Positions 1-49,505 of a DNA stretch of 49,505 nt are shown here, one piece after another. The DNA comes from Microcystis aeruginosa Ma_SC_T_19800800_S464 (GTDB lineage Bacteria; Cyanobacteriota; Cyanobacteriia; Cyanobacteriales; Microcystaceae), in NCBI GenBank assembly GCA_007095785.1, contig SFBL01000045.1, positions 1 to 49,505 of the forward strand. The letters run 5' to 3'. Made by a program: the position numbers and the translations under genes. The notes beneath the pieces are model-generated. The model searched no databases, had not been told where the DNA came from, and saw nothing but the letters and a program-made list of their open reading frames with translations. The first letter of the stretch is position 1; the number at the start of each line of letters is the position of its first letter.

Positions 1-110
1 CGGGGGGGCAAGGGGGGGGGGAGAGATTCCCTCTGGTTTGGTTGGATACGTCCTGCCAGATTAAGGAAACTCAGTGAACCAAGAATCCCTCGCTTTTAGC
101 GATGGGAGTG

Positions 111-1145
111 TCAATCCCCTAATTGCCAGCTTATCTCTTCACCTGCTCGTAACGGCACCAGTCCGGATTCGGGAAAGGGCAATTCATCGGGAATGCGCCA
201 AGGGGTTTTGGTTAAGGTGATTTGTTCCGTATTCCGGGGGAGTTGATAAAAATCTGGCCCGTGAAAGCTGGCGAACCCTTCCAGTTGCTGAATTGCATCA
301 ACGCTCTCAAAAGCTTCTGCGTACAACTCTAGGGCGTGCAGAGCCGAATAACAACCCGCGCAGCCACAGGAACTTTCTTTGCTGTAGCGAGAATGGGGCG
401 CACTATCAGTCCCTAAAAAAAACTTGGGATTGCCCGATGTGGCCGCTTGCAAAAGTGCCAAACGATGATCCTCTCGTTTCAAAATCGGCAGGCAATAAAA
501 ATGGGGACGAATGCCACCGGTAAAGAGAATGTTTCGGCTAAATAATAAATGTTGGGGCGTAATTGTGGCGGCGACGTTGTTGTTAGCAGATAGAACAAAC
601 TTGACCGCATCGGCGGTGGTAATGTGTTCAAATACGACCCGCAGTTTCGGAAATCTTGTTATCAGTGGGATTAAGTGCTTCTCAATGAACACTTTCTCTC
701 GATCGAACACATCAATATGACCATCGGTAACTTCTCCGTGCAGTAGTAGCGGCATATCCAGCTGCTCCATGGCCGCCAAAACGCGATCGCACCTACGAAG
801 ATCCGTCACCCCCAAGTCGGAATTAGTTGTGGCACCGGCCGGGTAGTATTTCACCGCTTTGACAAACTGGCAGGCTTTCGCCGCCATAATTTCTTCGGGA
901 CTGGTATTATCGGTCAGATAGAGGGTCATCAATGGCTCGAACTGTTGACCCTCTGGAACTGCTGCCAGAATGCGATCGCGATAGGCGGCAGCATCAGCCA
1001 CCGAGCGCACTGGGGGCTTTAAATTCGGCATGATAATGGCACGGGCAAATTGACGCACCGTATGGGGTAGAACCGCTTTTAGTGCCGCACCATCGCGGAG
1101 ATGAAGGTGCCAGTCGTCGGGTCGAGTTATTCTGAGTCTTCGCAT
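111..1145 (-). CDS. pyrC: Dihydroorotase
   Basis: Converts N-carbamoyl-L-aspartate to L-dihydroorotate, the third step of pyrimidine synthesis, in the cytosol. At 344 aa it matches the class II E. coli-type enzyme (about 348 aa). Visible zinc ligands are His13 and His15 in DWHLHLRDG, the lysine to be carboxylated, Lys99 in AVKYYPAG, His136 in LLLHGEV, His174 in FEHITT, and catalytic Asp246 in LGTDSAPH. The ATG start puts the HxH motif at the usual distance from the N-terminus. It is transcribed leftward alone, with repeats behind it. Full-length and intact. Confidence 0.96.
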
Positions 1146-1237
1146 CCTTCAATCATACTACGGTTAGGGATGCCATTACCAAGCACAAGGGTTTTAGTTG
1201 ATTGGAAAGAACCTTTAATTTTAGCGGCGAAATTAAT

Positions 1238-1346
1238 ATAATTCCCCTTGACAAAATCCCAAGACTTGACATATACTTATTCATAGAATGGGAATCCGTG
1301 CCTGCCTGCGACCCCCTCATTTTCAGGCTAGATAGACTTAAGAAAA
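1238..1346. repeat. 109-bp direct repeat, copy A
   Basis: This segment recurs at 1628-1736 with a single mismatch (C versus T near position 1282), exactly 390 bp away. It contains a sigma70-like promoter, TTGACA at 1248 and TATACT at 1272 with an 18-bp spacer. No open gene follows this copy; a MITE-like element starts 34 bp downstream. Confidence 0.9.
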
Positions 1347-1379
1347 TTAACCTTTAATTCCGTCTCCCAGTAAGACTAT

Positions 1380-1560
1380 TAGAGTTCTTGCATAATTAAT
1401 TTTTGAGAGGGCAAAAATGAGAAAATAGACATAAAATTGCATAAAATCCCTAAATAGAGCATTTAATTGATTAATGCTCATTCTTAATTCTCCTGACTAC
1501 TGACTACTGGCTCCTGACTCCTCAATTAACGGAAGATTTTTGATTTTTGCAAGAGGTCTA
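1380..1560. mobile_element. MITE-like element with 13-bp inverted ends
   Basis: The left end TAGAGTTCTTGCA (1380-1392) is matched by the inverted right end TGCAAGAGGTCTA (1548-1560), 11 of 13 positions pairing. The 181-bp interior has no coding frame and carries a run of CTGACTACTGACTACTGG-type short repeats. It sits between the two copies of the 109-bp repeat. Similar TTGCAAGAGTTCTA ends appear elsewhere in the window (33911, 39577), so this looks like a family of non-autonomous elements. No transposase is present and no clear target duplication beyond TA. Confidence 0.5.
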
Positions 1561-1627
1561 TTGTGGGCTGCCTCTCAGTGCTTTTACAATTAGTACAATT
1601 ATATTATTGTAGGGGCGATTGCAGAGG

Positions 1628-1736
1628 ATAATTCCCCTTGACAAAATCCCAAGACTTGACATATACTTATTTATAGAATGGGAATCCGTGCCTGCCTGCG
1701 ACCCCCTCATTTTCAGGCTAGATAGACTTAAGAAAA
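1628..1736. repeat. 109-bp direct repeat, copy B
   Basis: Second copy of the segment at 1238-1346, one mismatch. It ends about 130 bp before the methyltransferase-nuclease start. An AT-rich stretch before it (1585-1610, ACAATTAGTACAATTATATT) resembles one after it (1769-1791), so the duplicated unit may once have been longer. Confidence 0.9.
1638..1667 (+). promoter_or_regulatory. Candidate sigma70-type promoter
   Basis: TTGACA at 1638-1643 and TATACT at 1662-1667 are separated by 18 bp, near the consensus for SigA-type promoters. It faces the methyltransferase-nuclease gene and would give a leader of roughly 190 nt. The same promoter occurs in repeat copy A at 1248-1277. Inferred from sequence only. 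Confidence 0.45.
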
Positions 1737-1869
1737 ATTAAATTTTGGGCGCACATGATGCGCTTATTGTAATTAGTACAATAATATTATTCTCTGGAGC
1801 GATTGTATTCGCCCTCTTTAAGGGGGAATAATAATACAATTGAGGATGCAGTCAATCCCCTTAATCTCT

Positions 1870-3525
1870 ATGGTCAATAAACTATACTACGGTGATAACC
1901 TAGAAGTGCTGCGGAAATATATCAAAGATGAATCGATCGATCTTTGTTATATCGACCCACCCTTTAATTCTAAACGCAATTACAACCAAATTTATAACAA
2001 CTTAGGCAAGGAAGATCAAGCACAAGCACAAGCGTTTGTGGATACCTGGACATGGGATAATCACGCTAACGAAGCTTTAGAGGAAATTCAAAGCAACTAT
2101 CAGGGTAAATTTACCAGTCAGACTATCGATTTAATTGACGGTTTGACTAAAGTTTTGGGTAAAGGTAGTCTTCTCGCTTATCTGGTGAGTATGACGCTGA
2201 GGATTGTGGAAATCCATCGAGTTTTAAAATCTACCGGTAGCTTTTATCTCCACTGCGATCCCACTGCTAGTCATTATTTAAAAATAGTTTTAGATGCTAT
2301 TTTTTGCTCTCAGGGGGGTGATTTTTTCAATGAGATTGTTTGGAAAAGAACTACGGCACACAATGATCCTCAAAGATATGGAAGAATTCAGGATCGTCTA
2401 TTTTTTTACAGCAAAACACAGGCTAAGACATTTAATCATATAGATGCCTATCATTCCCAAGAACAATTAGCAAGATATAAATACTCAGACTCTAAAGGTT
2501 TATACAGAGCGGAAAACTTAACGGCTCCTCATTTTTCAGAATCACGAACTATAGAATGGCGTGGAGTCCATCCAGGTAATAATAGACAATGGCGGTTTTC
2601 TATAGAAAAACTAGAAGAACTATATAGTCAGGGTTATATTTTGTTACAGAAGGATGGCCGGCCTCGAAAAGATGGTCTTAAGCAATATTTATCAGAAACT
2701 AAAAGCCCTGTAATTCAAGATATATGGACAGATATTATCTTTGCTCCAACTACAAAAGAACGTCTGGGTTATCCCACACAAAAACCGGAGGCATTATTAG
2801 AAAGAATAATCAAAGCAAGTAGTAATAAAGGAGATGTAATTTTAGATGCCTATTGTGGGTGTGGAACGACTATCGCTGTAGCAGAGAGATTAGAGAGAAA
2901 CTGGATTGGAATTGATATAACCTATCAGAGTATTAGCTTAATGTTAAAGCGATTAGAGGACTCCTTTGGTAAAAATGTTTTAGATAAAATTGAACTGAAC
3001 GGTATTCCTAAAGACATGGAATCAGCGCAAGCATTAGCCACTAAACCCGATGATCGTACCCGCAAAGAATTTGAGAAATGGGCGGTTTTAACCTATAGTA
3101 ATAACCGGGCAGTGATTAATGACAAAAAAGGAGCAGATAAAGGAGTCGATGCTATTGCCTATTTTCAGGGAGATAAGGACAACCGCGAGAAAATTATTTT
3201 TCAAGTAAAATCCGGTAATGTCAAATCGGGAGACATCAGAGATCTACAGGGAACCATGACACTACAAGGGGCAGCCCTGGGTATATTTATCACCTTGAAA
3301 CCTCCCACTAAAGATATGGTTCAAACGGCCAAATCTGCGGGAATTTATCGCGGTCGTTATATGAGTCAAAGTGTCGATAAAATTGAGATTGTGACAGTGC
3401 AAGAAATCCTTGAACAGAAAAAACGTCTCGATGTTATCCTCACCTTTGAAGTCCTGAAAGCTGCCGAAAAACAAAGGGAAACCCCAGGACAACAAATGAG
3501 TTTAGATATACCCTTCCCCGAATAA
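1870..3525 (+). CDS. DNA methyltransferase fused to Mrr-like restriction nuclease domain
   Basis: The N-terminal part is a beta-class amino-DNA methyltransferase with permuted motifs: catalytic DPPF at residues 29-32 (motif IV) precedes the AdoMet-binding DAYCGCGTT at 326-334 (motif I), with a probable target-recognition region between. The C-terminal part carries GVDAIA with Asp427 and FQVKSG with Gln445 and Lys447, the D-QxK form of the PD-(D/E)xK nuclease site seen in Mrr-type enzymes. One chain may therefore both modify and cut DNA. The ATG at 1870 ([10 protein letters not shown]) was chosen because related enzymes begin there; an in-frame TTG at 1840 and ATG at 1846 are alternatives. No HIP1 site lies in the gene. 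Specificity cannot be told. Confidence 0.85.
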
Positions 3526-3605
3526 AACTCCTTTGGTTATTTTTGGGAATAGGATGATAATTTTGTTAAAATATAGGTCAGACTTAACCTATAATTGAAT
3601 GAAAA

Positions 3606-4448
3606 ATGTATGATTCTACCTGTAAATTTATCGCCCTTGAATATTCGAGAGACTTAGCCACTTGGTTACTGGGTAAACCCTTAGAATTAACAGAAATTAA
3701 ACCATCGGAATTATCCCTAGAGCCAATTAGGGCTGATACTTTGATCTTTTTAGAGTCGGAAGAATTAATCTTACATATCGAGTTCCAAACCGAACCTAAA
3801 GAAGATATTCCCTATAGAATGCTAGATTATGCCACCAGACTCTATCGACGCTATCCCGATAAACCTATCCATCAAGTGGTTATTTATCTGAGGAAAAGTG
3901 ACTCCCCCAAAGTCCGACAAAATGATTATAAACAAGGGAAAACCTCTCATCAATTTGAAGTGATTAGACTTTGGGAACAACCCTCGGATACCCTATTAAA
4001 GGCCCCCGGACTGTTTCCCTTTGCCATACTCGCTCAAGCGGAGAAACAAGAAAACTTACTGCGGCAAATTGCCCAAGAAATCGAGCAAATCAGCGATAGT
4101 CGAGAACAAAGTAATCTGGCCGCATCTACTGCAATTCTAGCCGGGTTAGTATTAGAGAAAGACATCATCCAACGATTATTGAGGAAAGACATCATGAAAG
4201 AATCCGTTATCTATCAAGAAATCTGGTCGGAAGGTTTACAAGAGGGACGACAAGAAGGACGACAAGAAGGAGAAGCTAACCTAGTTTTACGTCTATTAAA
4301 TCGGCGGATAGGGGACATTTCTCCCGAATTATTGCCCAATATCCGCAGTCTTGACCTAGAACAGTTAGAAAACTTGGGAGAAGCTTTGTTAGATTTTCAG
4401 TCACTACAGGATTTAGAACAATGGCTGGAAAATTGCCAAGCCAGTTAG
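3606..4448 (+). CDS. Rpn family PD-(D/E)xK nuclease with C-terminal DUF4351
   Basis: A 280-aa protein of the Rpn (recombination-promoting nuclease, formerly putative transposase) family common in cyanobacteria. The nuclease core shows Asp44 in RADTLIF and Glu59-x-Gln61 in HIEFQTEP. Near residue 210 there is a short charged repeat (QEGRQEGRQEG) followed by a DUF4351-like tail with LLNRRIGDIS and a leucine-rich helix. Start ATG gives MYDSTCKF, usual for the group. It stands 80 bp after the methyltransferase-nuclease on the same strand and could be co-transcribed. Family activity is Mg-dependent DNA cleavage in E. coli RpnA; the role here is unknown. Confidence 0.85.
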   Translation: MYDSTCKFIALEYSRDLATWLLGKPLELTEIKPSELSLEPIRADTLIFLESEELILHIEFQTEPKEDIPYRMLDYATRLYRRYPDKPIHQVVIYLRKSDSPKVRQNDYKQGKTSHQFEVIRLWEQPSDTLLKAPGLFPFAILAQAEKQENLLRQIAQEIEQISDSREQSNLAASTAILAGLVLEKDIIQRLLRKDIMKESVIYQEIWSEGLQEGRQEGRQEGEANLVLRLLNRRIGDISPELLPNIRSLDLEQLENLGEALLDFQSLQDLEQWLENCQAS

Positions 4449-4495
4449 TACAAATAAACTAAATGCGGTCTATCCATTCCCATGGAAGCAGCAAG

Positions 4496-4514
4496 CTCTC
4501 AACTCCCTTGAGAG
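4496..4514. terminator. Hairpin between convergent genes
   Basis: CTCTCAA and TTGAGAG form a perfect 7-bp stem with a 5-nt loop in the gap between the convergent Rpn and Uma2 genes. No clear T-run follows, so it is a weak terminator candidate. Confidence 0.35.
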
Positions 4515-4525
4515 TAGTTCACATT

Positions 4526-5080
4526 TTAATCTATTCCCCGGTAGAGATCGGCGATGGCTAACTCTAGGTTAATACTTGACAGGATTACGCGATCGTCTGT
4601 CTCGTAAATAGTCGTTTCCCATGTCCCCAGAGAATTACGACGACGGCATTCCACGCGCTGGATTTCTTGGGAAATTAATACATATTCTTCTAAAGTTTCT
4701 ATCTGTTGATAATCTAGGAATTTTTCGCCCTTGTCAAAAGCGGCCGTACTGGGGGAAAGCACTTCCGCGATCAGTTTCGGATAGCGTTTCAGATAACGGT
4801 CTTGGCGATCGCGAGGATCGCAGGTAACAAAAGCATCGGGATAGTAATAAAACTGATCTTGATAGTTAACCTTGACATTACCCGAGTAAAACCGACAGTC
4901 TGTAGAGTCGCCGAAATGCAGGTTAACCAGAGCGAGTAGATTAAGGGCAATGCGATCGTGATTATCCGTACCGCCGGCCATCGCATAAACCAAACCACGT
5001 CGGTATTCATGACGGATCTGACTCTGGCGCTCGATAGCGAGATATTCTTGGGGACTGATGTAGTTGGGAACTGCGATCAT
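4526..5080 (-). CDS. Uma2 family endonuclease (DUF820)
   Basis: A 184-aa protein of the Uma2/DUF820 family, a PD-(D/E)xK fold greatly expanded in cyanobacteria. It opens with the usual YISPQEYLAIERQSQIRHEYRRG segment (residues 7-29, split here only by reading), followed by YYPDAFV with the acidic residue, LIAEVLSPST with the glutamate and DKGEKFLDYQ with the lysine. Length and catalytic residues are intact. It converges with the Rpn gene. Biological role is unsettled for the family. Confidence 0.88.
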   Translation of the reverse strand: MIAVPNYISPQEYLAIERQSQIRHEYRRGLVYAMAGGTDNHDRIALNLLALVNLHFGDSTDCRFYSGNVKVNYQDQFYYYPDAFVTCDPRDRQDRYLKRYPKLIAEVLSPSTAAFDKGEKFLDYQQIETLEEYVLISQEIQRVECRRRNSLGTWETTIYETDDRVILSSINLELAIADLYRGID

Positions 5081-5284
5081 AATCTCTAGGGGAAAGCCTA
5101 GTATTAATCATAGTACGAGAATGGCTTTGGCTCTCTTATTCTTTGTGTGATCAGTTTAACTTACATAGCGATCGATCTTTGTGTTCTTCGTGTCTTTGTG
5201 GTTCCTGACGCAGAGAGCCGATAAGTCAGCGCAAGAGGGCAAAATCTTGATAAACTGAGGGGATAACTATCCTGGACTATTCCC

Positions 5285-5461
5285 ATGACCACTCACTTTA
5301 TTAGTGCCGAAATCGACCTACAGGAAACCCCGCAACAACTGCAGCAAGAAATCGAAAAAGAATTAGCCAAACGCGGTGAACCCTTGCGTTGGGCAATCAC
5401 AGAAGTGGATACCGAGAATAATCAGGTAAAAGTCGAAGCGATTGTCACCACTGCCTCGTGA
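5285..5461 (+). CDS. Conserved 58-aa protein, first gene of coupled operon
   Basis: Starts with ATG (MTTHFISAEI) and ends TGA inside the GTGA that starts the next gene, so translation is probably coupled. The sequence has an acidic amphipathic helix around residues 15-30 (QQLQQEIEKELAKRG) and a short beta-like end. It has no recognisable domain. The tight overlap and coding-like composition support it as real although it is short. I take it as a small cyanobacterial conserved protein working with the DUF3326 product. Confidence 0.7.
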   Translation: MTTHFISAEIDLQETPQQLQQEIEKELAKRGEPLRWAITEVDTENNQVKVEAIVTTAS

Positions 5462-6516
5462 ATTCTCGTCCCTATACCGCCGTACTAATTATTCCCACCG
5501 GCATCGGGGCAGCGATTGGCGGTTATGCTGGGGATGGCATTCCCGTGGCCAGAGCGATCGCCCAAGTTTGCGATCGCCTAATTACCCATCCCAATGTCCT
5601 CAACGGCGCACAACTGTACTGGCCTCTGGACAACACCTACTATGTGGAGGGTTACGCTTTAGATCGTTTTGCTCAGGGGGATTGGGGATTAAGTCCCGTC
5701 CATCAAAATCGCATCGGATTACTATTCGATCGCGCCATTGAATTTGACCTCTTGCAAAGACACCTTCAGGCTGCCGATGCTGTCCGGGCCACCCTAGGCT
5801 TAGATCTCACCGATTACCTTATCACCGATGCCCCCCTAAATGTGCAGTTGCGAGAGGCAGCCTCCGGGGCCAGTTGGGGAACAATTGGCAATCCCGACAG
5901 CTTGCTGCGGGGAGCAGAAAAACTGATTAACCAGGGCCAGGCAGAAGCGATCGCCATTGTTGCCCGTTTTCCCGACGATCCCGATAGCATTGCCCTGGCT
6001 AATTATCGCCATGGTCAGGGGGTGGATCCCCTTGCCGGGGCCGAAGCGGTGATTTCCCATCTGGTGGTGCGACAATTCCAAATACCGGCGGCCCACGCTC
6101 CCGCTTTAAGTCCGCTGCCCCTGGAGCCGCAACTTTCCCCCAAGGCCGCAGCCGAAGAAATCGGTTATACTTTTTTACCCTGCGTTTTGGTGGGTTTAAG
6201 TCGCGCCCCCCAATTGGTCAAGCGGCCCGGTCCCGATGCTATTTGGAGCCGGGAGGTGGACGCGCTGATCGTTCCCGCCAGTGCTTGCGGCTCTAGCACA
6301 GTCTTAAGTTTTTGTCAAGAAAAAACTGTACTGATTGCCGTGCAGGAAAATAGTACAAGAATGAAGGTGGACCCAGAACTTCTGGGGGTGAAAGCAATTA
6401 GGGTACACTCGTATATGGAGGCAATCGGTGCGATCGTTTGTCAACGGGCCGGGGTTAGCCTCCCATCTCTTCGCCCTCATTTAAACTCTTTACGCTGTTT
6501 ATCCGAGAATCCGTGA
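5458..6516 (+). CDS. DUF3326 family protein
   Basis: A 352-aa protein beginning at GTG in a 4-bp GTGA overlap with the preceding small gene. The sequence has a glycine-rich start (PTGIGAAIGGYAGDG) and segments such as GLSRAPQLV and VPASACGSSTVL, matching my memory of the cyanobacterial and chloroplast DUF3326 family. No catalytic motif of known function is recognised. It ends in another GTGA overlap with the downstream protease gene. HIP1 sites occur near 5553, 5570 and 5947, consistent with a resident core gene. Confidence 0.8.
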   Translation: MNSRPYTAVLIIPTGIGAAIGGYAGDGIPVARAIAQVCDRLITHPNVLNGAQLYWPLDNTYYVEGYALDRFAQGDWGLSPVHQNRIGLLFDRAIEFDLLQRHLQAADAVRATLGLDLTDYLITDAPLNVQLREAASGASWGTIGNPDSLLRGAEKLINQGQAEAIAIVARFPDDPDSIALANYRHGQGVDPLAGAEAVISHLVVRQFQIPAAHAPALSPLPLEPQLSPKAAAEEIGYTFLPCVLVGLSRAPQLVKRPGPDAIWSREVDALIVPASACGSSTVLSFCQEKTVLIAVQENSTRMKVDPELLGVKAIRVHSYMEAIGAIVCQRAGVSLPSLRPHLNSLRCLSENP

Positions 6517-7094
6517 CTAATTCCCCTAATTCCGAATTTGATCCCCTGACACGCACACAAGTCCTCACCATTATGGCGGTAACGGCGATTATCTTGCTGG
6601 TAGTCGCCAAAGTCTGGCAATATTTCGGTGCGATCGCTATTCCCGCCATTCGCTGGACTCTCCCGGATTTCCTGTTCGGATTAGCCTTAGCGGGGGCAAT
6701 TAGTGGAATTAGTGGGCTTCTCTATCGTTTTTGGTCTAGTTATCGCCATAGTGCTAACTCTTACTTAGAATTAGTCATTAAACCTTTAGCTTGGCCCGAT
6801 TTAATTTGGATTGGATTACTGCCGGGGTTAAGTGAAGAATTATTATTTCGCGGGGTGATTTTGCCGGCTTTGGGCTTAAATATCTTTGGTTTAACCGTTT
6901 CTAGTCTGATTTTTGGCATCCTCCATTTTAGCGGTTCCCAACAATGGCCCTACGTTATTTGGGCAACTGTTGTCGGTTTTGCCCTCGGTTATACCGTCAT
7001 CATCACCGGTAATTTATTAATCCCAATTCTCGCTCATATTATCACCAATCTCCTCGCTAGTTTTCTCTGGAAATTAGAGCATAGTAATCAGTAA
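6513..7094 (+). CDS. CPBP family intramembrane metalloprotease
   Basis: A 193-aa membrane protein with several hydrophobic segments (about residues 13-38, 47-65, 85-105, 115-135, 145-180). The CPBP (CaaX protease and bacteriocin-processing, Abi) signatures are present: SEELLFRG (EExxxR) after the third segment, FGILHF with a histidine, and AHIITN near the C-terminus. Start is GTG coupled to the DUF3326 stop. Members cut peptides inside the membrane; its substrate is unknown. A heptamer repeat tract (CAGTAAT type) begins at its stop codon. Confidence 0.88.
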   Translation: MTNSPNSEFDPLTRTQVLTIMAVTAIILLVVAKVWQYFGAIAIPAIRWTLPDFLFGLALAGAISGISGLLYRFWSSYRHSANSYLELVIKPLAWPDLIWIGLLPGLSEELLFRGVILPALGLNIFGLTVSSLIFGILHFSGSQQWPYVIWATVVGFALGYTVIITGNLLIPILAHIITNLLASFLWKLEHSNQ

Positions 7095-7161
7095 TCAGTT
7101 ATCAGTAATCAGTGGGGAAGTTATCAGTGACAACTCCCTACTCCTGTCTCCTATAAAAAAT

Positions 7162-7605
7162 ATGGAAGTACAATTTCGCGAATTTAATCCTTTTGATGTC
7201 TGGTTTTGGCTGGAATTTTCGACAGTTCCCTCGAATATGGAACAGCAGTATGTAGAAGAAGTTTTTGCTTCTTGGTTTTATTTGGGTAAATTAGGGGCTT
7301 TCAATGCGGAAAACCTACAGGTACAGGAGGTGGGAGTCGATATTAGTTATATGGAATATGACACCGATATAGTGGAAAACGCTTTTATGTCACCGATGCA
7401 CAATATGACTGATTTTGAATACTTAGGTACTTGGGGACGTTGTTGGTTTGACCTTGGTACTAGCGATCCTATCGCTTTGGATATTTTAATCAATGCCTTG
7501 ACCCAATTAAGTAAGGATTTTGTCGATATTAAACGTTTAATTATCGGGGGAGAAAATCAAGATTGGACAGTTAGCGATCGCAGCAACTATCTCTTTAGCG
7601 AATAA
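7162..7605 (+). CDS. DUF3531 family protein
   Basis: A 147-aa soluble protein beginning MEVQFREFNPFDVWFWLEF, the characteristic opening of the cyanobacterial/plastid DUF3531 family. It is acidic with conserved-looking tryptophans and a C-terminal IIGGENQDW segment. No catalytic site is recognised and function is unknown. It lies 67 bp after the CPBP gene, separated by a short heptamer repeat tract, and may be transcribed with it. Confidence 0.85.
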   Translation: MEVQFREFNPFDVWFWLEFSTVPSNMEQQYVEEVFASWFYLGKLGAFNAENLQVQEVGVDISYMEYDTDIVENAFMSPMHNMTDFEYLGTWGRCWFDLGTSDPIALDILINALTQLSKDFVDIKRLIIGGENQDWTVSDRSNYLFSE

Positions 7606-7660
7606 TTAGGTTTTACTGAAAAAGTTTCTTGGTGGAGTCAGAAGTCAGTAATCAGGAGGA

Positions 7661-7760
7661 GATAGGGTGATAGGGTTTTGGGGTGATAGGGTTTTGGGGT
7701 GATAGGGTGATAGGGTTTTGGGGTGATAAGGTGATAGGGTTTTGGGGTGATAGGGTGATG
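7661..7760. repeat. Simple repeat of TGATAGGG and TTTTGGGG octamers
   Basis: About 100 bp made almost wholly of two 8-mers, TGATAGGG and TTTTGGGG, alternating irregularly. It lies between DUF3531 and the GH116 gene and has no coding potential of its own, although long spurious frames run through it. Confidence 0.9.
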
Positions 7761-7780
7761 AGACAGCTTCCCCACACCCC

Positions 7781-7918
7781 ACTTCCCCACTTCCCCACTT
7801 CCCCACTTCCCCACTTCCCCACTTCCCCACTTCCCCACTTCCCCACTTCCCCACTTCCCCACTTCCCCACTTCCCCACACCCCACACCCCACACCCTACA
7901 CCCCACACCCCACACCCC
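7781..7918. repeat. ACTTCCCC x12 then ACACCCC heptamers
   Basis: Twelve perfect copies of the octamer ACTTCCCC (7781-7876) pass directly into about six ACACCCC heptamers (7877-7918), one carrying a C-to-T change. The tract ends 14 bp before the GH116 start codon. The top strand is nearly free of G. Confidence 0.95.
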
Positions 7919-7932
7919 ACTTAAAAACATCT

Positions 7933-10287
7933 ATGCTTAATCTCATCTCCCTTCCAGAAATTCCCGCCGCTGCTTGGAAACGTCCTCTAGGCAAAGGTTG
8001 GGAAAAACCCTACAGCGTCCGCTACGCCAGCAATTTAGATGATGGTCCTTGGCATGGGATGCCCCTAGGAGGATTTGGGGCCGGTTGCATCGGACGTTCC
8101 CCCAAAGGTGACTTTAACCTCTGGCATCTGGACGGTGGTGAACACAGTTTTAATAGCCTTGCCGCCTGTCAATTTAGCATTTTTGAAGAAACAGAAGACG
8201 GAAGCGCCCAAGCCTACGCTATGGCGACGGAAAGCCCGACGGATGGAACATTATCGCGCTGGTCGTGGTATCCAGCCGAAAAGGGAACCTATTGGTCCCT
8301 TTATCCCCGCAGTTGGTACGAGTACAAAGATGTTTTTCAGGCTCAATTAATTTGCGAACAATTCTCACCGGTTTGGGCGCATAATTATCAAGAAAGTAGT
8401 TATCCTATAGCCCTATTTGAATGGACAGCCCATAATCCCACTGATAAACCAATTACTATTAGTATTATGCTGACTTGGCAAAATACAATCGGTTGGTTTA
8501 CTAACGCGATTAAATCCCCAGTGGTTAAGGTGAGAGATGATGGTAGTCCCGTCTATGAATATCAATCAAAATGGGGGGAAAGTGAGGGTAATTATAATCA
8601 ATGGATTGTCGATAATTTCCGCGTTGGCTGTCTGATGCGTCGGGATTACGAAAACCCCGGGGAAGGGGATGGACAGATGGCGATTGCCAGTATTACTAAT
8701 CCGAGTCTAGAGGTATTTTATCTGGGTAAATGGAATCCTGCGGGCGATGGGGGCGAAGTTTGGGATTATTTCGCCATGAATGGCTCTTTACCGGATATTG
8801 AGGACGAAACCCCCGCCCAAAAAGGGGAACAAACGGCCACGGCCATGGCGATTCGTTTTACCATTCGTCCGGGGAAAACTCGCAAAATTCCTTTTATTTT
8901 AGCTTGGGATTTACCTGTAACGGAATTTGCCCAAGGAATTAACTATTATCGTCGTTATACGGACTTTTTCGGTCGCAATGGTCAAAATGCTTGGGCGATG
9001 GTACGCACGGCTTTAAAACACGGCGACACATGGCGAGAAAATATTATTAACTGGCAAAAACCGATCCTAGAACGCAACGATCTCGCCGATTGGTTTAAAA
9101 TGGCTTTATTTAACGAATTATACCTCCTAACTGACGGCGGCACCCTCTGGACGGCAGCCACGGAACAGGATCCTATCGGTCAATTTGGAGTGTTAGAATG
9201 TATTGATTATCGTTGGTATGAAAGTCTGGATGTGCGTCTTTATGGTTCCTTTGGGTTATTGATGTTATGGCCGCGCTTAGAAAAGGCCGTCATGGAAGCT
9301 TTTGCCAGGGCAATTCCCACCCACGACGATACTCCCCGGATTATCGGTTATAACCAAGCTAGTGCCATTCGTAAGGCGAAAAATGCCACTCCCCACGATT
9401 TAGGCGCGCCCAATGAACACCCTTGGCAAAAGAGTAATTACACCAGTTATCAAGATTGTAATCTCTGGAAAGATTTAGGCAGTGATTTTGTTTTATTAGT
9501 CTATCGGGATTATTTATTAACGGGGGCTAAAGATGAGGATTTTCTGCGGGAATGTTGGCCGTCAATTGTTCTGACTTTGCAATATTTAAAAACTTTTGAC
9601 CTTGATAACGATGGCATCCCCGAAAATTCCGGCGCACCAGACCAAACCTTTGATGATTGGCGTTTACAGGGAATTAGTGCCTATTGTGGTGGTTTGTGGA
9701 TAGCGGCCCTAGAAGCGGCGCTTAAAATTGGGGCAATTCTTGGAGAAGATACGGCAATTTTTGCCAGTTGGTTACAGCAATCTCGCGCTATTTATCATCA
9801 GATTCTCTGGAATGGAGAATATTATAATTTAGATAGTGGCAGTGGTTCCGATGTGGTGATGACTGATCAATTATGTGGTCAATTTTATGCTCGTTTATTG
9901 AGTTTACCAGATGTGGTAGAAAATCAATACACGCAATCAGCGTTAAGTAAGATTTATGAAGCCTGTTTTCTCAAGTTTCATGGGGGAAAATTTGGGGCGG
10001 CTAATGGTTTAAAACCCGATGGTACTCCCGAAAATCCCGAGGCAACTCATCCCTTAGAAGTTTGGGTAGGAATTAATTTTGGGTTGGTGGCTTTTTTACT
10101 GCAAATGGGAATGGAAAAGCAAGGATGGCAAATTACGGAAGCGGTGGTGCGACAAGTTTATGAAAATGGCCTACAATTTCGCACCCCGGAAGCAATAACA
10201 TCGGTGGGAACTTTTCGCGCCTGTCATTATTTACGCGCCATGGCTATCTGGGCAATCTATGGGGTTTTGACGGAATTTCAAGGATAA
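7933..10287 (+). CDS. GH116 family glycosyl hydrolase (GBA2-like beta-glucosidase)
   Basis: A 784-aa enzyme related to human bile-acid beta-glucosidase GBA2 and bacterial GH116 beta-glucosidases. The N-terminal half (about residues 30-320) is the beta-sandwich domain and the C-terminal half an (alpha/alpha)6 barrel. The nucleophile region is LECIDYRWYESLDVRLYGSF starting at Leu421, with Glu422 the likely nucleophile; the acid/base lies in the PDQTFDDW motif (Asp570-Asp575). SAYCGGLW follows as in the family. No signal peptide is evident, so it is probably cytosolic. Substrate, perhaps a glucoside or glucosylated lipid, is not known. The start lies just past the octamer repeat, which occupies the usual promoter position. 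Confidence 0.92.
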   Translation: MLNLISLPEIPAAAWKRPLGKGWEKPYSVRYASNLDDGPWHGMPLGGFGAGCIGRSPKGDFNLWHLDGGEHSFNSLAACQFSIFEETEDGSAQAYAMATESPTDGTLSRWSWYPAEKGTYWSLYPRSWYEYKDVFQAQLICEQFSPVWAHNYQESSYPIALFEWTAHNPTDKPITISIMLTWQNTIGWFTNAIKSPVVKVRDDGSPVYEYQSKWGESEGNYNQWIVDNFRVGCLMRRDYENPGEGDGQMAIASITNPSLEVFYLGKWNPAGDGGEVWDYFAMNGSLPDIEDETPAQKGEQTATAMAIRFTIRPGKTRKIPFILAWDLPVTEFAQGINYYRRYTDFFGRNGQNAWAMVRTALKHGDTWRENIINWQKPILERNDLADWFKMALFNELYLLTDGGTLWTAATEQDPIGQFGVLECIDYRWYESLDVRLYGSFGLLMLWPRLEKAVMEAFARAIPTHDDTPRIIGYNQASAIRKAKNATPHDLGAPNEHPWQKSNYTSYQDCNLWKDLGSDFVLLVYRDYLLTGAKDEDFLRECWPSIVLTLQYLKTFDLDNDGIPENSGAPDQTFDDWRLQGISAYCGGLWIAALEAALKIGAILGEDTAIFASWLQQSRAIYHQILWNGEYYNLDSGSGSDVVMTDQLCGQFYARLLSLPDVVENQYTQSALSKIYEACFLKFHGGKFGAANGLKPDGTPENPEATHPLEVWVGINFGLVAFLLQMGMEKQGWQITEAVVRQVYENGLQFRTPEAITSVGTFRACHYLRAMAIWAIYGVLTEFQG

Positions 10288-10366
10288 GTTTTCTTGGAGA
10301 TATCTCTCTTTTCTCAACTTCAATTTACTCCTTAAGAGAATCGATTAATTTAGATAGTTAAGAGCT

Positions 10367-10463
10367 TATAGCGTTTCCCAATCTCATGAGGTACACCAAA
10401 ATCTTAACTCCTGACTCCTCAAAACCTAAGACTTTGTACCTCACAACTATGGGAATTGCTATA
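10367..10463. mobile_element. 97-bp MITE-like element
   Basis: The left end TATAGCGTTTCCCA...TGAGGTAC (10367-10394) pairs with the inverted right end GTACCTCA...GGGAATTGCTATA (10436-10463) at about three quarters of 28 positions. The interior contains CTCCTGACTCCTC. I recall this end sequence as common in Microcystis genomes. It occupies the 289-bp gap after the GH116 gene; the rest of that gap shows nothing clear. Confidence 0.6.
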
Positions 10464-10576
10464 TTTTATTGAGCAGTAATCGCAGGTAGTCCCGTGAGGG
10501 TATCACCGTCATGTGTAGAACTGTTGTAGAATCTAGATGAGAACAGATTTAAAGCGCAAAAATCCGCTTTAAAATA

Positions 10577-11593
10577 ATGGTTTTTCAGAGAGAAGACTAC
10601 AATCAATTCATCGGTTTATTGCAAAAAAATCCTGATTGGATTCCAGAACTGCGTAACTTGTTGTTATCTCAGGATTTCTTGGCTTTACCAGAGATTGTGA
10701 GAACTTTGGTGGAAACTCAGCAGAAAACCGAGTTAGCCATCCAAAATCTAATTCAAGCACAAGAGCGTACCGAATCCCGATTGGAGCGATTAGAGCAGGC
10801 CCAAGAGCGCACGGAAGCGCGACTCGACCATCTCGAAGCGATTGTCGAGCGACTAGCTCAGGCCCAAGAGCGCACTGAATCCCGACTCAACCATCTCGAA
10901 GCGATTGTCGAGCGACTAGCTCAGGCCCAAGAGCGCACTGAATCCCGACTCAACCATCTCGAAGCGATTGTCGAGCGACTAGCTCAGGCCCAAGAGCGCA
11001 CGGAAGCGCGACTCAACCATCTCGAAGCGATTGTCGAACGATTGGCTCAGGCCCAAGAGCGCACGGAATACCGACTCAACCATCTTGAAGAGATTGTCGA
11101 ACGACTAGCTAAGGCTCAGGAGCATAGCGAACAAAAGTTGAATCAACTTGACAATCAGGTTGCTTCTTTACGAGGACAGGCTTTGGAACAAAAGTATTGT
11201 CAGCGCGCTGCTGCTTATTTTGGACGTTTACTCAAAAAAGTCAGGGTGATTTCATCCGAGGTTCTTGCTGAGTCTCTCGAAGAGCTTCTCTCCCCAGAAG
11301 AGTTTCAAGATGCTTTATTGATTGATTTAGTAGTACAAGGAAGACCTCGCAATACTGAGGAAAGTTCGGAAATTTGGCTGGCGATTGAAGTTTCAACCGT
11401 AATAGACCGCAACGACGTTATCCGCTCTCGGCGCAGAGCCGATTTAATTCAACGACAAGGCATTCCTACTTTAGCTGTGGTAGCGGGAGAAGATTTGACT
11501 GAAGGCGCAGAAGCCCAAGCTAGTAGGGAAAAAGTGGCTGTTGTCCAAAATGGCAGCGTTAAGTTTTGGCAAGATGCGATCGCCTTATTATAA
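10577..11593 (+). CDS. Coiled-coil tandem-repeat protein with nuclease-like C-terminal domain
   Basis: A 338-aa protein in three parts: a helical head (1-55), a long coiled coil of 21-residue repeats (about 60-190, unit like RLAQAQERTESRLNHLEAIV), and a globular C-terminal domain (about 200-338) with LAIEVSTVIDRNDVIRSR and a GIPTLAVVAG strand. The last part resembles the PD-(D/E)xK-like tail of the cyanobacterial DUF3782 group, where IEVS would supply the catalytic glutamate. Three 21-aa units equal nine heptads, consistent with a coiled coil that can change length without frame loss. Start ATG follows a short AT-rich leader. Function unknown. Confidence 0.75.
   Translation: MVFQREDYNQFIGLLQKNPDWIPELRNLLLSQDFLALPEIVRTLVETQQKTELAIQNLIQAQERTESRLERLEQAQERTEARLDHLEAIVERLAQAQERTESRLNHLEAIVERLAQAQERTESRLNHLEAIVERLAQAQERTEARLNHLEAIVERLAQAQERTEYRLNHLEEIVERLAKAQEHSEQKLNQLDNQVASLRGQALEQKYCQRAAAYFGRLLKKVRVISSEVLAESLEELLSPEEFQDALLIDLVVQGRPRNTEESSEIWLAIEVSTVIDRNDVIRSRRRADLIQRQGIPTLAVVAGEDLTEGAEAQASREKVAVVQNGSVKFWQDAIALL
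10796..11110 (+). repeat. In-frame 63-bp tandem repeat (five units)
   Basis: CAGGCCCAAGAGCGCA recurs at 10796, 10859, 10922, 10985 and 11048, an exact 63-bp period, with degenerate half-units before and after. Units two and three are nearly identical in DNA, showing recent duplication. Each unit encodes 21 residues of coiled coil. Confidence 0.95.
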
Positions 11594-11820
11594 TTCTGAG
11601 GGCGATGAGGGGGTGAAACTCAAAAAAAGACAGTCGGTGACATTATCTTTTGGTGATTTGTCAACTGGGAGGTCAACAAACCATTGATTTATTTATATAA
11701 ATAAGATTGATTTTATCTATCAACATCCTCTTGAAAACTAGCTGGACAAATTGTAAAATATCTGCGTTAATTAATTTATTTCAAGATCCATGGCCACCAA
11801 ATCACCAAAATTAATCGAGT

Positions 11821-11843
11821 CATTGCGGTCATAGACCGCAATG
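11821..11843. repeat. Perfect hairpin covering the start codon of the PEP-CTERM gene
   Basis: CATTGCGGTC (11821-11830) and GACCGCAATG (11834-11843) form a perfect 10-bp stem with the 3-nt loop ATA. The TAG formed at the loop stops the frame opening at ATG 11790; the 3' arm ends with the ATG at 11841. Confidence 0.85.
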
Positions 11844-12380
11844 ACTGTTGCTACTGCCAGCCTCACCCTAGTTGCTGCTTCTAGCGCTAGTGCTGCAACA
11901 GTGTTCGGTTTCCAAAACCAGTACGCCCCCAGTAATTGGACATTAACTAATGACAATGCCAACGGTTCCGTCAATACCAGCGACGCTCCTGCTTCCATCA
12001 GCCTGACTGCGGGGAACAATGAGTCTTCCTTACAGGGAACCACATCCTACACCATTACTGCGGCTGCATCGGGGACGGTGAAGTTTCATTGGCTCTTCTT
12101 CGATCCCGCTTTTGCGAATAACTTTGGCTATCTGCTCAACGGCAACTTCAATTTACTGGCTGAGAGCGGGACATCGACGTTTAATGTATCGGCTGGCGAC
12201 AGCTTTGGCTTCAGGGTTGTTACAGGCAACACCACAGGACTTGGCACCGGGGCGATTTCCAACTTTGAGGCTCCTGCACCAACTCCAACGCCAGTAAGTG
12301 TTCCCGAATCCTCATCTGTGCTGGGTTTGCTGGCGCTGGGAGGGTTAGGTATTGGACTCAAGTGCCGCAAACGTAAATAA
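11841..12380 (+). CDS. PEP-CTERM sorting domain protein with interrupted signal peptide
   Basis: Exported protein of about 179 aa with a C-terminal PEP-CTERM tail: VPESSSVLGLLALGG followed by a hydrophobic run and the basic end KCRKRK, the signal handled by exosortase. The middle part is a beta-rich, Ser/Thr/Asn-rich domain with no known fold. The frame from ATG 11841 starts MTVATASLTLVAASSASA, a hydrophobic core and AxA site but without the positive n-region. The missing n-region (MATKSPKLIESLRS) lies just upstream in the same frame from ATG 11790, cut off by TAG at 11832. The gene may be impaired or a recent pseudogene. Confidence 0.75.
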   Translation: MTVATASLTLVAASSASAATVFGFQNQYAPSNWTLTNDNANGSVNTSDAPASISLTAGNNESSLQGTTSYTITAAASGTVKFHWLFFDPAFANNFGYLLNGNFNLLAESGTSTFNVSAGDSFGFRVVTGNTTGLGTGAISNFEAPAPTPTPVSVPESSSVLGLLALGGLGIGLKCRKRK

Positions 12381-12473
12381 TTCAGTAGGATTGGGGGGTT
12401 AGGTCATTTAAATCTGTATTGAGAATGAAACAGCCCTAACCCTACAAGGGGGGCATCTGATAATTTTTAACGC

Positions 12474-12878
12474 CTACCTACTTAAAAATAAACTTGAGTC
12501 AACGTGAAAAAACTGTCCTAACTTTACAGCTTGTTTTTCTGTTATTATTTGTTGACCGATAAGAATATCAGAAACTATTTTTTTTGAACCTAGTATATCT
12601 GATAAATCTTTTTCTTGTAAATTGTTAGCTTGCATGAGTTCCCAGAGTATTGAATGGGGTTCTGATTCTTCAATGGGATAATTCTCTTGTTCGTATTTTT
12701 CGATTAAAGTCAAGAGTAAATTTAACAAAGTGGTTTCTTCTAGACTGCGATTTTCTCGATGAGATAAGGCCTCAGCTAGGTTAATAGCCTGTTCGTTTTC
12801 TGCATCGTTTTCTATTACTTTTGGTAGATACTCGGCTAGTAACCTTCCGTAGGTATCACGGTTTAAAGTAAGGGTCAT
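12474..12878 (-). CDS. HigA-like antitoxin (HTH domain)
   Basis: Begins MTLTLNRDTYGRLLAEYLPK, typical of HigA-type antitoxins encoded after HigB. The C-terminal half has a helix-turn-helix like region (LWELMQANNLQEKDLSDILG ... IITEKQAVKLGQFFHV) expected to bind the operon promoter. The start at 12878 follows an acceptable GAGTGG; in-frame ATGs at 12899 and 12890 are possible. The gene overlaps the end of the toxin gene by 23 bp, as is common in toxin-first modules. Expected to neutralise the toxin and repress the pair. Confidence 0.85.
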   Translation of the reverse strand: MTLTLNRDTYGRLLAEYLPKVIENDAENEQAINLAEALSHRENRSLEETTLLNLLLTLIEKYEQENYPIEESEPHSILWELMQANNLQEKDLSDILGSKKIVSDILIGQQIITEKQAVKLGQFFHVDSSLFLSR

Positions 12879-13161
12879 TTTTCCACTCATCTTTGTCATA
12901 CTCCGCGTGAGTCAAAATGTACTTGATGTAAATTACTTGGTCTTTGTAAACGATATCTACAATTAGACGATAGCGATTACCTTTGATATTAAAGACCGTG
13001 AAATTACCAACAGCTTCCGCTTGAGAATACACAGCTTGAACTTCAGCCAGGTTTTTCCACTCTGCTTTACTAGCAATTTTATACCAAGTATTAATGGCAT
13101 TAACAGCATCGGCGTGTTTTCTGGAAAATCGCCGCAGTTGTTTACGGCTGATGATGTGCAT
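12856..13161 (-). CDS. HigB-like toxin, RelE superfamily mRNA interferase
   Basis: A 101-aa basic protein with the HigB pattern: MHIISRKQLRRF at the start, INTWYKIASKAEW, then FNIKGNRYRLIVDIVYKDQVIYIKYI and a closing THAEYDKDEW. In this family it cleaves mRNA during translation. It precedes and overlaps the antitoxin gene on the minus strand, the reversed toxin-antitoxin order of higBA. Complete and apparently intact. Confidence 0.9.
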   Translation of the reverse strand: MHIISRKQLRRFSRKHADAVNAINTWYKIASKAEWKNLAEVQAVYSQAEAVGNFTVFNIKGNRYRLIVDIVYKDQVIYIKYILTHAEYDKDEWKNDPYFKP

Positions 13162-13280
13162 ATTCTTATTGATTTAGAATAGCTATTGTATTCTAGTTTA
13201 TCATAGCCTTATTTGCGCCACCAACCCGAAAACCAGCGCCACAAGCGACGTAAGGGACTTGCGCTTTGATAATGTTAGTA

Positions 13281-13520
13281 TCACACAGGAAGGTCATTTA
13301 AGCTTTTTGCAAATGTATGAGAACGATCTTGGCGAGTAGGAACTTCTATAGTATAGTTTTCTTCAGCACAAATTTGTCGCAATTCTGCTAAAGCTTGGGA
13401 TAGGTTATCAAAATTTGTTTGAGTTTCATGGGCAGCTAATTTCTTCTCTAAGAGCAATCTTTCTTCTTTAGAAATGGATTGGATAATTTGGACGAGAGAT
13501 TCAATCAATTTGGCATTCAT
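13281..13520 (-). CDS. Small 79-aa protein, possible orphan antitoxin
   Basis: Starts MNAKLIESLVQIIQSISKEERLLLEKKL (helix-rich, charged) and ends with a flexible VPTRQDRSHTFAKSLNDLPV tail. Small cyanobacterial proteins with this opening often lie next to toxin genes, but no toxin follows directly here; the HigB gene lies 120 bp downstream on the same strand. Could be an orphan antitoxin or the remnant of a pair. No domain recognised with certainty. Confidence 0.55.
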   Translation of the reverse strand: MNAKLIESLVQIIQSISKEERLLLEKKLAAHETQTNFDNLSQALAELRQICAEENYTIEVPTRQDRSHTFAKSLNDLPV

Positions 13521-13595
13521 GGTTTTTTCCTATTTCCACTCATATTTCTGTTCCCCAAAACGAAAAGATAACTGCTGTATTTAAATGGTTACAGT

Positions 13596-15563
13596 TTATT
13601 TTAAATAAATCAAGAGATTTAACCCCGGAATCGTGCGCGAAAGAGTCCAGATAAGGAGAGTGATATAAAAGATGCCGATACCCCATTGATACCAAACTAA
13701 AAAAGAAATGATAGCGGGTAATTCTCGATCGCGAACTCGCCAATCATTAAAGCCTAATTTTAGCAAATTATTGAGACTTAAATCGTAATAATTTAACCAA
13801 TTCCAACGCTTTTGCCAAGGAATAGGAGTATAACGATCGCGAAAGAGGGGAAATTCGGGAACTACGGGTAAACGGGTGATTAATAAGCGTAATTGTCGCA
13901 TACTACCATCTTGCAGGAAATAGGAACTATCCATTAAATCGTGATAGCGTCCCCGACGATAAAGTTCGATAATTAAAATTAGGGGTAAGGGGACAAGAAT
14001 TAGGGCAATAGCTGTTAAAGTTAGTAGGGGACGACTGGCAGATTGCAGGATATTAAACACACCGGAAAGGGTGAGAATAATATAGCTAGTTACCATACAA
14101 AAGATTTCATAACTATTAGGAATTACTGGTTTAGGAGTGAGACGACGCACGCGATCGATTAACCAAAATAAACAGCCAAAATAGGCAAAAATTATGATTC
14201 CTGTGCCGAAAACTAAACTAAAATTTGTACCATCTTGACTTAAGAGTAATAGTAAAGTAAGGAAAGAAGTATGCAGAAAATCAGCTACCCAAGTGAGGTT
14301 AATTAGGCGAATAAATGAGATATTATTTAGTTTTTGTTTTAACTGTTGTAATCGCAATTTTTCGGTTTTGTATTCAATTTGATTAGCATCGGCAATTTGT
14401 TCTAGGGAGCGAAAATTACGAACTAAATTTCTTAAAACTGTTTCATTTCCTGCTAGGGTTGGTAAATAAATTGCTTGACCAATTACTCCTCTATCTCCCA
14501 GGATTTTCGCTTTATCGGAATCAAAAGCTAATCCTGATACACTCAAATAACTATTTTTACTAAAAGTGGAATTGCTAAAATCTACCTGATCTAAAAGTTT
14601 CACATCTTGAAAACTAACCACACCATTAAAATAGCTAGACCGGAAAGCACCTGATTTTTCAAAAGTGGCATTTCTAAAGGTTAATAAACTTAAAAATCTA
14701 CTCTTAGAAAATAGCGGACGATCTCGCCATTGACTTTGGGAAAAATTGGCTTCTTTTTCCCAGAAAGTACGGGTAAAATCTGCGGTTTTATCGTATTTGG
14801 TTTGATCAAAATAAGCTTCTGCCGTAAAATGACTGCCATGGAAGTTAGTAATACTTTTAAAATGTGCGCTGCGAAAAATAGCTTTATTTAAAAATTGACT
14901 TTGACTAAAATTTACATCTCCCATAAAAGTAGCTTTGGTAAATTTCGCTACCCTCGCAAAACGGGATTCTAACCAAGTACTTTCACGACTAAATTTTGCT
15001 GCCATTGCTTCGACAATTTGCAGAAAAAAGGTCTTAGAAAAGTCCACTTCTCCCATAAATACGGTTCCCTGCAACTTCACCGGTCCACGAAACACTGTGA
15101 CATTAAAAACCGGTTCATCGCTATCGAATAAAAAATTTTCATCCTGTTGTAATAACTGTTCTTCCGTGGGTGATAATAAGGTAGCGAGAGCTACTTTTGT
15201 TAAAGGAGTCGGTAAACCCAGACGGGAAGCGATAAAATTGCCTTGAATTAAGGAATTACTAAAATCTAAACCTAGGGGTTGTTTAGCGCGATTAATTTGA
15301 CCTTGAATCTGTTGATAAAATTGTTCTTGCAGTTCTTTATTTTCATCGCGGATATCGATAACTAAATTGGCTAAATCGATAGTAGTCATCCCTTCTTTAA
15401 GGACGGGTGTGCTTAAACGTTCCTGCAATAAAGTTACTGTTAAAGGAACTCTATCCACTACTGCCAAACTAGGGAGAGAATGTAAACAGAAAAACAGAAA
15501 AAAAATAATTAGTAACCAGCAGCCTTTCAACAACGCACCCACGACAGTTATTTTCCTAAACAA
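13596..15563 (-). CDS. Pentapeptide-repeat membrane protein
   Basis: A 655-aa protein. An N-terminal hydrophobic segment (about residues 8-30) acts as signal or anchor. Residues about 150-340 show F-centred pentapeptide-like repeats (ANFSQSQ, ATFEKSGAF, VDFSNSTF), which form a right-handed beta-helix. The C-terminal third has four or five membrane segments (about 415-520 and 630-650). It overlaps the upstream DUF2103 gene by 16 bp, so the two are likely co-transcribed. Probably displays the helix on the outer face of the membrane; role unknown. Confidence 0.8.
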   Translation of the reverse strand: MFRKITVVGALLKGCWLLIIFFLFFCLHSLPSLAVVDRVPLTVTLLQERLSTPVLKEGMTTIDLANLVIDIRDENKELQEQFYQQIQGQINRAKQPLGLDFSNSLIQGNFIASRLGLPTPLTKVALATLLSPTEEQLLQQDENFLFDSDEPVFNVTVFRGPVKLQGTVFMGEVDFSKTFFLQIVEAMAAKFSRESTWLESRFARVAKFTKATFMGDVNFSQSQFLNKAIFRSAHFKSITNFHGSHFTAEAYFDQTKYDKTADFTRTFWEKEANFSQSQWRDRPLFSKSRFLSLLTFRNATFEKSGAFRSSYFNGVVSFQDVKLLDQVDFSNSTFSKNSYLSVSGLAFDSDKAKILGDRGVIGQAIYLPTLAGNETVLRNLVRNFRSLEQIADANQIEYKTEKLRLQQLKQKLNNISFIRLINLTWVADFLHTSFLTLLLLLSQDGTNFSLVFGTGIIIFAYFGCLFWLIDRVRRLTPKPVIPNSYEIFCMVTSYIILTLSGVFNILQSASRPLLTLTAIALILVPLPLILIIELYRRGRYHDLMDSSYFLQDGSMRQLRLLITRLPVVPEFPLFRDRYTPIPWQKRWNWLNYYDLSLNNLLKLGFNDWRVRDRELPAIISFLVWYQWGIGIFYITLLIWTLSRTIPGLNLLIYLK

Positions 15564-15832
15564 GCTTGGATAGCCATTTCTAAGTCATGTTGGTTTAAAT
15601 CGGTGATAACAAAGACTTCCTGCACACTTTTTCCTGTCCTCGCAATCACCTTAAAACCACCACGAATCGGCACTGAAATCCGCAATTGTAACCGCGGACA
15701 ATGACCTTTTGAGCGAGAAAGTACCCCCGGGGTGACAGTGGTGATTCCTTCATAGGTAATTAACTTTTCTAATACCGCAATTAACCCCGGGATATGAGTA
15801 GAATGATTCCAAACTAAGCGACCATTATTCAT
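15548..15832 (-). CDS. DUF2103 family (putative metal-binding) protein
   Basis: A 94-aa protein fitting the cyanobacterial DUF2103 family. It contains NHSTHIPGL near the start and RSKGHCPRLQLRIS, supplying His and Cys that could bind a metal, and a basic GGFKVIARTGKSVQEVFV segment. It begins 2 bp after the clpS stop and overlaps the next gene, so it is the middle gene of a three-gene minus-strand operon. Function unknown. Confidence 0.8.
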   Translation of the reverse strand: MNNGRLVWNHSTHIPGLIAVLEKLITYEGITTVTPGVLSRSKGHCPRLQLRISVPIRGGFKVIARTGKSVQEVFVITDLNQHDLEMAIQACLGK

Positions 15833-15834
15833 AA

Positions 15835-16128
15835 TTAGGCGGCCTCTAGGGGAGCCATGGTTAATCCTTCCCGTCGCAATTGTTGGTGATAAAGTTCCGC
15901 TTGTTCCTGGGGACCGGTCCAGACAATTGCCTGTCCTTGGTAGTGAACTTGATTAGTTAATTCCCAAGCTCGATCGGTGGTCATATCCGGGATATATTTA
16001 ATTAAACAATTGGCCACATGATCGAAGGTGTTAAAGTCATCGTTGAGAACAATAACTTTATAGTTGGGATAAGTCTTTTTGACAACTTGGGTGGACTTAT
16101 CTAAGGTGGTACTGGGTGCGCTGGCCAT
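15835..16128 (-). CDS. clpS: ATP-dependent Clp protease adaptor ClpS
   Basis: A 97-aa N-degron adaptor for ClpAP/ClpCP. The core YKVIVLNDDFNTFDHV (residues 23-38) carries the NDD(Y/F)xxxxHV substrate-binding motif, followed by GQAIVWTGPQEQAELYHQQL. The N-terminal flexible tail needed for delivery is present. It leads a tight operon with DUF2103 and the pentapeptide protein. Cyanobacteria often have two ClpS paralogues; which one this is cannot be told. Confidence 0.93.
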   Translation of the reverse strand: MASAPSTTLDKSTQVVKKTYPNYKVIVLNDDFNTFDHVANCLIKYIPDMTTDRAWELTNQVHYQGQAIVWTGPQEQAELYHQQLRREGLTMAPLEAA

Positions 16129-16183
16129 AAAAGTTACAATAGGTCAAGGTTTTTGCGGTTAAATTCGAGCATTTTGACAACAA

Positions 16184-17317
16184 TTAAGCGGCAAAAGCCA
16201 CAGAATTATTCTTCAAAACTTGGTGATAGTAATTTAATAACTGTTTGGTGGCCGCTTGCCATGCCCATTTTTCCGCTTCTAGACGCGCATTTCGTCGTAA
16301 TTCCTCTCTTTCTGCCTTGGCGGTTAGTAATCTTTGGGTGGCACTAATTAAACCTTTTTCATCCCTAGGATCGAAGAGATGACCATTAACTCCATCGGTG
16401 ACAATATCGGGAATTCCCCCCGAATTTGCCGCCACCACCGGACAACCGGCAGCCATGGATTCTAAGAGTACCAAACCGAGGGTTTCTGTGCGCGAGGGAA
16501 AAAGAAAAGCATCTGCGGAAGCAAAAGCGGAGGCTAATTCTAACCCCTGTAAATAACCGACAAAATGGGTATTTGTGTCGGCAAAATGACTTGTTAAAGC
16601 TTCCCGGTGGGGACCATCTCCCACAATGGCAAATCTTGCTTCAGGAATCGCTTCTAATACTGGTTTAATGCGATCAATTTCTTTTTCGGCCGACACTCGA
16701 CCAACGTATAATAAGAGAGGACTATCGGGGTTATTTTGGGATAATTTCAGTCTCATAGCTGGGGATTTTAAATGAGGTTGAAATAATTCCGTATCGACTC
16801 CCCTTTGCCAAAGCTCTACCTTTTCAATGCCACGACTAGATAATTCTTGTACCATAGCAGTGGAAGTACAGAGATTTAAACTTGCTTGATTGTGGGCCAA
16901 TTTTAATAATTCCCAGAGTAATCCTTCTAGGGAACCTAATCCATAGTGTTGTAGGTATTGGGGGAGATGGGTATGATAGGAAGCGACGAGGGGAATGTTC
17001 ATAGTTTTGGCAAAATAAATGCCTCCCACCCCTAAAACAGCCGGGTTAACCACATGAATAATATCAGGTTTAAACCTCTCTAAAGCTTGACCGACTGAAG
17101 GCCGGGGGAAAGCCATTTTCAATTCCGGATATAGGGGTAAGGGAATCCCTGTAACTCCATGAATCTTAGCACCTTTGTACTCTTTTAAACCGCCATCGGG
17201 AGAGAAAACTAATACCTGATGACCTAATCTTTGTAGGTGTTCAACGGTATGTTTAAGACGGGTGACAATGCCATCGATTTTCGGTAAGAAAGTTTCTGTA
17301 AAAAGAGCAATTCGCAT
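16184..17317 (-). CDS. sqdX: Sulfoquinovosyltransferase, GT4 family
   Basis: A 377-aa GT-B glycosyltransferase transferring sulfoquinovose from UDP-SQ to diacylglycerol, the last step of sulfolipid synthesis for thylakoids. The start MRIALFTETFLPKIDG, IHVVNPAVLG and ASYHTHLPQYLQHYG are typical of SqdX. The C-terminal domain has YVGRVSAEKEI and FLFPSRTETLGLVLLESMAAG with the GT4 E-x7-E motif. A related GT4 mannosyltransferase is the only alternative; the match to SqdX is good. Confidence 0.9.
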   Translation of the reverse strand: MRIALFTETFLPKIDGIVTRLKHTVEHLQRLGHQVLVFSPDGGLKEYKGAKIHGVTGIPLPLYPELKMAFPRPSVGQALERFKPDIIHVVNPAVLGVGGIYFAKTMNIPLVASYHTHLPQYLQHYGLGSLEGLLWELLKLAHNQASLNLCTSTAMVQELSSRGIEKVELWQRGVDTELFQPHLKSPAMRLKLSQNNPDSPLLLYVGRVSAEKEIDRIKPVLEAIPEARFAIVGDGPHREALTSHFADTNTHFVGYLQGLELASAFASADAFLFPSRTETLGLVLLESMAAGCPVVAANSGGIPDIVTDGVNGHLFDPRDEKGLISATQRLLTAKAEREELRRNARLEAEKWAWQAATKQLLNYYHQVLKNNSVAFAA

Positions 17318-17377
17318 AGAGAAAACAAGGTTAAGTAATAATTAAGGACACCTGAAGGCAATTAACTCCCCAATTAA

Positions 17378-18040
17378 TCATAGATCAGAAAGGCCAAAGG
17401 TTTTAATCACTCGATCGCTTCCTTCGATAACCACCGTCGCTCGATAATTATCGCCGATTGCTGCTGTCCATAATTGCCATTCCCCCGCCACATTGTCTAA
17501 TTTTAAGGGATTAAGGCCCACTTCCACTCGATCGAGTCCTCCGCTAATTCCCGTTCCCAGTGCCTTTAAATAAGCCTCTTTTGCCGTCCATAACTGAAAA
17601 AATAACTTTTCCTTCTCTGCGGACTTTTCAACAAGCTCATGTTCCTTAGCACAAAAAAACCTTTTTGTCAAGCTATCTAAATCTTTCACCTCGCGCATTT
17701 TCTCTAAATCTACCCCAATGCGAGCGGTTAAAGTCAAGCCACAGACTGCCATCTCCTCGGAATGGGAGAGATTAAACTGCAATTGGTAGTTAATACTCGG
17801 TTTTCCCCGTTCACTGTAGATAAACTCGATTTTTTCGGGACTTATCGCCAAATATGACCCTAAAATCTCCCGTAAACATCCCCTAGCCACCAAAAAACGC
17901 CGCTTGTGTTCGGGAAAATGGTAACGATTAGCTCTAATTATTTCATCTTCCGAGAGCAAAGAAGCCAGTTTTTCTAGTCTATCCCCAGAGGGATCAAGAC
18001 TGATAAAATAGAGATGAACCTCATCGGTAGATATAAACAT
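17378..18040 (-). CDS. 4'-phosphopantetheinyl transferase (Sfp/HetI type)
   Basis: A 220-aa Sfp-type enzyme attaching phosphopantetheine to carrier proteins, probably acyl carrier protein and, in this lineage, peptide or polyketide synthases. The motifs are present: GVDLEKM (magnesium-binding) near residue 112 and FFQLWTAKEAYLKALGTGI near residue 146 (W-x-x-KEA-x-x-K). HLYFISLDPS at the start and FNLSHSEE for CoA binding also fit. It stands 60 bp upstream of sqdX on the same strand. Confidence 0.92.
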   Translation of the reverse strand: MFISTDEVHLYFISLDPSGDRLEKLASLLSEDEIIRANRYHFPEHKRRFLVARGCLREILGSYLAISPEKIEFIYSERGKPSINYQLQFNLSHSEEMAVCGLTLTARIGVDLEKMREVKDLDSLTKRFFCAKEHELVEKSAEKEKLFFQLWTAKEAYLKALGTGISGGLDRVEVGLNPLKLDNVAGEWQLWTAAIGDNYRATVVIEGSDRVIKTFGLSDL

Positions 18041-18150
18041 TAAACTCAGAAGCGATCAAATAATTAATTATCGGTAAATTTTACCTTAAAATGAGAATTG
18101 CCGACTCAAGAATTTATCCACCTTCTAACTCTTGACTTTGCAGCACACCT

Positions 18151-19092
18151 ATGAACTTTTTTCATACTGAAGACCACCTCCAACAGTTCGGCACAGATAT
18201 TTTAGAAACAACTTGGCGAGAATTTCCCCAATTAGCTCAAGAACAAATTGCCCTAACTTGGATAGTATATGATCCTCCTGTTATCGTCAACACGGGGGGA
18301 GCAATTTCTCACGAAGAATTCTGGAAATATTCCCCCCGCGGATTTAGTTATCGCGGACAAGAAAGAACCTATCCCGCTAGTTTAGTGAAATTATTTTATC
18401 TAGTAGCAATTCATGAGTGGTTAGAGGGGGGAATGATTGCCGAAAGCAGCGAATTAAATCGCGCCATTCGTGACATGATTGTTGACTCTAGTAATGATGC
18501 TACCAGTTTAGTTGTAGATCTGGTCACGGGAACCACTAGCGGTCCAGAAATTGCCGCCGGTCCTTTTGAAACTTGGAAGCAACAACGCAACATAGTTAAT
18601 CGTTATTTTCAATCCCTAAATTGGCCAGAATTAGCGACAATTAACGTTAATCAAAAAACTTGGTCCGATGGTCCCTATGGACGTGAACGCGCTTTTTTAG
18701 GGGAATTAATGGAGAATCGCAATATGTTAACTAGCAATGCAGTGGCGCGTTTAATTCATACTATTGTCGGGGGGATTGCTGTTTCTTCCCAACGTTCCCA
18801 GATGATGATGTCTTTACTAAAACGAAGTCTTAATCCTGCTGATTGGACAAGTCAAGGAGATGATACACAAATCTTAGGATTTCTAGGACAAGGATTACCA
18901 GAAAATAGTCAAATTTGGTCAAAAGCTGGTTGGACAAGTCAAGTGCGTCACGATGCAGCCTATATTGAAATTCCCCATCATACTCCCTATCTATTGGTGG
19001 TATTTACTGAGGGAAAAGATAACAGTCAAAATCGCTCAATTTTACCTTTTATTTCCCAGAAGGTAGCCGAGAAAATTATGCAGATTAATTAA
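18151..19092 (+). CDS. Class A beta-lactamase-like serine hydrolase
   Basis: A 313-aa protein of the beta-lactamase class A-like fold. The active-site Ser77-x-x-Lys80 lies in YPASLVKLFYL, a VDSSND motif stands in for SDN near residue 110, and KAGWTSQVRHD replaces the KTG triad near the end. No clear signal peptide, so probably cytosolic. Cyanobacterial members are mostly of unknown function, rather than known antibiotic resistance enzymes. A hairpin follows the stop codon. Confidence 0.85.
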   Translation: MNFFHTEDHLQQFGTDILETTWREFPQLAQEQIALTWIVYDPPVIVNTGGAISHEEFWKYSPRGFSYRGQERTYPASLVKLFYLVAIHEWLEGGMIAESSELNRAIRDMIVDSSNDATSLVVDLVTGTTSGPEIAAGPFETWKQQRNIVNRYFQSLNWPELATINVNQKTWSDGPYGRERAFLGELMENRNMLTSNAVARLIHTIVGGIAVSSQRSQMMMSLLKRSLNPADWTSQGDDTQILGFLGQGLPENSQIWSKAGWTSQVRHDAAYIEIPHHTPYLLVVFTEGKDNSQNRSILPFISQKVAEKIMQIN

Positions 19093-19103
19093 TTGAAGCT
19101 GTC

Positions 19104-19134
19104 AGTAGGATGGTTTTTAGGGAAACATCCTACT
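19104..19134 (+). terminator. Terminator-like hairpin after serine hydrolase
   Basis: AGTAGGATG and CATCCTACT make a perfect 9-bp stem with a 13-nt loop, 12 bp after the stop codon. No T-run follows, so intrinsic termination is not certain. Confidence 0.45.
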
Positions 19135-19297
19135 ACAATAAATCCGTAAATTGACTGATATTCATCTCAATATGTAGCTTTTCTGTGATAGATGAGGTTT
19201 GTTCTTGCAGCTGAAATACCCGATTAAGTAAGGATTTAGTCTGTGCTTCACCTTGACGGGAAGGGCTGTCATCATTTAAACTAACAATAAGTTGTTC
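19133..19297 (-). pseudogene. Probable 3' gene fragment
   Basis: A 55-codon minus-strand frame, open from 19297 to a TAG at 19133-19135, reads like a genuine protein end: SPSRQGEAQTKSLLNRVFQL, then EKLHIEMNISQFTDLL before the stop. There is no start codon and the frame closes upstream with TAA at 19298. It abuts the nuclease-ParA gene on the opposite strand. I take it as the remnant of a gene lost when the neighbouring module arrived; family not recognised. Confidence 0.35.
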
Positions 19298-19317
19298 TTA
19301 AGTATTTCCTCAAATAT

Positions 19318-20667
19318 GTGACTTTTAACCCTCACCATTGTCATAACGAAAGGGAAGTGGAGAGTAAACTAATTGTTCAGTATTTACTCCCCAAACTAGG
19401 GTACAATGCCGAACATTGGTATCAACAAGTTAGCTTCGGTAAAGTCCGCTTAGATTTCCTTGTTTCCGCTCAAAAACCTATCAACAAAAAGCAGTTTTTA
19501 TCCTCTCACTGTCTAATTATCGAGGCTAAAAACCCCAGAGAAAAGCTGATTAATCATCGTCACCGTTTAGGTTATTATCTCAACTACTTTAAAGTGCAGT
19601 GGGGATTATTAACCAATGGTGATGAGATTCTACTTTATCAAAGGAAACCCGATAAAATTTATTTAGTTTTTAGATGTTCTGGGTTAGAAATTGCCTCTCA
19701 CTTAGAACAGTTAAAATCTCTGATTGGCTACGAAACCTTATCTTTAGGTATTCAACCGCTCAATTCTCCAACAATCAACAACAGAAATCCCATGAAAACC
19801 ATCGCAATTTATCATCATAAAGGTGGTGTTGGTAAAACCACCGTCGCTACCAATCTAGCGGCAGCTTTGAGTAAAAAAGGCAAGCGAGTATTATTAATTG
19901 ATATTGATGCTCAAGCTAATAGTACCTTTGCCGTTGGTTTAATTAAGTTTCAATTCGATGATGACGATGATTTAAAAGATAAAAACGTCTTTCATTTGCT
20001 AGATAACAGTAACCGCATTTTTATTGAGAATATCGTCAGAAAGTCTCAAGGATTCAATCATCCAGAAATTGATGTTATTCCCTCTCACATATCTTTAATT
20101 GCTAACCAAGCTAAAATTAAAGATAATGCAGCGGTATTTGCTAGATTGGCAAGAAAATTAGAGAAAGTAAATAATCAATACGATATTGTAATTATTGATG
20201 CACCTCCCGCACTTGATTTATATGCACGCATTGCTTTAATTGCCGCTGATTATCTGATAATTCCTTCTGATCTTAAACCGTTTTCTAATCAAGGATTAGA
20301 TAGCGTTAAAAACTTTGTTCAAGAAGAAATCAATGAAAGTCGTGGAGATTTGGGCAAACCAACACTACAAATTTTAGGCGTTTTACCTTCCAAAATTTCC
20401 ACCCACGCTCAATACTTAAAATATAATTTTCCCAAACAAAAACAAGTGATTCCAGACAAATATAGTTTACCCTTGATGGAATCAACTATCTCGGAAAGAA
20501 TGCCTTTATCTCGCTGTATAAATCAATACGTTACCGTGGGAAATTTAGAAATTCCTGCCCCCCAATCTATAATTGATTATGCCGAACATCAAGCTGATGC
20601 GGGAGTATCAGCAGCAGAATTTGAAGCCTTAGCAATTGAAGTTTTAGCTAAAATAGGAGTTAAATAA
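19318..20667 (+). CDS. HsdR_N-type nuclease domain fused to ParA-like ATPase
   Basis: A 449-aa two-domain protein. Residues 1-140 resemble the type I restriction HsdR N-terminal nuclease domain: Glu15, then VRLDFLV with Asp46, then IIEAKNP with Glu69-x-Lys71, all PD-(D/E)xK residues kept. Residues 159-449 are a ParA/Soj-type ATPase with deviant Walker A KGGVGKTT (Lys168, Lys173), DIDAQANST and IIDAPPALD. Start is GTG; Met159 at 19792 could be an internal start yielding a free ParA. The ParB-like gene starts right after its stop. ParA-type dimers act as DNA-bound switches; adding a nuclease suggests a plasmid or defence function, which is inference. Confidence 0.8.
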   Translation: MTFNPHHCHNEREVESKLIVQYLLPKLGYNAEHWYQQVSFGKVRLDFLVSAQKPINKKQFLSSHCLIIEAKNPREKLINHRHRLGYYLNYFKVQWGLLTNGDEILLYQRKPDKIYLVFRCSGLEIASHLEQLKSLIGYETLSLGIQPLNSPTINNRNPMKTIAIYHHKGGVGKTTVATNLAAALSKKGKRVLLIDIDAQANSTFAVGLIKFQFDDDDDLKDKNVFHLLDNSNRIFIENIVRKSQGFNHPEIDVIPSHISLIANQAKIKDNAAVFARLARKLEKVNNQYDIVIIDAPPALDLYARIALIAADYLIIPSDLKPFSNQGLDSVKNFVQEEINESRGDLGKPTLQILGVLPSKISTHAQYLKYNFPKQKQVIPDKYSLPLMESTISERMPLSRCINQYVTVGNLEIPAPQSIIDYAEHQADAGVSAAEFEALAIEVLAKIGVK

Positions 20668-21321
20668 ATGTGGAAATTTTTACGAGTCGATATTACTGAT
20701 ATTAATCCTTCCGTTGCCAGAGAAACTTTCTCTGAAACTGAATTGGAAAATTTAGCCGATCTTATTATTGAAATGGGTGGAATTATTCGCCCTGCTATTC
20801 TCAAAAAAGCTGATAATAAAAAAGTCGATGAACGTTATAATATTATCAGTGGAGATTTAGAATATTATGCTTCTGTCATCGCTAATAAGAAAGTTCCTGA
20901 CATCGAGATGATTAACGCTTTTGTAGTTGATAAAGAAGCGGAGAATATCGCTTTAATGCAGTTATTATCTCGAGATAAAATAATAGATAATCCTCTAGAA
21001 TTGAGGATGAGTAATCTTGAAAAACGATTAGAAACCCAGTTACAAGCAATCCGAGAGGAGTACCAAAAAGAAATCAAAAGACTGGAAGAAAAAATTCCTC
21101 CTCCTCCTCCTTCTTCTAAGTCGATTTTAGAGCTTTTAAATACCTGTGATGCTAATCAGCTTAAAAAAGGGGGAATTCTACCTGCATCTGTTAATGACTT
21201 TCTGAAAAAACGTTCAGAAAAGCCCTTTGACTCTTTGGAAGATATCCTAAATCGCCCAGTGTCAGGAGTTAAAGAGAAAAGATTAATTAAGCTTGTCGAT
21301 TATCTGCTGACTTACAATTAA
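20668..21321 (+). CDS. ParB_N-like protein with coiled coil and HhH-like C-terminus
   Basis: A 217-aa protein whose ATG follows the ParA fusion stop with no gap, so they are an operon. Residues 1-100 resemble a ParB/sulfiredoxin-like domain (VDITDINPSVARETFSE, ENLADLIIEMGG, YNIISGDLEYYASVIA), though the GxRR box is replaced by SGDLEYY. Residues 110-145 form a coiled coil, then a proline run (PPPPPSSK). The last 65 residues resemble a ComEA-type helix-hairpin-helix repeat (LLNTCDANQLKKG ... FDSLEDILNRPVSGVKEKRL) and may bind DNA. A tail-like copy lies at 22151. Confidence 0.75.
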   Translation: MWKFLRVDITDINPSVARETFSETELENLADLIIEMGGIIRPAILKKADNKKVDERYNIISGDLEYYASVIANKKVPDIEMINAFVVDKEAENIALMQLLSRDKIIDNPLELRMSNLEKRLETQLQAIREEYQKEIKRLEEKIPPPPPSSKSILELLNTCDANQLKKGGILPASVNDFLKKRSEKPFDSLEDILNRPVSGVKEKRLIKLVDYLLTYN

Positions 21322-21328
21322 TTTTTGT

Positions 21329-21356
21329 GGGTGTGTTGAGCTAATTTAACACACCC
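21329..21356 (+). terminator. GGGTGTGTT/AACACACCC hairpin
   Basis: A perfect 9-bp stem with a 10-nt loop, 8 bp after the ParB-like stop. Such GGTGTGTT hairpins recur in Microcystis genomes as I recall. The related copy at 22208-22232 has a damaged right arm. Confidence 0.5.
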
Positions 21357-21451
21357 TACCGATCGATGTTATAATAATGGAAGATCAGTAAAAAAGCCTG
21401 ATCCGATAGCGGGCAAAGATTAACAAGAAGACGGTTGAAAAGAGAAAACTT

Positions 21452-22104
21452 ATGACAACTACTCCAGTAATTGCTGCTTCTTTAACAATTCCCCCCCTAG
21501 AAAACGGCGATAAATTAACTCGATGGGAATGGAATTAATTGAAGGAATTGTTTATATGGCATCTCCCTTGAGAATTACCCAACATGGTGAACCCCACGCG
21601 CATATTATGTTATGGTTGGGTTTTTATAAAGCTTTTACCCCCTATCTGCAATTAGGGGATAATTGTACCGTGAGATTAGATATTGATAACGAACCCCAAC
21701 CGGATGCCCTATTAAGAATTGACAAGGGAGGACAATCGATAATTAGTCAAGATGATTATGTAGAAGGCGCGCCAGAATTAATTGTCGAAATTGCCGCTTC
21801 TAGTGCTTCCTACGATGTGCATCAAAAATTAAATGTCTATCGTCGCAATCAAGTCCAAGAATACTTAGTCTGGCGGTTTTATGAACGAGAATTTGATTGG
21901 TTTCGGCTACAGGCAGGAGAATATATTAAACTAGAACCCGATAGTGATGGCATAATACGCTCCCAAATCTTCCCCGGTTTATGGCTAGATAAAAACGCTT
22001 TATTAATGGGCGACTTAGGAAAAGTTTTAGTGATTTTGCAACGGGGGTTAGAAACAGCAGAACATCGAGATTTTGTCAATAAATTAACTGCCAATCACAG
22101 CTAG
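21452..22104 (+). pseudogene. Uma2 family endonuclease, copy 1, frameshifted
   Basis: The original start at 21452 reads MTTTPVIAASLTIPPLENG, then DKLTRWEWN and stop: a 40-bp deletion after GGGAAT, seen by comparison with copy 2, shifts the frame. The rest stays open from ATG 21523 (MGMELIEGIVYMA) to 22104 with the nuclease residues intact (PQPDALLRI, APELIVEIAASSASYDVHQK). That shorter frame has no good ribosome site and lacks the helix before ELIEG, so function is doubtful. The last 435 bp are about 97% identical to copy 2. Confidence 0.7.
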
Positions 22105-22150
22105 ATTTTAAAATCAGAGAAATGTTTTCTCTCAAGCGTTCTATAATATG

Positions 22151-22201
22151 GGAGAAACGACTTTGCTCAAACTAATGGATTATTTATTGACTTCTAATTG
22201 A
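22151..22201 (+). pseudogene. Fragment of a ParB-like C-terminus
   Basis: Seventeen codons read GETTLLKLMDYLLTSN and stop, matching the end of the ParB-like protein at 21321 (EKRLIKLVDYLLTYN). The match continues into the downstream GTGGGTGTGTT hairpin and the Uma2 leader, so the segment is part of a duplicated but diverged block. No start codon. Confidence 0.6.
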
Positions 22202-22355
22202 TGTTTGTGGGTGTGTTAAACTACTCTAACATCTCCTACCTATCGATGTTATAATAATGGAAGATGACTAAAAACTGGTGATCTAAAAGCTGGCAAAGAT
22301 TAACAAGAAGACGGATAAATTAACTCGATGGGAATTTGAACGACGTTATCAAGCA

Positions 22356-22949
22356 ATGCCCCATCTCAAAAAAGCGGAATTAATTGAAGGAATTGTTTAT
22401 ATGGCATCTCCCCTCAGATTTGAAAGTCACGCCGAGCCTCATGCTAATATTATCGGATGGTTAGCTCTCTATAAAGCGGCGACTCCTGGTGTTAGATTGG
22501 GTGATAATGCCACCGTGAGATTAGATATTGATAACGAACCCCAACCGGATGCCCTATTAAGAATTGAAAAGGGAGGACAATCGACAATTAGTCAAGATGA
22601 TTATGTAGAAGGCGCGCCGGAATTAATTGTCGAAATTGCCGCTTCTAGTGCTTCCTACGATGTGCATCAAAAATTAAATGTTTATCGTCGCAATCAAGTC
22701 CAAGAATATCTAGTCTGGCGGTTTTATGAACAAGAATTTGATTGGTTTCGGCTACAGGCAGGAGAATATATTAAACTAGAACCCGATAGTGATGGCATAA
22801 TGCGCTCCCAAATCTTCCCCGGTTTATGGCTAGATAAAAACGCTTTATTAATGGGCGACTTAGGAAAAGTTTTAGTGATTTTGCAGCGGGGGTTAGAAAC
22901 AACAGAACATCGAGATTTTGTCCATAAATTAACTGCCAATCACAGCTAG
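22356..22949 (+). CDS. Uma2 family endonuclease, copy 2, N-terminally shortened
   Basis: A 197-aa frame beginning MPHLKKAELIEGIVYMASPL with the full PD-(D/E)xK core (PQPDALLRI, APELIVEIAAS, YDVHQKLNVYRR). Relative to copy 1 it keeps the ERRYQAMPHLKKAE segment but has a 75-bp deletion that removed the original start and first 20 codons, so translation must start at 22356 or a non-ATG codon. The family usually needs about 20 residues more at the N-terminus. Possibly functional, possibly decaying. Confidence 0.65.
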   Translation: MPHLKKAELIEGIVYMASPLRFESHAEPHANIIGWLALYKAATPGVRLGDNATVRLDIDNEPQPDALLRIEKGGQSTISQDDYVEGAPELIVEIAASSASYDVHQKLNVYRRNQVQEYLVWRFYEQEFDWFRLQAGEYIKLEPDSDGIMRSQIFPGLWLDKNALLMGDLGKVLVILQRGLETTEHRDFVHKLTANHS

Positions 22950-23069
22950 ATTGTAAAATTAGATAATTATTCTTGATCCACTGTCCTATAATTATAGAAA
23001 GAGTATTTCTGGCTTGCAGTTTTACCCCCAATAATCTCGCTCCTGATAATCTTCTCATCACCTTACTTT

Positions 23070-24494
23070 ATGTCAAATCTAATCCTTTTCTGGCATCGTC
23101 GCGATTTACGTCTCTCGGATAATATTGGACTGAGCAAAGCTAGGGAACGTAGTCCGAAAATTATCGGGGTTTTCTGCCTCGATCCTGCTATTTTAGAAGG
23201 AGATGATATCGCCCCTGCTAGAGTTGCCTATCTCCTCGGTTGTCTAGAGGAATTAGAAAAAAATTATCGCCAAAAAGGTAGTCAATTACTGATTATTCGC
23301 GGCAATCCCAGTCAAACACTCGTCAACTTAGCCGGCAATTTATCGGCAAAAGCAGTGTTTTTTAACCTCGATATTGAACCCTATGCGCGTCAACGGGATC
23401 AACAGGTAATTGCCGCTTTACAAACAAAAGGAATTGAGGTAGAAACCTTCTGGGATCAACTTCTCCACGCTCCAGGGCAAGTCCTCACCCTCTCAAAAAG
23501 TCCCTACACCGTATATACTCCTTTTTGGAAAAATTGGAGCCAATTAGCCAAAGCCAGCCCTAAAACCCTAGAAAACCTGCAAGGATTAGACGAAAAGGAG
23601 GGGGAGAAACTCACAGAAACTATTAATTTACCAACCCTAGAAAATTTAGGTTTTACTTGGCAAAATCCCTTACCCCTCACCCCCGGAGAAAAAGCCGCCC
23701 ATAGCAGATTAGAAGAATTTTGTCAAGGGGTTATTAACAATTATCAAGAAGATCGTAACTTCCCCGCTGTTGATGGCACCTCGCGCTTGAGTGCCGCTTT
23801 AAAATTTGGCGCAATTGGCATTCGCACAATTTGGACGGCAACCCTAGAATTATTAGAAAATTGCCGCGCTCAGGAAGCAAAAGACAGTATTATCACTTGG
23901 CAGCAAGAGTTAGCTTGGCGGGAATTTTACCAGCATTGTCTCTATTTTTTCCCAGAATTGGCGGTCGGTGCTTATAGAAAAGAATTTCGTCATTTTCCTT
24001 GGCAGGATAACGAAGAACATTTTCAAGCTTGGTGTGAGGGAAAAACTGGCTATCCCATCGTTGACGCGGCGATGCGACAATTAAATGAAACGGGATGGAT
24101 GCACAATCGTTGTCGCATGATCGTGGCGAGTTTTTTAACCAAAGATTTAATTATTAACTGGCAAAAAGGCGAAAAATACTTCATGCAGAAACTTTTTGAT
24201 GGCGATTTAGCCGCTAATAATGGTGGTTGGCAGTGGAGTGCCTCTAGTGGCATGGATCCGAAACCTTTAAGAATTTTTAACCCCGCTAGTCAGACACAAA
24301 AATTCGATCCAGAGGGGGAATATATTCGTCAATGGTTGCCGGAATTAGCTTCCGTAGATACGGAATATTTAGTAACCGGGAAAATCCCCCGTTTAGAAAG
24401 ACATCGTTGCGGTTATCCTGAGCCAATTGTCGATCATAATCAACAACAAAAAGAATTCAAACGACTCTATAGCAATCAGAAACCAAAACGGTAA
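23070..24494 (+). CDS. phr: Deoxyribodipyrimidine photolyase (class I CPD)
   Basis: A 474-aa light-driven repair enzyme reversing cyclobutane pyrimidine dimers. It opens with [20 protein letters not shown] of the photolyase-type alpha/beta domain (binding an antenna cofactor, probably 8-HDF) and contains [13 protein letters not shown] and the FAD-binding signature [17 protein letters not shown] ... [12 protein letters not shown]. Length matches class I enzymes. It converges with the RND gene, with only 6 bp between the stops. Confidence 0.95.
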
Positions 24495-24500
24495 AACTAG

Positions 24501-27146
24501 CTACTTTTGACCGGCTTTAATCCGGTTCCAAATATCCTCTATACTTAGATATAACACAGGCACAACAATTAAACTCAACAGGGAAGAAGTGACTAAACCT
24601 CCCACAATTACCATCGCCATGGGTTGCCGCAATTCCGCACCAGTACCCAATCCCAAAGCGATCGGAATCATGCCTAAAATTGTCGAACAAGTGGTCATTA
24701 AAATCGGTCTTAACCTAATCATTCCCGTTTCTAAAACCGCTTGCTCCCGACTCCAACCCTGTTGACGCAATTGGTTAGTATAATCCAGCAATAACACAGC
24801 GTTCTTATCGAGTAATCCCAAGAGGAAGATAAACCCGATCAGAGAAATCATACTAAACTCACTACCCGTTACCAATAACCCCAACATTGCCCCCACAATC
24901 GCTAAAGGTAAACATAAAGCGATGACGATAGTTTCTAGCAGTCTTCTGAATAATAACCAGAAAACTCCTAACATTAAAATTGTCGCTAGGATTAAAGTGC
25001 GACCAAAACTGCCCAAAACATCGCTACTTTGAGAAGAAGTACCCCAACGCTGTAAAGTTATCCCTTCCGGTAAAGGAATCGCTTCAATTTTAATGGCCGC
25101 ATCTTCTAATCCTAAATCCGGACTAAGATTAGCGCTGAGAAAAATCGCCTGTTGACCATTTAAACGCTCGATCGCCAAAAAATCCCCCCGCTCATTTAAT
25201 CTAGATGATAGGGAAATATCCTTTAACCCGGCGATTTTAGCGGACTCAACCCGCAATTTCTCGGCACTATCGCGCAATAGCTGCAAATTATCGCTTTTAA
25301 TCGCAATTTGGATCGGCTTTTCCGCTTCCGTCTGCACAAAAGGAATGTCCTCGACACTGACATTCACCCCTCTAATTGGCGGTAAAATTTCCCGAATCCG
25401 TTGCTGCACGGCACTGGTGTGAGATTGCCGATCGCTCTTCAGTGTAACGTGAATTTTGCCCCGATTCGGCTCACCGCGTAAACCGGCGATCAGAAAAGTC
25501 GATTCCACTTCCCCATCCCGCAAAATCGGCGCTTCTAATTTGCTGCCATCCCGGATAGTGCGACGCAGGAGAAAACTTTCGGGAGAACTCGCTAACTGGG
25601 AAATCCAAGCGAAACTATCACTAGAACTCTTAGCCGTCGGTTTATTAGAACTAATTTGCGTTATTTTCGGCAAAGGAGACGTATAAACCAGATTAAACTC
25701 GCCGCGATCGAGTCGGGGAATAAATCCCCTAGAAATAAAAGGAATCAGGGCAATACCCGCCAAAAAGGTAATTAGGGCAATAGCAATGACCAGCAAACGA
25801 TGACGCAGTGACCAGTTTAAGAGCCGACCATAGGCATTCTCAACCGGTCGCTTTTGTTTCGTCATTTTTGCCTGTGACTGCGGTTTCAGCCAATATACTG
25901 CCAAAACGGGCGATAAAGTTCTGGCGATCAACAGAGAAAAAATCACCGCAGCCGAGACAGTTAAACCGAAGGGTTGAAAAAACTGTCCCACCGCACCCCC
26001 CATAAAAGCCACGGGTATAAACACGGCAACAATGGTTAAAGTGGAAGCAGTCACAGCTAATCCAATCTCCCTTGTCCCCTTGAGTGCCGCATTTTTCGGG
26101 GTTTCCCCCGCGTCGATTAAACGGGAAATATTCTCCACATCCACGATCGCATCATCCACGACAATGCCAATCACCAAAGCGAGAGCCAGCAGCGTCAGGG
26201 TTTCCAGATTAAACCCATAGATTGCCATGATAATGAAAGTCCCCAAAAGAGATAGGGGGATAACCAGAGCAGAAATGATTGTAGCGGCGAAACTGCCTAA
26301 AAATATCAATATAACCAGCACCGACAGCAAAACTGCCAATAGTAAATCATCGATCGTGCCTTGTAGGGCAGCGCGAATATATTCCGCTTGGGTTTCAGCT
26401 AAAATTATCTTGACATCGGGCAGTTTTTGTGCTATGTCTTTAACCAGTTTTTCTGCGACCGCGGCCAGATCGAGACTATTGGCAGCACCTTTTTTGATTA
26501 CCTGCACTGCGATCGCCTCTTGGCCATTAAAGCGCACCAGCGTGGGCAATGGTCGGGTTAAGCTTTTATGGGGATTATCTTCCCTAACTGTACTTTGACC
26601 GAGTAAATTAACTTTAGCCGTACCCGGGAGAGCTTTTAAGGGCGGAATTAAATTATCTTGGGCGATTTGACTTAATTCTTCTAGAGTTTTCTGCTCACTC
26701 ACCAGCGCATAGGTGACTGTTGCCGACTCATTTAAATCAACGGGGATAACTTCTGTGGTAGCTTGAGGGGGTAAAGGGACTTGTGAGATAGCCTGTTTAA
26801 CTGCTGCGGTGGCCTTGTCTAAATTTGTGCCAATTTTAAAGAAAATGCTGATTACTGACTGTCCGGAGGAAGTAGTCGAGGAAATATCACGACGACCGGG
26901 GAGAGAGAAAAGAGGATTTTCTAGGGGTTTAGTTAATTGCTGTTCCGTGGTGATAGCAGTAGCTAAATCCGCTTGAGCGTTAATTATCACTACTGGAAAG
27001 CTGATATCGGGGAAAAGAGCGTATTTTAGGGAACTAAAAGCCAAAATTCCCGCCATGGCCACCGCTAACCAGAAAGCAATGGTTAACCTCGGGGCATTAA
27101 TCGCTATTCGAGAGATATTCAGACGTTCTCGCCATGATTCTTTCAT
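24501..27146 (-). CDS. RND family efflux transporter, inner-membrane permease
   Basis: An 881-aa AcrB-type proton-driven exporter. It has the first membrane helix (FWLAVAMAGILAFSSLKYALFPDISFP), the proton-relay pair in GIVVDDAIVDVENI, and GLLDKNAVLLLDYTNQLR carrying the equivalent lysine. Periplasmic loops are shorter than in standard 1030-1060 aa members, yet both halves and the second-half helices are present. No membrane-fusion partner lies upstream or downstream, so it must use one encoded elsewhere. Substrate unknown. Confidence 0.9.
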   Translation of the reverse strand: MKESWRERLNISRIAINAPRLTIAFWLAVAMAGILAFSSLKYALFPDISFPVVIINAQADLATAITTEQQLTKPLENPLFSLPGRRDISSTTSSGQSVISIFFKIGTNLDKATAAVKQAISQVPLPPQATTEVIPVDLNESATVTYALVSEQKTLEELSQIAQDNLIPPLKALPGTAKVNLLGQSTVREDNPHKSLTRPLPTLVRFNGQEAIAVQVIKKGAANSLDLAAVAEKLVKDIAQKLPDVKIILAETQAEYIRAALQGTIDDLLLAVLLSVLVILIFLGSFAATIISALVIPLSLLGTFIIMAIYGFNLETLTLLALALVIGIVVDDAIVDVENISRLIDAGETPKNAALKGTREIGLAVTASTLTIVAVFIPVAFMGGAVGQFFQPFGLTVSAAVIFSLLIARTLSPVLAVYWLKPQSQAKMTKQKRPVENAYGRLLNWSLRHRLLVIAIALITFLAGIALIPFISRGFIPRLDRGEFNLVYTSPLPKITQISSNKPTAKSSSDSFAWISQLASSPESFLLRRTIRDGSKLEAPILRDGEVESTFLIAGLRGEPNRGKIHVTLKSDRQSHTSAVQQRIREILPPIRGVNVSVEDIPFVQTEAEKPIQIAIKSDNLQLLRDSAEKLRVESAKIAGLKDISLSSRLNERGDFLAIERLNGQQAIFLSANLSPDLGLEDAAIKIEAIPLPEGITLQRWGTSSQSSDVLGSFGRTLILATILMLGVFWLLFRRLLETIVIALCLPLAIVGAMLGLLVTGSEFSMISLIGFIFLLGLLDKNAVLLLDYTNQLRQQGWSREQAVLETGMIRLRPILMTTCSTILGMIPIALGLGTGAELRQPMAMVIVGGLVTSSLLSLIVVPVLYLSIEDIWNRIKAGQK

Positions 27147-27795
27147 CTTCGTTGAATAAGTGGGAAGTAGGGTGTGGGGTGTGGGGTGTGGGGAGTTTTC
27201 TCAGTGAACTGATAACTGATAACTGATAACTGATAACTGACTCCTAACCCCATGGTAGATGTGGGATTTTTGCAGGAGTTCTATTTTCCGACAAAGATAA
27301 GTAAAAATTATTTATTGACTGCAAAAACTTGAGAATATTTAAATTAACATTCCGCAATATTTACAAATTCTTAAGAATTAATTGAGAAAGATTTTTATTT
27401 AACAACGATATTGCAATAGTTACAGCGATTTGACATAATTTCATAGTGGGTTATTTTGTGCTTTTTTAGGAAGCAATGGTTGAAACCCTTGCCAAACCTA
27501 GAAGGTGATCCTAATTAAGACGGGTAAATCAGTCAATTTCACCCACAACGATGATCTTTTTTTTATGTAGTTTTATTGCAAAAAAAAAGTTTTTTTGACA
27601 AAAAGCACAAAGTAGCAGAGTGGGAGATTACTTAGTGTGCGTTGCGGGGGAGAGGGGAGAATAAATAAAAGCAATCTCCTGTCTCGGAGTCTCCTGACTT
27701 GAAAGAGGGTGTGGGGTGTGGGGTGTAGGGAAGGAAACCTCTTTCATCTGTGGGGGTGAAAATTTTTTCATCGAGACTGCCCCCTGTGAATTGTC
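27147..27795. other. 650-bp intergenic region with short repeats
   Basis: Holds no convincing gene. Visible are GTGGGGT heptamers at 27168-27193 and 27707-27731, five CTGATAA heptamers near 27207-27241, a TTTTTGCAGGAGTTCTA end-like motif near 27267, and long A/T homopolymer runs near 27550-27600. It separates the divergently ordered RND promoter from the trpD 3' end. Confidence 0.7.
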
Positions 27796-28830
27796 CTAGG
27801 CGAGAAACTTAACCAACTCCTCTAATTTTTGCCAAGCTAACCCACTGGCTAAAATGTTGCGAGCGAGGGCGAAACCGGCGGCATGATCGCCAAAAGTGAC
27901 CTTTTCTGCCACCTGTAGGGCAAGAGCGGCATTAATCGCCACAGCATCCCGTTGAGCGGGCGTTCCCCCCCCTTGCAGGACATTTTTGAGGATTTCGGCA
28001 TTTTCTGGCACTTCCCCGCCTTTAAGGGCATTTAAACTGGCTCTGGGGATAGAAATTAACAAGGGGTCGATCGCCCCAGAAATCACCTCGCCATTATTTA
28101 ATAAAGCCATATCGGTCAGATCTCCTAACCCCACCTCGTCGAGTTTTTCCCGGCCGTGAACAATAATTGCCTTTGGGGTTCCCATTTCTGCTAAAGCTGT
28201 GGCCATGGGGGTGAGAAATTGCTGGTCATAAACCCCGATAACTTGACCTGTGGGACGGAGAGGATTAACTAGAGGTCCCAGAAGATTAAAAACCGTGCGA
28301 ACTTTCAGGGTTTTGCGGAGATTAGCCACACTTTTCAGGGCCGGATGCCAACCGGGGGCAAAAAGAAAGGTCACTCCCACCCCATCTAAAGCCGCCGCTA
28401 CTTTCTCGCTAGGGGCGCTTAAATTAACCCCAAGATATTCTAAAACATCGGCCGAACCTACTTTACTGGAGGCAGAGCGATTGCCGTGTTTAGCCACTTT
28501 TACACCCCCAGCGGCCGCCACAAAAGCCACAGCAGTGGAAATATTAAAAGTTGAGGCCCCGTCACCGCCGGTGCCACAGGTGTCGATAACGGGAGTAGTA
28601 TGGGGTTTAGGGTCTTCTAAGCGAGATTGTTGCCGTAAAACTCCTGCCATTCCCGCTAATTCCGCAGCTGAGACTCCTTTTGCTTGCAAAGCCGCTAAAA
28701 TCGCCCCCGATAAAACTTCTGGAATCTGGCCGTTTAACCATCCGGTCATTAATTCTTCAGCTTGGTTAAGGGAAAGGGATTTTCGATCGAGTAGTTGTTG
28801 CAGTAGGTTTGGCCAGTCTTGATTGGTCAT
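27796..28830 (-). CDS. trpD: Anthranilate phosphoribosyltransferase
   Basis: A 344-aa enzyme joining anthranilate and PRPP in tryptophan synthesis. The glycine-rich PRPP motif [14 protein letters not shown] (near residue 86), [21 protein letters not shown] and [20 protein letters not shown] are all present. Length and start agree with the family. Encoded alone here, as is usual for scattered trp genes in cyanobacteria. Confidence 0.97.
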
Positions 28831-28909
28831 CGCTGTTCCATTGGTGTGGGGATGGGGCGATATACTATCATAGCCGTTTATCTGGAGAATCGATCGCTCC
28901 TAGGAATTT

Positions 28910-29437
28910 TTACTTTAAATCGAGCAAACCCTGTTCTTTTAACTTGGGATTAAAACGAATTTCCATCTGTACTCCCCGTTTTTCTAGGGTTGATAAAATA
29001 TCGTTTTCTACTCGTCTGGATAGCTGTTTTAATAACTTGATTTTCCCTAATTCATCAGCATTTTGATAAATTTCTTTTTCTGTCTCAGTCATGGCTAATT
29101 TAGCATCAATTGGTTCTGTCCAGAGTTTTTCATTGCCGATTACTGCCTGACTTTCTCTTAGCCAAGCTTGTTTAATCGATTCGAGAATAGTCCGATTAGG
29201 ACGATCAATCAACTGTACTTTTAGCCAATAACAAGCTTGAGGCTGTCGGGCAAGATGTTGTTTTAAACTGAGATAAATATCACGAGAATAGCCGACAAAC
29301 TCTAGGACTTGTTCTCGCTCAAAAATGGCATAAACCCCGATTTTTCCCTGGAAATCAGCACAGATATTACCCGTGGCATCTAGGTAGGGAATATATTCTA
29401 ACTGTTCGAGATTAGCAAAAGTATCAGGCTCATTCAT
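28910..29437 (-). CDS. GIY-YIG nuclease family protein
   Basis: A 175-aa protein with a single GIY-YIG-like domain at residues 30-100: GVYAIFERE, EFVGYSRDIYLSLKQHL and a later glutamate in TILESIKQAWL. The C-terminal half is charged and helical. Similar proteins occur across cyanobacteria and in plastid-bearing plants. It is upstream of trpD on the same strand and divergent from the DUF488 cassette. Whether it cuts DNA is not known. Confidence 0.8.
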   Translation of the reverse strand: MNEPDTFANLEQLEYIPYLDATGNICADFQGKIGVYAIFEREQVLEFVGYSRDIYLSLKQHLARQPQACYWLKVQLIDRPNRTILESIKQAWLRESQAVIGNEKLWTEPIDAKLAMTETEKEIYQNADELGKIKLLKQLSRRVENDILSTLEKRGVQMEIRFNPKLKEQGLLDLK

Positions 29438-29606
29438 AATTAGCTGTCGATAATTGGTTGGAGATATATAAATTATACCTAAGTTTGAATTTTATATTCC
29501 GGGCTGTAGCTCACCTAGGAGGGTAAACTAACAGTTATCTGGCTCGATAACCCCAGAGAGACTGAGATATAATAAGGTAAATTACTAAACTATCAAGTTA
29601 GATACA

Positions 29607-30233
29607 ATGCTGGCTATATTTACGATCGGGCATTCTAACCACACCCCGGAAAAGTTCCTCGAACTGCTCTCCATTCATAACATCAACGCTTTAGCAGATG
29701 TGCGTTCCGCTCCTTACAGCCGCTATCTTCCTCACTTCAACAAACAAGCGCTCCAGTCCTACCTACCCACAGCAGAGATTCGCTATGTTTTTTTAGGGGC
29801 GGAGCTAGGGGCGCGGCCTGCAGATAGTAGCTGTTATGTGGAAGGCAAAGCCCTTTACGAAAAAATTGCTGTCCTTGACTCATTCCAACAGGGACTGAAG
29901 CGCATCATCAAAGGAGTGCAAAATCATCGCATTGCCCTGATGTGTGCCGAGAAAGACCCGATCACTTGCCATAGAGCTATTCTGGTGTGCCAGCACCTTA
30001 TCTCTTTTAACCTTGAAATTGTCCACATTCACAGCAATGGCGAATTGGAGTACCACGAAAATCTGGAAGAACGACTCTTGCAAATTCATGACTTGCAAGA
30101 CAAACAGGAGAATGGACAACTATCTCTTTTCCCTACAGTCAGTCAACCTCAGTTGGCGCGAAGCGAGAGAATTCGTCAAGCTTATCAGCTGCAGGGCGAT
30201 CGCATAGCCTATGTGGAGAAAGATCATGATTAA
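29607..30233 (+). CDS. DUF488 family protein, gene 1 of cassette
   Basis: A 208-aa protein. Conserved DUF488 elements: FTIGHSN at 5-11, DVRSAPYSRY at 31-40, FN at 44-45, and a Cys113-Ala-Glu ... Cys121-His-Arg motif (MCAEKDPITCHR). The paired cysteines and CHR suggest a metal or catalytic site. A charged tail of about 60 residues follows the domain. It overlaps the second DUF488 gene by 8 bp (ATGATTAA). Function unsettled; I recall DUF488 proteins in conflict-system neighbourhoods, which is weak support for a defence role. Confidence 0.85.
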   Translation: MLAIFTIGHSNHTPEKFLELLSIHNINALADVRSAPYSRYLPHFNKQALQSYLPTAEIRYVFLGAELGARPADSSCYVEGKALYEKIAVLDSFQQGLKRIIKGVQNHRIALMCAEKDPITCHRAILVCQHLISFNLEIVHIHSNGELEYHENLEERLLQIHDLQDKQENGQLSLFPTVSQPQLARSERIRQAYQLQGDRIAYVEKDHD

Positions 30234-30663
30234 ACTTTTCACGATCGGGTTTACCCGAAAATCTGCATCTAGTTTCTTTGAGGGTTTAAGAAAAGCGGGC
30301 GTTACTAAAATCATCGATACTCGCTTGAATAATACATCCCAGTTATCCGGCTTTGCCAAACAAAACGACTTAAAGTACTTTCTCTCTGAGATTGGCGGCA
30401 TCGATTACTCCCATGAACTATCACTTGCGCCCACTCAAGAAATTTTAGATGCCTACAAAAAGAAACAAATATCGTGGGAAGATTACTCTAAAAAATACCT
30501 GGCGATTCTGCGTCAAAGACATATTGAATCAACGATCAAACCGGACAGCTTGCAGAATTCTTGTTTTCTTTGTAGCGAAGACAAACCTCACTTTTGCCAC
30601 AGGCGACTTGCCGCCGAGTATCTTCAGTCCCATTTCCATAATATAGAAATTATTCACTTGTAG
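30226..30663 (+). CDS. DUF488 family protein, gene 2 of cassette
   Basis: A shorter, 145-aa DUF488 protein starting at ATG 30226 inside the end of gene 1. It has FTIGFTRKS (degenerate TIGHS), IIDTRLNN in place of DVRxxP, and a kept Cys116 ... Cys124-His-Arg box (CSEDKPHFCHRR). The two DUF488 proteins differ in their N-terminal motif and may form a heterodimer. An in-frame ATG at 30211 is a less likely start. Confidence 0.85.
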   Translation: MIKLFTIGFTRKSASSFFEGLRKAGVTKIIDTRLNNTSQLSGFAKQNDLKYFLSEIGGIDYSHELSLAPTQEILDAYKKKQISWEDYSKKYLAILRQRHIESTIKPDSLQNSCFLCSEDKPHFCHRRLAAEYLQSHFHNIEIIHL

Positions 30664-30667
30664 CTAT

Positions 30668-31459
30668 ATGGAGATAATTTGTCTGGCTAATTCTTATAAA
30701 CATCATGAAAGATGTATTGCGGGAATAGATCGAGAGTCGGGTCAGTGGGTTAGACCGATTTCAGAGTTAGAGGACGGCAGAATACCCCTAGACAATAACT
30801 TTATTCAGACTAGCAAAATTCGTATTTTGGATATCCTCAGTATTCCTATCGACAGCGAGAGAAAATCTGGCTATGAAATTGAGAATATTGGTTACAAGAA
30901 CTTACCTTGGCAAATTATTGGTAAAGCAGAGGTCGCCAATCTTTTACAGTTTTGCGAGGGCAATTTATTATATCCCGATTACAGAAAGTCGATACCTTAT
31001 CAATATCTGAAATCTCAAGCTCCAGTACGCACTCTCCAATTGATTGAGGCAAAATCATTCTGCTGCCGTAAAAACAGCAGGGGGAAATGGCGGGGGATTA
31101 TTGCTGATGCTCAGTATGATTTCGCAGATTTTGATCTTAGCATCACCGATCCGATAATTCTAGAGAAACTCGATCGAGAGGAAGAAATAAGCCATCACTG
31201 TTTAATCTGCCTCAGTCTCGGACAGCCCTGGCAGCCCGATGCCAATCTTCCTCTATCATGCTATCGTTTGATCGCGGGAGTGGTTGAACTTATGCCTGAA
31301 ATTCGACTCATCACTACGGAAATGGAGAGATTATCTTGGAGTAGAGAACAGGGTAAGGAATATTTAAAAGAAAAATTTGGAAAGGTTTCCCGCTATCAAC
31401 TTACTGAGAATGAAGCCAAACAGTTTCTTGATTTTTTGAGAAGCGGTGGAAAAATATAG
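30668..31459 (+). CDS. Probable dual-OB domain protein, gene 3 of cassette
   Basis: A 263-aa protein beginning 4 bp after DUF488 gene 2. The opening MEIICLANSYKHHERCIAGID and WVRPISELEDG, followed by beta-rich segments (KIRILDILSIPI and VRTLQLIEAKSF), fit what I recall as the dual-OB family. OB folds usually bind nucleic acid or nucleotides. Near residue 180 there is HHCLICLSLGQPW. No catalytic motif is seen. Tight spacing shows it functions with the two DUF488 proteins. Confidence 0.65.
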   Translation: MEIICLANSYKHHERCIAGIDRESGQWVRPISELEDGRIPLDNNFIQTSKIRILDILSIPIDSERKSGYEIENIGYKNLPWQIIGKAEVANLLQFCEGNLLYPDYRKSIPYQYLKSQAPVRTLQLIEAKSFCCRKNSRGKWRGIIADAQYDFADFDLSITDPIILEKLDREEEISHHCLICLSLGQPWQPDANLPLSCYRLIAGVVELMPEIRLITTEMERLSWSREQGKEYLKEKFGKVSRYQLTENEAKQFLDFLRSGGKI

Positions 31460-31491
31460 CAAGCTAACCGTTAGCCTGACAGTTTATCTGC

Positions 31492-31582
31492 CTAGTAGCA
31501 CCCTAAAGGTCAATGGAGGCGTGTGAGCTTCTTCCGATTCTGAAAGGGTAAGAAGTTGACCATTTTTGACAAGAGGTACTAG
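31492..31582 (+). ncRNA. Nested inverted-repeat leader, candidate structured RNA
   Basis: Three stems nest inside one another: CTAGTA (31492-31497) with TACTAG (31577-31582), GGTCAA (31508-31513) with TTGACC (31556-31561), and CTTCTT (31528-31533) with AAGAAG (31550-31555). All three are in the order needed for one long folded hairpin of 91 nt, about 100 bp before tsaC. It could be a leader structure, an sRNA or the remains of a MITE. No T-run is present. Confidence 0.35.
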
Positions 31583-31683
31583 GAGCAAGTGTTAGTAAAA
31601 TTAAGATTGATCAACTGCTTGCCCTTTAAAATTGTGCCAAAAAGTTTTAGGCTAAATTAGTCCCCAAAAATGATCAATTCTCA

Positions 31684-32271
31684 ATGCCTACTGGTTCTCT
31701 TAACGAAATTGTTCACGCGGCCCTAAGTGGTCAAGTGGTTTCTTTTCCCACAGATACAGTCCCCGCTTTAGCAGTTTCTCCCCCCTATGCTGCCTTAGTT
31801 TTTGCCGCTAAAAAACGGACTTTTGATAAACCTTTAATTCTCATGGCGGCCTCAGCAGCAGATCTATGGGATTATGTCAAGGGAAATCAGGAAGAAAGGG
31901 AAATTTGGCGGCAAATGACCGAAAAACACTGGCCCGGCTCCCTAACTTTGGTTTTACCTGCTTCTGAAAAAGTACCAAAAGTTCTTAACCCTAAGGATCC
32001 TAGCACGATTGGTATCCGAGTTCCCGCTCATGCGATCGCAAGAGAAATTCTTGGTCGAACTGGTGTTTTAGCGACCACAAGTGCTAATCTGTCAGGACAA
32101 GAGCCTTTATTGACTCCATCCGCAATTATGACTACTTTTCCCTCGGTGACGGTGTTAGCTCCCACAGAAAGGCAAGCATGGGGAATAATCAATAGTGGAC
32201 AACCCTCCACCGTCGCGCGTTGGCAATGTCAAGGATGGGATGTCTTACGACAAGGGGCAGTTTTTCTGTAA
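31684..32271 (+). CDS. tsaC: L-threonylcarbamoyladenylate synthase (TsaC/YrdC)
   Basis: A 195-aa Sua5/YciO/YrdC-type enzyme making the threonylcarbamoyl-AMP used to modify A37 of tRNAs reading ANN codons. Motifs seen: VVSFPTDTVPALAVSP, KKRTFDKPLILM, WPGSLTLVLPA and GIRVPAH with ATTSANLSGQE. It is 2 bp upstream of the histidine kinase-like gene, so they are probably one transcript. Confidence 0.93.
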   Translation: MPTGSLNEIVHAALSGQVVSFPTDTVPALAVSPPYAALVFAAKKRTFDKPLILMAASAADLWDYVKGNQEEREIWRQMTEKHWPGSLTLVLPASEKVPKVLNPKDPSTIGIRVPAHAIAREILGRTGVLATTSANLSGQEPLLTPSAIMTTFPSVTVLAPTERQAWGIINSGQPSTVARWQCQGWDVLRQGAVFL

Positions 32272-32273
32272 AT

Positions 32274-33083
32274 ATGGACGATATTGACGCTTTAAAACGG
32301 GAATTACAGCAAACTCGCCTCGCTTATCACCTGGCTGTGGCAATTAATCACCTCAAAAGCAGTTTTTTGGGACGGGTTGCCCACGAATTGCGATCGCCAT
32401 TGAGCAGTATGATCAGTCTCCATCAACTGATTCTCGCCGATCTTTGTGAAAGTCCAGCCGAAGAAAGGGAATTTATCGCCCAAGGACAACTGGCGGGCCG
32501 TAAACTGATGGCAATGCTCGATGAGATGATTAATCTCTCCAAACTAGAGTCGGGTACTATACCTCTGGAGCGAGAAATTTTTTCTTTAACTAAACTTTGG
32601 GAAGATTGGGCAAGTTTAACCTATTTACAGGCAGCTAATCGCAATATTAAGCTTAAATTTAGCCCTTTAACCGATGATATTGCTATTATTGCTGATTATC
32701 AGCGTTTATCCTCCGCTCTTGTCCTTCTCGTCGATGCAGCGATCGCCAACCTAGGGAGTGGCTCTATTTGTATATCGGTAAGCACTCTTTGCGAGAAAAA
32801 AGTCACTATTGTCCTAGAATTTCCGGGGGAAATACCTCTCTGGCAAATGCCAGAAATTTCCCCTTTGAGTTTAGAATCAAAGCTAGAAGAAGTAAAACAA
32901 TTTACTCAAGCTCTCGGTCTTTCTCCCGGTCTTAAATTCCAGTTAGCGAAAGGCATTATCGAAGTATCGGGGGGGGAAATGAGCTTAGATCAAATCGATA
33001 ACAATAGTCAGGACAAGCTCACAGGGATCGTTTTTTCTTTACCTCGATCGCCGGACAGGAAAACTCCTCGGGATAACGATTAA
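32274..33083 (+). CDS. Histidine kinase-like protein with degenerate ATPase domain
   Basis: A 269-aa cytosolic protein starting at ATG 32274. It has an N-terminal helix and a HisKA dimerisation domain with the phospho-acceptor box GRVAHELRSPLSSM (His near residue 41). The ATPase part lacks a proper N box (VLLVDAAIANL instead of NLLxNAxKY) and a DxGxG box (LEFPGEIP instead), while a GLSPGLKFQLAKGIIEVSGG segment recalls the G2 region. It may be a pseudokinase or phosphotransfer protein. Its last 65 bp overlap the convergent GNAT gene. Confidence 0.8.
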   Translation: MDDIDALKRELQQTRLAYHLAVAINHLKSSFLGRVAHELRSPLSSMISLHQLILADLCESPAEEREFIAQGQLAGRKLMAMLDEMINLSKLESGTIPLEREIFSLTKLWEDWASLTYLQAANRNIKLKFSPLTDDIAIIADYQRLSSALVLLVDAAIANLGSGSICISVSTLCEKKVTIVLEFPGEIPLWQMPEISPLSLESKLEEVKQFTQALGLSPGLKFQLAKGIIEVSGGEMSLDQIDNNSQDKLTGIVFSLPRSPDRKTPRDND

Positions 33084-33489
33084 ATAATACCATTGTCGTC
33101 GTGGCGTTGCTTTGGAAACCAATGCGCTGGTAAAATTTTTCTTGGTTAGTAGTCATCAAATAGACTCTTTCCACCCGATTTATTCGGGGATGGGCCAAAA
33201 CTGTTTCTACTAATTTACGTCCTAACCCGGCTCCCTGATAATCGGGATGAACAATCACATCCCAAATAGTTGCCCGATAAATGCCGTCAGAAATGGCGCG
33301 AGCAAAACCAATTAATTGCCGCTCATTCCACACCGTCACCACCGGATCACTATAGTCAATTGCGGTTTCTAAATCTTCTAAACGGCGATCGATTGCCCAA
33401 AATGCGGTTAAATTAAATAATTCTCGTAGTTGCAATAGATCTATCTTGCTTTTATCCTCGTCAAACTGAATCTGACTACAATCAATCAT
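33019..33489 (-). CDS. GNAT family N-acetyltransferase
   Basis: A 156-aa acetyltransferase with the acetyl-CoA-binding motif HPDYQGAGLGRKLVETV (Q-x-x-G-x-G/A) near residue 83 and a typical FYQRIGFQ near 115. It resembles the cyanobacterial/plastid GNAT group. The substrate is not known. Its 3' end overlaps the histidine kinase gene by 65 bp tail to tail, which is long for bacteria and could allow antisense effects. Confidence 0.88.
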   Translation of the reverse strand: MIDCSQIQFDEDKSKIDLLQLRELFNLTAFWAIDRRLEDLETAIDYSDPVVTVWNERQLIGFARAISDGIYRATIWDVIVHPDYQGAGLGRKLVETVLAHPRINRVERVYLMTTNQEKFYQRIGFQSNATTTMVLFNRYPEEFSCPAIEVKKKRSL

Positions 33490-33922
33490 TGATATTTCCT
33501 TAGTCTAAGACTAAAAAATAGGAGAAGATATTTTTCCGAGAAAGAGGATTCACGCTCGATCGGACTGATTTATGAGCAATTTCCCCTAATCTATGTGTCT
33601 AATTATACTCAATGCCTCAGATAATCTCTAGTTGATTTATCGTGATTTCTTGACAAGTTATTAATCAGTGATCAGTGATCAGTTATCAGTGATCAGATGA
33701 GAGTTTTCAGTTCACCTGATGGTTCTTCGGTTTGTGTGATGCAATGGACGGAGTTCTAAGGGATGAAATCCTTACAGAGAAAGGCATTCTGCGATTTTTG
33801 TCAATTTCGCTCTAGAACGAACTAATCAATTAAGTCTCTTGTCAAATAAGGATTTAGTCGATTTAGGCCACCTGATCGAACCATACCAAGTAACGAAGAA
33901 CCTAATTAATTTGCAAGAGTTC
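33490..33922. other. Intergenic stretch with heptamer repeats
   Basis: About 430 bp without a gene. CAGTGAT-type heptamers occur at 33664-33697. The 22-bp direct repeat that also occurs at 39569-39590 lies at its end (33903-33924). Confidence 0.6.
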
Positions 33923-34189
33923 TAATTAGGGCTGGCTGAAAATTACTGGAAGCCTTACTAGAAAACGGTTTTAGGACTTTTTTAGCTAAAAAAGTGCAGG
34001 AAACAAACGTTGAGAAATCGATCCGAGAGACTCAAAACCCTGGCACTTTCCGGAGGCGATTGCAAAGGGTTCTGCTTCCCAGTGCGCGAGGTCATTCTGT
34101 TATTGGGACCTCCCCGACCGACTCCCCAGACTCCTGACTCCCCAGACTCCTAACCCCACCAACAAACTTTTTGCCGCAAACCCTAATTA
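33923..34189. mobile_element. 267-bp MITE-like element
   Basis: Perfect 9-bp inverted ends, TAATTAGGG at 33923 and CCCTAATTA at 34181-34189, enclose a non-coding interior with a perfect 20-bp palindrome (33976-33995) and a CCCAGACTCCTGACTCC run. The right end reaches into a truncated minus-strand gene. The ends resemble a MITE family I recall in Microcystis. Confidence 0.55.
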
Positions 34190-34263
34190 TAGCGCCAGTT
34201 TTCTTGCACTTTAACTTGATTAAGTTGTCGCAGTTTAGCAATAGATTCAGCAATGATATTCAT
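34183..34263 (-). pseudogene. 5' fragment of a gene truncated at the element
   Basis: Twenty-six codons, beginning MNIIAESIAKLRQLNQVK and ending ENWRYN followed by a TAG that lies in the MITE end. The ATG is 7 bp after the stop of the GT2 gene, the spacing of an operon gene. So a fifth gene followed FkbM-GT1-MT-GT2 and was cut by the element; nothing on the other side was recognised as its continuation. Identity uncertain; the opening faintly recalls cyanobacterial alpha-mannosidases. Confidence 0.5.
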
Positions 34264-34270
34264 AGAATAT

Positions 34271-34945
34271 TTACATAGATGATGATAAGTTTTGAGTAGA
34301 ATCATTAGTAAAATTTTTACTGACGCTAGTTTCTGCTCGCGTATAAATATAGGTTTCAGGTTCTTTTAATTTTTCGGTCTTAAATATTTTTTCTGCTCTT
34401 GCCCATAAATCTGTATCTTCTCCATAGATCATGTGTTTAAATCCTTGCAATTCAAAAAATACCTTTCTTTTGCCCAAAAATGTCGGTCCTAAAACACATT
34501 CTTTTAAGTTAATTAATTTGTCTGATTGATAATAATCTGCAACTAAAATATTATCTTCGCTGAAAAACCCTCCTTCAATCAAGTCAATTTCTGGATGAGC
34601 TTTCATATATTGTAATCGTGACTCTAAATGATTAGGCTTATAAGCATCGTCACTATCGAGAAATGTCAAATACTTACCAAACGATGCCTGTATTCCTGCA
34701 TTTTTGGCATAACATTGTTTTTTATTTTTATGCTTTAAATAACGAATGTTATTGTATTTCTCAAGATAGGGATTAACAACTGCAAAAGTTTGATCACTGC
34801 TACCATCATCCACTATTACAAGTTCCCAATTGGTAAAAGTTTGATTGAGGACACTATCAATAGCTTTATTCAAGTAATGAGCGCGGTTATAGGTACAGAC
34901 AATAATGCTAATTTCAGGATTAATATCAAAATTGATCGGACTCAT
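34271..34945 (-). CDS. GT2 family glycosyltransferase
   Basis: A 224-aa GT-A enzyme: ISIIVCTYNRAHYLNKAIDSVL at the start, VDDGSSD for the nucleotide-sugar site, and FLDSDDAYKPNHLE with the metal-binding DxD. The C-terminal GEDTDLWARA is the ED motif of GT2 enzymes. Shorter than average. It is last intact gene of the minus-strand sugar/methyl cluster; the donor is unknown. Confidence 0.9.
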   Translation of the reverse strand: MSPINFDINPEISIIVCTYNRAHYLNKAIDSVLNQTFTNWELVIVDDGSSDQTFAVVNPYLEKYNNIRYLKHKNKKQCYAKNAGIQASFGKYLTFLDSDDAYKPNHLESRLQYMKAHPEIDLIEGGFFSEDNILVADYYQSDKLINLKECVLGPTFLGKRKVFFELQGFKHMIYGEDTDLWARAEKIFKTEKLKEPETYIYTRAETSVSKNFTNDSTQNLSSSM

Positions 34946-34977
34946 AAGACACTCCCAATTGTAAGTTTTGTCAGTTG

Positions 34978-36084
34978 TTATTTTTGAGCGACAATACAGG
35001 TAGCTACTGGAAAATCAGGATGAAAAGCATCTAATTCTTCAGTAGTTAATTCTTCGGTAGCTATGCCATGATAACTAGCTATCACACTAATAGGATTGCC
35101 ATAAACATATAATTTTTGCTGGGAGAATTTTCTAAACATCCAAGCAAAAGCATCTGGTAAAGGCCGCCAATAGTCCATCGGTGTAGCATGGAGTCTCTGT
35201 GCACTAGGAACCATGACAAAACATTTCCCCCCTGGTTTTAACCAAGTGTAAATATTTTCTACAACTTGCCAAGGTGCATAACAATGTTCCAAGACATTAA
35301 AAGTAATAATAGAATCAAATGACTCTGGTTTGATGATAGAGCCATCGTGAGCATCACCGACTATATCTATTCCTAAACCTGGTTCTATATTCATAATTTG
35401 ATATGATGAACCTAGGTTAATTCCATAGAAGTCTTTATCTTTTGATGTACCACCAATTTCTAGGATTTTTCCAACTATTTGTGGTTTGATTTCTTGGATA
35501 AATTTGTTTAAATAATACCGATCAACGGGTTTTCCCCTAGTTAAACCAAATACCTGACAGATGGGAACACTTTTTTTCAAATCTCCCCAGTTCAGGGAAT
35601 GGGTAGCAACTGATAATAAACCTATTTTTTCTAGATAGATCACTAATTGGCAAAAACTATCAATACTATTGATTTGTTCTAAATCACTGATCAGGTTAGT
35701 TTTTGCAAAAAACTGGGTTAATACTTGGTAAGTATTGTGGCTTAATGGTGTAAGCTTATATTCTTCGTCTTTTTCAATAAAGCTGCGAAGACCTTTGCCA
35801 AAAAGCGTGAGGCTTTTATCTGACAAAAAGATGATAGCGTTGTTGGTTAAATGTTGATATTTTTCTATTTCTGTAGTAACTTGCACGTTAATTGGTGCTG
35901 ATTTGACTTGTTGAAATATTTGATACGCTGATTCAAGATCATGTTCATGTACAAATATTTCTAAAATAGTTAACCAAGATTGGTAAGGAATAATTTCTGG
36001 TGAGCGTTGACTCCAAGCAAAGATAGCGGTTACTTGGGAGGTTTCAATTTTTAAGAAGGCGTTGGGTATATATTTTCTAGTCAT
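34978..36084 (-). CDS. SAM-dependent class I methyltransferase
   Basis: A 368-aa protein. Residues 1-190 have no recognised domain; residues 195-368 hold a class I methyltransferase: KILEIGGTS (motif I, unusual GGTS in place of GxGxG), MNIEPG (acidic strand), FDSIITFNVLEHC (motif IV) and WLKPGGKCFVMVPS (motif V). It is 32 bp upstream of the GT2 gene. Likely methylates a sugar or glycolipid made by the cluster, by context only. Confidence 0.8.
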   Translation of the reverse strand: MTRKYIPNAFLKIETSQVTAIFAWSQRSPEIIPYQSWLTILEIFVHEHDLESAYQIFQQVKSAPINVQVTTEIEKYQHLTNNAIIFLSDKSLTLFGKGLRSFIEKDEEYKLTPLSHNTYQVLTQFFAKTNLISDLEQINSIDSFCQLVIYLEKIGLLSVATHSLNWGDLKKSVPICQVFGLTRGKPVDRYYLNKFIQEIKPQIVGKILEIGGTSKDKDFYGINLGSSYQIMNIEPGLGIDIVGDAHDGSIIKPESFDSIITFNVLEHCYAPWQVVENIYTWLKPGGKCFVMVPSAQRLHATPMDYWRPLPDAFAWMFRKFSQQKLYVYGNPISVIASYHGIATEELTTEELDAFHPDFPVATCIVAQK

Positions 36085-36134
36085 TTTGTTTGTTTCAGTA
36101 AAGATTGATTTTGACGACTTGTCAATTTTTTGCT

Positions 36135-37403
36135 TTATTTTAACCTATTTGAGATTACCTCCTCAATAATATCCACAGCACGAGGAACCCCTCCCGCTTT
36201 TTGGATAGCAGTTTTTAATCTAAGTGCATTTTCTTGATAAGATGGTTGCGTTAGCACTTCTTGAATAGCTCGGCGTAATCTATCAGTTGTCAAACTTGAA
36301 GGAGTAATAAATTTCCCGACACCACTCCAAGCAATACGGGTAGCCACTCCTGCTTGATCATTAGCGATAGGAATAGCTACTATAGGTACACCATAAAACA
36401 GAGATTCTAGTACCGTATTTGTTCCAGAATGGCAAATAGTCAAACTGGCTTTTTGTAATAATTCTAATTGTGGTGCATATTTAACGACGATGGGATTTCC
36501 TGGTAAATTAGGTAATGCTTGAGTTTCTAATCCACCTCCCAGGGCAATTACTAATTGTGCATCTAAACCTACACAAGCTTCAGCAATTTTATAAAAAATA
36601 TGAGTGAGGCGATTTTGCAATGTACCCATTGAAGTATAAATTAATGGTTTATCATTCAATTTTTCATAGGGGAAATCAATTGTTTTTCTCCCTGTAGAAT
36701 CAAAGTGAGGTCCGGTAAAATGGAGAATTCCGTTTAAATCATGTCTGGGGTATTCAAACTCTGCTGGTTGTTGACTAATAATTGCTAACTTAGAAACAGA
36801 ATAGTAATCATTAATATTTCTGCAAGCAGGCATACCATACTTTTGGCGATATGCCGAAATCACTTTGTAAATAGGTTGGGAAAAACGAGAAATTACTCCA
36901 TATCCCAAACGATTACGCAATCTTGCCCACCAAGCAGGGTTATATTTCCAGGTTGTAAAAGCTGGGGGAATAGTATTATCAAAACCATTGACTAGCGCCG
37001 AAGAAGCTGTCACAAAGGGAATTTTAAGGAAATCAGCAACAGTGCTACCACCGTATATACATTCATCAATTATCAGTGCTTCTATTCCCGCATCTTTAAT
37101 CACTTGTGGAGCATTAAGTAAAAATGAAGCTGTTGTTTTTTCAGATAAACAAATTGTGTAACGCAATGCCGCTAACCCAGTGAGTTTTCCTAGATCTTCA
37201 TAAAATTTTGCCGTTGTCCCTACGGGAAAATCAACTGGTGAAATAGCGCGAAATTCTAAACCAGCAACTTTGGCATTTGCTTCTGCATCAGGCATACCTA
37301 ATACTGTCACACGATGTCCTCGTCTTTGGAGTTCGCGTCCCAAAGTATTCATTGTGTTTAAATGTCCAGTAGCGGCTGGACAGATAGAGCCAAAATGTGT
37401 CAT
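36135..37403 (-). CDS. GT1 (UGT/MGT-type) glycosyltransferase
   Basis: A 422-aa GT-B enzyme similar to macrolide and sterol glycosyltransferases. The N-terminal MTHFGSICPAATGHLNTMNT is the acceptor-domain opening with a catalytic-site histidine (H14), and the C-terminal donor site has LTICHSGTNTVLESLFYGVP and PIANDQAGVATRI. It suggests glycosylation of a lipid or a natural product. Part of the same minus-strand cluster. Confidence 0.9.
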   Translation of the reverse strand: MTHFGSICPAATGHLNTMNTLGRELQRRGHRVTVLGMPDAEANAKVAGLEFRAISPVDFPVGTTAKFYEDLGKLTGLAALRYTICLSEKTTASFLLNAPQVIKDAGIEALIIDECIYGGSTVADFLKIPFVTASSALVNGFDNTIPPAFTTWKYNPAWWARLRNRLGYGVISRFSQPIYKVISAYRQKYGMPACRNINDYYSVSKLAIISQQPAEFEYPRHDLNGILHFTGPHFDSTGRKTIDFPYEKLNDKPLIYTSMGTLQNRLTHIFYKIAEACVGLDAQLVIALGGGLETQALPNLPGNPIVVKYAPQLELLQKASLTICHSGTNTVLESLFYGVPIVAIPIANDQAGVATRIAWSGVGKFITPSSLTTDRLRRAIQEVLTQPSYQENALRLKTAIQKAGGVPRAVDIIEEVISNRLK

Positions 37404-37453
37404 GATTTTTTCATTTGTTTAATTATTAAAAACTATTTTTTCGCTACACTATC

Positions 37454-38254
37454 TTATAAACTAGCATGGGTATCATACCAAGGTTCGATAACTTGAAATT
37501 TTTCTAACAGCTTTTTGCCGAGATTGACCTTATAAATAAACCCATTCATTCTAAATATTTGATAGGACAAAAAAATGCGTTTGTAGAGATTGATAGCTTG
37601 AGTTTCTGAAAGCCATTTTCCTGGTGTTTCTTCTCCAAAAAGTCCGCTGGAACCAAATTCAAATTGATGTTCAAAGTATTTACCTTCTTTTTCCGGGAAA
37701 GGACACACTTGTTGGGATATTTTCCGTTGGTTAATAACTTTAAATTTTTGATACCCAAGTTCTTTAAATATTTTAAACTCTTTTAGCAAATTATTCCAAG
37801 ACGTTTTATCTGATTCTATGGATATAAATTTTGGTTTACTGTCGAATTGCCGTAAGGCTTTAACACATAACAAGTCTGCCCCTTCAATATCAACTTTTAG
37901 ATAATAGGGAATCCCAAATTCTTGTAAAATGTTTTCAAATTTAGCACTTTTTACCGTGATTTTCCGGGATTTTGTCCCATAGCTCTCGTTTCTTTTCACC
38001 CAATCTGGAGAAATTGTCCCCCAAACACTATGATTTAGGTTAGTATAGAAAATAATCTCACCTTCTTGTGGGGCTATAGCCAGATTCAGAAGTTGTAGTT
38101 GACCATCATTTATATAGGATTGTAGTCTATTTTTTGTGGTTTCATAAAGCTGAGGATCAGCTTCTATACCCACTACGCAAAAACCTTTTTTTAAATAGTA
38201 TTCAGTATCTTCGCCCTGATGAACACCAACATCTATGATTAAGTTCTTATTCAT
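37454..38254 (-). CDS. FkbM family methyltransferase
   Basis: About 266 aa from ATG 38254 (MNKNLIIDVGVHQGEDTEYY); the longer frame from 38278 adds eight residues. FkbM features: LIIDVGVHQGEDT with the SAM-binding aspartate, VVGIEADP, and YLKVDIEGADLLCVK. These enzymes O-methylate sugars or polyketides. It opens the four-gene minus-strand cluster, with no recognised promoter. Confidence 0.88.
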   Translation of the reverse strand: MNKNLIIDVGVHQGEDTEYYLKKGFCVVGIEADPQLYETTKNRLQSYINDGQLQLLNLAIAPQEGEIIFYTNLNHSVWGTISPDWVKRNESYGTKSRKITVKSAKFENILQEFGIPYYLKVDIEGADLLCVKALRQFDSKPKFISIESDKTSWNNLLKEFKIFKELGYQKFKVINQRKISQQVCPFPEKEGKYFEHQFEFGSSGLFGEETPGKWLSETQAINLYKRIFLSYQIFRMNGFIYKVNLGKKLLEKFQVIEPWYDTHASL

Positions 38255-38354
38255 GATCAATTTCTGAGGACAAGACAAAAGGCTTGAAAAGTAGGCGGGA
38301 GTAGGGTTTGATGAAACATAGAACCAATCTCCACAACCCTATGAACCAGTATAG

Positions 38355-38552
38355 CATCTAAAGCAAGCCCTTCAACCCCCTAACCGTGATGAGCGTATGC
38401 GCTTCCTCGAAGAGATGGTAAAAATTTTTCCCACCGCTGAGATTCGTTGTCTGGGTGGGGACTGGGAGTTTGTCGATCAAGCTTGGTTACCTTATCTTCT
38501 CCTGGAACCTTCCCTGTTTTTCCGAATCCGAATGCCGGCTACTGACAAGTAA
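38355..38552 (+). pseudogene. IS4-type transposase fragment
   Basis: A 65-codon frame with no start, containing DERMRFLEEMVKIFP and DWEFVDQAWLPYLL then FFRIRMPATDK and stop. The pattern (helix, D-x-EF, then FRIR) matches the middle of IS4-family DDE transposases, including a catalytic-region DWEF. It is a remnant; neither the 5' nor the 3' part of the gene is present nearby. Confidence 0.7.
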
Positions 38553-38580
38553 GTTAACAAGGGAAAACCGCAATGACAAT

Positions 38581-39000
38581 TCATGTAATAAAATCGGTTA
38601 GAATCTCATCTGGTTCATCGTCCATGTCATCCTCATCTAATTCATCAATAAAATCGACAGCAGCAGAAAAATTAGCAGCAGCTAATGTCAAAGACTGCTG
38701 AGATTGCAGTTGCGCCAGGAGTTGTTCGAGATTTTTTAAGCGAAATGATAGAGAATCAACCTCTTGTTTGAATTCATCAATCTTGTTAGTTTTAGCCTGC
38801 CATAACTTCAATTCATCTTGAAGAATTGGCAATAAATCAGTGGGAGTAGGCGCATTATCTGCCAGATCAAGATATTGATTTAAAGCCGCCAGCATCAATT
38901 GAGAAATTGACTGATTTTGCGCCCGCGCTAACCCATCAATTTGCGCCAGTAATGCTGGTGTAACTTTGGTTTTAATGACGACTTTTGTGGATTTGCTCAT
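38581..39000 (-). CDS. Ribbon-helix-helix-like protein with coiled coil
   Basis: A 139-aa protein. Residues 1-45 (TKVVIKTKVTPALLAQIDGLARAQ, NQSISQLMLAALNQYL) look like a ribbon-helix-helix DNA-binding domain; residues 60-105 are a coiled coil; the C-terminal 30 residues are very acidic (DELDEDDMDDEPDEI). It sits alone between two transposase remnants. Could be an antitoxin or plasmid regulator. Not recognised further. Confidence 0.6.
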   Translation of the reverse strand: MSKSTKVVIKTKVTPALLAQIDGLARAQNQSISQLMLAALNQYLDLADNAPTPTDLLPILQDELKLWQAKTNKIDEFKQEVDSLSFRLKNLEQLLAQLQSQQSLTLAAANFSAAVDFIDELDEDDMDDEPDEILTDFIT

Positions 39001-39038
39001 AAATATTAAATCTATAGCAGACTGAAAAACGCTATAAA

Positions 39039-39353
39039 AAAAGTCGAGTTCGTTTTCATCCTTTAACTACCGGCATAGAAGACAGTGGTTATCAGGGAAT
39101 ATCTCAATACCATAGTAATAGTTATACACCAAAAAAGAAAACTAAAAATAGAAAATTAACAGACTTATAAAAGGAGTATAACAAGGCTTTAGCTAAAGAA
39201 AAGATTATCATTGAACATATAAATAGGAAACTCAAAATGTTGAAAATATTATCCTGTAAATATCGGAATCTTCGTCGAAGATATAGTTTAAGAGTTAACT
39301 TGTTGGCGGCTATTTATAACTGTGAGTTAGGGATAGGTATAGCAACTTCTTAA
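39039..39353 (+). pseudogene. IS5-type transposase C-terminal fragment
   Basis: An interrupted frame matching the end of IS5-family DDE transposases: DSGYQGISQYHSNSYTPKKK, then an in-frame TAA, then KEKIIIEHINRKLKMLKILS (catalytic E region) and YRNLRRRYSLRVNLLAAIYN. The 5' part is missing. A hairpin GCAACTT...AAGTTGC covers the stop (39342-39360). Confidence 0.85.
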
Positions 39354-39626
39354 AAGTTGCCAAACATTAATCAAGTCAAGGATAATTTATTCTCAATTAT
39401 AAAAATTGAGATAGTTTGTGCCGCTTAAATAAAGAGGTTTTCATAACTAAATTAAAGCATATCTAAAGAGTTTTGAGTTAAAAGTAAAACTTCAAGTTTT
39501 TATTCAGAACAAATATACCAATTAACTGATTTTTGGGGTAAAATTAGTTGACCAATCATTATAACATATAATTAATTTGCAAGAGTTCTACTGCTCACTG
39601 AAAAAAGCTCCCCACACCCCACACCA
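39354..39626. other. AT-rich spacer before the sugar kinase
   Basis: No gene is seen. It holds the second copy of the 22-bp direct repeat (39569-39590) and a short ACACCCC heptamer run just before the kinase start (39610-39625). Confidence 0.6.
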
Positions 39627-40655
39627 ATGCTTAACAATCAAAGATCTTCACCGGTGTCTGTAATTTGTTTAGGGGAAATCCTCTATGATCTAATTGCCGA
39701 TCAAAGTGATCGCTCTGTAGAGCAAGTAACTTCTTGGACAACCTACGCCGGGGGTGCGCCGGCAAACGTGGCCTGTGGATTGCGAAAATTGGGCATAAAT
39801 TCGGCTTTTATCGGTTGTGTGGGCAAAGATCAAGCGGGAGAACAGTTAATCGCCTTGCTAGACGCGCTCGGAGTCGATACCACTGGTGTACAGTATCACC
39901 CCACCCTACCCACCCGACAAGTTTATGTCACCCGCGATGCTGGGGGAGACAGACATTTTGCGGGTTTTGGCGGCAGAAAAACGACGGATTTTGCCGATAC
40001 TGCCCTTAATGCTGACCTATTGCCCGAAAATATGTTTAAAAATGCCGATTATCTAGTGATGGGAACCCTAGGGTTAGCCTATCCCCCGGCGAGAGCGGCG
40101 ATGATGCGCGCCCTCGAATTAGCTAAAATTTACGCTGTGAAAGTATTGATCGATATCAACTGGCGACCGGTTTTTTGGCCTAATCTTGAGGCTGCCCCTG
40201 ATATCATTCGAGATTTTATCGTCCAGGCCGATTTGCTCAAATGTAGCGAGGAAGAAGCAGCATGGTTATTTGGCACTGATAACCCGGGAGAAATATCATC
40301 ACAATACCCCAATTTAGGGGCAATTCTGGTTACTGGCGGCGCAAAAGGTTGTAAATATCATTTAGGCGAAAATAGCGGCAATGTCGAGGCTTTTTCTGGG
40401 GAGGTAGTGGATACCACTGGGGCGGGGGATGGCTTTGTGGCGGGTTTTTTGGCTCGTGCCGCTCTTGGGGGCGATCAAATCGGTAAAAACGCCGATTTAG
40501 CGCGTAAGGCGGTGATTTATGCCTGTGCGGTGGGGGCAATGGTGACAAGAAGAGCAGGCGCGATCGCATCCCAACCGACTCGGGAACAGGTGGAGGAGTT
40601 TCTAGCGGCCTTTGATACTAAATCCTGTTTAAAAAGTATAGGAGAGAAGGGATAG
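39627..40655 (+). CDS. PfkB family carbohydrate kinase (fructokinase-like)
   Basis: A 342-aa ribokinase-like enzyme: ICLGEILYDLIAD at the start, GGAPANVACGLRKLG for the sugar site, and DTTGAGDGFVAGFLA with the catalytic aspartate near residue 268. Length and pattern fit fructokinases, though other PfkB substrates are possible. The stop codon lies in a GATGGGG-type heptamer run. Confidence 0.9.
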   Translation: MLNNQRSSPVSVICLGEILYDLIADQSDRSVEQVTSWTTYAGGAPANVACGLRKLGINSAFIGCVGKDQAGEQLIALLDALGVDTTGVQYHPTLPTRQVYVTRDAGGDRHFAGFGGRKTTDFADTALNADLLPENMFKNADYLVMGTLGLAYPPARAAMMRALELAKIYAVKVLIDINWRPVFWPNLEAAPDIIRDFIVQADLLKCSEEEAAWLFGTDNPGEISSQYPNLGAILVTGGAKGCKYHLGENSGNVEAFSGEVVDTTGAGDGFVAGFLARAALGGDQIGKNADLARKAVIYACAVGAMVTRRAGAIASQPTREQVEEFLAAFDTKSCLKSIGEKG

Positions 40656-40696
40656 GGGATAGGGGATGGGGGATGGGGGATGGGGGATGGGGGGGA
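40651..40696. repeat. GATAGGG/GATGGGG heptamer tract
   Basis: About six heptamers; the first overlaps the stop codon of the sugar kinase (TAG at 40653-40655). Confidence 0.85.
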
Positions 40697-40764
40697 AACA
40701 ATCCATAACTGGGTTTTTAAAGTTAGATCGGCAGTTGATCACAGGATTAAAAACGGATTTAGTA

Positions 40765-41835
40765 TTATTTGCCAGTTTTTTGGTCAAACCAGTCTAAAAC
40801 CCGATTCCATGCCCACCAGCGATCGCTATCGCCCCACTGACGCTGACAGGATAAACTGCTGATATAACCCACATGACCACCATGGTTGGTTAAGAGTAGA
40901 TCCACGTGGGGATTATCAGCGATCGCTGCTTGCAGATCGGGAATAACTGCGGGGGAAAAGAGGGGATCATCGGCTGCGTAGAGGATAAAAGTGGGTTTAG
41001 TTAAATAGGGTTGAAAGGGCAAGGGACTACTAGCGGCATAATAGTCAAAAACTGTCTCAAATCCTAGCTTTTTAATCACTAATTCTCGATCAAATCCCGC
41101 AATCGTGGTGGCGCGAGTAATTGCTTCGGGATCGATATGATCGGGATGAGCTTGATGGATGCGTTTGGCTAACTTGCGTAATTCCCTGGCGATCGCTTTT
41201 TCCAAATGTTTCCCCCAAGTATCCCGGACGAGATAGGATAAAGAACGATTAGAGTCTAAATTAGGACAAATTACCGCACCACCGCCGATATGGGCAGGAT
41301 CGATGCCTATATCTTCCTGATTCTCTGCCGATTTAATTCCCCAGAGGGCCAATTGTCCCCCCAGAGAGTAACCCGTGAACCAAAAAGGGGCAGGACAGCC
41401 CATTTTTTGAGCTTGGGCGGCAATATGAAGGAAATCTAGCCCTTCATAGATGCCATCGGAGGTGAGAGTCGGGGATAATTCGGCTGTCTTACCGTGGGCC
41501 CGCCAATCGAAGAGGACGACCGCGTAGTTTCTCGCTACGGCTTTTCTGCCTAAAATTCTTAAAAACCATTGATTATCTAAGTCTCCCGTGATGCCGTAGG
41601 TGCCGATAATTGTTCCTTTTGCTTGCGGGGGAATGGAAACAATACCGTAGATGGGGACGGCATCGGCCCCGGTGAAAATGGTTTCTTGATAGACTGGTTC
41701 GGGAATAGCGATCGTATTTTGCCAGGTTTCTCGCGCTTTCAGGGCCACATAAAGAGTCATGGCAAAACCGTTTTTCAGCAATGGGGGCGGAGTGTAGGTG
41801 CGATTATCGGTCTTCGTCTTCGGATGGGCAATCAT
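40765..41835 (-). CDS. Alpha/beta hydrolase (YheT-like)
   Basis: A 356-aa hydrolase. GTIIGTYGITGD gives the oxyanion region, GYSLGGQLALWG the nucleophile elbow (Ser), FILYAADDPLFSP the aspartate, and TNHGGHVGYI the catalytic histidine, the same four features as YheT and related carboxylesterases. No signal peptide. Substrate unknown. Confidence 0.85.
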   Translation of the reverse strand: MIAHPKTKTDNRTYTPPPLLKNGFAMTLYVALKARETWQNTIAIPEPVYQETIFTGADAVPIYGIVSIPPQAKGTIIGTYGITGDLDNQWFLRILGRKAVARNYAVVLFDWRAHGKTAELSPTLTSDGIYEGLDFLHIAAQAQKMGCPAPFWFTGYSLGGQLALWGIKSAENQEDIGIDPAHIGGGAVICPNLDSNRSLSYLVRDTWGKHLEKAIARELRKLAKRIHQAHPDHIDPEAITRATTIAGFDRELVIKKLGFETVFDYYAASSPLPFQPYLTKPTFILYAADDPLFSPAVIPDLQAAIADNPHVDLLLTNHGGHVGYISSLSCQRQWGDSDRWWAWNRVLDWFDQKTGK

Positions 41836-41900
41836 GGCAGCACAGGGGAATCAAAAAGTCAAGAGGGGGAGACAAAAATTAACTTATGCCCACCGCTTTC

Positions 41901-42269
41901 TTAAAAATTGTAAAGCAAATTGTCCCAAGCGGCGAGCAACTCTGGCAGGGCAGTGGCTGACCAATTGCCCTCACAACCGCGACCTTGATAGAGAATCAAT
42001 CGCAGGGAATAATGATCGGGAAATCCTGCCGCTTCTAACCATAAAAGCTCGCTTTCCGCTTCACAAGTAATTCTTTCTTCATCCATTAATTCTGTGGCCA
42101 TGGCCGCCATAGTTGCGGTCAATTGTGATAGTAACCGACGCAAATCTTGCCACTCTGCCTCGGTTAATTCGATCGCCCAATCATCGCCACCAATTAATCC
42201 TTTATAAACGGCTGCCTTAGGATTCCAACCGAGGCGCCACCCCGAACCATATTTGAGAATTTTTTCCAT
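41901..42269 (-). CDS. DUF1818 family protein
   Basis: A 122-aa protein with the DUF1818 opening YGSGWRLGWNP and WAIELTEAEWQDLRRLL, then YSLRLILYQGRGCEGNW. Found in cyanobacteria and plants; function not known. It is 6 bp downstream of the next minus-strand gene, suggesting co-transcription. Confidence 0.85.
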   Translation of the reverse strand: MEKILKYGSGWRLGWNPKAAVYKGLIGGDDWAIELTEAEWQDLRRLLSQLTATMAAMATELMDEERITCEAESELLWLEAAGFPDHYSLRLILYQGRGCEGNWSATALPELLAAWDNLLYNF

Positions 42270-42275
42270 AATTTT

Positions 42276-42860
42276 CTAGAATTTTAATAGGTCGGCATCT
42301 CCCGGTTTTGATAAAGATGGACTACGGGGAGAAGGACTAGGAGAAGGGGTAGGAGTGGGGGTTTCTTGGGGGAGAATGGCGGGGTTATAAATTTCGACTA
42401 GAAGGGTGACTAACTGCTGCCGTTGACGACGATTAAGACTGTTCATCGCTTTGATATCGGCAGCCATGGGATTAACGGTAAGGGTTGCTTGTCCGGGATA
42501 GTTTTCTTCGTTGATTTTCTCGTTCACTCCTAGATAATCCCCTAGGGTTAATTGCCAATCAAAACGGATGAGAGTAAACCTTTTTTTTGTATCTTGATGA
42601 TAACGAAGAAAGCGACTTATTAAAGTATTATTCGGATCGATCGCTCCTGTCTCTCGACGGATATAGTTGTTTTCTTTCGGTAAATCTGGCATTGCTTGAT
42701 AAATTTGTTGAGCAACTGTTTCGGGTCGTTGAATTTGACTCATCCCAGTAGATTGCCAGGATAACCACCAGAAAAATATCCCTATTCCTAGCCAGAATAT
42801 TAATAAGATTAGTCGCTGAATTGTTAGCTTTTGAGGTAATTTTAAGAGCATATTAATCAA
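42276..42860 (-). CDS. Single-pass membrane hypothetical protein
   Basis: A 194-aa protein with one membrane helix at about residues 15-36 (LILLIFWLGIGIFFWWLS), a soluble mainly helical domain, and a Pro/Ser/Thr-rich tail (ETPTPTPSPSPSPRSPS). No known domain is recognised, but coding quality and operon-like spacing to DUF1818 make it real. Probably periplasmic or lumenal. Confidence 0.75.
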   Translation of the reverse strand: MINMLLKLPQKLTIQRLILLIFWLGIGIFFWWLSWQSTGMSQIQRPETVAQQIYQAMPDLPKENNYIRRETGAIDPNNTLISRFLRYHQDTKKRFTLIRFDWQLTLGDYLGVNEKINEENYPGQATLTVNPMAADIKAMNSLNRRQRQQLVTLLVEIYNPAILPQETPTPTPSPSPSPRSPSLSKPGDADLLKF

Positions 42861-43000
42861 GAAAAAGTTGAAGTTAATTATCTAGCACCAGTGGGAATTT
42901 TTCAGGAACAACTCAAGGGATTGTGAATATTATAAATCTAACAATCCCCAAATTCATCTAACTGTAGGAACTAGGCTCAAAGTTACCCCAGTCATCCCCA

Positions 43001-44098
43001 TCATAGCAAAGACTGGACGCGATCAAGAGGCCAGTAAACTTTATAGGCTTGACCAACGATATAACTTTCCGGCAAAAAACCCCAAGCATGGGAATCAAAA
43101 CTATGGTTACGATTATCTCCCAAAACAAACAGGGTTTTTGGGGGTACAGTCACCAATTCTATTTCATAATTGGCCAACTCGGCGTTGTAGGGTTCCTCGA
43201 TAACTTGCCGGTTGAGATAAACTTTACCCCTGCGGATTTCAATGGTATCCCCAGCAATAGCGATGACTCGTTTGATAAAAAAATCTCCAGAATTAGGCTC
43301 TAGTTGCTTAATTTTTTCGGGAGTTCTAAAAACAATTATATCGCCTCTTTTCGCTTGATAATTACTGGATTGACTGACGAAAATGCGATCACCGACTGCG
43401 AGGGTAGGCAGCATGGATTCGCTAGGAATCTCGAAAAATTCTATTCTTTGATGTAACCAATCGGGAAAATAATTACAGATAATTCCCCAAGTAAAAATCA
43501 CTCCCACCATCAGTGCCAAAATGGAACGATAGGTGTGACGATGGGGGTGGAATTGATGGGGGAAAGTGTGATAAACATGATAAATAGCGATCGCTGTGAT
43601 TATAGGGGCAAGAAAGAGGATATTGGCAAAAAAATCATCCATTCTCAGGGTAATCAGGGATATAGTCAGAAAAATTATCCCTAAGCTCACCTTATCGGCG
43701 TACAATTGCCCTAGTCCCGGTATAATCCGGTTAGCGAAGACGGCAAACCATGGGTTTTTCTGTTGACGGGGAATTTTCTCTAAGCTGTTATTCTGTCTGG
43801 AATAATAAACAGTCCAGTGAGCGTCAAAAATATTGCTAATGTAAACGATAACCAGAGCAACTATTCCCCCTAATCCCAATCTGACATGGCCATTGTGGCT
43901 AAAAATTGACGAAATTGTCACAATTATTAATATTATTTGAGTGATCGCCCAAATGGTTGCTTTCTGGTTTTTGTTAGCATACCATTGTCCCAAACCGGGG
44001 AAGAACATCGAGAGATTGACAGCTAACCAGGGATCTTTTGCTGGTGAATTAGTCGCATAAGGACGAGAAACAGCCGAAAAAAGGGAGAGTTTGCTCAT
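43001..44098 (-). CDS. lepB: Signal peptidase I with N-terminal multi-spanning membrane domain
   Basis: A 365-aa S26 peptidase. The C-terminal 160 residues carry the catalytic Ser228 in EIPSESMLPTL, Lys276 in FIKRVIAIAGD and GDNRNHSFDSHAWG. Unlike standard bacterial LepB, the N-terminal 200 residues hold about six membrane helices, with two PGLGQWYA/PGLGQLYA repeats similar to the TM2 or DUF-type membrane domain. Removes signal peptides from exported proteins, with the membrane domain of unknown role. Confidence 0.9.
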   Translation of the reverse strand: MSKLSLFSAVSRPYATNSPAKDPWLAVNLSMFFPGLGQWYANKNQKATIWAITQIILIIVTISSIFSHNGHVRLGLGGIVALVIVYISNIFDAHWTVYYSRQNNSLEKIPRQQKNPWFAVFANRIIPGLGQLYADKVSLGIIFLTISLITLRMDDFFANILFLAPIITAIAIYHVYHTFPHQFHPHRHTYRSILALMVGVIFTWGIICNYFPDWLHQRIEFFEIPSESMLPTLAVGDRIFVSQSSNYQAKRGDIIVFRTPEKIKQLEPNSGDFFIKRVIAIAGDTIEIRRGKVYLNRQVIEEPYNAELANYEIELVTVPPKTLFVLGDNRNHSFDSHAWGFLPESYIVGQAYKVYWPLDRVQSLL

Positions 44099-44119
44099 AG
44101 TATAGACCTATTGCCAATT

Positions 44120-44210
44120 CAGTAAACAGTGCTCAGTAAACAGTAAACAGTAAACAGTTAACTGAAAACAGTAAACAGTGAACAGTAATCAGTGATCAGT
44201 CAACAGTGAA
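44120..44210. repeat. CAGTRAA heptamer tract, left part
   Basis: Ninety-one bp make exactly 13 heptamer units (CAGTAAA, CAGTGAA, CAGTGAT and so on), most matching CAGTRAA. It belongs to the short tandemly repeated repetitive sequences known in cyanobacteria. Confidence 0.9.
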
Positions 44211-44341
44211 GGCTCTTCTCGACTTTGTGTGATAATCAGTGCTTATCATTCGTAGGAGTCTTGCTAGGCAAGGCTTTGAAGACTATATGTCTGGAAAATT
44301 ATCCCTATTCTTCTTACTCCCACACAGAAACGAGAAGAGCC
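44211..44341. mobile_element. 131-bp MITE-like element inserted in heptamer tract
   Basis: The ends GGCTCTTCTCG...TTGTGTG and CACACAG...CGAGAAGAGCC are inverted repeats matching at 18 of 21 positions. The interior is non-coding. It splits a heptamer tract, and the heptamer CAGTGAA occurs just before (44204-44210) and after (44342-44348). Confidence 0.75.
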
Positions 44342-44362
44342 CAGTGAACAGTGAACAGTGAA
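44342..44362. repeat. CAGTGAA heptamer tract, right part
   Basis: Three perfect CAGTGAA units follow the element, then CTGATAA-type heptamers near 44378-44405, the inverse class of heptamer. Confidence 0.85.
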
Positions 44363-44436
44363 CTTAAAACTCAAATCTGATAACTGATAACTGGTAACTG
44401 AAACCTGATCACTACTATAGCAACCGACAACACTTA

Positions 44437-45096
44437 ATGCTTTTACTTCAATTTAGCACCTCTCATTACTGTCGCAAAGCTCGTTTAGCGCTAGGTTATA
44501 AGGGGATTGATTACCAAGTAGAAAATCTCACCCCTGGACTACATATTCTCAAACTCAGGCCCCTAACTAAAGGGTTAACCACTGTCCCCGTTTTAATGAC
44601 AGCAGATGAGATTATTGCCGATTCTACTGCCATTTTCAGATATTTAGAAAAAGTAGTTCCTTTCCCCTCTTTTATTCCCGCTGGGGAAAAGGAGAAAAAT
44701 CAAGCTTGGTTACTAGAGGATTGGTTAGATGAAAGTATTGGAGTAGCCACTAGATTTGTCTATTATGATTATCGCGCCGGAGAGGGAAAAGCGATCGATT
44801 CTTCCCTGAGTAGTCAAATAATTATTAAGATCGTGCGACAACAATATAAAATCACCCCAGCCAGGGTAAAATTAGCGGAGGAGCGCCTAGAAAATGCCCT
44901 CAATATTCTAGAATATTGGCAAAATCAGGCCTATTTGGTGGGAGATAAATTAAGTGTAGCCGATATTGCCGCCACTGCCCTACTCAGTCCTCTGGCTCTA
45001 ATTCCCAGTTATCGTCAAAAATATCCCTGGTTGTTTGCTAGAATCGGGGAAATTCATCAACAGTGTCGAGAAAAATTGCCCCCCGGTTTAAATTAA
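44437..45096 (+). CDS. Glutathione S-transferase family protein
   Basis: A 219-aa GST. The N-terminal thioredoxin-like domain shows SHYCRKARLALGYKGIDY and TVPVLMTADEIIADSTAIFRYLE; the C-terminal helical domain has YLVGDKLSVADIAATALL. The active site residue in SHYC may be Ser or Cys. It precedes a small exported-protein gene with no gap (TAA then ATG), suggesting an operon. Substrate unknown. Confidence 0.9.
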   Translation: MLLLQFSTSHYCRKARLALGYKGIDYQVENLTPGLHILKLRPLTKGLTTVPVLMTADEIIADSTAIFRYLEKVVPFPSFIPAGEKEKNQAWLLEDWLDESIGVATRFVYYDYRAGEGKAIDSSLSSQIIIKIVRQQYKITPARVKLAEERLENALNILEYWQNQAYLVGDKLSVADIAATALLSPLALIPSYRQKYPWLFARIGEIHQQCREKLPPGLN

Positions 45097-45393
45097 ATGC
45101 AGCGAACGACCAAAATTATCATCCTCATCTCGATGGGTTGCTTATCGCCCCTAAAAGCCCTTGCTTTGCCCGCTCCTGAAGATATTCCCGAAGAAGTTTT
45201 ACGAGCAGAAATTATCACTTCGGCTCGATCGCCCCTTGATAATCAACCCCTAACTGCGGCAGAATATGCTTTACTAGAAGAACAATTAGCCACCAGCATT
45301 TATCCCCCCCAAATTAATCCCAAGATTCGACAATTAATTGCTCTGAGAAGATTACAAAAACTCCTCCAGATATTGATACCTTTCTATCGTTAA
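45097..45393 (+). CDS. Small exported protein
   Basis: A 98-aa protein with a signal peptide (KIIILISMGCLSPLKALALPAP, likely cleaved after AxA near residue 25) and an acidic, helical mature part (AEYALLEEQLATSIYPPQINPKI). It starts right after the GST stop codon. No family recognised. Confidence 0.75.
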   Translation: MQRTTKIIILISMGCLSPLKALALPAPEDIPEEVLRAEIITSARSPLDNQPLTAAEYALLEEQLATSIYPPQINPKIRQLIALRRLQKLLQILIPFYR

Positions 45394-45541
45394 GATCAAA
45401 ATAGCCGATCTCCTTTGGCAAGAGTGCCTATGCTAACCAAAAAGTTAGAGAGGATTGGCGTAGGGCGATCGCTTTTATCGCCAGCAGACAAAAATCCTGT
45501 GTTATGATTAATCAAAAAATCATAAAGTTTTGTAACAAACC

Positions 45542-46162
45542 TTGACTGCTATCCTCCGCCCCCAAGAAAAACCCCTGCTTAATCGTCCTTGGTACTCCCT
45601 GTCCCCTCTCTGGCAAGGAGACGAAACCGATGTTAAACAAGGTTTACCCCATAGCCAACTCGCACCCCCGTGGCAGATTCTAATTCTCGGCGATGGTTCT
45701 CCCACCCGTCATTTACAACTTTTAACCGGTGAAAAAACGGAAGTGGATGTGATCGATATGTCCCCCATCGGCGATGATGAGGATGGCGCACCGATGAAAA
45801 TTAGCCTGATTCCGGGGCCGAGATTGCGTCGTCAAGTCTGGTTACGCACAGCGAGTGGTCAAAGGTTAGCCTATGCCGCTTCTTGGTGGTCTGCCAATCA
45901 AGTGGACGAATATCTGGAAAATCGTTCCCTACCGATTTGGGAAAGTCTCTCGCGGCTGCACACAGAATTGTATCGCGATGTGCAGGGACTTTATTACGGT
46001 CATTCCCCGGAATTAGAAATAGCTTTTGGGGAAAAAGGAGCATTTTGGGGTCGTCATTATCTATTTTGGCACGCTCGCCAACCCCTTACCCTGATTTACG
46101 AGGTTTTTTCTCCCTATCTCCGTAAATACCTCGGCGAAATGAGAATTGATCAATTAGGATAA
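45542..46162 (+). CDS. Chorismate lyase (DUF98/Ycf21 type)
   Basis: A 206-aa cyanobacterial chorismate lyase, making 4-hydroxybenzoate and pyruvate for plastoquinone synthesis. Features: WYSLSPLWQGDE, PSPTRHLQLL-like (GSPTRHLQLLTG), PRLRRQVWL with substrate-binding arginines, and LPIWESLSRLHTELYRDV. Start appears to be TTG at 45542, just after an AT-rich promoter-like stretch; no in-frame ATG lies at a better spot. Confidence 0.88.
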   Translation: MTAILRPQEKPLLNRPWYSLSPLWQGDETDVKQGLPHSQLAPPWQILILGDGSPTRHLQLLTGEKTEVDVIDMSPIGDDEDGAPMKISLIPGPRLRRQVWLRTASGQRLAYAASWWSANQVDEYLENRSLPIWESLSRLHTELYRDVQGLYYGHSPELEIAFGEKGAFWGRHYLFWHARQPLTLIYEVFSPYLRKYLGEMRIDQLG

Positions 46163-46194
46163 CTGCTGTAGATATTTCTCTGTGGTTCAATTAG

Positions 46195-48234
46195 TTAAGC
46201 TTTGGAGAGAATTAAATGATTTTTCTCCGTTACTTTGGCCATCCAACCCGGTTCAATCACAATCGTGCTAATTTTTTCGATAATAATTGCAGGTCCTGGC
46301 AGACAATCAAAAGGTTGCAGATCTGAACGCTGATAAATTGGCGTTTCCCCCCATTGATTAGCCATAAAAACCGCTACTCGATCGAGGATAGGAGGTAATT
46401 CTCCCATGGGACGAGTGCGAGTTAAAATTGCTTCTTGTGGACTGTCCATAGTCTGGATCAATTCCACGGCAATCGACTCAGCAATTAAAGCTTTTTGTTC
46501 TTGTTTAAACCCATAACGTCTTTGATGTTCCCGTTCAAAATCCTGACGCATTTGATCGCTAAAATTAACCACTAAAGTGGCATCACTGCCTTGATATTTT
46601 AAACTGACTTGCTGCCGCACCTGATTATAACCCTCTAATTCCCGACCCGCTAAAACTTCTAATTCGTTCATCTCCGTGAGTAACTGCCCGATTAAATCGG
46701 CATTTAACGGCTGTTCGATCGCTTTTTCTTTAATTATCCTCAAATCGGCCAAACCCATGCCGTAGGCGCTTAAAACCCCGGCGTAGGGATGGAGAAAAAT
46801 GCTTTTCATTCCCAGAGTATCGGCAATTAAACAGGCCACTTGACCCCCGGCACCGCCAAAGGTACAAAGAGTATAATCACTGAGATCATAACCCTTTTGC
46901 AGAGAGATTTTTTTTATCGCATTAGCCATATTTTCCACGGCAATTTGAATAAACCCGGCAGCCAACATTTCAGGACTATTATTACCCCCCATTGCTGCCG
47001 CTAATTCGTGAAACTTTGTCAGCACAATCTCTCTATCTAGGGGTAAATTTCCCTCTTGTCCAAAAATAGCGGGAAAATAGGCGGCTTGAATTTTTCCTAA
47101 CAAAACATTAGCATCGGTAATTGTTAATGGTCCACCTCGTCGATAACAGGCAGGTCCTGGATTGGCTCCGGCACTTTCTGGTCCGACTCGAAAACGATAA
47201 CCATCATAGACTAAAATCGAACCCCCACCAGCAGCCACGGTGTGAATACTTAACATCGGCGCTCGCATTCTTACGCCGGCAATTTCGTTATCTGTTTGGC
47301 GCTCGTATTCCCCTTGAAAATGAGAAACATCGGTGCTAGTTCCTCCCATATCAAAACTGATAATTTTGCTAAATCCCGCCCTTAAACTGGTTTTTACTGC
47401 CCCAACTATTCCCCCCGCAGGACCGGATAAAATGCTATCTTTACCCTGAAATTTATCGGCAGTGACTAAACCGCCATCGGATTTCATAAATAGTAAGCTA
47501 GTCTTCGGTAATTGCTGGCTAATACTATCAACATAGCGGCGTAAAATTGGCGATAGATAGGCAGAAACCACCGTAGTATCTCCCCGGGATACCAGTTTCA
47601 TTAAGGGACTGACTTGGTGGGAAATGGCTAGATGAGTAAAGCCGATTTCTTCGGCAATGGCTGCCACTTGTTTTTCGTGGTCAGGATAACGATAACCGTG
47701 CATAAAAACAATCGCACAACTTCGGATACCCGCTTGATAAACTGGTATTAAATCGGCTTTAACTTGGGCGGGATTAACGGCGATTAATTCTTGTCCTTGA
47801 CTATCGTAGCGTTCGGCCACTTCGATAACTTGTTCGTATAATAAAGAAGGCAGAATAATTTGACGGGCAAAAATATCGGGGCGATTTTGATAGCCAATTC
47901 TCAAGGCATCTTTAAAACCTTTGGTGATTAACAAAACCGTGCGCTCTCCTTTTCTTTCTAACAGCGCATTGGTGGCTACCGTTGTTCCCATTTTAATCAC
48001 TTCGATGTTATCTAGGGAACCGCTAATATCTTTAATCCCTTGTATAACTGCATCTGGGTATTTTTCGGGATTTTCCGAGAGCAGTTTATAAAGAACAATC
48101 CACTGCTGATCGGCAAGGGGAACAATCAGAAATCTAGCGGCATCTCTAGCTAGTCGTTCCATAATTTCTGGTCGATCGATTATCGCCACGATATCGGTAA
48201 AAGTTCCCCCTCGATCGATAAAAAATTTTAACAT
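46195..48234 (-). CDS. Hydantoinase/oxoprolinase family protein (HyuA type)
   Basis: A 679-aa HyuA-like subunit. FFIDRGGTFTDIVAII is the N-terminal ASKHA ATPase site, MGTTVATNALLERKGERTVLL the second, and ISFDMGGTSTDVS the phosphate-2 loop; TFGGAGGQVACLIADTLGM and GVLSAYGMGLADLR end the family core. Family members are ATP-dependent hydantoinases or 5-oxoprolinases and usually pair with HyuB, which is not in the window. Start is ATG 48234. Confidence 0.9.
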   Translation of the reverse strand: MLKFFIDRGGTFTDIVAIIDRPEIMERLARDAARFLIVPLADQQWIVLYKLLSENPEKYPDAVIQGIKDISGSLDNIEVIKMGTTVATNALLERKGERTVLLITKGFKDALRIGYQNRPDIFARQIILPSLLYEQVIEVAERYDSQGQELIAVNPAQVKADLIPVYQAGIRSCAIVFMHGYRYPDHEKQVAAIAEEIGFTHLAISHQVSPLMKLVSRGDTTVVSAYLSPILRRYVDSISQQLPKTSLLFMKSDGGLVTADKFQGKDSILSGPAGGIVGAVKTSLRAGFSKIISFDMGGTSTDVSHFQGEYERQTDNEIAGVRMRAPMLSIHTVAAGGGSILVYDGYRFRVGPESAGANPGPACYRRGGPLTITDANVLLGKIQAAYFPAIFGQEGNLPLDREIVLTKFHELAAAMGGNNSPEMLAAGFIQIAVENMANAIKKISLQKGYDLSDYTLCTFGGAGGQVACLIADTLGMKSIFLHPYAGVLSAYGMGLADLRIIKEKAIEQPLNADLIGQLLTEMNELEVLAGRELEGYNQVRQQVSLKYQGSDATLVVNFSDQMRQDFEREHQRRYGFKQEQKALIAESIAVELIQTMDSPQEAILTRTRPMGELPPILDRVAVFMANQWGETPIYQRSDLQPFDCLPGPAIIIEKISTIVIEPGWMAKVTEKNHLILSKA

Positions 48235-48318
48235 AATCCCTTCCAGTTCTCAGAATCAATTAACAATTGTGCCTAATCCTTTTAAAATAAACTAGATTGA
48301 TCTATCCGAGTAAGCAAA

Positions 48319-49326
48319 ATGTCCACAGGAATCGCTATCTTAGGGGTAGGACGTTGGGGAGTGCATTACGTCCGTCATTTTTCTCAACATCCCTCAGCAC
48401 AAGTAGTGGCGATCGTTGATCCCTCCCCTGAAAAACTCCGTCTCTGTCGCGATCAATTTAATCTCGATACTAATAAGGTTATTTTAGCCAATGACTGGGA
48501 ATCTATTCGCAATCACCCCGAAATCTCGGCCGTAGTCGTCGTTACTCCTGCCATCAGCCATTATCCCCTGATTAAAGATGCTCTTAATTTAGGTTATCAC
48601 GTCCTCGCCGAAAAACCCTTAACCCTCAATCCCCAAGAATGTGCCGAATTAACGACATTAGCGGCGCAAAAACAGCGTATTTTATTAGTTGATCATACCT
48701 ATCTTTTTCATCCCGCCGTCATCACTGGACAAAAAGTCCTGCAATCTGGGGGTATCGGTAAACCTCTTTATGGTTATGCCACTCGCACCCACCTGGGGCC
48801 GGTTCGTCAGGATGTGTCCGCTTTGTGGGATCTAGCTATTCACGATATCTCGATTTTTAATCATTGGTTAAATAGTACGCCTGTATCTGTGCAGGCGCGA
48901 GGAACGGTTTGGCTACAACCTAATCTAGCCGATTTAGTCTGGTTAACCCTGATCTATGGCGATGGTTTTCAAGCGACTATTCACCTTTGTTGGTTGAATC
49001 CCGATAAACAGCGACGCTTAGGGATAGTTGGCAGCGAAGGGACTTTAATTTTTAATGAATTAGACTCTCGATCGCCTTTAACCCGACAAAAGGGCTATTT
49101 TGAACGTCAGGAAGCCTATTTTATTCCCCGGGGACAGGAGACGGAATCTATCCCTATTGCCGATGGTGAACCCCTAAAAGCATTGTGCGAACATTTTTTA
49201 GAGTCGGTGGCTACGGGTGTCGATTCTCCTGTATCTTCGGGTATGGTAGCAACGGAATTAGTCAAAATCCTCCAGGCAGTAGAATTATCTCTAGCCAGAG
49301 GTGGAGAGATCGTGCGCGTGGAATAG
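48319..49326 (+). CDS. Gfo/Idh/MocA family oxidoreductase
   Basis: A 335-aa NAD(P)-dependent oxidoreductase: Rossmann motif ILGVGRWGVHYVRHF at the start, VVVVTPAISHYPL, LAEKPLTLN with the conserved EKP, and ALWDLAIHDISIFNHWL with the catalytic histidine region. Substrate probably a sugar or inositol derivative, not known. It diverges from the hyuA-like gene across 84 bp. Confidence 0.92.
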   Translation: MSTGIAILGVGRWGVHYVRHFSQHPSAQVVAIVDPSPEKLRLCRDQFNLDTNKVILANDWESIRNHPEISAVVVVTPAISHYPLIKDALNLGYHVLAEKPLTLNPQECAELTTLAAQKQRILLVDHTYLFHPAVITGQKVLQSGGIGKPLYGYATRTHLGPVRQDVSALWDLAIHDISIFNHWLNSTPVSVQARGTVWLQPNLADLVWLTLIYGDGFQATIHLCWLNPDKQRRLGIVGSEGTLIFNELDSRSPLTRQKGYFERQEAYFIPRGQETESIPIADGEPLKALCEHFLESVATGVDSPVSSGMVATELVKILQAVELSLARGGEIVRVE

Positions 49327-49505
49327 GGAAAAAGCGAATTGAGCTATTTTCGACCCAGTATTGTTTCGCTCAACCCAACCTTGTATCCCACATTCCGCAC
49401 CCTAAGCTGTCACAGAGAGAAATTACGGAGAGAAAAAATCAAAGTGAGCATAAAAATAAACATAAGGAGCGAAAAAAGGCATTTGAGAAACAGTAAAGCA
49501 CCAAA
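49327..49505. other. 3' flank, no feature seen
   Basis: Under 200 bp of AT-rich sequence with no gene, tRNA or clear repeat. Confidence 0.6.

Follow-up and report, generated by a model that had tools for sequence, protein, structure and literature searches.

The window, by which we mean the whole stretch of 49,505 nucleotides of Microcystis aeruginosa DNA analysed here, carries a gene pair that, on the sequence evidence, holds up as real: a nuclease-type domain fused to a ParA ATPase, with a ParB_N-like partner encoded directly downstream. We tentatively favour, with something short of even confidence, the view that a ParA/ParB-like pair forms the base of a chromosomal DNA-targeting nuclease module here, with foreign DNA as its likeliest target. 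Both reading frames proved to lie where the first-pass annotation had placed them (Table 1), the TAA stop of the fusion being followed directly by the ATG of the partner with 0 bases between. The intact ParA Walker A that it had reported is also present, in the deviant form (KGGxxKT) as KGGVGKTT, and Pfam AAA_31 matches the fusion protein from residue 159 to 339 at 1.4e-51. Microcystis-named relatives of the fusion are 86-98% identical to it.

Table 1. Features of the nuclease-ParA gene and its partner in the window.
Feature	Position	Strand	Basis or remark
Fusion gene, 449 aa: PD-(D/E)xK-type nuclease domain and ParA ATPase	19318..20667	+	GTG start; ORFs, Pfam, alignment
HSDR_N-type domain, residues 1-150	19318..19767	+	Pfam profiles, conserved residues
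HSDR_N-type domain residues	E11 19348-19350; D46 19453-19455; E69 19522-19524; K71 19528-19530; R83xxxY87	+	
Codon 159 (ATG), a candidate start for free ParA within the gene	19792..19794	+	Start codon in 55/55 family members read
ParA ATPase domain, residues 159-449	19792..20664	+	Pfam AAA_31
Walker A KGGVGKTT, residues 168-175	19819-19842	+	
ParA middle block, residues 217-335	19966..20322	+	Falls into three allele classes within Microcystis and into divergent ones in other genera
Partner gene, 217 aa: ParB_N-like box, long helix and HhH-like tail	20668..21321	+	ATG start
Partner box, residues 1-95: ParB/Srx fold, G-x-x-EYYA replacing GERR	20668..20952	+	Foldseek, profile alignment
Residues 109-142, predicted as a long helix and likely a coiled coil	20992..21093	+	AlphaFold2 model
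HhH-like tail, residues 153-216	21124..21315	+	Microcystis has two alleles, other genera different tail types

Adjacency of the two genes goes beyond chance. Our set of 55 N-terminal domains comprises 51 uninterrupted frames, including L127, which was retained despite its degenerate N-terminal domain, and four N-terminal pieces from split or contig-end genes (L110, L116, L129 and L130, the first two being split genes); L081 and L082, on the same contigs as L011 and L012, stand outside it. Counting sequences, which are not independent events, a partner ORF of the same cluster follows 53 of these 55 domains, in 52 cases at -74 to +33 nt. As for the two exceptions, L129 stops at a contig edge, and BLAST detects a partner-like ORF for L130. 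Within the open-licence literature listings we recognised no description of a nuclease-ParA fusion.

An HsdR_N-like PD-(D/E)xK domain on the ParA chain, with D46, E69 and K71 in place, had been proposed from the window alone, and the wider family bears this out. HSDR_N_2 covers residues 17-113 of the window protein at 1.4e-4 (22.3 bits, below the 25-bit Pfam cut-off) and matches 42/42 family members scanned (best 2.9e-8), HSDR_N matching 41 of these 42. Among the 55 aligned domains E11 is kept in 55, E15 in 53, D46 in 54, E69 in 55, K71 in 54 and Y87 in 55, and the single row without D46 and K71 is L127. Judged by the four Microcystis pairs computed (dN 0.011-0.033 versus dS 0.10-0.24), the nuclease domain is under purifying selection in Microcystis. 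AlphaFold2 returned a poor model of the fusion from 12 sequences (mean pLDDT 39.9), so the nuclease assignment rests on sequence profiles and conserved residues. A profile search for PDB relatives of the domain brought up 7ue2, a repeat protein, which we rejected (1e-5, in four weak stretches), the rest being chance matches.

The suggestion that Met159 might give a free ParA from the same gene has become a real possibility. A start codon stands at this position, the start of ParA, in all 55 sequences (53 ATG, 2 GTG) behind a linker that varies, and beside the nuclease domain the fusion itself starts with TTG in 30, GTG in 15 and ATG in 10 (L110 is counted as TTG; a GTG stands one codon nearer). 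Over 40 non-redundant members the mean anti-Shine-Dalgarno energy ahead of codon 159 is -3.2 kcal/mol, versus -1.6 +/- 0.27 in synonymous-codon resampling, which gave a value as low in 0/500; the average is -1.3 at 210 other internal Met codons and -3.8 at the fusion starts. A ribosome-binding-like sequence is found ahead of codon 159 in part of the family, and in G019 a nuclease-less duplicate has an ORF that starts at the codon-159 ATG itself, with GAAGAGG upstream. In the window there is no Shine-Dalgarno-like site at the internal ATG (0.2 kcal/mol) or at the GTG start (0.1 kcal/mol), so that in Microcystis it is the codon by itself that makes the case for two products. Two further nuclease-ParA families help to read the codon. 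In the second, Met occupies the corresponding position in 0/28 members read (of 30, L155 and L169 giving no motif; 8 of the 28 are from Microcystis), which argues that a Met at the ParA start answers no structural need; in the third, a smaller one, Met is found at or near it in 6/7, and part of the Met signal could therefore be ancestral. Taken together, one gene may yield both a nuclease-ParA and a free ParA.

Two products would also suit a non-cutting tether, in which the nuclease fold would only bind DNA, replacing the N-terminal DNA-binding domain of a long ParA, and the two forms would tune binding or oligomerisation in the manner of IncC1 and IncC2. RK2 IncC provides the precedent: alternative starts give two forms of this ParA, and the N-terminal domain of IncC enhances DNA binding (PMC2666795). 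The internal start codon, kept in every sequence, fits this idea. We nonetheless hold it to be improbable, as D..ExK is kept in 54/55 domains over deep divergence and would be needless for DNA binding alone.

The partner had been described as ParB_N-like with an HhH-like end, and both parts of that description stand. ParB_N matches residues 5-97 at 4.3e-7, above the Pfam cut-off; in the tail HHH_3 is weak (0.039), and the partner-family profile reaches PDB 2i5h there at 7.1e-6. The AlphaFold2 model of the partner (mean pLDDT 78.5) consists of a box, a long helix and a small helical tail, and with it Foldseek retrieved Noc, ParB, KorB and sulfiredoxin (E 4.5e-5 to 7.8e-4 among the best 17 matches) at a TM of about 0.31-0.35 by query length, with mainly the box aligning. 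GERR is the CTP-binding motif of ParB; it occurs in 0/44 partners, and profile alignment sets GERRW of Noc opposite GhleYY of the partner. The NCBIfam ParB and Noc models align over the first ~95 positions only, which leaves no sign of a central parS-binding domain. A search of the window's own genome with the canonical parS 16-mer gave 0 matches at up to 2 mismatches, other site types being possible, and no clustered repeats or iterons were found at the locus. As far as these profiles and searches tell, the partner fails as a true ParB, with neither GERR, nor a central helix-turn-helix domain, nor a canonical parS found. A partition system that licenses cutting, as raised in the first-pass annotation, may still be at work, though with a partner of this kind.

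Tails differ by lineage: most are HhH-like, Crocosphaera and several further lineages have a WxAxEYW type, and at least L106 has one of Rho_N/SAP-like type; regular expressions left 14/44 tails untyped, and outside Microcystis the types were judged by eye and are uncounted. Elsewhere in the window's genome ParB_N matches a 93-aa ORF, which we read as sulfiredoxin-like, and, below threshold, the partner of a second-family fusion (C77).

A plasmid derivation, which had been entertained for the pair, gained no support from the searches. The family was not found among 72,556 plasmid records: none of the best 5000 matches to the window's fusion covers 80% of the query, and coverage is at most 71% among the 40 matches listed. 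L086, a member of another family, had no match at 1e-25, and the nuclease domain alone returned four Phaeobacter HsdR_N proteins. The window's partner found four weak relatives (30.6-38.2%), and the partner L084 had 0 matches at 1e-3. The fusion is present at full length in 12/12 Microcystis genomes, and 8/9 Microcystis loci compared have the window's upstream flank in common. On the strength of the plasmid searches we reject a plasmid origin for the window family, and, given the same absence and the same 12 genomes, its fusions are not confined to plasmid partition loci.

The main rival explanation is chromosome maintenance, in which the pair would position or segregate the copies of a polyploid chromosome with a divergent adaptor in place of ParB and the nuclease would trim or resolve DNA under ParA control. 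The DNA meant is entangled, broken or surplus copies. Presence in every Microcystis genome, behind a flank shared by 8/9 loci, speaks for it, as do recurrent neighbours in other lineages, for example a divergent ParA and, in six loci, a gene that we read as isoleucyl-tRNA-synthetase-like. It also gains from the genome's other ParB_N matches being only the sulfiredoxin-like ORF and the sub-threshold C77 partner, with canonical parS not found. Against it, the partner was found in only 56/386 cyanobacterial genomes (E<=0.001) and the fusion or its ParA in only 62/386 (E<=1e-30). We judge chromosome maintenance somewhat unlikely but rank it a close second: all 12 Microcystis genomes carry the fusion, for the most part at a single site, and the pair outlives loss of the nuclease.

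That loss can be read from a tree in which seven ParA genes of the family without the nuclease nest among fused members, with at least three changes; the tree leaves aside L131 and L138, whose ParA genes are distant or broken and lack the nuclease domain. We read the nuclease-less members as probable losses, at least three of them. The partner is kept beside 5/7 of these genes, and as ParA, mostly with its partner, stayed where the nuclease went, the pair should have a use without cutting.

The four neighbour genes scanned in the window encode a phosphopantetheinyl transferase, a beta-lactamase-fold protein and two Uma2 proteins, with no defence genes, HsdM or HsdS among them. From PADLOC the fusion drew matches to PDC-M28B alone, confined to its ParA portion (38.7 and 17.9 bits), and the partner drew none, and no catalogued defence family spans the fusion protein.

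Within Microcystis the middle of ParA and the partner box fall into divergent allele classes. When the window was compared with nine Microcystis loci, identity was 94-100% over the nuclease DNA and, in eight of them, 87-100% over the upstream flank (L013 being the one with a different flank); the ParA middle dropped to 63-77% in 4/9, with parts of the partner dropping too. In three between-class pairs dS over residues 217-335 is 0.93-1.40, versus 0.05-0.26 in the other four blocks of the gene. Twelve distinct Microcystis genomes (L014, 100% identical to G389 over 2 kb, was omitted) fall into three ParA-middle classes of 7, 4 and 1, with 64-68% identity between classes and 88-100% within, and three box types agree with these classes in 12/12. 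Each of the two larger classes contains both Microcystis tail alleles (8 and 4 overall), as 5+2 and 3+1, and the lone genome of the third class has the second allele.

The same divergence recurs across lineages. Between genera the ParA middle is 63-71% identical, a divergence as large as that between the Microcystis classes. Some distant loci share the block closely: L084 and L085 (genera g19 and g9) are 92% identical in the ParA middle and 80% in the nuclease, and L017 and L083 are 95% and 76% (L083 is of genus g3 and L017 of unclassified genus, its nuclease being nearer to Crocosphaera loci at 82-86%). Eight same-genus pairs from three more genera show the reverse, with 80-91% in the nuclease and 57-71% in the ParA middle. 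Mean identity over 861 pairs is nearly equal for the ParA middle (60%) and the nuclease (58%), so the block is not merely fast-evolving. Apparently, then, the ParA middle and the partner box form a multi-allelic cassette exchanged between lineages, beside a nuclease that is constant within Microcystis, and the pattern looks like allele exchange under diversifying selection. Such equidistant cross-lineage alleles would be unexpected for a housekeeping interface, which counts against chromosome maintenance. From the allele pattern we infer contact between the ParA middle and the box.

The second nuclease-ParA family showed no comparable mosaic in seven Microcystis comparisons. It was found in 42/386 genomes (E<=1e-40), including the window's own at G000:C77:17114-18445, where a nuclease-type domain and ParA are followed by a ParB-box-like partner with a Rho_N/SAP-like tail, and an ATG lies near the fusion start in 27/28 members. 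In a ParA-domain tree of the three fusion families the long branches meet, and the families may go back to a single fusion or to several. Two Nostoc plasmids carry the second family together with ParM and other ParA-type genes, which makes it unlikely to be their only segregation system; annotated ParB genes are present on one of them.

These plasmids, and a ParA middle and box that co-vary like cognate partition pairs (12/12), would suit an anti-plasmid or incompatibility device, in which box/ParA pairing would recognise the partition complexes of incoming plasmids and destroy or displace those plasmids. We consider such a device very improbable, since no plasmid partition protein with the box alleles came to light, the plasmid relatives of the partner being the four weak matches already mentioned and L084 having none at 1e-3, and since it was a phage rather than a plasmid that yielded the free box.

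When viral contigs were scanned with the alignment of partners, one relative emerged, a complete 100-aa gene that consists of the box alone. It is 47-54% identical to its ten best cyanobacterial partners over 84-97 residues, has AAAGGAG, a Shine-Dalgarno-like sequence, upstream and is followed after the stop by a terminator-like hairpin and T-run. On its 89.7-kb contig, 20 proteins scanned gave matches including a portal, a major head protein, an endolysin, an integrase and a ParB-like protein, and the fusion had no match in this record, which may be a fragment. A second box lies within ORF27L of Anabaena phage A-4L, an annotated tail protein next to an 'internal protein' gene, with 43.8% identity over residues 31-90 of partner L093 (E 2e-5). 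The profile search was topped (1.2e-8) by PDB 9k3a_B, a tail protein of 1717 residues that has the same letters in its box; from letters and length it is probably this A-4L protein. Neither the fusion and nuclease alignments nor partner L084 picked up a relative in the viral contigs, and the solo box found only its own contig. Against 50,697 phage records the solo box had only two weak Enterococcus phage matches, A-4L not being among them. The fusion matched 122 records of the phage collection, none covering 80%, and the 20 of these that were listed match the ParA part. The economical reading, from two genomes, is that the phage solo box may act as a decoy for the host ParA. Chromosome maintenance leaves box-only phages unexplained.

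In the mechanism that we infer for a nuclease module aimed at foreign DNA, the weak GTG or TTG start would give the nuclease-ParA and the internal ATG at codon 159 the free ParA, and the two would form ATP-bound mixed dimers on DNA. The partner would dock by its box onto the middle of ParA and hold the target DNA by its tail, which is HhH-like in Microcystis and of other types elsewhere. Docking would couple ATP turnover to placement or licensing of the nuclease there, and the likeliest use would be clearing phage or incoming DNA. A defence or anti-plasmid role, as suggested at the outset, is consistent with the evidence. The foreign-DNA reading is favoured by D, E and K residues kept in 54-55 of 55 domains in a nuclease under purifying selection, by ParA-middle and box alleles that are divergent and co-vary throughout the 12 Microcystis genomes, and by the box-only phage gene and the A-4L box, together with a fusion not found on plasmids. 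Several observations pull against defence: defence genes are typically patchy, and this one is in all 12 Microcystis genomes behind the same flank in 8/9; the nuclease was lost at least three times while ParA stayed; and PADLOC gave only PDC-M28B on the ParA part, with no defence genes among the four neighbours scanned. The window's starts without a Shine-Dalgarno-like site, the Met in 6/7 of the third family and the poor model of the fusion also weigh against our preferred explanation, and its phage support is limited to two genomes, in one of which the box sits inside a structural protein.

One further reading, unlikely as a whole in our estimation, is of a ParA-based immune system in which the partner would aim the nuclease-ParA, phages would counter with a box decoy and hosts would swap the cassette. 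The box would then be the contact to ParA and the tail would sense DNA, with the decoy supplied as a free gene or within a virion protein. Such a system would explain a constant nuclease beside a polymorphic pairing surface. Were the foreign-DNA reading true, a ParA/ParB-like pair would have been turned from moving DNA to aiming a nuclease, with a single gene supplying both motor-plus-nuclease and motor alone, an idea that the polymorphic ParA-middle/box cassette and the solo box from the phage open to direct testing. If chromosome maintenance were correct instead, a nuclease on a segregation-type ATPase would bear on how polyploid cyanobacteria handle many chromosome copies.

Among known systems, the pair shares with ParABS (ParA/Soj, ParB/Spo0J, Noc) a ParA ATPase with a deviant Walker A, encoded immediately before a ParB_N-like partner whose box is modelled as a ParB/Srx fold. 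It differs in that its ParA bears a nuclease-type domain, its partner lacks GERR (0/44) and covers no more of the ParB and Noc models than their N-terminal part, and no canonical parS was found in its genome. RK2 IncC/KorB (PMC2666795 for IncC) offers a close parallel to the predicted long and short ParA, from one parA gene with a conserved internal start; here, however, the extension is a nuclease-type domain and the partner resembles KorB in the box only. The HSDR_N-type domain, with D..ExK and R/K/QxxxY and a fold assigned from sequence profiles, is shared with the HsdR of type I restriction, whereas the motor is a ParA ATPase (AAA_31) in place of a superfamily 2 helicase and no HsdM or HsdS lies among the four neighbours scanned. 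The second nuclease-ParA family is alike in layout, with a nuclease-type domain on ParA and then a ParB-box-like partner, and is set apart by the lack of the internal Met (0/28), the lack of a mosaic and its presence on two plasmids.

Two Uma2-type genes in tandem directly follow the nuclease-ParA fusion and its ParB_N-like partner on the 3' side in the window, and comparison by eye showed the C-terminal halves of these two genes to be near-identical. In many loci a divergent stand-alone ParA lies close to the fusion, mostly on the opposite strand. In five loci (see table) the pair also has close to it a partner-like protein of the kind belonging to the third fusion family, built of a box, a coiled coil and a SAP-like end; no ParA gene of its own was seen beside this protein in those loci.

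The source genome (G000) encodes a second nuclease-ParA fusion, deeply different from that of the window. Relatives were found in 42 of the 386 cyanobacterial genomes; two Nostoc plasmids carry them as well.

Features accompanying or resembling the fusion and its partner
Feature	Location	Strand or remark
Tandem Uma2-type putative endonuclease genes	window 21523-22104 and 22356-22949	
Second nuclease-ParA fusion	G000:C77:17114-18445 = L002 1216-2550	-
Partner of second fusion, ParB-box/Rho_N-like	L002 512-1219	
ORF27L, 'tail protein', Anabaena phage A-4L	L181:1975-7128	
Partner-like protein, third family's kind	L111, L114, L115, L119, L120	2.5-5.2 kb downstream of fusion start
Gene for partner's ParB-like box only	L182:3001-3303	viral contig, 89.7 kb
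Divergent stand-alone ParA, ~294 aa	L086:7755-8636; similar places in other loci	

The partner's box has phage counterparts. A viral contig carries it as a box-only gene, possibly a decoy, that has a ribosome-binding-like site and a terminator-like hairpin of its own, and a box resembling the partner's was found within ORF27L of Anabaena phage A-4L, which an 'internal protein' gene adjoins.
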